A program made the translations under genes and the position numbers. From NCBI RefSeq assembly GCF_002802985.1, contig NZ_NVPT01000028.1:1-37873 (forward strand): a DNA stretch of 37,873 bases. The letters are read 5' to 3'. Under the pieces are notes generated by a model, which was not told where the DNA came from, made no database searches, and worked only from the letters and a program-made list of their open reading frames with translations. This DNA comes from Geodermatophilus chilensis. GTDB lineage: Bacteria; Actinomycetota; Actinomycetes; Mycobacteriales; Geodermatophilaceae. Positions 1 through 37,873 of this stretch are shown here, in pieces (the first letter of the stretch is position 1; the number at the start of each line of letters is the position of its first letter).

Positions 1-48
1 ATGCTTAGTTGTGATACGTTGCGTCGTTGTGCACGTTGTTGTGTTTAT

Positions 49-118
49 ATGCATTCGGCGACCCCCGAATTCTACACGTAAGGTGTCGTCGGCATCGTCA
101 GATGTGTATAAGCGACCG
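49..118 (+). other. Illumina Nextera i5/P5 adapter remnant (artefact)
   Basis: This is not genomic DNA. Positions 49-77 match the 29-nt P5 oligonucleotide at 22 positions. Positions 78-85 (GTAAGGTG) differ by one base from Nextera index S505 (GTAAGGAG). Positions 86-99 match the Read 1 linker with one mismatch (TCGTCGGCATCGTC). Positions 100-118 match the 19-bp Tn5 mosaic end with two A-to-C changes (113 and 117). The order P5, index, linker, mosaic end is exactly that of a Nextera library molecule. Bases 1-48 are AT-rich, match nothing I recognise and are probably low-quality sequence beyond the adapter. Genomic sequence starts at about 119. Confidence 0.95.
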
Positions 119-120
119 CC

Positions 121-1932
121 CCCGCACCGCGCCGGCGTCCCGCCGAGCGCGCCCCGCTGCGCGGCGGCGCGACGGGCGCGTTCACCTCCCGCCGCGCTCC
201 CGGCAGTCGCCGGGTGCCCGGCGCGCTGCGGACCAGCCGCCGGCGCTACAGCATCGGCTTCGTCCTCGTCGTCGTCCCGCTGCTGGTGATCACCGGCAAG
301 CTGTGGCTGCTGCAGGGCGTGGACAGCGGCGAGTACGCCCTCGCGGCCACCCAGGACCGCATCCGCGTGCAGGACATCGCCCCGCTGCGCGGCTCGGTCG
401 TCGACCGCGACGGCAACCCGCTGGCCTACACCGTCGAGGCCTCCCGGATCACCGCCGACCCGACCCTGGTCGACGACCCCGCCCGCACGGCCCTGGCGCT
501 GACCACGCTGCTCGACGTCCCGGTCTCCGAACTGACCGACCTGCTCTCCGAGGACGGCCGCTACGTCGTCCTGGCCTCGCAGGTGCCGCCGGAGACCGTC
601 GACGCCATCGACGAGCTCGGGTTGGCCGGCATCTTCGCCGAGGACGACCCGGTGCGGCTCTACCCCGCGGGGTCGGTCGCGGGGCAGGTCGTCGGCTTCA
701 CCGGCCGCGACGGCCAGGGGCTGGCCGGCATCGAGCAGAGCTTCGACGAGCAGCTGGCCGGCACGCCGGGGGAGCGGCGGGTCGAGGTCGGCAGCGGCGG
801 GCACCCGATCCCCTCGGGCATCGACGAGTCCACGCCCGCCGTCGACGGCAGCACCGTCGAGCTGACCCTCGACGCCGACCTGCAGTACGTCACCGAGCAG
901 CGCCTGCAGGAGGCCTGCCAGGACGGCGCGACCACCCGCGCCTCGGCCGTCGTCCTCGACGTGCACACCGGTCAGGTCGCCGCGATGGGCTCCTGCCCCG
1001 GCTACGACCCGGGCAACTACCGGCAGACCGAGCCCGAGCTGCTGGGCAACCCCATCGTCTCCAGCGTCTTCGAGCCCGGCTCGGTGCTCAAGGCGGTCAC
1101 CCTCGCCGCGGCCGTCGAGGAGGGCAAGGCGACGCCGGACACCGTGCTGAGCGTCGACGGCCACATCGAGGCGGGCGACGTCGTGGTGCGTGACGCCCAC
1201 GACCACGCGCCGATCGACTGGACGGTCACCGGGATCCTCGCCAAGTCCAGCAACGTCGGCACGATCATGCTGGCCCGCGAGGTGGGCGACGAGCGGCTCG
1301 AGGAGTACCTGCGGGCCTTCGGCCTGGGCAGCACCACCGGCATCGGGCTGCCCGGCGAGAGCGCCGGCATCCTCGAGGACTCCGCGGACTGGACCGAGAG
1401 CCGCGCGGCGAACGTGCCGATCGGGCAGGGCGTGTCGGTCACCACGCTGCAGATGGCCTCGGTCTACCAGGCCATCGCCAACGGCGGGGTGCGCATCCCG
1501 CCGCGCATCGTCTCCTCGGTGGGCGGCGAGCCGGTCCCGGCGCCCGAGAGCACGCGGGTCCTCAGCGAGGCGACCGCGGACGACGTCGCGTACATGCTCG
1601 AGGCCGTCGTCGGGCCGGGCGGCACCGCCCCGCTGGCGCAGGTCGAGGGCTTCCGGGTGGCCGGCAAGACCGGCACCGCCCAGCGGGCCAACCCCGAGTG
1701 CGGCTGCTACGCCGGCGGCGGCTACGTGACGACCTTCGTCGGGTTCGCCCCGGCCGACGACCCGCAGTACGTCGTCGCCGTGGACCTCGAGCGGCCGACC
1801 AGCGACGCGGAGGGCGGCCAGGTCGCCGCCCCGGTCTTCGCCGACGTCATGCGCCAGGCGCTGACCGCCGACGGCATCGTGCCGTCCGGGACACCCCGCC
1901 CCGACTTCGCGCTGACCGGCCCGGAGAACTGA
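121..1932 (+). CDS. ftsI: Peptidoglycan D,D-transpeptidase FtsI (class B PBP, PBP3-like), 5' partial
   Basis: Septal class B penicillin-binding protein, which cross-links peptidoglycan at the division site together with FtsW. The frame is open leftward into the adapter junction, so the true start is outside the contig; the first possible internal start is GTG 214 and the numbering below counts from there. An Arg/Pro-rich cytoplasmic tail precedes one membrane segment (about residues 13-34). The dimerisation region starts at RGSVVDRDGNPLA (about 59). The transpeptidase domain holds the three family motifs: SxxK as S290-V-L-K293 after FEPG, SxN as S345-S-N347, and KTG at K485. No PASTA domain is visible. 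The stop codon is followed within 2 nt by a palindromic repeat, and murE follows after 350 bp, so the two genes may not share one continuous transcript. The position at the head of the dcw cluster makes FtsI more likely than another class B PBP. Confidence 0.93.
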   Translation, partial: PAPRRRPAERAPLRGGATGAFTSRRAPGSRRVPGALRTSRRRYSIGFVLVVVPLLVITGKLWLLQGVDSGEYALAATQDRIRVQDIAPLRGSVVDRDGNPLAYTVEASRITADPTLVDDPARTALALTTLLDVPVSELTDLLSEDGRYVVLASQVPPETVDAIDELGLAGIFAEDDPVRLYPAGSVAGQVVGFTGRDGQGLAGIEQSFDEQLAGTPGERRVEVGSGGHPIPSGIDESTPAVDGSTVELTLDADLQYVTEQRLQEACQDGATTRASAVVLDVHTGQVAAMGSCPGYDPGNYRQTEPELLGNPIVSSVFEPGSVLKAVTLAAAVEEGKATPDTVLSVDGHIEAGDVVVRDAHDHAPIDWTVTGILAKSSNVGTIMLAREVGDERLEEYLRAFGLGSTTGIGLPGESAGILEDSADWTESRAANVPIGQGVSVTTLQMASVYQAIANGGVRIPPRIVSSVGGEPVPAPESTRVLSEATADDVAYMLEAVVGPGGTAPLAQVEGFRVAGKTGTAQRANPECGCYAGGGYVTTFVGFAPADDPQYVVAVDLERPTSDAEGGQVAAPVFADVMRQALTADGIVPSGTPRPDFALTGPEN

Positions 1933-2077
1933 AGAAGGACCACCCTTCCCCCCACGCCTCGCGCGCTCGGCGCGGGACCCTGAAGGGTGGCCGTTCCAGT
2001 GCGTCGCGAGGCGCGGCGGGGCCCTGCAGGGGGGCCGTTCCAGTGCGTCGCGAGGCTCGCGGCGGGGCCCCGCTCGG
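1933..2077 (+). repeat. Stop-codon-adjacent palindromic repeat, locus A (one copy plus degenerate halves)
   Basis: The element starts 2 nt after the ftsI TGA with AAGGACC. The arms CCACCCTT (1940-1947) and AAGGGTGG (1983-1990) pair perfectly around a C-rich then G-rich loop. Two further right-half-like units follow, each containing TTCCAGTGCGTCGCGAGG (about 1994-2011 and 2038-2055) and a GGCGGGGCCC block. It belongs to the same family as the elements at 11307, 13696, 14564, 17589, 23362 and 37009. It could be an intrinsic-type terminator or a REP-like element. Confidence 0.8.
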
Positions 2078-2078
2078 C

Positions 2079-2150
2079 GACGATCATGGAGTCCGGGTGG
2101 CGACACGCGGACCGGGCCCGGCGTGTCGCCACCGCAGCTCCATGATCGTC
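2079..2150. repeat. 72-bp near-perfect palindrome between ftsI and murE
   Basis: Outer arms GACGATCATGGAG (2079-2091) and CTCCATGATCGTC (2138-2150) are perfect inverted complements. Inner arms GGTGGCGACACG (2096-2107) and CGTGTCGCCACC (2122-2133) are too. A 4-nt internal loop separates the two stems, and the 14-nt apical loop contains the palindrome CCGGGCCCGG. The element is symmetric, so it could fold on either strand. It is unlike the stop-codon-adjacent family. It could be a bidirectional terminator, a REP-type element, or a binding site for a dimeric protein; the sequence does not decide. Confidence 0.85.
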
Positions 2151-2282
2151 GTCAGGAGGCGCGGCCGGAGTGCCCCTCGGCAGGCTCGAACGGGGCCGGC
2201 GGGGCCGGCATCGGGCGGCGGTGACCGGCTCCCCGCGTGTGGGCGGCGGGCCCCGACCTGCCCGCCGGTAGATTGGAGTCCC

Positions 2283-3854
2283 GTGAGCGAGAGCGGGAGG
2301 GGGACGACGTCCCGGCCGGGGGGGACCGACCCGCTGACCCTCGCCGACCTCGCCGACCTGCTCGGCCCGCCCGTCCAGGGCGACCCCGCCACCGCGGTCG
2401 CCGGCGTGACGCTGGCCTCGGGTGAGGCCGGCCCCGGAGACCTCTACGCCGCCCTCCCCGGCGCCCGCACCCACGGGGCGCGGTACGCCGCCGATGCCGC
2501 GGCGCGCGGGGCGGTCGCCGTCCTGACCGACCCCACCGGCCGCGACGAGGCCGCCGCGACCGGCCTGCCGGTGTGCGTCGTCGAGGACCCCCGCGCGCTG
2601 CTCGGCGCCGTGGCCGCCCGCGTCTACGGGGAGCCGGCCCGGCGGATGCAGGTCATCGGGATCACCGGCACCAACGGCAAGACGACGACCAGCTACCTCG
2701 TCGAGGCGGGCCTGGCCGCCGCCGGCCGCGGCACCGGCCTGGTCGGCACGGTGGAGACCCGCACCCGTGGCCGCGCCGCCGACGGGACGCCCACCGTCAC
2801 CACCCTGCCCAGCGTGCGCACGACGCCGGAGGCGCCGGCCCTGCACGCGCTGCTGGCCCGGATGGCCGACTCCGGCGTGCAGACCGTCGTCATGGAGGTC
2901 TCCAGTCACGCGCTCGTGCTCGGCCGGGTCGGTGGCATCCCGTTCGCCGCGGCCGGGTTCACCAACCTCGGCCGCGACCACCTGGACTTCCACGCCGACA
3001 TCGAGGACTACTTCCAGGCCAAGGCGCGCCTCTTCGACGGCCGTGCCGCCGTCGAGGTGGTCGACGTCGACGACCCGTACGGGCGGCGGCTGGCCGGCAT
3101 GCTCGGCGACCGCCGCACGGTGACCGTCTCGATAGAGGGGGCCGACGCCGACTGGACGGCGACCGGCCTCGTGCCGGCCTCCGACGGCGGGACGGCGTTC
3201 ACCCTGACCGGCCCGGACGGGGGCTCCTGGCCGGCGCGGGTGCGACTGCCCGGCCGGTTCAACGTCGCCAACGCCGTCCTCGCGGTGGCGCTGCTCGACG
3301 CGGTCGGCGTGCCGGTGGAGACGGCGCTGACCGGGCTGGCCGAGACGGTGGTGCCCGGCCGGATGGAGCCGGTGGACGCCGGCCAGCCGTTCGTCGCCGT
3401 CGTCGACTACGCGCACACCCCCGACGCCGTCGGCACGGCGCTGACCGCGCTGCGCGCCGCGACGCCGGGCCGGGTGATCACCGTGCTCGGCTGCGGCGGC
3501 GACCGCGACCCCGGCAAGCGGGCGGCGATGGGGGAGGCCGCGGCGCGCGGCAGCGACCTGCTGGTCGTCACCGACGACAACCCCCGCTCCGAGGACCCCG
3601 CCGCGATCCGCGCGGCGATGCTCGCCGGCGTCCCCGCCGACCGGCGCGGCGACGTGCTGGAGATCGGCGACCGCCGCGCCGCCATCGCCGCCGCCGTCGC
3701 CCACGCCCGGCCGGGCGACGCCGTCCTCGTGGCCGGCAAGGGCCACGAGACCGGCCAGGAGGTGGCCGGCACCCTGCACCCGTTCGACGACCGCGCCGTG
3801 CTGCGCGAGGCCCTGGCGCAGCACGCGCCGGCCGGAGTGGAGCCCACCCCGTGA
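2283..3854 (+). CDS. murE: UDP-N-acetylmuramoyl-tripeptide synthetase MurE
   Basis: ATP-dependent Mur ligase that adds the third stem-peptide residue to UDP-MurNAc-L-Ala-D-Glu in the cytoplasm. The predicted protein is 523 aa, usual for MurE. An N-terminal UDP-binding domain (about 1-120) is followed by the ATP-binding loop G129-T-N-G-K133-T-T and the lysine of YFQAKARLF. The C-terminal domain contains D432-N-P-R435, the motif associated with meso-diaminopimelate-adding MurE, so DAP-type peptidoglycan is inferred. GTG 2283 was chosen because it follows TGGAG at a short distance and gives the normal length; the frame is open further upstream but that stretch is the repeat-filled spacer. TAGATT at about 2271 could be a -10 element. 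The stop overlaps the murF start by 4 nt (GTGA). Confidence 0.95.
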   Translation: MSESGRGTTSRPGGTDPLTLADLADLLGPPVQGDPATAVAGVTLASGEAGPGDLYAALPGARTHGARYAADAAARGAVAVLTDPTGRDEAAATGLPVCVVEDPRALLGAVAARVYGEPARRMQVIGITGTNGKTTTSYLVEAGLAAAGRGTGLVGTVETRTRGRAADGTPTVTTLPSVRTTPEAPALHALLARMADSGVQTVVMEVSSHALVLGRVGGIPFAAAGFTNLGRDHLDFHADIEDYFQAKARLFDGRAAVEVVDVDDPYGRRLAGMLGDRRTVTVSIEGADADWTATGLVPASDGGTAFTLTGPDGGSWPARVRLPGRFNVANAVLAVALLDAVGVPVETALTGLAETVVPGRMEPVDAGQPFVAVVDYAHTPDAVGTALTALRAATPGRVITVLGCGGDRDPGKRAAMGEAAARGSDLLVVTDDNPRSEDPAAIRAAMLAGVPADRRGDVLEIGDRRAAIAAAVAHARPGDAVLVAGKGHETGQEVAGTLHPFDDRAVLREALAQHAPAGVEPTP

Positions 3855-5254
3855 TACAGCTGAGCCTCGCCGAGGTGGCCGAGGCGGTCGGCGGTGAGCT
3901 GACGCGCGGCGACGGCACCGTCTCCGGGAAGGTCACCGTCGACTCCCGCGCCGTGGCACCGGGCGACCTGTTCGTCGCCGTGCCGGGGGAGCGGGTCGAC
4001 GGGCACGACTTCCTCGGTGCCGCCGCGGCCGCCGGCGCGGTCGCCGCGCTGACCACCCGCCCCGACGACGCGTTGCCCTGCGTGGTCGTCGACGAGTCGG
4101 TCGCCGCGCTGGGCCGGCTGGCCGCCGCGGTGCACACCCGGCTGGCGGTCGGCGATCTGGTCACGATCGGCATCACCGGCTCCTCGGGCAAGACCAGCAC
4201 CAAGGACCTGCTCGGCCAGGTGCTGACCACCGCGGGCGCCACGGTCAGCCCGCCCGGCTCGTACAACAACGACATCGGCCTGCCGCTCACCGTGCTCGAC
4301 GCCGACGGCGACACCCGTTTCCTCGTGCTCGAGATGGGCTCGCGCGGACGGGGGCACATCGCCCGGCTGTGCCGGGTGGCCCGCCCCGACGTCGGCGTCG
4401 TCCTCAACGTCGGCTCGGCGCACCTGGGCGAGTTCGGCTCGGCCGACGGGATCGCGCTCGCCAAGGGGGAGCTGGTCGAGGCGCTGCCGGCCGAGGGCAC
4501 CGCCGTCCTCAACGCCGACGACCCGCGGGTGATCGGCATGGCGCCGCGCACCCGGGCCCGCGTGGTCACCACCGGGACGTCGGCCGAGGCCGACGTGCGC
4601 GCGGAGGACGTCGTCCTCGACGAGGCCGGCCGCGCCGGCTTCACGTTGGTCGCGGGGGGTGCCCGCGCGGCGGTGCGGCTGCAGGTCGTCGGTGCGCACC
4701 AGGTCGCCAACGCCCTGTCGGCCGCCGGTGCCGCGCTGGCCTCCGGGATGACGCCGGAGGACGTCGCCGCCGCGCTGTCGGCCGCCGTGCCGCGCAGCCG
4801 CTGGCGGATGGAGGTCACCCGCCGGGACGACGGCGTGACCGTGGTCAACGACGCCTACAACGCCAACCCCGAGTCGATGCGCGCCGCGCTGGCCGCGCTG
4901 GCCGGGCTGCCCGCGCGGCGGCGGATCGCCGTGCTCGGCGCGATGGCCGAGCTGGGCCCGGGCGCGGCCGGGGAGCACGAGCGGCTGGGCCGGGACGCCG
5001 TGGCCGCCGGGATGGACCTGGTCGTGGCCGTCGGCCCGGATGCAGTAGGGATAGCCGACGGGGCGCTCGCCGCCGGTGCTCGCGAGGACCGCGACACGGA
5101 CAGGGGCGCGGTCCGCGTGCCCGACCGGGCGGCCGCCCGGGAACTGCTGACGGAGGTGCTGGTGCCCGGTGACGTCGTGCTGGTGAAGGCCAGCCGGTCC
5201 TACGGGCTCGAGGTGCTCGCGGCCGACCTGCTCGCCCCCGGGGCAGGCGCGTGA
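3851..5254 (+). CDS. murF: UDP-N-acetylmuramoyl-tripeptide--D-alanyl-D-alanine ligase MurF
   Basis: Mur ligase that adds D-Ala-D-Ala to the UDP-MurNAc-tripeptide and so completes the pentapeptide precursor. The protein is 467 aa, normal for the family. The N-terminal domain contains VDSRAVAPGDLFVAV (about 32-46). The nucleotide-binding loop is G110-S-S-G-K114-T-S-T. The central domain has SYNNDIGLPLT, and the MurF-typical segment VVNDAYNANPESMRAAL separates it from MurE and MurC. The GTG start overlaps the murE stop (GTGA, 3851-3854), and the murF stop overlaps the mraY start in the same way, so translation is probably coupled across all three genes. The frame stays open far upstream inside murE, but that part has the character of an out-of-frame shadow. 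Confidence 0.95.
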   Translation: MIQLSLAEVAEAVGGELTRGDGTVSGKVTVDSRAVAPGDLFVAVPGERVDGHDFLGAAAAAGAVAALTTRPDDALPCVVVDESVAALGRLAAAVHTRLAVGDLVTIGITGSSGKTSTKDLLGQVLTTAGATVSPPGSYNNDIGLPLTVLDADGDTRFLVLEMGSRGRGHIARLCRVARPDVGVVLNVGSAHLGEFGSADGIALAKGELVEALPAEGTAVLNADDPRVIGMAPRTRARVVTTGTSAEADVRAEDVVLDEAGRAGFTLVAGGARAAVRLQVVGAHQVANALSAAGAALASGMTPEDVAAALSAAVPRSRWRMEVTRRDDGVTVVNDAYNANPESMRAALAALAGLPARRRIAVLGAMAELGPGAAGEHERLGRDAVAAGMDLVVAVGPDAVGIADGALAAGAREDRDTDRGAVRVPDRAAARELLTEVLVPGDVVLVKASRSYGLEVLAADLLAPGAGA

Positions 5255-6330
5255 GATCCATCCTCATCGCGGCCGCGTTCGGGCTGGTGATCTCGATCCT
5301 GGCCACGCCGGTCGCCGTGCACCTGTTCCGCCGCAAGGGCTTCGGCCAGGAGATCCGCGACGACGGGCCCGAGAGCCACCTGGCGAAGAAGGGCACGCCC
5401 ACCATGGGCGGCACCGTCATCGTCGGTGCCACGGTCGGCGGCTACCTGATCGCGCACCTGTTCCTGCTCAACCAGCCCGGCCGCGGAGTGACCGCCAGCG
5501 GCCTGTTGGTGCTCTTCCTCATGGTGGGCCTGGGCACCGTCGGCTTCCTCGACGACTACCTGAAGATCCGCTTCCGGCGCAGCCTCGGGCTGAACAAGAC
5601 CGCCAAGCTCGTCGGCCAGCTCGTCGTCGGCGTGGCCTTCGCGGTCCTGGCGCTGAACTTCCCCGACGAGGCCGGCATCACCCCGGCCTCGGAGTTCGTC
5701 TCCTACGTCCGCGACATCGACCCGCTCTTCCTGGGGTCGTTCGGCTTCGTCGTCCTGGCCTACCTGTTCATCGCCGGGTTCTCCAACGCCGTGAACCTGA
5801 CCGACGGCCTGGACGGGCTGGCGGCCGGCTGCTCGGCGATGGTCTGCGGCGCCTACACGATCATCTCGTTCTGGCAGTTCACCCACGACTGCACCAGCGA
5901 GGCCATCGCCGGCTGCTACGAGGTGCGCGACCCGCTCGACGTCACGCTGGTCGCCGCCGCCGGGCTCGGCGCCTGCCTGGGCTTCCTGTGGTGGAACACC
6001 AGCCCCGCGCGGATCTTCATGGGCGACACCGGCTCGCTCGCCCTCGGCGGGCTGCTGGCCGGCCTGGCCGTGGTCACCCGCACCGAGCTGCTGCTCGTCG
6101 TCCTCGGTGGGTTGTTCGTCGCGGTCACGCTGTCGGTGGTCATCCAGGTGGCCTTCTTCCGCGCCACCCGGCGCCGGGTGTTCCGGATGGCCCCGCTGCA
6201 CCACCACTTCGAGCTGGCCGGCTGGACCGAGAACACGGTGATCGTCCGCTTCTGGCTGGTGACCGGGATGTCGGTCGCCTTCGGGCTGGGCCTCTTCTAC
6301 GCCGACTGGCTGACCGTCACGGGCCTGTGA
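5251..6330 (+). CDS. mraY: Phospho-N-acetylmuramoyl-pentapeptide transferase MraY
   Basis: Integral membrane enzyme that transfers phospho-MurNAc-pentapeptide from UDP to undecaprenyl (or decaprenyl) phosphate to give lipid I. The protein is 359 aa with about ten hydrophobic segments, as expected. Conserved acidic motifs are present: D101-D102-Y-L-K105, NLTDGLDGLAAG with D185 and D188, and FMGDTGSLALG with D259, plus PLHHHFE near the C-terminus. The GTG start overlaps the murF stop (GTGA). In most actinobacteria murD follows directly; here 71 bp separate the stop from the preferred ftsW start and murD is missing. Confidence in the identity is very high. Confidence 0.96.
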   Translation: MRSILIAAAFGLVISILATPVAVHLFRRKGFGQEIRDDGPESHLAKKGTPTMGGTVIVGATVGGYLIAHLFLLNQPGRGVTASGLLVLFLMVGLGTVGFLDDYLKIRFRRSLGLNKTAKLVGQLVVGVAFAVLALNFPDEAGITPASEFVSYVRDIDPLFLGSFGFVVLAYLFIAGFSNAVNLTDGLDGLAAGCSAMVCGAYTIISFWQFTHDCTSEAIAGCYEVRDPLDVTLVAAAGLGACLGFLWWNTSPARIFMGDTGSLALGGLLAGLAVVTRTELLLVVLGGLFVAVTLSVVIQVAFFRATRRRVFRMAPLHHHFELAGWTENTVIVRFWLVTGMSVAFGLGLFYADWLTVTGL

Positions 6331-6401
6331 GTCAGGAGAGGCTGCTGCGACACGCCCCGACGGTGCGCCGGGAGACCCGCCCCAGCGGCGACGATGGCCG
6401 G

Positions 6402-7940
6402 ATGCAGTCCTCCGGCGTTCCGACCGCTCCCGGGCGGCGCCGGACCGCGGGGACCGGGCGCAGGACGCCGGTCCGCCGGTTCGCGCCGCCGCCCTGGCTC
6501 GACGGCCCCATGACCAGCTTCCAGCTGGTCGTCGGCGCGGCCGGCATGCTCCTGGCCATCGGCCTGGTCATGGTGTTCTCCGCCTCGGCGATCGAGGCCG
6601 CGCTCAACGACCAGCCCGCCTGGCGGCCCGGCGTCGACCAGGTCGTCTTCGCCGTCATCGGCCTGGGTGCGCTGCTGGTGGCGGTGCGGTTGCCGGTCGG
6701 GCTGGTCCGCCGCTGGGCGCCGATCGGCCTGGTGGTCGCGGCGGTGCTGCTCGTCGCGGTGCTCGTCCCGGGCATCGGCATGCAGCTCAACGGCTCCCGC
6801 GCCTGGATCGACCTGGGCTTCACCAACTTCCAGCCCTCCGAGCTCGCCAAGCTGGTGTTCGCGCTGTGGGGCGCGCACATCCTGGCGATGCGCGACCGCT
6901 TCCTGACCGTCCGGACGCTGCTGGTGCCGCTGCTGCCGGTGTTCGCCGTCCTGTCGGTCCTGCTCATCCTCGAGCCGGACTTCGGCGGGGTGGTCAGCCT
7001 CGGCCTGGTCCTCGTCGGCCTGCTGTGGGCCGGGGGCCTGCCGGGCCGCTGGTTCGCCGGGTTCGCCGCCGCGGCCGCCGCGGCCGTGGTGCTCATGGTC
7101 GCCGTCGCGCCCTACCGCATGGAGCGGATCACCTCGTTCCTCGACCCGTTCGCCGACCCGTCGGACACCGGCTTCCAGGCCATCCGCGGCTTCTACGCGC
7201 TCGCCACCGGTGGGCTCTGGGGCGTGGGGCTGGGCAACAGCGCGATGAAGTGGAACCTGCTGCCCGAGGCGGAGTCGGACTACATCTTCGCGATCATCGG
7301 TGAGGAGCTCGGCTTCCTCGGCTGCCTGGTCGTGGTCGCCCTCTACGGCGTGCTGGCCTGGGCCGGCTTCCGCATCGCCCGGCGCACCGCCGACCGGTTC
7401 GTGCAGCTGGCCTGCGTGGCGATCACCGTGTGGCTGGTCGGCCAGGCGGCACTCAACATGGGCTACGTGGTGGGTCTGCTGCCGGTCACCGGCCTGACGC
7501 TGCCGCTGGTCTCCGCCGGCGGCACCTCGCTGGTGCTCACCCTGTTCATCGTGGGCCTGCTCATCCGCTTCGCCCGCTCCGAGCCCGAGGCGATCGAGCA
7601 CCTGCGCCGCGCCGACCGCGGCCGGCTGTCCCGCTGGCTGCTGCCGGCGCCCGAGCAGGCCGTCGGCGCGGTGTTCCCGCGCCGCGCCCGCCGTCCCGAG
7701 CAGCCCGACGAGCGCCCCGGCCGCGCACCCGGGCGTCCCGCCCGCCGCGCCGCCGTCACCGGCGCACGCACCGTCGCCCGCGTCGTCCCGGTCCCGCCCG
7801 GGGAGCGCGTCCCGCGCGAGCGGGTGCCCGCTCGTGAGCGGCGGACGACGGAGGGCCGCGGCCGGGTGCCCGAGGCCCGCCGGCAGCCGCCGCCGCGGGC
7901 CCGGGCCACGGCCCCCGAGTCCCCGCGGCGACCCCGATGA
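6402..7940 (+). CDS. ftsW: Lipid II polymerase FtsW (SEDS family)
   Basis: SEDS-family glycosyltransferase that polymerises lipid II at the septum with its partner FtsI. From ATG 6402 the protein is 512 aa: a basic N-terminal tail, about ten membrane segments from about residue 40 to 390, then an Arg/Pro-rich tail of about 110 residues predicted to be cytoplasmic. Family signatures include [39 protein letters not shown] and [10 protein letters not shown]. An alternative start is GTG 6327, which would overlap the mraY stop as GTGA and add 25 residues; I prefer 6402 because the added stretch uses AGT, AGG and CGA codons that are rare here. The stop overlaps the murG start as ATGA. FtsW is preferred over RodA because of the neighbours. 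Confidence 0.94.
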
Positions 7941-9034
7941 GCGTCAGCGTGGTCCTCGCCGGGGGCGGCACCGGCGGGCACATCGAGCCGATGCTCGCCC
8001 TGGCCGACGCGCTGCTGCGCCGCGGCGCGGTGGAGGGCGGCCTGCGGATCACCTGCCTGGGCACCGCGCGCGGCATGGAGACCCGGCTGGTCCCCGCCCG
8101 CGGCTACGACCTGCGACTGATCCCGCCGGTGCCGCTGCCGCGCAAGCCCACCGTCGACCTGCTGCGGGTGCCTGGCCGGGTGGTGCGCTCGGTGTCCGAG
8201 ACCCGGGCGCTGCTGCGCGAGCTGTCCGCGGACGTCGTCGTCGGCTTCGGCGGCTACGTGGCGCTGCCGGCCTACCTGGCCGCCCGCCGGGAGCGGGTGC
8301 CGGTCGTCGTGCACGAGCAGAACGCGCTGCCGGGCCTGGCCAACCGGATCGGCGCGCGGGTCGCCGCGTGGGTGGCGGTCACCGTGCCCGGCACGCCGCT
8401 GCGCGGCGCCGAGCACGTCGGCATGCCGCTGCGGACGGCGATCAGCACGCTGGACCGCCCCGCCCGCCGCGCCGAGGCCCGCGCCGCCTTCGGCCTGGAC
8501 CCCGAGCGGCCGACGCTGCTGGTCTTCGGCGGGTCGCAGGGCGCGGCCTCGCTCAACCGGGCCGCCGTCGGCGCCGCCGACGCGCTCACCGCGGCCGGGG
8601 TGCAGGTGCTGCACGCCCGCGGCCCCAAGAACACCGACGTGACCGTGCCGCCCCGCGCGCCCGGGCACGCCCCCTACGTCGTCGTCGACTACCTCGAGCG
8701 CATGGACCTCGCCTACGCCGCCGCCGACCTGGCCCTGTGCCGGTCCGGCGCGGTCACCGTGGCGGAGCTGTCCGCCGTCGGGCTGCCGGCGGTGTTCGTG
8801 CCGCTGCCGATCGGCAACGGCGAGCAGCGGCTCAACGCCCTGCCCGTCGTCGACGCCGGGGGAGGACTGCTGGTGGACGACGCCGACCTGTCGCCGTCCT
8901 GGATCGAGGAGCACGTCATCCCGATGGTCACCGACCCGGCCACGCTGGCCCGGTACGCCGAGCACGCCGCGGCCGCCGGCGCCCGGGACGCCGACGAGCG
9001 CCTGGCCGACATCGTGCTGGAGGTGGCCGAGTGA
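7937..9034 (+). CDS. murG: UDP-GlcNAc:lipid I N-acetylglucosamine transferase MurG
   Basis: GT28 glycosyltransferase on the inner membrane face that adds GlcNAc to lipid I to make lipid II. The protein is 365 aa, normal for MurG. The N-terminal glycine-rich loop G9-G-G-T-G-G-H15 and FGGYVALPA with [13 protein letters not shown] belong to the acceptor-binding half. FGGSQGA and [10 protein letters not shown] (C268 to E277), followed by [10 protein letters not shown], form the UDP-GlcNAc site in the C-terminal half. The ATG start overlaps the ftsW stop, and the stop overlaps the murC GTG start, so coupled translation is likely on both sides. Confidence 0.96.
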
Positions 9035-10488
9035 GTGCCGCTGCGGTGGCCGCGTGGGCCGACCCGGTGCCGAGCCTCGAGGAGCTCGGCGCCGTGCACT
9101 TCGTCGGCATCGGCGGGGCCGGGATGAGCGGCATCGCCCGCATCCTGCTGGCCCGCGGCGTCCGGGTCTCCGGCAGCGACCGGCGCGACACCCCGACGCT
9201 GCTGGCGCTGCGGGCGCTGGGCGCCCGCGTGCAGCTCGGCCACGACCCGGCGAACCTCGGGGACGCCGACACCGTCGTCGTCTCCACCGCCATCCGCGAC
9301 GACAACCCCGAGCTCGCCACCGCCCGCGAGCGCGGCCTGCGGGTGCTGCCCCGCGCGGTCGCGCTGGCCGCGGTGATGGCCGGCCGGCGCAGCGTCGCGG
9401 TGGCCGGCACGCACGGGAAGACCTCGACGACCTCGATGCTCACCGTCGCGGTGCAGGCCTGCGGCGTGGACCCCTCCTTCGCCATCGGCGGCGACCTCAA
9501 CGAGTCGGGCAGCAACGCGCACGCCGGCGAGGGCGACGTCTTCGTCGCCGAGGCCGACGAGAGCGACCGCTCCTTCCTGCTGCTGGCCCCGTACGGCGCG
9601 ATCGTCACCAACGTCGAGGCCGACCACCTCGACAACTACGGCGACCTCGCCGCGGTGGAGGCCGCCTTCGACCGGTTCCTGCAGACCATCGACCCGGCCG
9701 GTTTCCTGGTGCTGTGCGCCGACGACCCCGGCGCGGCCCGGCTGCGCACCGTGCCCACCCCGGCCCGGGTGCGCACCTACGGCACGGCCGAGGACAGCGA
9801 CCTGCGGCTGGTCGACGTCGAGGTGGGCCCGGAGACGACCGCCTGGACCGCCGTCCTCGACGGCGAGGTGCTCGGCCGGGTGTCGATCCGAGTGCCCGGC
9901 GAGCACATGGCCCGCAACAGCGCCGCCGCGCTGCTGGCCGGGCTCGAGCTGGGCCTGCCCGCCGAGAGCCTGATCGCCGGGCTCGGCCGCTTCGGCGGGG
10001 TGCACCGGCGTTTCGAGCTCAAGGGCAGCGTCGGCGGGGTGCGGGTCTACGACGACTACGCCCACCACCCGACCGAGGTGGAGGCCCAGCTGCGCGCCGC
10101 GCGGGCGGTGGCCGGCGCCGGCCGGGTGGTCGTGGCCTTCCAGCCGCACCTGTACAGCCGCACCCGGCAGTTCGCGGCCGCGTTCGGCGCGGCGCTGGGC
10201 CTGGCCGACGAGGTCGTGGTCATGGACGTCTACGGCGCCCGCGAGGACCCGGTCCCCGGCGTCACCGGCGCGATGGTGGCCGACGCGGTCGCGCTGCCGG
10301 CCGGGGGGGTGCACTTCGAGCCGTCCTGGTCGGCCGCGGCCCCGGCGCTGGCCGAGCGGGCGCGGCCCGGCGACCTGGTGATCACCATGGGCGCGGGCAA
10401 CGTCTCGATGGTCGGCCCGGAGGTGCTCGAGGCGCTGCGGGCCCGGTTCGCGGCGGACGGCGGCGAGCCGGGGGACCCCGCGCGGTGA
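9031..10488 (+). CDS. murC: UDP-N-acetylmuramate--L-alanine ligase MurC
   Basis: First Mur ligase of the stem-peptide pathway, joining L-alanine to UDP-MurNAc with ATP. The protein is 485 aa, normal for the family. The N-terminal Rossmann-like domain begins with [15 protein letters not shown], the MurC hallmark. The ATP loop is G126-T-H-G-K130-T-S-T. The acidic segment [13 protein letters not shown] and the C-terminal [11 protein letters not shown] are also typical of MurC. The glycine-rich start and YAHHPTE distinguish it from MurD, so it does not account for the missing murD. GTG 9031 overlaps the murG stop (GTGA), and the stop overlaps ftsQ. Confidence 0.96.
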
Positions 10489-11306
10489 GCCGTTCGGGGA
10501 CGACCACCAGCGACCGCGCGCGCGGCGGGGGGTCCTCCCGGGCCGGCGCCGCGGCGCGTCCCCGCCGCCGTCCGGTCGCCCGCCGCCCGTCGAGTCGCCA
10601 CCCCGCCGACCCGGCCGCCCGCCGGCGACGGCTGCTGCTGCGCGGCGGCGTGCTCGTCGCGGTGCTCGGCCTGCTGGCCTGGCTGCTGTGGGGGAGTCCC
10701 GTGCTCGCCGTGTCCGCCGTGCGGGTCGACGGCGCCGGCACGCTGACCGCCGCCGAGGTCGTCGACGTCGCCGGCATCGACGAGGGGACGCCGCTGCTGC
10801 GGGTCGACGTCGACGCCGCCGAGGCCCGGGTCGCCCGGCTGCCGCAGGTCGCCGACGTCGAGGTGACCCGCGGCTGGCCGCGCAGCGTCGTCGTCACCGT
10901 GGTGGAGCGGGTCCCGGTCGCCGTGGTCGAGCAGGACGGCACGCGCTCGCTGGTCGACGCCGACGGCGTGCTGTTCGACACGGTGACCGGCCGCCCGCCG
11001 GCCGGCGTGGTGCCTCTCGACGTCGCCGATCCCGGCCCCGAGGACCGCGCCACCCGCGCGGCGCTGTCGGCTCTGGTCGCGCTGCCGGACGACGTCCGCG
11101 GCGACGTCGCCGGTGCCCGGGCGACCAGCCCCGAGGACGTCACGCTCACCCTCGAGGACGGCACCACCGTGCTGTGGGGGAGCGACGAGCAGGCCGGCGA
11201 CAAGGCCGACGCGCTGGTCGCGCTGCTCCAGCAGCTGCAGGCCGGCGCGCTCGAGCCGGCCGGCACCATCGACGTCAGCACGCCGGCGGCGGTCGTCCTC
11301 CGCTGA
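10485..11306 (+). CDS. ftsQ: Cell division protein FtsQ
   Basis: Bitopic divisome protein that links early and late division proteins, usually with FtsB and FtsL. The predicted protein is 273 aa. Residues 1-48 form an Arg/Ser/Pro-rich cytoplasmic tail, one membrane segment spans about 49-69, and a POTRA domain follows (about 73-142, from VSAVRVDGAGTLTAAEVV to the WPRSVVVTVVERVPVA segment). The FtsQ beta-domain completes the protein. The GTG start overlaps the murC stop (GTGA). This is the last gene of the coupled run: its stop is followed within 5 nt by a nested palindromic repeat, and a gene of another family separates it from ftsZ. Confidence 0.92.
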   Translation: MSRSGTTTSDRARGGGSSRAGAAARPRRRPVARRPSSRHPADPAARRRRLLLRGGVLVAVLGLLAWLLWGSPVLAVSAVRVDGAGTLTAAEVVDVAGIDEGTPLLRVDVDAAEARVARLPQVADVEVTRGWPRSVVVTVVERVPVAVVEQDGTRSLVDADGVLFDTVTGRPPAGVVPLDVADPGPEDRATRAALSALVALPDDVRGDVAGARATSPEDVTLTLEDGTTVLWGSDEQAGDKADALVALLQQLQAGALEPAGTIDVSTPAAVVLR

Positions 11307-11436
11307 AAGACGACCACCCTTCCCCCACGCCTCGTAGGACGACCCCGTCGCGGCCCCGTCCCGAGGCTCACCCCGAGCGTGCGAGGGGTGAGGAGGACGG
11401 GGTCCTTCCAGGGGCCGGCGGGGCCCTGAGGGGTGG
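11307..11436 (+). repeat. Stop-codon-adjacent palindromic repeat, locus B, with a nested inverted copy
   Basis: The outer element starts just after the ftsQ stop. Its arms are CCACCCT (about 11314-11320) and AGGGGTGG (about 11429-11436). Within its loop lies a second copy (11336-11407) in the opposite orientation, with arms ACCCCGTC (11342-11349) and GACGGGGT (11396-11403) that pair perfectly and a terminal AGGAC...TCCTT. The inner copy read on the minus strand begins AAGGACCCCGTCC, like other family members. The arrangement looks like one element inserted into another. Confidence 0.75.
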
Positions 11437-11468
11437 CCGTGGCCCCTCCGGCGCGGCAGGGTGGCCGG

Positions 11469-12053
11469 GTGAGCACCGGGCCGGTCAGCCGCTTCCCCGT
11501 CCCCCCGCGCGACGAGCTGCCCGAGCAGCTGTGCGAGCGCTACGACGCCGTCGAGGAGCGTTCGGGCTTCCTGCCCAACGTCTTCGCCGCGCTGGCGTGG
11601 CGGCCGGCCGAGGCGGCGGCGTTCTTCGCGCTGCACGACGCGCTCATGGACAAGGACACGCCCGGGCTGTCCACGGCCGACCGGGAGCTGATCGTGGTCG
11701 CCACCAGCGCGGCCAACGACTGCCTGTACTGCGTGGTCGCCCACGGGGCCATCGCGCGGATCCGCGCCCGCGACCCGTACCTCGCCGACCAGGTCGCCGT
11801 GGACTGGCGCAAGGCGCCGGTGTCGGAGCGCCTGCACGCGGTGCTCGAGGTCGCCGTCCGTCTGGCGGTGGACCCGGCGGCGGTCAAGGCCGCGGACCTC
11901 GACCGGCTGCGCGGTCACGGACTCACCGAGGACGACGTGTGGGACGTCGGGGCCATCGTGTCGCTGTTCGCGCTGTCCAACCGGTTGGCGCACTGGGCGG
12001 CGATCCCACCGAACGAGGAGTTCTTCCTGATGGGACGCGTCCCCCGGCAGTAG
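11469..12053 (+). CDS. Carboxymuconolactone decarboxylase/AhpD-family protein (peroxidase-related)
   Basis: The protein is 194 aa and resembles the peroxidase-related branch of the CMD/AhpD superfamily. The AhpD-type redox motif C85-L-Y-C88 with H92 (in SAANDCLYCVVAHGA) is complete. Members of this superfamily use the CxxC pair to reduce peroxides or act as thiol-disulfide proteins; the substrate here cannot be read from the sequence. GTG 11469 was chosen because it lies at the end of the repeat-filled spacer and gives the usual family length; an in-frame GTG at 11433 exists. The gene sits between ftsQ and ftsZ, which are usually adjacent in actinobacteria. No ahpC-like partner is visible nearby. 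The family assignment is strong, the physiological role open. Confidence 0.85.
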   Translation: MSTGPVSRFPVPPRDELPEQLCERYDAVEERSGFLPNVFAALAWRPAEAAAFFALHDALMDKDTPGLSTADRELIVVATSAANDCLYCVVAHGAIARIRARDPYLADQVAVDWRKAPVSERLHAVLEVAVRLAVDPAAVKAADLDRLRGHGLTEDDVWDVGAIVSLFALSNRLAHWAAIPPNEEFFLMGRVPRQ

Positions 12054-12309
12054 CGGGGACTGCGCTGGGTCGTCGTCCGGTGCCGCGGCGTGTGCGGCGG
12101 GGCCCCCAGGCGACACGCGCGGTGACGCGACACGCCCGACACGACAGATCTCTTCGGCAGTTCCCGGTGCCGGGCATGTCACGGCCCTCGACCCGTACCT
12201 GAGGTCCCCGCCGCGCGGGTCGTCACCGACAGTGGTGCAGGTGTGACCAGCGGGTCGTCCGAGATCGGTGGGGAAACACCAGTCCGACACGCCGGGTCCG
12301 GGAGGGTGC
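12054..12309. other. Spacer upstream of ftsZ with a cluster of GACAC words
   Basis: No gene is visible. The + strand contains GACAC at 12112, 12129, 12138 and 12286. GACAC is the core of the binding site reported for the sporulation regulator WhiA of Streptomyces, which controls division genes. The same GCGACACG word also occurs in the palindrome at 2079-2150, so these may simply be fragments of a dispersed repeat. No strong hairpin following the CMD gene stop is obvious. Confidence 0.3.
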
Positions 12310-12387
12310 TTGTAGCGCCCATGAACGCCCACCTAACTTCGTGCGCGTCGACCCAGTTGACATAACTATAAGGCTTTACTTGAGGAT
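12310..12387 (+). promoter_or_regulatory. Candidate ftsZ promoters
   Basis: A conspicuously AT-rich patch lies just upstream of ftsZ. TTGACA at 12357-12362 is a consensus -35 hexamer; GAGGAT at 12382-12387 could serve as -10 with a 19-bp spacer, and TATAAG lies between them (12367-12372). The TTGACATAAC stretch resembles what I recall upstream of ftsZ in other actinobacteria. A second candidate is TTGTAG (12310-12315) with TAACTT (12334-12339) at 18 bp. The ribosome binding site is GGGAG (12401-12405), 6 nt before ATG. Confidence 0.55.
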
Positions 12388-12411
12388 GAGGGTCGAGGTC
12401 GGGAGCCCCAC

Positions 12412-13695
12412 ATGACACCTCCGCACAACTACCTCGCGGTCATCAAGGTCGTCGGCATCGGCGGCGGCGGGGTGAACGCGGTCAACCGCATGATCGAGGT
12501 CGGCCTCAAGGGGGTCGAGTTCATCGCCATCAACACCGACGCCCAGGCGCTGCTGATGAGCGACGCCGACGTCAAGCTCGACGTCGGCCGTGAGCTCACC
12601 CGCGGGCTCGGCGCGGGCGCGCAGCCCGACGTCGGCCGCCAGGCCGCCGAGGACCACCGCGAGGAGATCGAGGAGGTGCTCAAGGGCGCCGACATGGTCT
12701 TCGTGACCGCCGGCGAGGGTGGTGGCACCGGTACCGGCGGCGCGCCGGTCGTCGCCTCGATCGCCCGCAAGCTCGGCGCGCTGACCATCGGCGTGGTCAC
12801 CCGCCCGTTCTCCTTCGAGGGCAAGCGGCGGGCCGTGCAGGCCGAGTCGGGCATCGAGGAGCTGCGCAACGAGTGCGACACGCTCATCGTCATCCCCAAC
12901 GACCGGCTGCTGCAGCTGGGCGACCGGAACGTCAGCGTCATGGACGCCTTCCGGACCGCCGACCAGGTGCTGCTCTCCGGTGTCCAGGGCATCACCGACC
13001 TGATCACCACGCCGGGCCTGATCAACCTGGACTTCGCCGACGTCAAGTCGGTCATGTCCGGCGCCGGGTCGGCCCTCATGGGCATCGGCAGCGCGCGCGG
13101 GGACAACCGGGCGCTGCTGGCCGCCGAGCAGGCGATCGCCAGCCCGCTGCTGGAGGCCTCGATGGAGGGCGCCCACGGCGTGCTGCTGTCGATCTCCGGT
13201 GGCTCGGACCTCGGCCTGTTCGAGATCAACGAGGCCGCCTCGCTGGTCTCCGACGCCGCGCACGCCGACGCGAACATCATCTTCGGTGCGGTGATCGACG
13301 ACGCCCTCGGCGACGAGGTGCGGGTCACCGTCATCGCCGCCGGCTTCGACGGCGGCAAGCCGCAGGACCGCAAGGACGCCGGGATCGCCGCGGTGCCGGC
13401 CGCGGCCCCGGTGGCCCCGCCGACCACCCCGCGGACGCCGGTGGTGCAGCCCCAGCCGGTCGCCGGCGTCCCGACGGGGGAGCGGCTGGTCGGTTCGGCC
13501 CAGCCGCAGCGGGCGCAGGCCAACCCGCCGTCGACGTCCCAGCTGCCCGGCCGGTCGGCCGCGGGGGGCGGGCTCACCGTGCCGCCGCTGCCGCCCGTCC
13601 CCGGCGCGAACACTAACGCCGCCGCGGGCCGGCGTCCGCTGTCCAACGAGGACTTCGAGGAGGAGCTCGACATCCCGGAGTTCCTGCGCCAGTAG
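12412..13695 (+). CDS. ftsZ: Cell division GTPase FtsZ
   Basis: Bacterial tubulin homologue that polymerises with GTP into the Z-ring. The protein is 427 aa. The tubulin signature is G103-G-G-T-G-T-G109 within the GTPase domain (about 10-190), and the T7-loop segment [16 protein letters not shown] follows. A Pro/Ala-rich linker runs from about 325 to 400, and the C-terminal peptide [12 protein letters not shown] is the conserved site for SepF and other partners. ATG 12412 follows GGGAG at 6 nt. The gene has its own upstream region with promoter-like elements, and its stop codon abuts a nested palindromic repeat, so it may be transcribed separately from both neighbours. Confidence 0.97.
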
Positions 13696-13800
13696 AAGGA
13701 CCCCCGTGCCCCCCACCGGAGAAGGACCCCGTCCTCCCCGCCCTTCGCCAGCTCAGGGTGGGACCCGGGACGGGGCCACGGCGGGCCCCTGCACGGGGGC
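13696..13800 (+). repeat. Stop-codon-adjacent palindromic repeat, locus C, with a nested copy
   Basis: AAGGACC begins immediately after the ftsZ TAG. The outer arms CCCCCGTGC (13701-13709) and GCACGGGGG (13791-13799) pair perfectly over 9 bp. A second complete copy lies in the loop in the same orientation: AAGGACC at about 13722, arms CCCCGTCC (13727-13734) and GGACGGGG (13768-13775), also perfect over 8 bp. The arm sequences of the two copies differ although the loops resemble each other. A terminator function after ftsZ is plausible. Confidence 0.8.
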
Positions 13801-13833
13801 CGCGCGCGTGACCTCCTGCGCCTGGCGCGCGCC

Positions 13834-14565
13834 GTGAGCTCGACCCCGGCCGCCCCGCGGGCAGTGCGACCCCGACGGGTCGTCACCGACCGGCGGGGCG
13901 GCCGGTCCGCTGCTCCGTACGACTCGTTCAACCTCGGCGTGCACGTCGGCGACGACCCGGTCGCCGTGGCCGCCAACCGTGAGCGGCTGGCCCGCGAGCT
14001 CGGCGTCCCCGCCGACCGGCTGGTGTGGATGGAGCAGGTCCACGGCACGCGGGTCGCCGTCGTCGACGGGCCGGTCGAGGGCCCGCTGGAGGGCACCGAC
14101 GCCGTCGTCACCCGCACGCCGGGACTGGTGCTGTGCGTGCTGGTCGCCGACTGCGTCCCGGTCCTGCTCGCCGACGCCACCGCCGGCGTCGTGGCCGCCG
14201 TGCACGCCGGGCGCGAGGGGGTGCGGGCCGGCGTCGTCCCGGCCACGCTGGTCGCCATGGCGGAGCTGGGCAGCCGCCCGGGCGACGTCACGGCGCTGCT
14301 CGGCCCGGCCGTCTGCGGTGCCTGCTACGAGGTGCCGCGGGCGATGCAGGTCGAGGTGGCCCGGGTGGTGCCCGCCGCGGCGGTGCGCACGCGCAGGGGG
14401 ACGCCGGGGCTGGACCTGCGGGCCGGGCTGGCCGAGCTGCTGCGCGGCGCGGGCGTCGGGCAGGTGGTGCACGACCCCCGGTGCACCGTCGAGGACCGCC
14501 GGCTGTTCTCGCACCGCCGGGACGGGGTCACCGGCCGCCAGGCGGGCGTCGTCTGGATCGAGTAA
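13834..14565 (+). CDS. pgeF: Peptidoglycan editing factor PgeF (YfiH/laccase-domain family)
   Basis: Small cytoplasmic enzyme of the YfiH family. The E. coli member removes wrongly built UDP-MurNAc-L-Ser precursors, so the gene fits a cell-wall cluster. The protein is 243 aa, normal length. The three zinc/active-site residues are visible: H70 in EQVHGTR, C107 in VADCVPVLL and H124 in AAVHAGREG. The conserved YDSFNLGVHVGDDP lies near the N-terminus. GTG 13834 is the first start after the repeat. The TAA stop shares its two As with the next palindromic repeat. The family is often misannotated as a polyphenol oxidase; the context here favours the editing function. Confidence 0.9.
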   Translation: MSSTPAAPRAVRPRRVVTDRRGGRSAAPYDSFNLGVHVGDDPVAVAANRERLARELGVPADRLVWMEQVHGTRVAVVDGPVEGPLEGTDAVVTRTPGLVLCVLVADCVPVLLADATAGVVAAVHAGREGVRAGVVPATLVAMAELGSRPGDVTALLGPAVCGACYEVPRAMQVEVARVVPAAAVRTRRGTPGLDLRAGLAELLRGAGVGQVVHDPRCTVEDRRLFSHRRDGVTGRQAGVVWIE

Positions 14566-14700
14566 GGACCACCCTGCCCCCCACCGCTCGCAGGCTCGCG
14601 GCGGGCCTCTGCAGGGCGGCCCACTCACCCCACCCCTCGCTGTCGCTCGGGGCGGGCCCCTGCAGGAGGCCGTTCCAGCACGTCGCCGGGCTCGCGGCCG
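14564..14700 (+). repeat. Stop-codon-adjacent palindromic repeat, locus D (full copy plus a second partial copy)
   Basis: The element overlaps the pgeF stop (TAAGGACC). The arms CCACCCTGC (14569-14577) and GCAGGGCGG (14611-14619) pair with one mismatch around the loop CTCGCAGGCTCGCGGCGGG. A second unit (about 14620-14666) retains the loop (CCCACCCCTCGC...GGGGCGGG) and the right arm CCTGCAGGAGGCC but lacks a matching left arm. It ends with TTCCAGCACGTCG, like the tail units at locus A. Confidence 0.75.
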
Positions 14701-14743
14701 ACCGGGAGCCGCGGGTCGGCACGGCACGGGGGAGGATCCGGTC

Positions 14744-15484
14744 GTGAGCACTCCGGCCGACCGCCTGCAGGCCGTTCGCGACCGCATCGCCGCCGCGGCG
14801 CGCGCCGCGGGCCGGGACCCCGCCGAGGTGGGGCTGCTCGCGGTGAGCAAGACCTGGCCCGCGGCCGCCGTCCGGGAGCTGGCCGCCCTCGGCCAGACGG
14901 ACTTCGGGGAGAACCGCGCCCAGGAGCTCACCGGCAAGGCCGCCGAGCTCGCCGACCTGCCGCTGCGCTGGCACTTCGTCGGCCAGCTGCAGCGCAACAA
15001 GGCCGCGGCCGTCGCCCGCCTCGGTGCCGTCGTGCACTCCGTCGACCGCGCGTCGCTGGCCCGCGCGCTGGCCCGGGTCGGTGTGGAGACCGGCCGGCCG
15101 GTCGAGGTGTTCGTGCAGGTAGACCTCGGGGGACCGGAGGGGGAGCTGGCCGTCCGGGGCGGGGCGGACCCGGCCGACGTCCCCGCGCTGGCCGACGCCG
15201 TGGCCGCGGAGGAGGGCGTCGTCCTGCGCGGCCTCATGGCGGTCGCCCCGCGCGGTGCCGCGCCCGGCCCGGCCTTCGAGCGCCTGGCCGCGCTGGCCGA
15301 GCGGGTCCGCGCCGACCACCCGGAGGCGCGCGACCTCTCCGCCGGCATGAGCGCCGACCTCGAGGAGGCGGTGGCGGCCGGCAGCACCCTCCTGCGTGTC
15401 GGAACCGCCTTGTTCGGGACGCGGCCCCTACCCTCCCCGCAGGACGAGTCACACCAGTCACACGGGTCCCAGCAGCCCGGGTGA
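14744..15484 (+). CDS. YggS/PROSC-family PLP homeostasis protein
   Basis: Pyridoxal-5'-phosphate-binding protein of the YggS (PLPBP) family, thought to buffer PLP rather than catalyse a reaction. The protein is 246 aa, single TIM-barrel size. K36 in LLAVSKTWP is the PLP lysine. [15 protein letters not shown] and the C-terminal [12 protein letters not shown] with RVGTALFG are family signatures. GTG 14744 follows GGGGGAGG at a suitable distance. The gene lies in its usual actinobacterial place between pgeF and sepF; 31 bp separate it from sepF, so co-transcription with sepF is likely. Confidence 0.92.
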
Positions 15485-15515
15485 CCACGCGCGCGTACGG
15501 AGAAGGGCAGGGCTG

Positions 15516-16319
15516 ATGGCCGGAGCCATGCGGAAGATGGGCATCTACCTCGGGCTCGTGGAGGACGACGACGCCCGGGCCTACGGCCGGTACGACGCCC
15601 GCCAGGGGGACGCCGACCACTACGACCGCCTCGAGGAGCGCCGGTACTCCCGGTACGCCGCTGAGGACGGTTATGTCGCGGACAACGGTTACGACGACCG
15701 CTACGACGTCGGGGACCGCTACGAGCGCGACTACCGCGACGGCGACTACCGGGCCGACGACCACCGCTTCGCCGACCTCGACGCCGACCTGCCGCCGGCG
15801 CCGGAGCCCGAGCCGCTGGCGCTGCCGCGGCGTCCCGCCGCCAACCGCAACCTGGGCCTGGCGCCCAACCCGGGCGGGTCCAGCGCCTCCCGCGTCAGCG
15901 GGCTGGCCGGCGCCGGTGCCGCGTCGATCCCCGGCCCGGCGACCGCCGTGTCCGGCCCGGTCGGTGCCGCGGGCCTCGCCGTCCGCGAGCCGATCGCGGC
16001 CGCGCCCGAGCCGGCGCCCGCGCCCGCCCCGGCGCCGCAGCCCTACCGGATCACCACGCTGCACCCGCGCACGTACAACGAGGCCCGCCAGATCGGCGAG
16101 AGCTTCCGCGACGGCAAGCCGGTGATCATGAACCTCACGGAGATGGACGACGCCGACGCGAAGCGGCTCGTGGACTTCGCTGCGGGTCTGTCGTTCGGGC
16201 TGCGCGGTAGCATCGAACGCGTCACGAACAAGGTGTTCCTGCTCAGCCCGCGGGACGTCGACGTGACGGCCGAGGACAAGGCGCGGATCCGCGAGGGCGG
16301 TTTCGCCGCTGAGTCCTGA
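15516..16319 (+). CDS. sepF: Cell division protein SepF
   Basis: Cytoplasmic membrane-associated protein that tethers and aligns FtsZ filaments; in actinobacteria it substitutes for FtsA. The protein is 267 aa. The N-terminal [19 protein letters not shown] matches the membrane-binding helix region. A long linker rich in Tyr, Asp and Arg (about 22-90) leads into a Pro/Ala-rich stretch. The SepF core begins at about 177 ([19 protein letters not shown]) and includes [10 protein letters not shown] and the [15 protein letters not shown] strand region. ATG 15516 was chosen for its match to the family N-terminus; ATG 15528 is a shorter alternative. The linker is longer and more repetitive in Y/D/R than in many homologues. 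Confidence 0.93.
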
Positions 16320-16372
16320 GGTCAGGCAGGACCGGACCGGCACCCCCGGGTGCCCTTGGACGAGCGAGGACC

Positions 16373-16672
16373 GTGGCTCTCTTCTGGAACATCCTCTCGT
16401 CGGTCCTGCTCGTCTTCCTCGTGCTGCTCTTCGCACGGTTCGTCGTCGACTGGGTGATGGTGCTGGCACGCAGCTGGCGGCCGTCGGGGTTGGTGGCAGC
16501 GGGCCTCGAGGTCGTCTACGCGACGACCGACCCGCCGCTCAAGGCCATCCGGAAGGTCATCCCGCCCCTTAACCTGGGGTCGATCCGGCTGGACCTCGCG
16601 TTTATGGTGCTCCTGATCGCCGTGTACATCCTGCGTGGCATCGTGAACAGCCTCGCGCTCGCCGCCGCGTGA
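16373..16672 (+). CDS. YggT-family membrane protein
   Basis: Small 99-aa membrane protein with two hydrophobic segments (about 4-26 and 76-96) and the loop [20 protein letters not shown], typical of the YggT family. Its function is not settled; in Gram-positive bacteria it regularly lies between sepF and divIVA, as here, which suggests a link to division or polar growth. GTG 16373 is preceded by GAGCGAGGA. It follows sepF after 53 bp and is probably in the same transcript. Confidence 0.9.
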
Positions 16673-16775
16673 CCGCTGCCCCGCACCGGGGCGGCGGCCC
16701 CGGAGGCCGGCCGGAGCCGTCCGCCGCTCGTCCGACGTCGTCCCTGTCCCCGTTGTCCGACCCGAGGTGAAGTCG

Positions 16776-17498
16776 ATGCCACTCACGCCTGCCGACGTGC
16801 ACAACGTCGTCTTCAAGAAGCCCCCCATCGGCAAGCGGGGCTACGACGAGGACGAGGTGGACGCCTTCCTCGACGTGGTGGAGGCCGAGCTGGCCCGGCT
16901 CATCGAGGAGAACAACGAGCTGCGCTCGGGTTCGGCGACCGGCCGCACCCCGCGCGCGGTCGAGGCACCCGAGCCACCGGCCCCCGCGCCCGTCGCCGCG
17001 CCGCCGCCCCCGCCCGTCCGCGAGGACGACAGCACCCGCGCATCGCGGATGCTGGCCCTCGCCACCGAGACGGCCGACAAGTACGTCAACGAGGCCAAGG
17101 CCCAGGCCGACCAGATGGTCGTCGCGGCCAAGACCAACAGCGAGCGCATGGTCAGCGACGCGCGGGCCAAGAGCGAGCAGATGGTCAGCGAGGCCAAGAT
17201 GCGCGCCGACTCGATGGTCAACGACGCCCGCACCCGTGCCGACACGATGGAGCGCGAGGCCCGCGCCAAGGCCGCCGCCCTCGACGCGGACGCCGAGCGC
17301 CGGCACAACGAGGTCATGGGCTCGCTGGAGGAGAAGCGCAGCAGCCTGGAGCGCAAGATCGAGGAGCTGCGCACCTTCGAGCGCGAGTACCGCACCCGGC
17401 TGCGCTCCTACCTCGAGTCGCACCTGCGCGACCTCGACAGCCGCGGCTCGGCGGAGCCGGCGTCGAACAGCCGGCAGAACCAGCACGCCAGCGCCTGA
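16776..17498 (+). CDS. divIVA: DivIVA/Wag31 polar growth scaffold
   Basis: Coiled-coil protein that assembles at negatively curved membrane and directs polar cell-wall growth in actinobacteria. The protein is 240 aa. The N-terminus [17 protein letters not shown] with [16 protein letters not shown] is nearly the Wag31 consensus. A Pro-rich linker (about 60-85) precedes a long helical region in which units such as [20 protein letters not shown] repeat (about 95-170), as expected for a coiled coil. ATG 16776 was preferred to the in-frame GTG 16767 because it gives the conserved N-terminus and GAGGTGA lies just upstream. A strong hairpin terminator follows. Confidence 0.95.
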
Positions 17499-17512
17499 AG
17501 CACCAAGGCACA

Positions 17513-17544
17513 GAGGGGTCCCGGACGATCGTCCGGGGCCCCTC
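17513..17544 (+). terminator. Hairpin terminator after divIVA
   Basis: The arms GAGGGGTCCCGGAC (17513-17526) and GTCCGGGGCCCCTC (17531-17544) form a 14-bp stem with one G-T wobble and a GATC loop, 15 nt after the divIVA stop. There is no T-tract, which is common for actinobacterial terminators. It marks the end of the division cluster before the convergent transporter genes. Confidence 0.75.
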
Positions 17545-17588
17545 TCGTGTGCGGCGGCCCCTCCCCGGCACCGTCAGCCGCGTCCCAC

Positions 17589-17650
17589 GGCCCCCTCCAG
17601 GGTCCCGCGTCCCGCCCCGAGCATGCGAGGGGTGGGGAGGAGGGGGTCCT
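17589..17650 (-). repeat. Stop-codon-adjacent palindromic repeat, locus E
   Basis: On the minus strand the permease stop reads TGAAGGACC, so stop codon and element overlap. The arms CCCCCTCC (17591-17598) and GGAGGGGG (17639-17646) pair perfectly over 8 bp. The loop, read on minus, contains CCACCCCTCGCATGCTCGG, like the other family members. This is the only member beside a minus-strand gene, and it is oriented with that gene. Confidence 0.75.
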
Positions 17651-18574
17651 TCAGCCCTTGACGCTGCCGGCCAGCAGGCCGCGGACGAAGTAGCGCTGCA
17701 GGCCCAGGAACACCGCCAGGGGCAGCACGATCGAGACGAAGGCGCCGGCGGCGAGCAGGTACCAGTCCGAGCCGCGCGTGCCCGCGAGCTCGGCCACCCG
17801 CACGGTCAGCGGGACGACGTCCGGCGCGCCACCGGCGAAGGTGAGCGCGACGAGCAGGTCGTTCCACACCCACAGGAACTGGAAGACGCCGAACGCGGCG
17901 ATCGCCGGGGTCAGCAGGGGGAGCAGCACCTGGAAGAAGATCTTCACGTGGCCGGCGCCGTCCATGCGCGCCGCCTCCACCAGCGACGCCGGGATCTCCT
18001 TCATGAAGTTGTGCAGGAGGAAGACCGCCAGCGGCAGCGCGAAGATCGAGTGCGACAGCCAGATGGTCCAGAACGACCCGGCCAGCCCGGTGTCGACGTA
18101 GATGCTCAGCAGCGGGATGAGCGTGACCTGGATCGGCACGACCTGCAGCGCGAAGACGGCGACGAAGAGGATGTTGCGGCCCGGGAAGTCGATCCAGGCG
18201 AAGGCGTAGGCCGCCAGCAGCGCCAGCGTGATCGGGATGACCACCGCCGGCAGCGTGATGACCAGCGAGTTCACGAACAGGGTCGCGAAGTTCGTCCCGC
18301 CGCCGTACAGCACCTCGTTGTAATTGTCGACCGTGAACTGCGGGTCGGACAACGCCGTCCACCAGCCGGAGCGGCGGATGTCGAGCTCCGGCCGGAAGGA
18401 GGTCACGAACAGGCCCAGGGTCGGCACCGTCCACAGCACGGCGATCAGCAGCGCGATGGCCGACGCGGCGGGGGAGCTGAGCTTGGTCTTGGCGGCCACG
18501 GCCCGCCGCTCGGCGCGGCCGAGCTTGCGCTCCTCCGGCGGGGCCGGGGCGATGACGGGGGTCGTCGTGGTCAT
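17651..18574 (-). CDS. aglG: Sugar ABC transporter permease, MalG/AglG-like
   Basis: Inner-membrane permease of a CUT1-type carbohydrate importer. The protein is 307 aa with about six membrane segments after a charged N-terminal tail. The cytoplasmic EAA loop is EAARMDGAGHVKIFF followed by LPLLTPAI. The segment RPELDIRRSGWWTALSDP resembles AglG of alpha-glucoside systems, where a matching SGWWTAL follows the first membrane segment. The ATG overlaps the stop of the upstream permease by 4 nt (18571-18574). The substrate assignment rests on remembered similarity and on the binding protein; maltose or trehalose are alternatives. Confidence 0.85.
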   Translation of the reverse strand: MTTTTPVIAPAPPEERKLGRAERRAVAAKTKLSSPAASAIALLIAVLWTVPTLGLFVTSFRPELDIRRSGWWTALSDPQFTVDNYNEVLYGGGTNFATLFVNSLVITLPAVVIPITLALLAAYAFAWIDFPGRNILFVAVFALQVVPIQVTLIPLLSIYVDTGLAGSFWTIWLSHSIFALPLAVFLLHNFMKEIPASLVEAARMDGAGHVKIFFQVLLPLLTPAIAAFGVFQFLWVWNDLLVALTFAGGAPDVVPLTVRVAELAGTRGSDWYLLAAGAFVSIVLPLAVFLGLQRYFVRGLLAGSVKG

Positions 18575-19560
18575 CGGATCTCCTCGGCCAGGCGCAGCTG
18601 GCGGACGTTGTAGACGACGATCGGGATGACGAGGACGAACAGCAGCACCGCGAGCGCCGCGCCCAGGCCGAAGTTGAACTGGCGGAAGGCCTGCACGTAG
18701 AACTCGTTGGCCACGACGCTCGTGCCGAACTGGCCGCCGGTCATCGTCCGCACCACGTCGAAGACCTTGAGCGTGACGATCGCGACCGTCGTGAGCACGA
18801 CGACCAGGGCCGGGCGGATGCTGGGCACGGTGACGTAACGGAACATCTGCAGCCCGCTGACGCCGTCGAGCCGGGCGGCCTCGATCACGTCGTCCGGGAT
18901 GGCCTTGATGGCCGCCGACAGGACCGTCATGGCGAAGCCGGCCTGGATCCAGATCATCACGACGATCAGGTAGAAGGTGTTGGACGGCGCGTTGAGCAGG
19001 AACTGCTGCGGCTCGATCCCGACCAGGACCAGCAGCTGGTTGAGCAGGCCGATCTGGCGCACGCCCGGCTGGTCCGGCCGGTACTCGTAGACGAACTTCC
19101 AGATCACCGAGGCGCCGACCATCGAGATCGCCATCGGCAGGAACACCAGCGCCTTGGCCAGCGACTCGAAGCGGGTGCGGTCGACGAGATAGGCGTAGAC
19201 GAGCCCGAGGCCGGTGGTCACCAGCGGGACGAGGACCACCCACAGTGCGGTGTTGAGCAGGACGGTCTGGAAGTTGTCCTCGGTGAAGACCGTGGCGTAG
19301 TTGTCCAGGCCGACGAACTCCGACCCGTCCCGGCCGTAGAAGGAGCCGCGGACGGTTGCCAGGGCCGGGTAGACCAGGCCCACCAGGAGCAGCAGCAGCG
19401 TGGGGCCGAGGAAGCCGGCCGCGACCACCCAGTTGGGCACCCGCCTGGGCCGGTCGACCGCGAACAGGAGCGCCCCCATCACGGCGGCGAACAGCAGGAT
19501 GGCGAAGCCCATCAGGGCGAACTTGTGCCCGGTGGTGCTCGCGTCCAGGAACCACTGCAC
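18571..19560 (-). CDS. aglF: Sugar ABC transporter permease, MalF/AglF-like
   Basis: Partner permease of the same CUT1 importer. The protein is 329 aa with an extra hydrophobic N-terminal segment (about 15-35) and about six core membrane segments. The EAA loop reads EAARLDGVSGLQMFRYVTVP. The start is a GTG at 19560, preceded on the minus strand by AGGAGGAGG at about 9 nt, a strong ribosome binding site. A large hairpin lies between the binding-protein gene and this one, which would fit lower permease than binding-protein expression. Its stop overlaps the start of the second permease. Confidence 0.85.
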   Translation of the reverse strand: MQWFLDASTTGHKFALMGFAILLFAAVMGALLFAVDRPRRVPNWVVAAGFLGPTLLLLLVGLVYPALATVRGSFYGRDGSEFVGLDNYATVFTEDNFQTVLLNTALWVVLVPLVTTGLGLVYAYLVDRTRFESLAKALVFLPMAISMVGASVIWKFVYEYRPDQPGVRQIGLLNQLLVLVGIEPQQFLLNAPSNTFYLIVVMIWIQAGFAMTVLSAAIKAIPDDVIEAARLDGVSGLQMFRYVTVPSIRPALVVVLTTVAIVTLKVFDVVRTMTGGQFGTSVVANEFYVQAFRQFNFGLGAALAVLLFVLVIPIVVYNVRQLRLAEEIR

Positions 19561-19659
19561 CGCAGCGGACCTCCTCCTAATGCGGGACGCCGGGGGACCG
19601 CAGCAGCGCTGTGGTGAGCAGCGCCGGCTGTGGCCCCCCGGCCTCCGTGGGTGGGCGGT

Positions 19660-19692
19660 GCGGTCCGGTCAGCCGGTGGCTGCCCGGACCGC
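19660..19692 (-). promoter_or_regulatory. Stem-loop between binding protein and permease genes
   Basis: GCGGTCCGG (19660-19668) and CCGGACCGC (19684-19692) form a perfect 9-bp stem; the loop contains AGCC-GGT-GGCT, which extends the helix after a 2-nt bulge on each side. It starts a few nt downstream of the binding-protein stop. Hairpins in this place in sugar ABC operons commonly stabilise the binding-protein mRNA or partly terminate transcription; which applies here is inference. Confidence 0.65.
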
Positions 19693-19697
19693 GGGGA

Positions 19698-21080
19698 TCA
19701 GGACGCCGGCCAGGCGTTCTCGACGTCGGTCAGGACCTGCTGGGTCGGCTTGTCGTTGGCGATCCAGTTGGTCAGCTCGGTCCACAGCGCGCCGGCGCCG
19801 ATCTCACCGGGCATCAGGTCCGAACCGTCGAAGCGGAACACCGCGTCGGGGTCCTGGAACTGCTCGGCGGCGAGCCGGTCGACCGGCGAGGTCAGGTTCT
19901 CGATGTCCAGACCGGTGTTGGCGCTGACCCAGCCGGGGCCGGAGACCTGGGCCTTGACGTTGGCCCAGTCGGCCGAGGACAGGTAGGTCTGCAGCGCCTG
20001 GGTCGCCGGCCGGTCGTTGAACGCGGCGGTGAACTCGCCACCGCCGAGGACCGGAGCGGCTCCGTCGGCCCCGATGGGGGGCAGCGGGAAGGCGAAGACG
20101 TCGCCGTCCTCGGACACCTCGGTGCCCTCCGGCCAGTTCGCCTGGTAGAAGGACGCCTGCCGGTGCATCCAGCAGCTGCCGTCGAGGATGGGCAGACCGG
20201 CGTCACCGAACTCGGTGGAGGCAATGGACTGCACCTCGCCGAGGCCGCCGTTGACGTAGTCGGGGTTCTTCAGGATGCCGCCGACGGTGTCGAGGGCCTC
20301 GACGATCCGCGGGTCGTTGAAGGGGATCTCGTGGTTGACCCACTGGTCGTAGACCTCGGGGCCGGCCGAGCGCAGGACGACGTCCTCCAGCCAGTCGGTG
20401 GCCGGCCAGCCGGTCGCGTCACCGGAGTTGATGCCGGCGCACCACGGCTTGGCGCCCGTGGCGGCGATCTGGTCGGAGAGCGCGATCATCTCGTCCCAGG
20501 TCTGCGGGATCTCGTAGCCGGCCTCCTCGAACGCCGACGGCGAGTACCAGACGAAGGACTTGGCGTTGGCGCCCAGCGGAGCGGCGTAGAACTCGCCCTC
20601 GACGGTGCCGTAGGCCTTCCAGCTCTCGTCCCAGAACTCGTCGACGTTGGCCTCGACCTGCGCGGGCGCGGGGACGACGGCGCCGGTGCCGACCAGGGTG
20701 GCCAGCAGACCCGGCTGCGGGATGAAGGCGATGTCGGGCGCGTTGCCGCTCTGGACGCGGACGACGAGCTGCGCCTCGAACTCGCGGGAGCCCTCGTACT
20801 GCACGTCGATGCCGGTGCACTCCTCGAAGGGCACGTAGGAGTCGATGTGCGGCTGGTCCTCGGGGTCGACGATCGAGGTGTAGATGCTGACAGTCTCGCC
20901 CTGCAGGTCGCCGAACTCCTCGTAGGGGGCGCAGTCGATGGTCAGGTCGGAGCCCTCCGCCGTCCCGCCGCCGCCGCCACCGCTGCTGGTCTCGCTGGCC
21001 CCGCAGCCGGCGAGCACGAGCGCCACACCCAGGCCCCCGGCCAGGGCCGTCGAGCGCCGGCCTCTCGCGCGCATGTTCAT
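19698..21080 (-). CDS. aglE: Extracellular sugar-binding lipoprotein, AglE-like (alpha-glucoside)
   Basis: Solute-binding lipoprotein that delivers sugar to the permease pair encoded downstream. The protein is 460 aa. Signal peptide: basic MNMRARGRR, a hydrophobic stretch, then the lipobox LAG-C26; a Gly/Ser-rich linker follows. Several segments resemble rhizobial AglE as I remember it: WYSPSAFEEAGYEIP, GDATGWPATDWLEDVVLR, VYDQWVNHEIPFNDPRIV, CWMHRQASF and FRFDGSDLMPGEIGAGA. An alpha-glucoside ligand (maltose, trehalose, sucrose type) is therefore inferred. ATG 21080 has GGAGGA 6 nt upstream. No glycoside hydrolase or local regulator is in the window. Confidence 0.88.
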   Translation of the reverse strand: MNMRARGRRSTALAGGLGVALVLAGCGASETSSGGGGGGTAEGSDLTIDCAPYEEFGDLQGETVSIYTSIVDPEDQPHIDSYVPFEECTGIDVQYEGSREFEAQLVVRVQSGNAPDIAFIPQPGLLATLVGTGAVVPAPAQVEANVDEFWDESWKAYGTVEGEFYAAPLGANAKSFVWYSPSAFEEAGYEIPQTWDEMIALSDQIAATGAKPWCAGINSGDATGWPATDWLEDVVLRSAGPEVYDQWVNHEIPFNDPRIVEALDTVGGILKNPDYVNGGLGEVQSIASTEFGDAGLPILDGSCWMHRQASFYQANWPEGTEVSEDGDVFAFPLPPIGADGAAPVLGGGEFTAAFNDRPATQALQTYLSSADWANVKAQVSGPGWVSANTGLDIENLTSPVDRLAAEQFQDPDAVFRFDGSDLMPGEIGAGALWTELTNWIANDKPTQQVLTDVENAWPAS

Positions 21081-21374
21081 GTGTCTTCCTCCGGACTCCT
21101 GCGGCGTGGCCGCCGCGATGCGTAGCTACGCGTCGACGGCACCGTGCGGGCCGTCACGTTCGCCCGGGGACGATAACGTCACCGCGGGGGGCCAGACGGG
21201 GCCGGTCTGTAACGGTTTCGACACGAGACCGTGACCCGTCCGCCGGGTGTCCGGGCAGGTCACGGCCGGGTCACGGTTGGGCACCCGGGCGGGTGCGGAG
21301 CCGGACCGTCGCTGGTTGCCCGACCGGTCGCGTGTCACAGTGGGCCCGCTCTGCACCGGCGCAGGAGGGATCCC
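21081..21374. promoter_or_regulatory. Divergent control region of the sugar transporter, with candidate operators
   Basis: The region separates the binding-protein operon (-) from the ATPase gene (+). It holds GCGTAGCTACGC (21120-21131), a perfect 12-bp palindrome about 40 bp before the binding-protein start; GACGATAACGTC (21169-21180), with inverted GACG/CGTC and a minus-strand TATCGT that could be a -10; and TGTAACGGTTTCGA (about 21209-21222), which has the AAC-G-GTT core typical of LacI-family operators. No regulator gene is present. These are visual matches only. Confidence 0.35.
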
Positions 21375-22487
<1,113 letters not shown>

Positions 22488-22536
22488 CCCGCGGCCCCGG
22501 CGCGCGGCACCGGCCCCGGCCGCCTAGGAGCCTGCG

Positions 22537-23361
22537 GTGGTCCTGGTCGCGGGCCTGCTGGTCCTCCTGGGTCTGGGCCTGTTCGTCGGCGGCATCGTCA
22601 CCGGCACGACGGCGCTCTACTGGGGCTGCGTGGCGGCGTGCGGCGGCGCCGCCGTCGTGCTGGTGGTGGCGCGGCTGCGCATGGCGCGCGAGGCCGGCGA
22701 CTTCGAGCGCCGGGCGTCGGAGACCCCCGCGCGGGCCGAGCCGGCCGGCGCCCGGGCGCCCGGTACGGCGCAGGAACCCGTGGTGTCGACAGCGGACAGC
22801 GGCCCGGCTCGCGAGCCGGGGGTCCGGGCCCCGGAGCGCCCGCACGAGCCGGCCGGCGCGACGGCGGTCCGGACGCCGGAGCCGGCGCTCGCGCAGGCTC
22901 CCGTGGAGTCACCCGCGGCGCCGTCCGCGGCCCGGCCCGCGGAGTCCGAGCCGGGACCGCCCGTCGAGCAGCCGGCGGCCGACGCGGCGGCGGAGAAGCC
23001 GGCGTCCGCCGCGGCCGCGCCCGTGGGAAACGGCCATCCGCCGGAGGCCCCGCCGGCCCGTCGCGGCGCCCACGAGCCGCGCGAGGCTCCCGTGGACCCG
23101 GCGACGGGGGAGCCCGGCGAGGAGGACGTCGAGGTCACCGACCTGCTGCTCGTCGTCGACCTGGCCGACGAGGTGCTGGTCGTCGACGAGCACCCGCGCT
23201 ACCACCTGGCCGGCTGCCCGTTCCTCGAGGGCCGTGAGGGGATCGGCCTGCCCATGGTCGAGGCGCGCACCGACGGCTTCACGCCGTGCGGCACCTGCCG
23301 CCCGGTGCGCCACCTCGCCGACACCGAGCGCTCCCGCCGACAGGCCGCGCGCGGCAACTGA
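22537..23361 (+). CDS. Membrane protein with C-terminal zinc-ribbon-like (Ada-type) motif
   Basis: I do not recognise this 274-aa protein as a named family. Two hydrophobic segments (about 2-22 and 27-46) anchor the N-terminus. A long low-complexity Ala/Pro/Glu linker covers about 55-195. The C-terminal part is compact: EEDVEVTDLLLVVDLADEVLVVDEHPR followed, beyond the first 20 residues, by possible metal ligands H223-x3-C227 (YHLAGCPFL) and C251-x2-C254 (FTPCGTCRP). This H-x3-C...C-x2-C pattern resembles the zinc site of the Ada N-terminal domain and related YH...C...PC..C modules. GTG 22537 follows TAGGAG. It may be co-transcribed with the ATPase gene (49 bp), though a functional link is not evident. 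Function unknown. Confidence 0.75.
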   Translation: MVLVAGLLVLLGLGLFVGGIVTGTTALYWGCVAACGGAAVVLVVARLRMAREAGDFERRASETPARAEPAGARAPGTAQEPVVSTADSGPAREPGVRAPERPHEPAGATAVRTPEPALAQAPVESPAAPSAARPAESEPGPPVEQPAADAAAEKPASAAAAPVGNGHPPEAPPARRGAHEPREAPVDPATGEPGEEDVEVTDLLLVVDLADEVLVVDEHPRYHLAGCPFLEGREGIGLPMVEARTDGFTPCGTCRPVRHLADTERSRRQAARGN

Positions 23362-23470
23362 AAGAGGACCCTCCTGCCCCCCGCCACTCGCAGGCTCGCG
23401 GCGGGACCCTGCAGGAGGGCCGCCCGTCCTCTCCACATTTCGCAGGCTCAGGGCGGTGCCCGGGACGGCC
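23362..23470 (+). repeat. Stop-codon-adjacent palindromic repeat, locus F (two copies in tandem)
   Basis: The first copy starts after the TGA with AAGAGGACC. Its arms CCCTCCTGC (23369-23377) and GCAGGAGGG (23411-23419) pair perfectly over 9 bp around CACTCGCAGGCTCGCGGCGGG. A second degenerate copy follows, with arms CCGTCC (23424-23429) and GGACGG (23463-23468) around TTCGCAGGCTCAGGGCGG. They lie between the convergent membrane-protein and ileS genes. Confidence 0.8.
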
Positions 23471-23506
23471 GCGCGCGGCTACTGAGCCCGCACGCGGCTC
23501 CTCCGC

Positions 23507-26500
23507 TCAGTCGGTGGCGCGGGCGATCCAGAAGCGGGAGCCCGCCGGGCCCTCCATGCCCTCGCCGTCCCCGGCGGTGCCGGCGTGCATGCGGACGGCG
23601 AGCACCTCGTCGGACACCTGGGCACCGTGCTCGGTCAGGGCCTGGGCGATCGCGCCGTCCGCGGTCCACCACAGCTCGATGCGGTCGCTGACGGCCAGCC
23701 CGCCGTTCTTGCGGGCCTCCTGCACCAGCCGCACGGCCTCGCGGACCAGGCCGGCCCGCTCCAGCTCCGGGGTCAGCTCCAGGTCCAGCGCGACGGTCAG
23801 CCCGCCGCCGCTGGCCACGGTCCAGCCCTCGCGGGGCGTCTCGGTGACGACCAGGTCGCCGTCCTCCAGCGGCACGGTGGCGCCGTCGACCTCCACCGAC
23901 GCCGTCCCGGCGCGGTAGGCGGCCACCAGGACCGGCGCGTCGGCGGCCGCGACCGCCTTGGCCACCGCCTGCACCTGCTTGCCCAGCCGGCGCCCGACCG
24001 CGCGGAAGTCGACCTTCACGCTGACGTCGACCAGGTCGCCTCCGACGGCGGAGAGGTCCAGCAGCCCGGCCACGTTGAGCTCGTCGGCGACCTCGGCCAC
24101 CAGGTCACGCGGCAGCTCCGCCCAGCCCGGCGCCGCCACCACGGCACGGGCCAGCGGCTGGCGGGTGCGCACCTTGGCCGACGTGCGCGCCGAGCGGCCC
24201 AGCTCGACCAGCCGGCGCACCAGGGCCACCTGCTCGACCAGCTGCGGGTCGCGGGCGTCCTCATCGACGGCCGGCCACGAGGCGAGGTGCACGCTGTCGA
24301 CCGCGACCTCTGATCCGTCCCGCCCGACCACCCCCGGCGCGACCGCGCGGGCCCAGACCTCCTCGGTGACGAACGGTGTGAACGGCGCCATCAGCCGGGT
24401 CAGCACGTCGAGCACCTCGTGCAGCGTGGCCAACGCCGCGGGGTCACCGTCCCAGAACCGCCGGCGCGAGCGGCGCACGTACCAGTTGGACAGGTCGTCG
24501 ACGAACTGCGCGATCAACCGGCCGGCGCCCTGGGTGTCGAAGTCCTCCATCGCCGCGGTGACGCCCTCGGTGACCTGCGCGAGGGTGGCCAGCGCCCAGC
24601 GGTCCAGCAGCGGCCGCTCGGCCGGCGCCGAGGCGGGGCTCGAGGTCGGGTCCCAGCCGTTGGTCTCGGCGTAGAGGGTGAAGAAGCTGGCGGTGTTCCA
24701 GTAGGTGAGCAGCACCTTGCGGACCACCTCGGACAGCGTCTCGTGCCCGACCCGGCGGGCCGACCACGGCGAGCCGCCGGCCAGCATGAACCAGCGGACG
24801 GCGTCGGCGCCGTGCCGGTCCATCAGCGGGATCGGCTCGAGGATGTTCCCGAGGTGCTTGCTCATCTTCCGGCCGTCCTCGGCCAGGATGTGCCCCAGGC
24901 ACAGCACGTTCTCGTACGAGCTCTGCTCGAACACGAGCGTGCCGACGGCCATGAGCGAGTAGAACCAGCCGCGGGTCTGGTCGATCGCCTCGCAGATGAA
25001 CTGCGCCGGGTAGGCCGCCTCGAACTCCGCCTGGTTGCGGTACGGGGCCCCCCACTGAGCGAAGGGCATCGAGCCGGAGTCGTACCAGGCGTCGATGACC
25101 TGCGGCACCCGCCGGTAGGTGCCCTCCTCGCCGGGTAGCGTGAAGGTCACCTCGTCGATGAACGGGCGGTGCGGGTCGAGGTCGGACAGGTCGCGGCCGG
25201 TCAGCTCGGAGAGCTCGGCCAGCGACCCGACGACGACCATGCGGCCGGGGTCGGCGTCGTTGCGCCAGACCGGCAGCGGCGTGCCCCAGTACCGGTCGCG
25301 GGACAGCGCCCAGTCGACGTTGTTGCGCAGCCAGTCACCGTAACGGCCCCACTGGATGTGCTCGGGGTGCCAGGACGTCTTCTCGTTCTCGGCCAGCAGC
25401 TGGTCCTTGACCGCGCTGGTGCGGATGTACCAGGACGGCTGCGCGTAGTACATGAGCGGCGTGTGGCAGCGCCAGCAGTGCGGATAGCTGTGCTCGTAGC
25501 GCTGTTCGCGCCACAGCACGCCGCGGGACTGCAGGTCCTCGACCAGCGCGGGGTCGGCGGCCTTGAAGAAGTGCCCGCCGACGAGGCCGACCTCGGGGAG
25601 GAAGTGGCCGGTCGCGTCGATCGGGTTCACCACGGGCAGCCCGTAGCCGCGGCAGACGGCGAGGTCGTCGGCGCCGAACGCGGGGGACTGGTGCACCAGC
25701 CCGGTGCCGTCGTCGGTGGTCACGTAGTCGGCCAGGACGACGAAGTGGCTGTCCTCACCCTCGGGGAACTCCACCAGGTCGAAGGGACGGCGGTAGTGCG
25801 TCCGCTCCCAGTCGCGACCGGTGGTGCGGGCCAGCACCTCGACGTCGTCGGTGTCGCCGAACACCGCGGCCAGCAGCGGCTCGGCGACCACGAGGGTGTC
25901 GTCCCCGCGCCGGGCGACGAGGTAGACGACGTCTGGGTGGACGGCGACGGCGGTGTTCGACGGCAGCGTCCACGGCGTCGTCGTCCAGATCAGCAGGTCG
26001 GCCTTCCCGGCCCACTCGCCGTCGGTGACCGGCAGCCGCACGTAGACCGAGGGGTCGGTGATCGTCTCGTAACCCTGGGCCACCTCGTGGTCAGACAGGC
26101 CGGTGCCGCAGCGCGGGCAGTACGGCGCCACCCGGTGGTCCTCGACCAACAGGCCCTTGCCGTGCACCTGCTTGAGCGACCACCACACGCTCTCGATGTA
26201 GGCCGGGTCCATCGTCCAGTAGGCCGTGGACATGTCGACCCAGTAGCCCATCCGGCGGGTCAGGTCGCTGAAGGCGTCGACGTGCCGCATGACCGACTCG
26301 CGGCAGCGGGCGTTGAACTCGGCGATGCCGTAGCGCTCGATGTCCGGCTTGCCGGCGAAGCCGAGCTCCTGCTCGACGGCGATCTCGACCGGCAGGCCGT
26401 GGCAGTCCCAGCCGGCGCGGCGGGGCACGTGCCAGCCCTGCATGGTCTTGAACCGGGGGAAGACGTCCTTGAACGCGCGCGCCTCGATGTGGTGGGTGCC

Positions 26501-26677
26501 CGGGCGGCCGTTGGCGGTCGGCGGCCCCTCGTAGAAGTTCCACTGCGGCCGGCCGGCGGAGGCCTCGAGCGTGCGGGCGAAGACCTTGTCGGCCTCCCAG
26601 CGGCCCAGGACCTCCTGCTCCAGGGCGGGCAGGTCGACCTGAGGGGGCAGCGCGCGGAAGGGGCCGGATGAGCTCAC
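23507..26677 (-). CDS. ileS: Isoleucyl-tRNA synthetase IleS (long actinobacterial/eukaryote-like type)
   Basis: Class I aminoacyl-tRNA synthetase that charges tRNA-Ile and edits valine. The protein is 1056 aa, the size of the longer IleS type. The HIGH-equivalent region is GPPTANGRPGTHHIE (residues 51-65, with H62-H63) and the KMSKS-equivalent is K604-M-S-K-H608. GWDCHGLPVE, the zinc-binding-like YCPRCGTGLSDHE and CWRCHTP, and DRYWGTPLPVW are all present. The editing (CP1) domain lies between the two signatures. The start is GTG 26677, giving MSSSGPFRALPPQVDLPALE. KMSKH in place of KMSKS is seen in this IleS type, which in other organisms includes mupirocin-insensitive enzymes. The gene stands alone; 131 bp separate it from the divergent antiporter gene. 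Confidence 0.96.
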   Translation of the reverse strand: MSSSGPFRALPPQVDLPALEQEVLGRWEADKVFARTLEASAGRPQWNFYEGPPTANGRPGTHHIEARAFKDVFPRFKTMQGWHVPRRAGWDCHGLPVEIAVEQELGFAGKPDIERYGIAEFNARCRESVMRHVDAFSDLTRRMGYWVDMSTAYWTMDPAYIESVWWSLKQVHGKGLLVEDHRVAPYCPRCGTGLSDHEVAQGYETITDPSVYVRLPVTDGEWAGKADLLIWTTTPWTLPSNTAVAVHPDVVYLVARRGDDTLVVAEPLLAAVFGDTDDVEVLARTTGRDWERTHYRRPFDLVEFPEGEDSHFVVLADYVTTDDGTGLVHQSPAFGADDLAVCRGYGLPVVNPIDATGHFLPEVGLVGGHFFKAADPALVEDLQSRGVLWREQRYEHSYPHCWRCHTPLMYYAQPSWYIRTSAVKDQLLAENEKTSWHPEHIQWGRYGDWLRNNVDWALSRDRYWGTPLPVWRNDADPGRMVVVGSLAELSELTGRDLSDLDPHRPFIDEVTFTLPGEEGTYRRVPQVIDAWYDSGSMPFAQWGAPYRNQAEFEAAYPAQFICEAIDQTRGWFYSLMAVGTLVFEQSSYENVLCLGHILAEDGRKMSKHLGNILEPIPLMDRHGADAVRWFMLAGGSPWSARRVGHETLSEVVRKVLLTYWNTASFFTLYAETNGWDPTSSPASAPAERPLLDRWALATLAQVTEGVTAAMEDFDTQGAGRLIAQFVDDLSNWYVRRSRRRFWDGDPAALATLHEVLDVLTRLMAPFTPFVTEEVWARAVAPGVVGRDGSEVAVDSVHLASWPAVDEDARDPQLVEQVALVRRLVELGRSARTSAKVRTRQPLARAVVAAPGWAELPRDLVAEVADELNVAGLLDLSAVGGDLVDVSVKVDFRAVGRRLGKQVQAVAKAVAAADAPVLVAAYRAGTASVEVDGATVPLEDGDLVVTETPREGWTVASGGGLTVALDLELTPELERAGLVREAVRLVQEARKNGGLAVSDRIELWWTADGAIAQALTEHGAQVSDEVLAVRMHAGTAGDGEGMEGPAGSRFWIARATD

Positions 26678-26808
26678 CGCTCCATTGTCCCCGAGGCCGC
26701 CACCCGGTTCCGCCGCCCGTCCCCGCAGGGCCGTCCGGGGGCCGCCGGGTCGCAGACCGGCGCTGGCCTCGGCGTACGGGAGACTGCGGAGGTGGACGGG
26801 AGCACGCG

Positions 26809-28320
26809 GTGAACACGACGGTCACCGTCGCGCTCGCCGCGGGCGCGGTCGTCGTCCTCGTGGCGGCCGTGGCGCTCCGCTTGGCGGATCGGCTGGGACT
26901 GCCCAGCCTGCTGCTGTACCTCGCCCTCGGGGTGGCCATCGGTGAGAGCGGCCTCGGCGTCCAGTTCGAGGACTACCGCCTCACCCACACGCTGGCGTAC
27001 GCCGCTCTCGTCGTCATCCTGGCGGAGGGCGGTCTCACGACGCGGTGGGCCGACGTCCGTCGGGCGATCGGACCCGGGGTCGCGCTGTCCACCGTCGGCG
27101 TCGCGGTCAGCGTGGGCGTGACTGCGGCCGTCGCCGTCCTGGTCCTCGGCTACGACTGGGGCTTCGCCCTCCTGCTGGCCGCGGTCATCAGCTCGACCGA
27201 CGCCGCGGCCGTCTTCGCGACGCTGCGGCGACTGCCTCTCCCGCGGCGGCTGGCCGCCTCCCTGGAGGCCGAGAGCGGCCTCAACGACGCTCCGGTCATC
27301 CTGCTCGTGACCGTGCTGGCCGAGTCGCTGACCGGGGCGGCGACGCAGCCGTGGTGGCTGGTCGGCCTGGTGGTGGCCGCCGAGCTCGCCGGAGGCGCCG
27401 TCATCGGGATCGGGATCGGCTTCGGGGGCGCGGCGCTGCTGCGCCGGGTGGCGCTTCCCGTGGCCGGCTTCTACCCCCTGGCGACGCTGGCGCTCTGCGT
27501 GCTCGCGTACTCGTCGGCGTCGCTGGCGCACACGTCCGGCTTCGTCGCCGTCTACCTCTGCGGGCTGGTGCTGGGCAACGCCGCGCTGCCGCACCGCGCC
27601 GCCAGCATCGGGTTCGCCGAGGGCATGGCGTCGCTGGCGCAGATCGGCCTGTTCGTCCTGCTCGGCCTCCTGGTGTCGCCGGGCCGGCTGTCCGACGCCG
27701 TGGGGCCGGCGCTCGTGGTGGGTGGCGCGCTGCTGCTGCTCGCCCGGCCGCTGTCGGTGGTGGCCAGCCTGGTGTGGTTCCGGTTCCCGTGGGCTCAGCA
27801 GGTGTTCATCTCCTGGGCCGGCCTGCGCGGGGCGGTGCCGATCGTCGCGGCGATCATCCCGCTGACCGCGCAGGTCCCTGGGGCGACGACCGTCTTCGAC
27901 ACGGTCTTCGTGCTGGTCGTCGTCTTCACGATCGTCCAGGGCTGGTCGCTGCCGTGGGTCGCGCGGCGCCTGCGGATCGCCACCCCCATCACGCCCCGGG
28001 ACGTGCAGGTCGAGGCTGCGCCGCTGGAGGAGCTGGACGCCGAGCTGATGCAGGTTACCGTGCCGCCCGGCTCCCGGCTGCACGGGGTGTACCTGCCGGA
28101 GCTGCGGCTGCCCGAGGACGCCGCGGTGGTGCTCATCGTCCGCGACGGGCGGGCGTTCGTGCCCGGCCCGACGACCCGGTTCATGCGCGGTGACCAGGCG
28201 CTGCTGGTCTCCGCCCGTGGTTCGCGGGCGGAGGCCGAGCGGCGGCTGCGCGCGGTCAGCCGGGCCGGCCGGCTGGCCACCTGGCGCGGCGAGACCGGCG
28301 CGGTGTCGGAGGTCGATTGA
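26809..28320 (+). CDS. Cation/proton antiporter, CPA1 family (NhaP2/CvrA-like) with RCK-C domain
   Basis: Membrane antiporter exchanging K+ or Na+ for protons. The protein is 503 aa with about twelve to thirteen hydrophobic segments (1-405). Core motifs of the CPA1 fold are visible: SSTDAAAV with D131 and ESGLNDAP with N159-D160, the ion-binding pair. A cytoplasmic TrkA-C/RCK-C-like domain occupies about 415-485 (LDAELMQVTVPPGSRL to GDQALLVSARG), as in NhaP2-type K+/H+ antiporters, where it senses a ligand. GTG 26809 is preceded by GGGAG at about 6 nt. The gene diverges from ileS and converges on mqo, with a shared hairpin terminator. Confidence 0.92.
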   Translation: MNTTVTVALAAGAVVVLVAAVALRLADRLGLPSLLLYLALGVAIGESGLGVQFEDYRLTHTLAYAALVVILAEGGLTTRWADVRRAIGPGVALSTVGVAVSVGVTAAVAVLVLGYDWGFALLLAAVISSTDAAAVFATLRRLPLPRRLAASLEAESGLNDAPVILLVTVLAESLTGAATQPWWLVGLVVAAELAGGAVIGIGIGFGGAALLRRVALPVAGFYPLATLALCVLAYSSASLAHTSGFVAVYLCGLVLGNAALPHRAASIGFAEGMASLAQIGLFVLLGLLVSPGRLSDAVGPALVVGGALLLLARPLSVVASLVWFRFPWAQQVFISWAGLRGAVPIVAAIIPLTAQVPGATTVFDTVFVLVVVFTIVQGWSLPWVARRLRIATPITPRDVQVEAAPLEELDAELMQVTVPPGSRLHGVYLPELRLPEDAAVVLIVRDGRAFVPGPTTRFMRGDQALLVSARGSRAEAERRLRAVSRAGRLATWRGETGAVSEVD

Positions 28321-28570
28321 TCATGTGGCCTACCGGCCGACACCGCGGCCAGGTGCCGTCCCCGGCCGCCGCGGAGCCGCTGCCCGTGTCCCGGTCGGGA
28401 GACCCTCCGGGCCCCCGCCACCGGGCCACCGCGGCCAGGCGCCGTCCCCGGCCGCCGCGGAGCCGCTGCCCGTGTCCCGGCCGCGCCCAGGCGACGACTT
28501 CGGGGAAGACGCGCTCCGGACGACGGATGGGGCAGCACCTTCCCTGGAGTCGTCAGGCCGAACACACGCG
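28321..28570. repeat. Spacer with a 54-bp direct repeat
   Basis: Between the antiporter and mqo there is no convincing gene. Positions 28341-28394 and 28427-28480 are the same 54-bp sequence except for one base (T at 28354, C at 28440), starting CACCGCGGCCAGG and ending CCCGTGTCCCGG, 86 bp apart. The intervening 32 bp are not part of the repeat. A recent local duplication is the simplest explanation. The repeated unit contains GCCGCCGCGGAGC but no strong hairpin. Confidence 0.85.
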
Positions 28571-28604
28571 AGACGCCCCCTCACCGTGGGGTGAGAGGGC
28601 GTCT
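28571..28604. terminator. Bidirectional hairpin terminator between antiporter and mqo
   Basis: AGACGCCCCCTCACC (28571-28585) and GGTGAGAGGGCGTCT (28590-28604) form a 15-bp stem with one mismatch and a GTGG loop. It lies 17 nt beyond the mqo stop and 250 nt beyond the antiporter stop, between converging genes, so it can serve both directions. Confidence 0.75.
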
Positions 28605-28621
28605 GACGTGGAGTGGCTCGC

Positions 28622-30115
28622 TCAGCCGTTGAGCTCGAGGGTCTGCATCGTCTCGGCGCGGACCTCGGCCAGCAGCGCCGGGTCCTCGTTGAGCCGGCGG
28701 CCGTAGGAGGGGATGGCCTCCTGCAGCTTCGGGCGCCAGGCGGCGGTCCGGTCGGGGAAGCAGCGCTCGAGCACGGTGAGCATCGCCGAGACGGCGGTCG
28801 AGGCGCCGGGTGAGGCGCCGAGCAGACCGGCGATCGTCCCCTCGCCGCCCACGACCAGCTCGGTGCCGAACTGCAGGACGCCGCGGCCGGTCGCCGGGTC
28901 GCGCTTGATGACCTGCACCCGCTGGCCGGCGGTGACCATCTCCCAGTCCTCCTGCTCGGCCAGCGGCACGAACGCGGTCAGCGTCTCGTGTCGGGCCTTG
29001 CGGGACTGGAGCAGCTCGCCGATCAGGTAGCGGGTCAGCGCCATCTCGGTGCGGGCGACGCCGAGCATCGAGCTCAGGTTGTTCGGCTTGACGCTCAGCG
29101 GCAGGTCGAACATCGAGCCGGCCTTGAGGAACCTCGGCGAGAAGCCGGCGTAGGGACCGAACAGCAGCGAGTGGTCGCCGTCGATGAGGCGCAGGTCCAG
29201 GTGCGGCACCGACATGGGCGGCGCGCCGACGGCGGCCTGGCCGTAGGCCTTCGCCTGGTGCGCCGAGACCAGCTCGGGGGAGCTGGTGCGCAGGAACATG
29301 CCGCTGACCGGGAAGCCGCCGAAGCCGCGGATCTCGGGGATGGCGGCCTTCTGCAGCAGCGGCAGCGCGCCGCCGCCGGCCCCGACGAACAGGAACCGGG
29401 TGCGGACGGTGCGCTCCTCGCCGCTCACGGTGTCCCGGACCGTCACGGTCCAGCGGCCGTCGTCCCGCCGCTCGACGTCGGTGACCCGCTGGTTGACGTG
29501 CACGTGCACGCCGCGCTCCTCGGCGGCGTCGAACAGCAGCCGGGTCAGCGACCCGAAGTCGACGTCGGTGCCGGCGGCCGAGCGGGTCGCGGCGACCACC
29601 TGGTCGGCGGGGCGCCCGGCCATCATCAGCGGCAGCCACTCGGCCAGGGCGGCGGCGTCCTCGGCGTACTCGAGCCCCTCGAACACCGGCTGCGCCGACA
29701 TCGCCTCGTGGCGGGTGCGCATGTAGGCGCGGCCGGCCTCGCCGGTCACGAAGCTGACGTGCGGGACGGGGGTGATGAAGTCCTTCGGCGACCCGGTCAG
29801 CCCCGAGCGGACCAGGTGCGACCAGAACTGCCGCGACACCTGGAACTGCTCGTTGATGGTCACGGCCTTGCTGACGTCGACCGAGCCGTCCTGCCCGGCG
29901 GGCGTGTAGTTGAGCTCGCACAGCGCCGCGTGACCGGTGCCCGCGTTGTTCCAGGGACCGGAGCTCTCGCCGGCCACCGCCGGCCCGGACTCGAAGACGG
30001 TGACGCTCCAGTCGGGGGCGACGACACCGAGCAGCGACGCCAGGGTCGCGCTCATGACGCCACCGCCGACCAGGACTACGTCGGGGTCGGTGGCCGGGGC
30101 GAGATCGGTGGACAC
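28622..30115 (-). CDS. mqo: Malate:quinone oxidoreductase Mqo
   Basis: FAD-dependent peripheral membrane enzyme that oxidises L-malate to oxaloacetate and passes electrons to the quinone pool. The protein is 497 aa, normal for Mqo. The FAD-binding fold starts with [19 protein letters not shown] (about 12-30), followed by [37 protein letters not shown] and [13 protein letters not shown] are characteristic of Mqo, and the C-terminal [13 protein letters not shown] contacts the flavin. The start is GTG 30115 ([10 protein letters not shown]), with GGGAAGG just upstream on the minus strand; a longer open frame exists upstream but lacks family similarity. It diverges from lspA. Confidence 0.95.
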
Positions 30116-30360
30116 GGGGACCTTCCCTGCTCGGGGAGAGAGAACGGGTGCTCTCCCAACATCGACCAGCTCGCCCCTCAACGTGTCACTCCGCGTGGTG
30201 AGATGTGTCGCAGAGTGCGATGAGATGGATCACACCCGGTCCGAGTTGCGGCCCGGCGCGGTGGGGCGGCAGGGCCGCCCGGCCCCCGCGGCTATGGTCG
30301 GTCGGGACGGCGCCCACCGGCCGCGCCGGCCCCGCCAGGCCATCGACCGAGGAGCCCTCC
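30116..30360. promoter_or_regulatory. Divergent mqo/lspA control region
   Basis: Positions 30219-30234 (GATGA-N6-TCACA) match a CRP/GlxR-type site TGTGA-N6-TCACA at 8 of 10 positions. TCAC-N8-GTGA at about 30186-30201 is another small inverted repeat. On the + strand TATGGT (30293-30298) could be the -10 of lspA, with a short 5' UTR; no good -35 is visible. A CRP-type site would fit carbon-dependent control of mqo. All are visual matches. Confidence 0.35.
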
Positions 30361-30939
30361 CTGTCCGAGACGAGCGACCCCCAGGACGGCGCCGTCGCGG
30401 CGTCCGGCACGTCCGGACGGCGTCCCCGCACCCGGCTGCTGCTCCTGCTCGCACTGGCGGTGCTGGCCCTGGACCTGGCCACCAAGCTGATCGTCGTCGT
30501 GACGATCGAGCGCGGCGCCGACATCCGGCTGCTCGGCGGGGCGCTGTACCTCACGCACACCCGGAACACGGGCGCGGCGTTCTCCTTCGCCGAGGGTTTC
30601 ACCGTCGTCTTCACGCTCATCGCCGCCGTCGTCGCAGTCGTCATCGTGCGCACGGCACGCCGGCTGTTCTCCACCGGCTGGGCCGTCGCGCTGGGCCTGG
30701 TGCTGGGCGGGGCGGTGGGCAACCTCGTCGACCGGGTCTTCCGCGAGCCGGGCTTCCTGCGTGGCGGGGTCGTCGACTTCATCTCGGTGTTCGGGCCCGA
30801 CGGCGAGGTCTACCCGGTCTTCAACGTGGCCGACTCGGCCATCGTGTGCGGGGGCGTGCTGGGGGTGGTCCTGGCGTTGCGCGGCATCGAGTTCGACGGC
30901 TCCCGCAGCGCCGGGGACGACGCCCCGGCGCGCGACTGA
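30361..30939 (+). CDS. lspA: Lipoprotein signal peptidase LspA
   Basis: Membrane aspartyl protease that removes signal peptides from diacylglyceryl prolipoproteins; the binding protein at 19698 has the kind of lipobox it cuts. From CTG 30361 the protein is 192 aa with four membrane segments. Family motifs: [10 protein letters not shown]69-T-G-A-A-F, GNLVD124R and NVAD158SA, with D124 and D158 as the catalytic pair. The start is unusual. No in-frame ATG, GTG or TTG lies between ATG 30220 and the first membrane segment, while CTG 30361 has GAGGAG exactly 6 nt upstream and gives the normal length. The alternative, ATG 30220, adds 47 residues of Arg/Pro-rich sequence and lies before the likely -10. 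The pairing with an rluD-type gene is standard. Confidence 0.9.
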
Positions 30940-30977
30940 GCAGCTCAGCTGCCGGGCCTCCCGCTGTGACGGTCAGA

Positions 30978-31925
30978 ATGGACGCCGTGAGCAACCCCGC
31001 GGGCCAGCACCGAGCGCTCCCGGTGCCCGACGGGCTCGAGGGCCAGCGCGTCGACCAGGCGCTGTCCCGGCTCTTCGGCCTCTCCCGCGGCGCGGCCGCC
31101 GACCTCGCCGACGCGGGCGCGGTCGTCCTCGACGGGCGGGTGCGCGGCAAGGGCGACCGGGTCAGCGGCGGCAGCTGGCTGGAGGTGGAGCTGCCCCCGC
31201 CGCCCGGCGAGCCGGCCCCGCCCCAGCCGGTCACCGGCCTGACCGTCGTCCACGACGACGACGACATCGTGGTGGTCGACAAGCCCGTCGGCGTCGCCGC
31301 GCACCCCAGCCCCGGCTGGGAGGGGCCCACCGTCGTCGACGGGCTGGCCGCCGCCGGGTACCGGATCGCCACCTCGGGCGCCGCCGAGCGGCAGGGCGTC
31401 GTCCACCGGCTGGACGCCGGGACGACGGGGCTGATGGTCGTGGCCAAGAGCGAGCGGGCCTACACCGCGCTCAAGGCGGCGTTCAAGCAGCGCACGGTCG
31501 AGAAGGGGTACGCCGCCCTCGTGCAGGGCCACCCCGACCCGTCGCGCGGCACAATCGATGCCCCGATCGACCGGCACCCGCGGCACGACTGGAAGTTCGC
31601 CGTCGTCCAGGGCGGGCGCCCGTCGGTGACGCACTACGAGGTCGTCGAGGCCTTCCCGGCCGCCAGCCTGGTCGACATCCGGCTGGAGACCGGCCGCACC
31701 CACCAGATCCGGGTGCACTTCTCGGCGATGCGGCACCCCTGTGTCGGCGACGCGATGTACGGCGCCGACCCGACGCTGGCCGCCCGGCTGGGCGTCTCCC
31801 GGCAGTGGCTGCACGCCGCGCGCCTGGGGATCCCGCACCCGGCCGACGGCTCCTTGATGGAGTTCACCAGCTCCTTCCCGCCCGACCTGGCCGGCGCGCT
31901 CGACATCCTGCGCGCCGAGTCCTGA
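30978..31925 (+). CDS. RluA-family (RluD-like) 23S rRNA pseudouridine synthase
   Basis: Converts specific uridines in 23S rRNA to pseudouridine. The protein is 315 aa. An N-terminal S4 domain (about 18-70, with [20 protein letters not shown]) binds RNA. The catalytic domain carries the aspartate D146 in [18 protein letters not shown], followed by [10 protein letters not shown] and [13 protein letters not shown], typical of the RluA/RluC/RluD group. ATG 30978 was chosen; GTG 30966 and GTG 30987 are also possible and change only a few residues. It follows lspA after 38 bp and is probably co-transcribed, the usual actinobacterial arrangement. Which uridines it modifies cannot be read here. Confidence 0.93.
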
Positions 31926-31944
31926 CGTCGGTGCGAGCTCGGCC

Positions 31945-32739
31945 GTGAACGCCGTCGGGCTGCCCGGCGCGCTGGGCGACTTCGGCCCGGCCGCGCTGTC
32001 GGCGGTCGTGGTCGCCGGCTACCTGGTGGTCGGCGAGCCGGTGGTCGGGCACGTGCTGCACCGCCGCTTCGAAGGCCGGCTGCGCACCGACGACGGCGCC
32101 CGGCGGTCCTTCTACGGACGGCTGCTGGTGCTCGAGTGGGGGCTGGCGGTGCTCGCCCTGGTGGTGTGGCTGGCCGCGCCCGGGGTGGACGCCGCCGCCG
32201 TGGGCCTGCGCTGGCCGCAGGCGTGGCCGGGCCCGGTCGCCGTCGCGGCCACTGTGCTGGTCCTCGGCTTCGTCGTCGTCTCCACGCGGGCACTGCGCTC
32301 GGGCGGGCTGGCGCGGGCGGCGGCCGAGCTGCGCCGGCCGGGGGAGGGGCGGCACGCCGAGCCCGCCGTGCACGCCACCGTGGCGCTACTGCCGCGGACG
32401 ACGGCGGAGCGGCGGCTGTTCACGCTGGTCGGGGTCACCGCCGGCGTCTGCGAGGAGTGGCTCTACCGCGGCTTCCTGCTCGCCGTCGTCGCCGCGGTCG
32501 GCGGCGGCCTGTCGACGCCGGTGCTGGTCGCGATCGGCGTGGTGGCGTTCGGGCTGGCGCACGCCTACCAGGGCGTCGCGGGGATCGTGACCACCGGCGT
32601 CCTGGGCGGCGTCATGGCGGGGCTGTACGTCGGCACCGGGTCGCTGCTGCTGCCCGTCGTCCTGCACGCCCTCATCGACCTGCGCTTCCTGCTGGTGCCC
32701 ACGTCGGCGCTCCCGGACGTCGTCCGGCGGCCGACGTGA
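31945..32739 (+). CDS. CPBP-family intramembrane metalloprotease
   Basis: Membrane protein of the CPBP (CAAX protease and bacteriocin-processing, Abi) family, 264 aa with about six to seven hydrophobic segments. The family's metal-site motifs are all present: E170-E171-W-L-Y-R175, FGLAH206 and H241-A-L-I-D. The substrate is unknown; relatives process prenylated proteins or bacteriocins, or give self-immunity. GTG 31945 starts 19 nt after the pseudouridine synthase stop, so it is probably in the lspA transcript. Its stop overlaps a possible 26-codon ORF. Confidence 0.9.
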   Translation: MNAVGLPGALGDFGPAALSAVVVAGYLVVGEPVVGHVLHRRFEGRLRTDDGARRSFYGRLLVLEWGLAVLALVVWLAAPGVDAAAVGLRWPQAWPGPVAVAATVLVLGFVVVSTRALRSGGLARAAAELRRPGEGRHAEPAVHATVALLPRTTAERRLFTLVGVTAGVCEEWLYRGFLLAVVAAVGGGLSTPVLVAIGVVAFGLAHAYQGVAGIVTTGVLGGVMAGLYVGTGSLLLPVVLHALIDLRFLLVPTSALPDVVRRPT

Positions 32740-32816
32740 GCGAGCGTGCGCGCTCCCGCACGGAGGCAGCAGCGCGGCGGGTCCGCGCCGACGGGCGCCG
32801 CGAGGAGGTCGCGTGA
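32736..32816 (+). CDS. Possible 26-residue linker ORF between the CPBP and GNAT genes
   Basis: A GTG at 32736 overlaps the CPBP stop (GTGA), and the TGA at 32814 overlaps the GNAT GTG start (GTGA). The predicted peptide is 26 residues, rich in Arg, Ala and Glu (starts VSERARSRTEAA), with no motif. GAGGAGG inside it is the ribosome binding site of the GNAT gene. It may serve only to carry ribosomes to the next start, or it may be a chance open frame; GC-rich DNA often leaves short frames open. Confidence 0.3.
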   Translation: MSERARSRTEAAARRVRADGRREEVA

Positions 32817-33238
32817 ACGCCCGGCGGGCCACGGCCGCGGACTGGCCGCAGGTGGCCGCGTTGCGCACCCGGGTCTTCGTCGAGGAGCAGGGCGTGCCGC
32901 CCGAGATCGAGCAGGACGCGCACGACGCCACCGCCGTGCACGCCCTCGCCGAGGACGACGGGGGTCGCGTGGTGGCCACCGGGCGGCTGCTGGTCCGCGA
33001 CGGCCGGGCGGTGGTGGGCCGGATGGCGGTCGACGCCCCGGCCCGCGGGCGGGGCCACGGCGCCGCCGTCCTCGCCGAGCTGCACCGGCAGGCTCGCGCG
33101 CTGGGCCTGACCGAGGTGGAGCTGCACGCCCAGCTGTCGGCCCGGGGCTTCTACGAGCGGGCCGGCTACACCGCGGTCGGGGACGTGTACGAGGAGGCCG
33201 GCATCGCCCACGTCACGATGCGGTGCGCGCTGGTGTGA
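32813..33238 (+). CDS. GNAT-family N-acetyltransferase
   Basis: Acetyl-CoA-dependent acetyltransferase of 141 aa, a single GNAT domain. The N-terminal RVFVEEQGVPPEIEQD with D38 and H43 resembles the ElaA-like/YjcF-like branch. The acetyl-CoA loop is VGRMAVDAPARGRGHGAAVL (68-87, with R-G-R-G-H-G as the pyrophosphate-binding turn), and ARGFYERAGYTAVG closes the fold. GTG 32813 has GAGGAGG about 5 nt upstream. The substrate cannot be inferred. The gene is probably the last of the lspA transcript; a hairpin and a 212-bp spacer separate it from dnaE. Confidence 0.92.
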   Translation: MNARRATAADWPQVAALRTRVFVEEQGVPPEIEQDAHDATAVHALAEDDGGRVVATGRLLVRDGRAVVGRMAVDAPARGRGHGAAVLAELHRQARALGLTEVELHAQLSARGFYERAGYTAVGDVYEEAGIAHVTMRCALV

Positions 33239-33325
33239 CGGATCGGTCCGCCGAGGGCGAGACACGTCCTGTCAGAGGCTCGGGGTAGACCTCTGCAGGT
33301 GCGAGGATCGACCCACCGACCCGAC

Positions 33326-33348
33326 GGCGCCGGGCACACCCCGGCGCC
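33326..33348. terminator. GC hairpin between GNAT gene and dnaE
   Basis: GGCGCCGGG (33326-33334) and CCCGGCGCC (33340-33348) form a perfect 9-bp stem with a CACAC loop, about 90 nt after the GNAT stop and about 100 nt before dnaE. There is no T-tract. It may end the lspA transcript or lie in the dnaE leader. The rest of the 33239-33450 spacer shows no gene. Confidence 0.5.
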
Positions 33349-33450
33349 GGGCCCGTCGGCCGCGCACCGCCCTGCCGGTCTTCCCCACCGGTCGCCCGCC
33401 GCGGACCCCGACGGCCGGGCACGCACGACCCGTGAGGAGCACCAAGGCCC

Positions 33451-36400
33451 GTGAGCACCCCGTCGTCCGACTCGTTCGTGCACCTGCACGTACACACCGA
33501 GTACTCGATGCTCGACGGCGCGGCGAAGCTGCCGGAGGTCACCAAGGCCGCCGCGGAGCAGGGGATGCCCGCGCTGGCGATGACCGACCACGGCAACGTC
33601 TTCGGCGCCTACGACTTCTACAAGCAGGCCAAGGCCGCCGGCGTGAAGCCGATCATCGGCATGGAGGGCTACTACACGCCCGGCTCGCGCTTCGACCGCG
33701 CGCCGTTCGACTTCGGCGACAACCTCATCGACGAGGACGGCGAGGGCGGGTCCTCGCGCGGCAAGGCCGCCTACACGCACATGACCCTGCTGGCGCGGAC
33801 CACGCAGGGGATGCACAACCTCTTCCGGATCTCCTCGATGGCCAGCCTCGAGGGGCAGTACCGCAAGCCGCGCTTCGACCGCGACCTGCTCGAGCGCTAC
33901 GGCACGGGCCTCATCGCCACCACCGGCTGCCCCTCCGGTGAGGTCAACATGTGGCTGCGGGCCGGCAAGTACGACAAGGCCCGGCAGGCAGCCGCCGACT
34001 TCCAGGACATCTTCGGCAAGGAGAACTTCTACGCCGAGGTCATGGACCACGGGCTGGCCATCGAGAAGAAGACCCGGCCGGCGCTGCTGGAGATCGCCAA
34101 GGAGCTTGGCATCCCCCTGCTGGGCACCAACGACCTGCACTACACGCACCGCGAGGACGCCGAGGCCCACGACGCCCTGCTGTGCATCCAGACCGGGTCG
34201 CGGCTCAACGAGACCAACCGCTTCAAGTTCAACGGCGACGGCTACTACCTGAAGTCCGCCGCGGAGATGCGGGCGCTGTTCAGCGAGCTGCCCGAGGCCT
34301 GCGACAACACGCTGCTGGTCGCCGAGCAGTGCGAGGTGCAGTTCACCGAGGGCGCGGACCTGATGCCCCGGTTCCCGCTGCCGCCGGGGGAGGACGAGAC
34401 CTCCTGGTTCGTCAAGGAGGTCGAGCGCGGGTTGCACAAGCGCTGGCCGAACGGCATCCCCGACCACGTGCGCAAGCAGGCCGACTACGAGGTCGGGATC
34501 ATCACGCAGATGGGCTTTCCGGGGTACTTCCTCGTGGTCGCCGACTTCATTAACTGGGCCAAGGACAACGGCATCCGCGTCGGCCCGGGCCGTGGCTCGG
34601 CCGCGGGCTCGCTGGCCGCCTACGCCATGGGCATCACCGACCTCGACCCGCTGGCGCACGGCCTGATCTTCGAGCGGTTCCTCAACCCCGAGCGCGTCTC
34701 CATGCCCGACGTCGACATCGACTTCGACGACCGCCGGCGCGGCGAGGTCATCCAGTACGTCTCGCAGAAGTACGGCGAGGAGCGGGTCAGCCAGATCGTC
34801 ACCTACGGCACCATCAAGGCCAAGGCCGCGATCAAGGACGCCGCCCGCGTGCTCGACCGGCCCTACTCGGTCGGCGACGAGCTGACCAAGCTGATGCCGC
34901 CGACGGTCATGGGCAAGGACATCCCGCTGTCGGGGATCTTCGACCCGGCGCACCCGCGCTACAAGGAGGCCGCGGAGTTCCGCGCCCGCTACGAGTCCGA
35001 CCCCGGCGCGGCCGAGGTCGTCGACCAGGCACGCAAGCTCGAGGGGCTGAAGCGCCAGTGGGGCGTGCACGCCGCCGGCGTCATCATCGGCCGCTACCCG
35101 CTGATCGACAGCATCCCGATTATGCGGCGCGAGGCCGACGGCGCGGTCATCACGCAGTTCGACTACCCGACCTGCGAGACGCTCGGCCTGCTGAAGATGG
35201 ACTTCCTGGGCCTGCGCAACCTCACGGTCATCGACGACGCGCTGCGCAACATCGTCGCGAACGGCAAGGAGCCGATCGACCTCGACGAGATCAGCAAGGA
35301 CCTCACCGACCCGGCCACCTACGCCCTGCTGGCCCGCGGTGACACCCTCGGCGTCTTCCAGTTCGACGGCGGCCCGATGCGCTCGCTGCTGCGCCTCATG
35401 CGGCCGGACAACTTCGAGGACATCTCCGCCGTCGGCGCGCTGTACCGGCCCGGGCCGATGGGTGCGAACTCGCACACCAACTACGCGCTGCGCAAGAACG
35501 GCCAGCAGGAGATCACGCCGATCCACCCGGAGCTGGCCGAGCCGCTGGAGGACATCCTCGGCACGACCTACGGCCTGATCGTCTACCAGGAGCAGGTCAT
35601 GGCGATCGCGCAGAAGGTCGCCGGGTACTCCCTCGGCAAGGCCGACCTGCTGCGTCGGGCGATGGGCAAGAAGAAGAAGTCGGTCCTCGACGCGGAGTTC
35701 GTCGGCTTCGAGGCCGGCATGAAGGAGCGCGGCTTCTCCGACGCGGCGATCAAGACGCTGTGGGACATCCTCGTCCCGTTCGCCGACTACGCCTTCAACA
35801 AGGCCCACTCGGCCGCCTACGGCCTGGTGTCCTACTGGACGGCGTACCTCAAGGCCAACTACCCGGCCGAGTACATGGCCGGGCTGCTGACCAGCGTCGG
35901 CGACGACAAGGACCGCCGGCCGATCTACCTGGCCGAGTGCCGGCGGATGGGCATCAAGGTGCTCCCGCCGGACGTGAACGAGTCGTCCTGGGACTTCACC
36001 GCCGTCGGTACCGACATCCGCTTCGGTCTCGCGTCGGTGCGCAACGTCGGGCACAACGTGGTCGACTCGATCCGCCGGGCCCGCGAGGAGAAGGGCGCCT
36101 TCAAGGACTTCGCGGACTTCATGCGCAAGATCGACACGGTGGCCTGCAACAAGAAGGTCATCGAGTCCCTGGCCAAGGCCGGGGCGTTCGACTCCCTCGG
36201 CCACTCCCGGCAGGGCATCGTCGCGGTGCACGCCCAGGCCGTCGACTCGGCCATGGCGCTCAAGCGCAAGGAGGCCGAGGGGCAGTTCGACCTCTTCGGC
36301 AGCTTCGGTGACTCCAGCGAGGACGACCCGTTCAGCGGGGCGCTGGACATCGCGATCCCCACCGCGGACTGGTCGAAGTCCGAGCGACTGGTGTTCGAGC

Positions 36401-37008
36401 GCGACATGCTCGGCCTGTACGTGTCCGACCACCCGCTGCACGGCGTGGAGCACGTGCTCGCGGCCAACGCGGACACGCCGATCGCCGAGATCAACACCGG
36501 CGGCGTCGAGGACGGCGCCAACGTCACCATCGCCGGCATCCTCACCTCGGTCGCCCCGCGCACCAACAAGCAGGGGGCGCCGTGGGCCATCGCGACCCTC
36601 GAGGACCTCGAGTCCGGCATCGAGGTGCTCTTCTTCCCGAAGACGTGGGCGGAGGTCTCCGAGAAGGTCGTCCGCGACCAGATCGTCGTGGTCAAGGGCC
36701 GGATCAGCCGCCGCGACGACCAGCCCTCGCTGTTCGGCTCCGAGGTCACCATCCCCGAGCTCACCGAGGGCGCGCGCGGCCCGGTGCTGGTCTCGATGGC
36801 GGCGGCCCGCTGCACCCCGCCGGTCGTCGAGCGGCTCCGTGAGGTCCTGGGCAGCCACCCGGGGACGACGGAGGTCCACCTCAAGCTGCTCAACGGCGGC
36901 CGGGAGACCGTGCTGCGGCTCGACCAGGGCCTGCGGGTGCGGCCCAGCACGGCGCTGATGGGGGACATCAAGGCGCTGCTGGGCCCGACCAGTGTCGCCC
37001 TGCTCTGA
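33451..37008 (+). CDS. dnaE: DNA polymerase III alpha subunit DnaE (DnaE1)
   Basis: Replicative polymerase of the chromosome, 1185 aa, the size of actinobacterial DnaE1. An N-terminal PHP domain (about 9-280) retains its metal ligands, starting H11-L-H13-V-H15 and MTDHGN; in actinobacteria this domain can act as the proofreading exonuclease. The palm domain carries GPGRGSAAGSLAAYAMG and the catalytic aspartates D420 and D422 in PDVDIDFDD, with D584 in KMDFLGLRNLT. The helix-hairpin-helix region and an OB fold (about 1010-1090) follow. GTG 33451 gives the usual start just before the PHP motif. DnaE1 rather than the mutagenic DnaE2 is inferred from length and the intact PHP. The stop overlaps a degenerate palindromic repeat. 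Confidence 0.97.
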   Translation: MSTPSSDSFVHLHVHTEYSMLDGAAKLPEVTKAAAEQGMPALAMTDHGNVFGAYDFYKQAKAAGVKPIIGMEGYYTPGSRFDRAPFDFGDNLIDEDGEGGSSRGKAAYTHMTLLARTTQGMHNLFRISSMASLEGQYRKPRFDRDLLERYGTGLIATTGCPSGEVNMWLRAGKYDKARQAAADFQDIFGKENFYAEVMDHGLAIEKKTRPALLEIAKELGIPLLGTNDLHYTHREDAEAHDALLCIQTGSRLNETNRFKFNGDGYYLKSAAEMRALFSELPEACDNTLLVAEQCEVQFTEGADLMPRFPLPPGEDETSWFVKEVERGLHKRWPNGIPDHVRKQADYEVGIITQMGFPGYFLVVADFINWAKDNGIRVGPGRGSAAGSLAAYAMGITDLDPLAHGLIFERFLNPERVSMPDVDIDFDDRRRGEVIQYVSQKYGEERVSQIVTYGTIKAKAAIKDAARVLDRPYSVGDELTKLMPPTVMGKDIPLSGIFDPAHPRYKEAAEFRARYESDPGAAEVVDQARKLEGLKRQWGVHAAGVIIGRYPLIDSIPIMRREADGAVITQFDYPTCETLGLLKMDFLGLRNLTVIDDALRNIVANGKEPIDLDEISKDLTDPATYALLARGDTLGVFQFDGGPMRSLLRLMRPDNFEDISAVGALYRPGPMGANSHTNYALRKNGQQEITPIHPELAEPLEDILGTTYGLIVYQEQVMAIAQKVAGYSLGKADLLRRAMGKKKKSVLDAEFVGFEAGMKERGFSDAAIKTLWDILVPFADYAFNKAHSAAYGLVSYWTAYLKANYPAEYMAGLLTSVGDDKDRRPIYLAECRRMGIKVLPPDVNESSWDFTAVGTDIRFGLASVRNVGHNVVDSIRRAREEKGAFKDFADFMRKIDTVACNKKVIESLAKAGAFDSLGHSRQGIVAVHAQAVDSAMALKRKEAEGQFDLFGSFGDSSEDDPFSGALDIAIPTADWSKSERLVFERDMLGLYVSDHPLHGVEHVLAANADTPIAEINTGGVEDGANVTIAGILTSVAPRTNKQGAPWAIATLEDLESGIEVLFFPKTWAEVSEKVVRDQIVVVKGRISRRDDQPSLFGSEVTIPELTEGARGPVLVSMAAARCTPPVVERLREVLGSHPGTTEVHLKLLNGGRETVLRLDQGLRVRPSTALMGDIKALLGPTSVALL

Positions 37009-37060
37009 GGACCCCGGCCTCCTCGCAGGCTGGCGGCGTGCCTCTGGACGGAGCCTGCCC
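37009..37060 (+). repeat. Degenerate stop-codon-adjacent repeat, locus G
   Basis: The dnaE stop reads TGAGGACCCC and is followed by CTCGCAGGCTGGCGGCG, the loop sequence of the family. The arms no longer pair well. It looks like a decayed member of the family seen after ftsI, ftsQ, ftsZ and pgeF. Confidence 0.5.
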
Positions 37061-37142
37061 GGGACGGGGCGGGGGTCCCGCGCTGACCGGCAGCCCCGCC
37101 ACCGGGGATGAGACGGCCGGCCGGGCGGGGTTGACTGGGGCC

Positions 37143-37763
37143 GTGGACAGCACCCCCGCAGTCGCTCCCGCCGGGCCACCGCCGGTCCGCCCCGCCCGCT
37201 GGGGCGGGGGTGCTCCGTGGCCCGGCCGTGCCGAGCTGCGCGCCGACCTGCGCGGCTCGCTGGTGCTGGTCGCCGTGCTGCTGCTGGCGGGGGTCGCGGC
37301 CGGGCTGCTCTGGTGGGTGCTGGCGCCGCGCGCGACCTTCGAGGTCACCGCAGACGGCCTGGTCCCCGTCGGGCGGCCCTCGGCCGAGCTGCCCTTCGCC
37401 GACGACGGCGTCCTCACCCTCCTGCTCGGCGGCCTCGGGCTGGTGGCCGGGCTGGTCGCGTGGCGGCTGCGCCGCCGCCGCGGGGTCGCCACCGTGCTGG
37501 CTCTCGCCGTCGGCGCGGTGCTGGCCTCGCTGGCCGCCTGGCAGCTCGGCGAGCTGCTCGGTGCCGGGCCCTCGCCGGCCGAACTCGCCGCTGTCGGCAC
37601 CCGCGTGATCACGCCGCTGCGGCTCGGCTCGCCGGCGGCGCTGGCGGTCGCGCCGTTCCTCGCCGTCCTCGGCTACGTGGTCGCCACCCTGCTCACCGCG
37701 GCCGAGGACCTCGACCGGCCCGACCCGGTCCCGCCCGCCGCGCCTGCCGGCGGCCCGCTGCTC
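37143..37763 (+). CDS. DUF2567-like membrane protein, 3' truncated by contig end
   Basis: The open frame from GTG 37143 runs without a stop into the adapter at 37764, so 207 codons are seen and the C-terminus is missing. Four hydrophobic segments are visible (about 40-60, 92-110, 116-135 and 165-182), after a Pro-rich cytoplasmic tail. The segment ATFEVTADGLVPVGRPSAEL between the first two would lie outside the membrane. The arrangement resembles the actinobacterial DUF2567 family, whose function is unknown; I recall the family only in outline, so the name is tentative. It starts 134 bp after dnaE. Confidence 0.65.
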
Positions 37764-37833
37764 CTGTCTCTTATCCACCTCTGCCGCTGCCGACTGCTCC
37801 TGCCGTCGGCAGCCCGCGGTGGCCCGCTTCCTC
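37764..37833 (-). other. Illumina Nextera i5/P5 adapter remnant at the right end (artefact)
   Basis: Positions 37764-37782 match the reverse-complement Tn5 mosaic end with two A-to-C changes (37775, 37779). Positions 37783-37796 match the Read 1 linker, 37797-37804 (CTCCTGCC) resemble the reverse complement of index S505 (CTCCTTAC), and 37805-37833 weakly resemble P5 with an indel. It mirrors the left end. The last 40 bases (37834-37873) match nothing I recognise and are probably low-quality sequence. Confidence 0.92.
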
Positions 37834-37873
37834 AGCTAAACAACCGCCCGTCCGACCGCTCCTGTCGGGCCAA

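Follow-up and report, generated by a model that had tools for sequence, protein, structure and literature searches.

In the canonical actinobacterial dcw cluster the genes follow the order murE-murF-mraY-murD-ftsW-murG-murC. The window analysed here, the whole 37,873-nt stretch of contig NZ_NVPT01000028.1 of Geodermatophilus chilensis (assembly GCF_002802985.1), keeps the other genes in this order, with their 4-nt overlaps, and it raises the question of what has become of murD, which is missing between mraY and ftsW, and of what the 71 bp in its place represent. The genes around this joint are as follows.

3851-5254, plus strand: murF (TIGR01143, E 1.4e-121), start set by overlap
5251-6330, plus strand: mraY (TIGR00445, E 3.5e-92), with a 4-nt GTGA overlap with murF
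6327-6330, plus strand: GTGA overlapping the mraY stop and sharing the ftsW frame with no intervening stop, which could be an upstream start of ftsW
6402-7940, plus strand: ftsW (TIGR02614, E 4e-113), with an alternative start at 6327
7937-9034, plus strand: murG, an ORF with a 4-nt overlap with ftsW, named from gene order and the original prediction
9031-10488, plus strand: murC, with PF08245 and PF02875 domains and a 4-nt overlap with murG, named from domains and gene order

From the mraY stop at 6330 to the ftsW ATG at 6402 the joint measures 71 bp without murD, and the TIGR models for both flanking genes confirmed the absence on which the original prediction was built. The 4-nt overlaps that it described at the neighbouring junctions were borne out for four joints (murE/murF 3851-3854, murF/mraY 5251-5254, ftsW/murG 7937-7940 and murG/murC 9031-9034). 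The window has three Mur-ligase domains (PF08245), one each at the positions of murE, murF and murC, with a family-level name for murF only and names by domain or position for murE and murC; none of the three is a MurD, as had been stated, since the sole genome match to TIGR01087 (murD) at E<=1e-40 lies on another contig. The description of this joint as the one interrupted joint holds for the 71 bp preceding the ATG at 6402, but the GTGA at 6327-6330 opens the ftsW frame without a stop, so that translation of ftsW could begin at a 4-nt overlap and the joint may be uninterrupted.

Adjacent murD2-like and murL-like genes

The original prediction reasoned that MurD is essential and so should be encoded elsewhere, and proposed a search of the full genome. 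With the Mur-ligase middle domain, this search gave six matches, namely the three in the window, two FolC proteins (contigs C318 and C2), which were rejected as MurD candidates, and one protein on contig C355, the single TIGR01087 match. A second FolC-like protein besides the FolC on C318 is encoded on C2 (L006, 458 aa, TIGR01499, E 4.9e-81), beside an ORF that we take to be formyltetrahydrofolate deformylase-like. The gene on C355 is the following.

C355:21852-23180, minus strand: MurD2-like gene, 442 aa (TIGR01087, E 3e-72)

Directly downstream of it lies a gene for a MurL homologue of 450 aa (NF041275, E 3.4e-94, 316 bits, covering positions 8-444 of a profile of 447), which falls below the curated cut-off of 700 bits of this Xanthomonadales model, shares 35.3% identity with the murL annotated in a Xanthomonas sacchari record and has no Pfam match at E<=1e-3. 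A search for MurI gave no match in this genome at E<=1e-3, the same search being positive in 10 of 14 control genomes, and canonical MurD was not found elsewhere in the genome, which is 99.98% complete. D-amino-acid transaminase (TIGR01121) exceeded its cut-off in none of 12 genomes, with weak partial matches in all 12, murD-bearing ones included; the model is a narrow one, its cut-off being exceeded in one of the 14 control genomes.

In Xanthomonas oryzae, according to the available part of PMC8788868, MurD2 attaches L-Glu, which MurL then epimerises with ATP; the substitutions E197D/R358K switched this MurD2 to D-Glu, and K319T let Escherichia coli MurD take L-Glu. Alignment of the window genome's MurD2 with E. 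coli MurD revealed the replacements D182 to E (E184), K319 to L, K348 to R (R338), A414 to P (P415) and L416 to Y, so that the protein has E184, R338 and P415, which are residues of the MurD2 type. Position K348 is R in 20/20 MurD2s and K in 39/39 canonical MurDs; position K319 is L or I in all 20 and K in all 39; position A414 is P in 19 of the 20 and A in the 39; and position D182 is E in 12 of the 20, that of G. chilensis included, and D in the 39. In the tree, a fully supported branch parts 20 MurL-linked MurD2s, again with that of G. chilensis, from six canonical MurDs; all trees were built with the plain LG+G4 model, and the MurD2/MurL trees carry a warning of long branches meeting in the MurL part. 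The genes murD2 and murL were adjacent in 20/20 regions examined. The full-genome search thus returned one MurD-like gene, whose product groups outside canonical MurD and has no lysine at the K319 and K348 positions.

Since a MurD2-like protein and a MurL homologue are present and MurI was not found, L-Glu is probably ligated by MurD2 and then epimerised by MurL, as far as can be read from these proteins. The argument from essentiality fails as stated, the step apparently being covered by MurD2 and MurL. The arrangement resembles XOO_1320/XOO_1319 of X. oryzae and the systems of Micromonospora and Salinispora in having an adjacent MurD-like ligase and MurL homologue and no MurI match; it differs in that the window genus has the order murD2-murL, beside nhaA and fur/ygfZ, and in that its MurL is only 33-41% identical to the MurLs of other lineages examined. 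The actinobacteria in the MurD2/MurL list, in the available part of PMC8788868, are Micromonospora, Actinoplanes, Verrucosispora and Salinispora, and the window family is absent from that list; a search of the open-access literature for papers on both MurL and Geodermatophilus gave none.

A D-glutamate cyclase-like gene (PF14336, E 5.5e-59; L013, about 5660-6537, on C355) directly follows murL, as it does in 3/8 genus genomes (G000, G152 and G176), and its product might remove free D-Glu, which such cells no longer make. As a third gene of the pathway it was rejected: four of the seven carriers in the order sample (n=200) are without MurL, which argues against a general link. A D-glutamate-cyclase match in L099 is presumed to be an out-of-frame artefact of the query span, the genome search showing none there.

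In the order sample of 200 genomes, the MurL model NF041275 had a match at E<=1e-3 in 45, none of them reaching its cut-off, and in 0/14 control genomes. The 45 consist of 43 full-length matches, a fragment (G005) and a weak match in G024, which keeps murD and MurI. MurI was over its cut-off in 0/43 full-length MurL-bearing genomes, with weaker matches in eight, two of which reach E about 1e-25 (G163 and G185); among the MurL-less genomes, 152/155 (by subtraction) have a MurI match at E<=1e-3. In the window family nine genomes carry MurL (8/8 of the window genus and one of two of another genus), with MurI over cut-off in none of them; the 19 genomes without MurL all have MurI at E<=1.6e-61 and also a strong murD. 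Further full-length MurL matches occur in six families (f2, f4, f8, f10, f11 and f16), five of which include genomes free of MurL matches, the other sampled genome of f11 being G024. MurL was present and MurI not found in Geodermatophilus obscurus DSM 43161 and Modestobacter sp. DSM 44400, and MurI was present and MurL not found in Modestobacter sp. VKM Ac-2984, Klenkia brasiliensis, Blastococcus xanthinilyticus and Pseudonocardia oceani; the order sample includes at least three of the latter four genomes.

On an mraY tree of 30 genomes the trait needs at least six changes, a count that does not distinguish gain from loss. The MurL and MurD2 trees pair G120 of the window family with G161 of f10 at moderate support (92/84 and 85/75), a pairing with which the mraY tree disagrees. 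We infer that the MurD2/MurL pair was acquired by transfer. Two large mobilizable Pseudonocardia plasmids, pLS1-1 and pPaSha1 (L155 and L156), carry a MurL homologue annotated as hypothetical at mid-locus, in similar neighbourhoods with ParA-like, GH16 and transglycosylase genes; their gene tables, which are incomplete, list no murD-like gene less than 6 kb away from it. The MurL search also matches a third Pseudonocardia plasmid. Genome G297 of the class sample has both a murD match of canonical strength (E 3.9e-116) and one of MurD2 strength (E 1.7e-73), on contigs C130 and C131; it may represent a stage of transition or else a bin of mixed origin.

The mraY-ftsW joint was compared in 30 chosen genomes, 21 with MurL (of the 43 found) and nine without, a comparison across relatives that had been proposed with the original prediction. 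In 9/9 genomes without MurL, murD follows mraY; in 0/21 with MurL does murD lie between mraY and ftsW, the murD-less state being found in 8/8 genomes of the window genus. In 20 of the 21, ftsW is within about 1 kb of mraY, and in G161 (L114, about 5790-8715) about 2.9 kb separates the two genes, with no murD match inside.

These results bear on two ways in which the missing gene could mislead. An assembly artefact, with murD collapsed out of the contig, might be suspected of an assembly in 374 contigs, but the absence of murD from this joint in 21 MurL-bearing genomes makes an assembly gap very unlikely; with the same murD-less joint in seven further genomes of the genus and in G. obscurus DSM 43161, a nearly complete genome and MurI likewise not found, we regard the chance of an artefact as negligible. 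That murD has merely moved, leaving a plain deletion scar without function, would agree with the MurD-like gene on another contig and with the fact that essential genes can change place. That gene, however, adjoins murL, its product branches among the MurL-linked MurD2s and away from canonical MurD, which indicates that it is no recently relocated murD, and it has R, L and P where 39/39 canonical MurDs have K, K and A; moreover, retention of the same piece of murD in 18/20 joints from six families, as described below, is not what one would expect of a neutral scar. We discarded a relocated murD on the tree and these residues, and consider this reading, scar included, highly improbable. Of the two fates first proposed for murD, loss from the joint stands, and a simple move is contradicted by the tree branch and by the residues at positions associated with glutamate stereospecificity.

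A murD relic in the joint

The earlier reading overlooked a conserved piece of murD inside the 71-bp joint, with the following features.

6343-6405, plus strand: relic of the 3' part of murD, located with an nhmmer profile of murD segments and read as the ftsW promoter region
6348-6354, plus strand: CGACACG, a WhiA-type GACAC box (GACAC at 6349-6353), equal to the Arg-His codons CGA CAC in intact murD
6390-6395, plus strand: GACGAT, a -10-like element separated from the box by exactly 35 nt
6402-6404, plus strand: ATG, predicted transcription and translation start of a leaderless ftsW, 6 nt past the -10-like element

The layout is CGACACG-N35-GACGAT-N6-ATG; compared with the canonical actinobacterial cluster, murD has shrunk in the window to a relic of about 60 bp. 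With the profile of murD segments, the top match in 327 kb was at 6343-6405 of the window (E 1.7e-4), followed by one with E 0.21. The 57-mer at 6348-6404 is identical at 44/57 positions to murD of the relative G099, the next best place in the window, on both strands, reaching 37/57, and the expression CGACACG-N35-[GAC]A[CT][CGA]AT-N6-RTG occurs once in 654 kb (window and murL regions, both strands), at 6348. Most MurL-bearing joints have CGACACG...GACGATGG..RTG in common, and in relatives without MurL the same sequence lies within murD, where it precedes the stop by about 200-325 nt and, in the family, codes for RHAPxVP...GDDGxM/V. The presence of the joint sequence inside the murD of relatives indicates that the 71 bp contain a murD relic; an origin as the old murD-ftsW intergenic region was rejected, because the element lies inside murD.

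With a search expression requiring a purine-TG at set spacing, the composite was found in 18/20 MurL-bearing joints, a number to be read with the relatedness of the MurL-bearing lineages, which makes these joints fewer than 20 independent cases; the same loose expression matched no more than 13 places in 654 kb, counting the joint of the window itself. The joints of the sister species G115 and G129 have neither GACAC nor the composite. G161 has a variant before ftsW, CGACACG-N36-GACACT-N6-ATG, which was seen by eye and missed by the expression. The profile of murD segments alone, applied to 21 MurL-bearing joints, gave E<=0.05 in 14, E 1.2 to 5.7 in four and no match in G115, G129 and G161. 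Among at least 118 named motif matches, 84 are in murD (assigned with a 40-nt margin, L167 being counted inside murD by eye), three are in murD-less joints (G. obscurus, Modestobacter sp. DSM 44400 and Geodermatophilus sp. TF02-6) and 31 are elsewhere, many of those listed falling in non-actinobacteria.

Codon bias, nearly fixed spacing and a proposed ftsW promoter

In intact murD of the order sample the Arg codon of RHAP is CGA in 38/38 cases, as opposed to 4.1% of 822 upstream Arg codons; the count covered 40 loci, of which L149 had no RHAP by the expression and L150 (G083) has Glu. The class sample gave CGA in 23/23 cases versus 4.7% of 574 upstream Arg codons, from 30 loci, of which L295 and L296 had no motif and the codon of L283 (TRHAPEVP) was left out; five of these 23 come from the same order, one of them being also among its 38. 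The cases without CGA (G083, three f40 genomes and one f27 genome) have no Arg at this position. In G083 the murD of L150 has GAG for CGA and no box, and the ftsW promoter of this lineage may have moved out of murD; the three f40 genomes, which are small, show no trace of the element.

The spacer between the box and the -10-like element is 35 nt in 35/35 murD segments with the composite (4/39 segments being without it) and, with the coding constraint gone, still 35 nt in 13/18 relics, the other five having 36, 36, 36, 41 and 47 nt. GACACT is a frequent form of the -10-like element in the class sample, where the 23 sequences with CGA have A2 and T6 in 23/23 and RTG in 22/23. GACAC by itself is very common; it is the CGA bias, the 35-nt spacer and the retention in joints that together argue for selection at the level of DNA.

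GACAC is the consensus of WhiA, which leaves a footprint on the ftsW upstream region of Streptomyces venezuelae, at a site given in Table 1 as 269 bp before the start codon; ftsW is mid-operon there, an ftsW-specific promoter was deduced by the authors, and WhiA homologues are reported from throughout the Gram-positive bacteria (available part of PMC3781837). WhiA and WhiB are mutually dependent at S. venezuelae ftsW in vivo (PMC4850268, in part). Six f33 genomes of the class sample have the box 203-212 nt ahead of the murD stop and 256-352 nt ahead of the first candidate start of ftsW, distances that would fit a site within murD for the S. venezuelae footprint. The WhiA-activated ftsW promoter of that species would have a counterpart in the box, spacing and purine-TG inside murD in the order and class samples, whereas in the window, which has no murD, the box starts 54 bp ahead of the ftsW ATG. 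In the accessible text of PMC3781837 and PMC4850268 the word murD does not appear, nor does a statement of a site inside murD or of a fixed geometry.

In Mycobacterium tuberculosis leaderless transcripts are common, starts are mostly purines and TANNNT is centred 7-12 bp before most of them (PMC3898074, available part). GACGAT agrees with this hexamer at A2 and T6 and has G instead of T as its first base, and the spacing to the purine fits. As GACAC is the site footprinted at ftsW, we read the joint as a murD-embedded ftsW promoter that has outlived murD; judged from its sequence, the promoter would be WhiA-activated and leaderless.

Reading frame, alternatives and implications

The GTG at the mraY stop is in frame with murD in five of six murD-bearing relatives of the family examined, and the frame from this GTG to ftsW is open and continuous in 8/8 genus genomes and in G. 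obscurus DSM 43161. The distances from the mraY stop to the box (14, 17, 41, 41, 80, 119, 131, 134 and 197 nt) leave an equal remainder modulo three; these being related species, the conservation of frame is suggestive only. The former murD start codon may therefore now serve ftsW. Related GC-rich, repeat-like insertions of the GGGCCCCTGGAGGGCGGCCGTTCCAGCACCTCACC type lie between the mraY stop and the box in L050, L056, L058, L060 and L165, each lengthening the joint and preserving the frame. The RTG of the relic is in the ftsW frame in 8/8 genomes of the window genus; in the composite-bearing joints elsewhere it is in frame in four and out of frame in six, so that the ftsW start codon must lie elsewhere in those six joints. 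G120 and Modestobacter sp. DSM 44400 have the RTG of the relic outside the ftsW frame.

Both the identity of the regulator and the level at which the relic is maintained admit other readings. The relic could be an ftsW promoter whose GACAC box is bound by a regulator other than WhiA, such as a WhiB-like partner alone or a response regulator: WhiA binding here is deduced, the non-consensus -10 makes some activator likely, and WhiA and WhiB need one another at ftsW in S. venezuelae (PMC4850268, in part). The WhiA footprint at ftsW, with a consensus of exactly GACAC (PMC3781837, in part), and the corresponding place of the box upstream of ftsW speak against this, and we consider it unlikely. Replacement by MurD2/MurL could also be right and the relic be kept only as a coding, N-terminal leader of ftsW and not as a promoter, in keeping with the frame that runs open from the GTG at 6327 through the relic into ftsW throughout the genus and in G. 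obscurus, and that is held over distances of 14 to 197 nt. Yet the motif is kept in the 6/18 composite joints, all outside the genus, in which the purine-TG is out of the ftsW frame, constraint on the protein does not explain CGA in 38/38 intact murD genes, and the 35-nt spacer is retained in 13/18 relics; a leader alone therefore seems quite unlikely.

The explanation that we prefer, and hold to be very probable as a whole, is that murD was lost to MurD2/MurL and that its relic was retained as the ftsW promoter. murD would have been dropped from the dcw cluster, presumably by deletion, because the other enzyme pair took over its step, and about 60 bp of its 3' part would have been left behind because this piece houses ftsW's own promoter. 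The promoter would consist of the WhiA-type CGACACG, 35 nt, the -10-like element, 6 nt and the purine-TG, the last being the transcription start and, in the window genus, also the start codon of a leaderless ftsW. In intact murD one stretch of DNA would serve both as codons, for RHAPxVP...GDDGxM/V, and as promoter, and the promoter would outlast the protein once this is dispensable. In the window genus ftsW would probably be translated in two ways: through coupling to mraY on the operon mRNA, and on a short mRNA specific to the promoter.

The enzyme route of MurD2 and MurL and the WhiA site at ftsW were already known; we found nothing in the open-access literature on an ftsW promoter inside murD, its fixed geometry or its survival after the loss of murD. 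On balance we favour the wider proposition that in much of Actinomycetes a regulated ftsW promoter of rigid geometry lies inside murD as CGACACG-N35-nAnnnT-N6-RTG, that this DNA, rather than the enzyme, dictates the RHAP...M/V of MurD and outlives murD when MurD2/MurL take its place, and that ftsW of the Geodermatophilus type has two starts, one of them formerly that of murD.

For the biology of these bacteria, the results extend the rarer two-enzyme route of MurD2 and MurL to a further actinobacterial lineage and suggest repeated replacement of murD and murI by this pair. The joint would be a rare natural experiment in which a hidden promoter outlives its host gene, so that constraint on the protein and constraint on regulation are separated without mutagenesis. 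What emerges is a map of the actinobacterial ftsW promoter that can be put to the test, in a group in which Streptomyces division is under WhiA/WhiB, and the conserved RHAP of actinobacterial MurD may mirror the needs of the DNA and not those of enzyme function.
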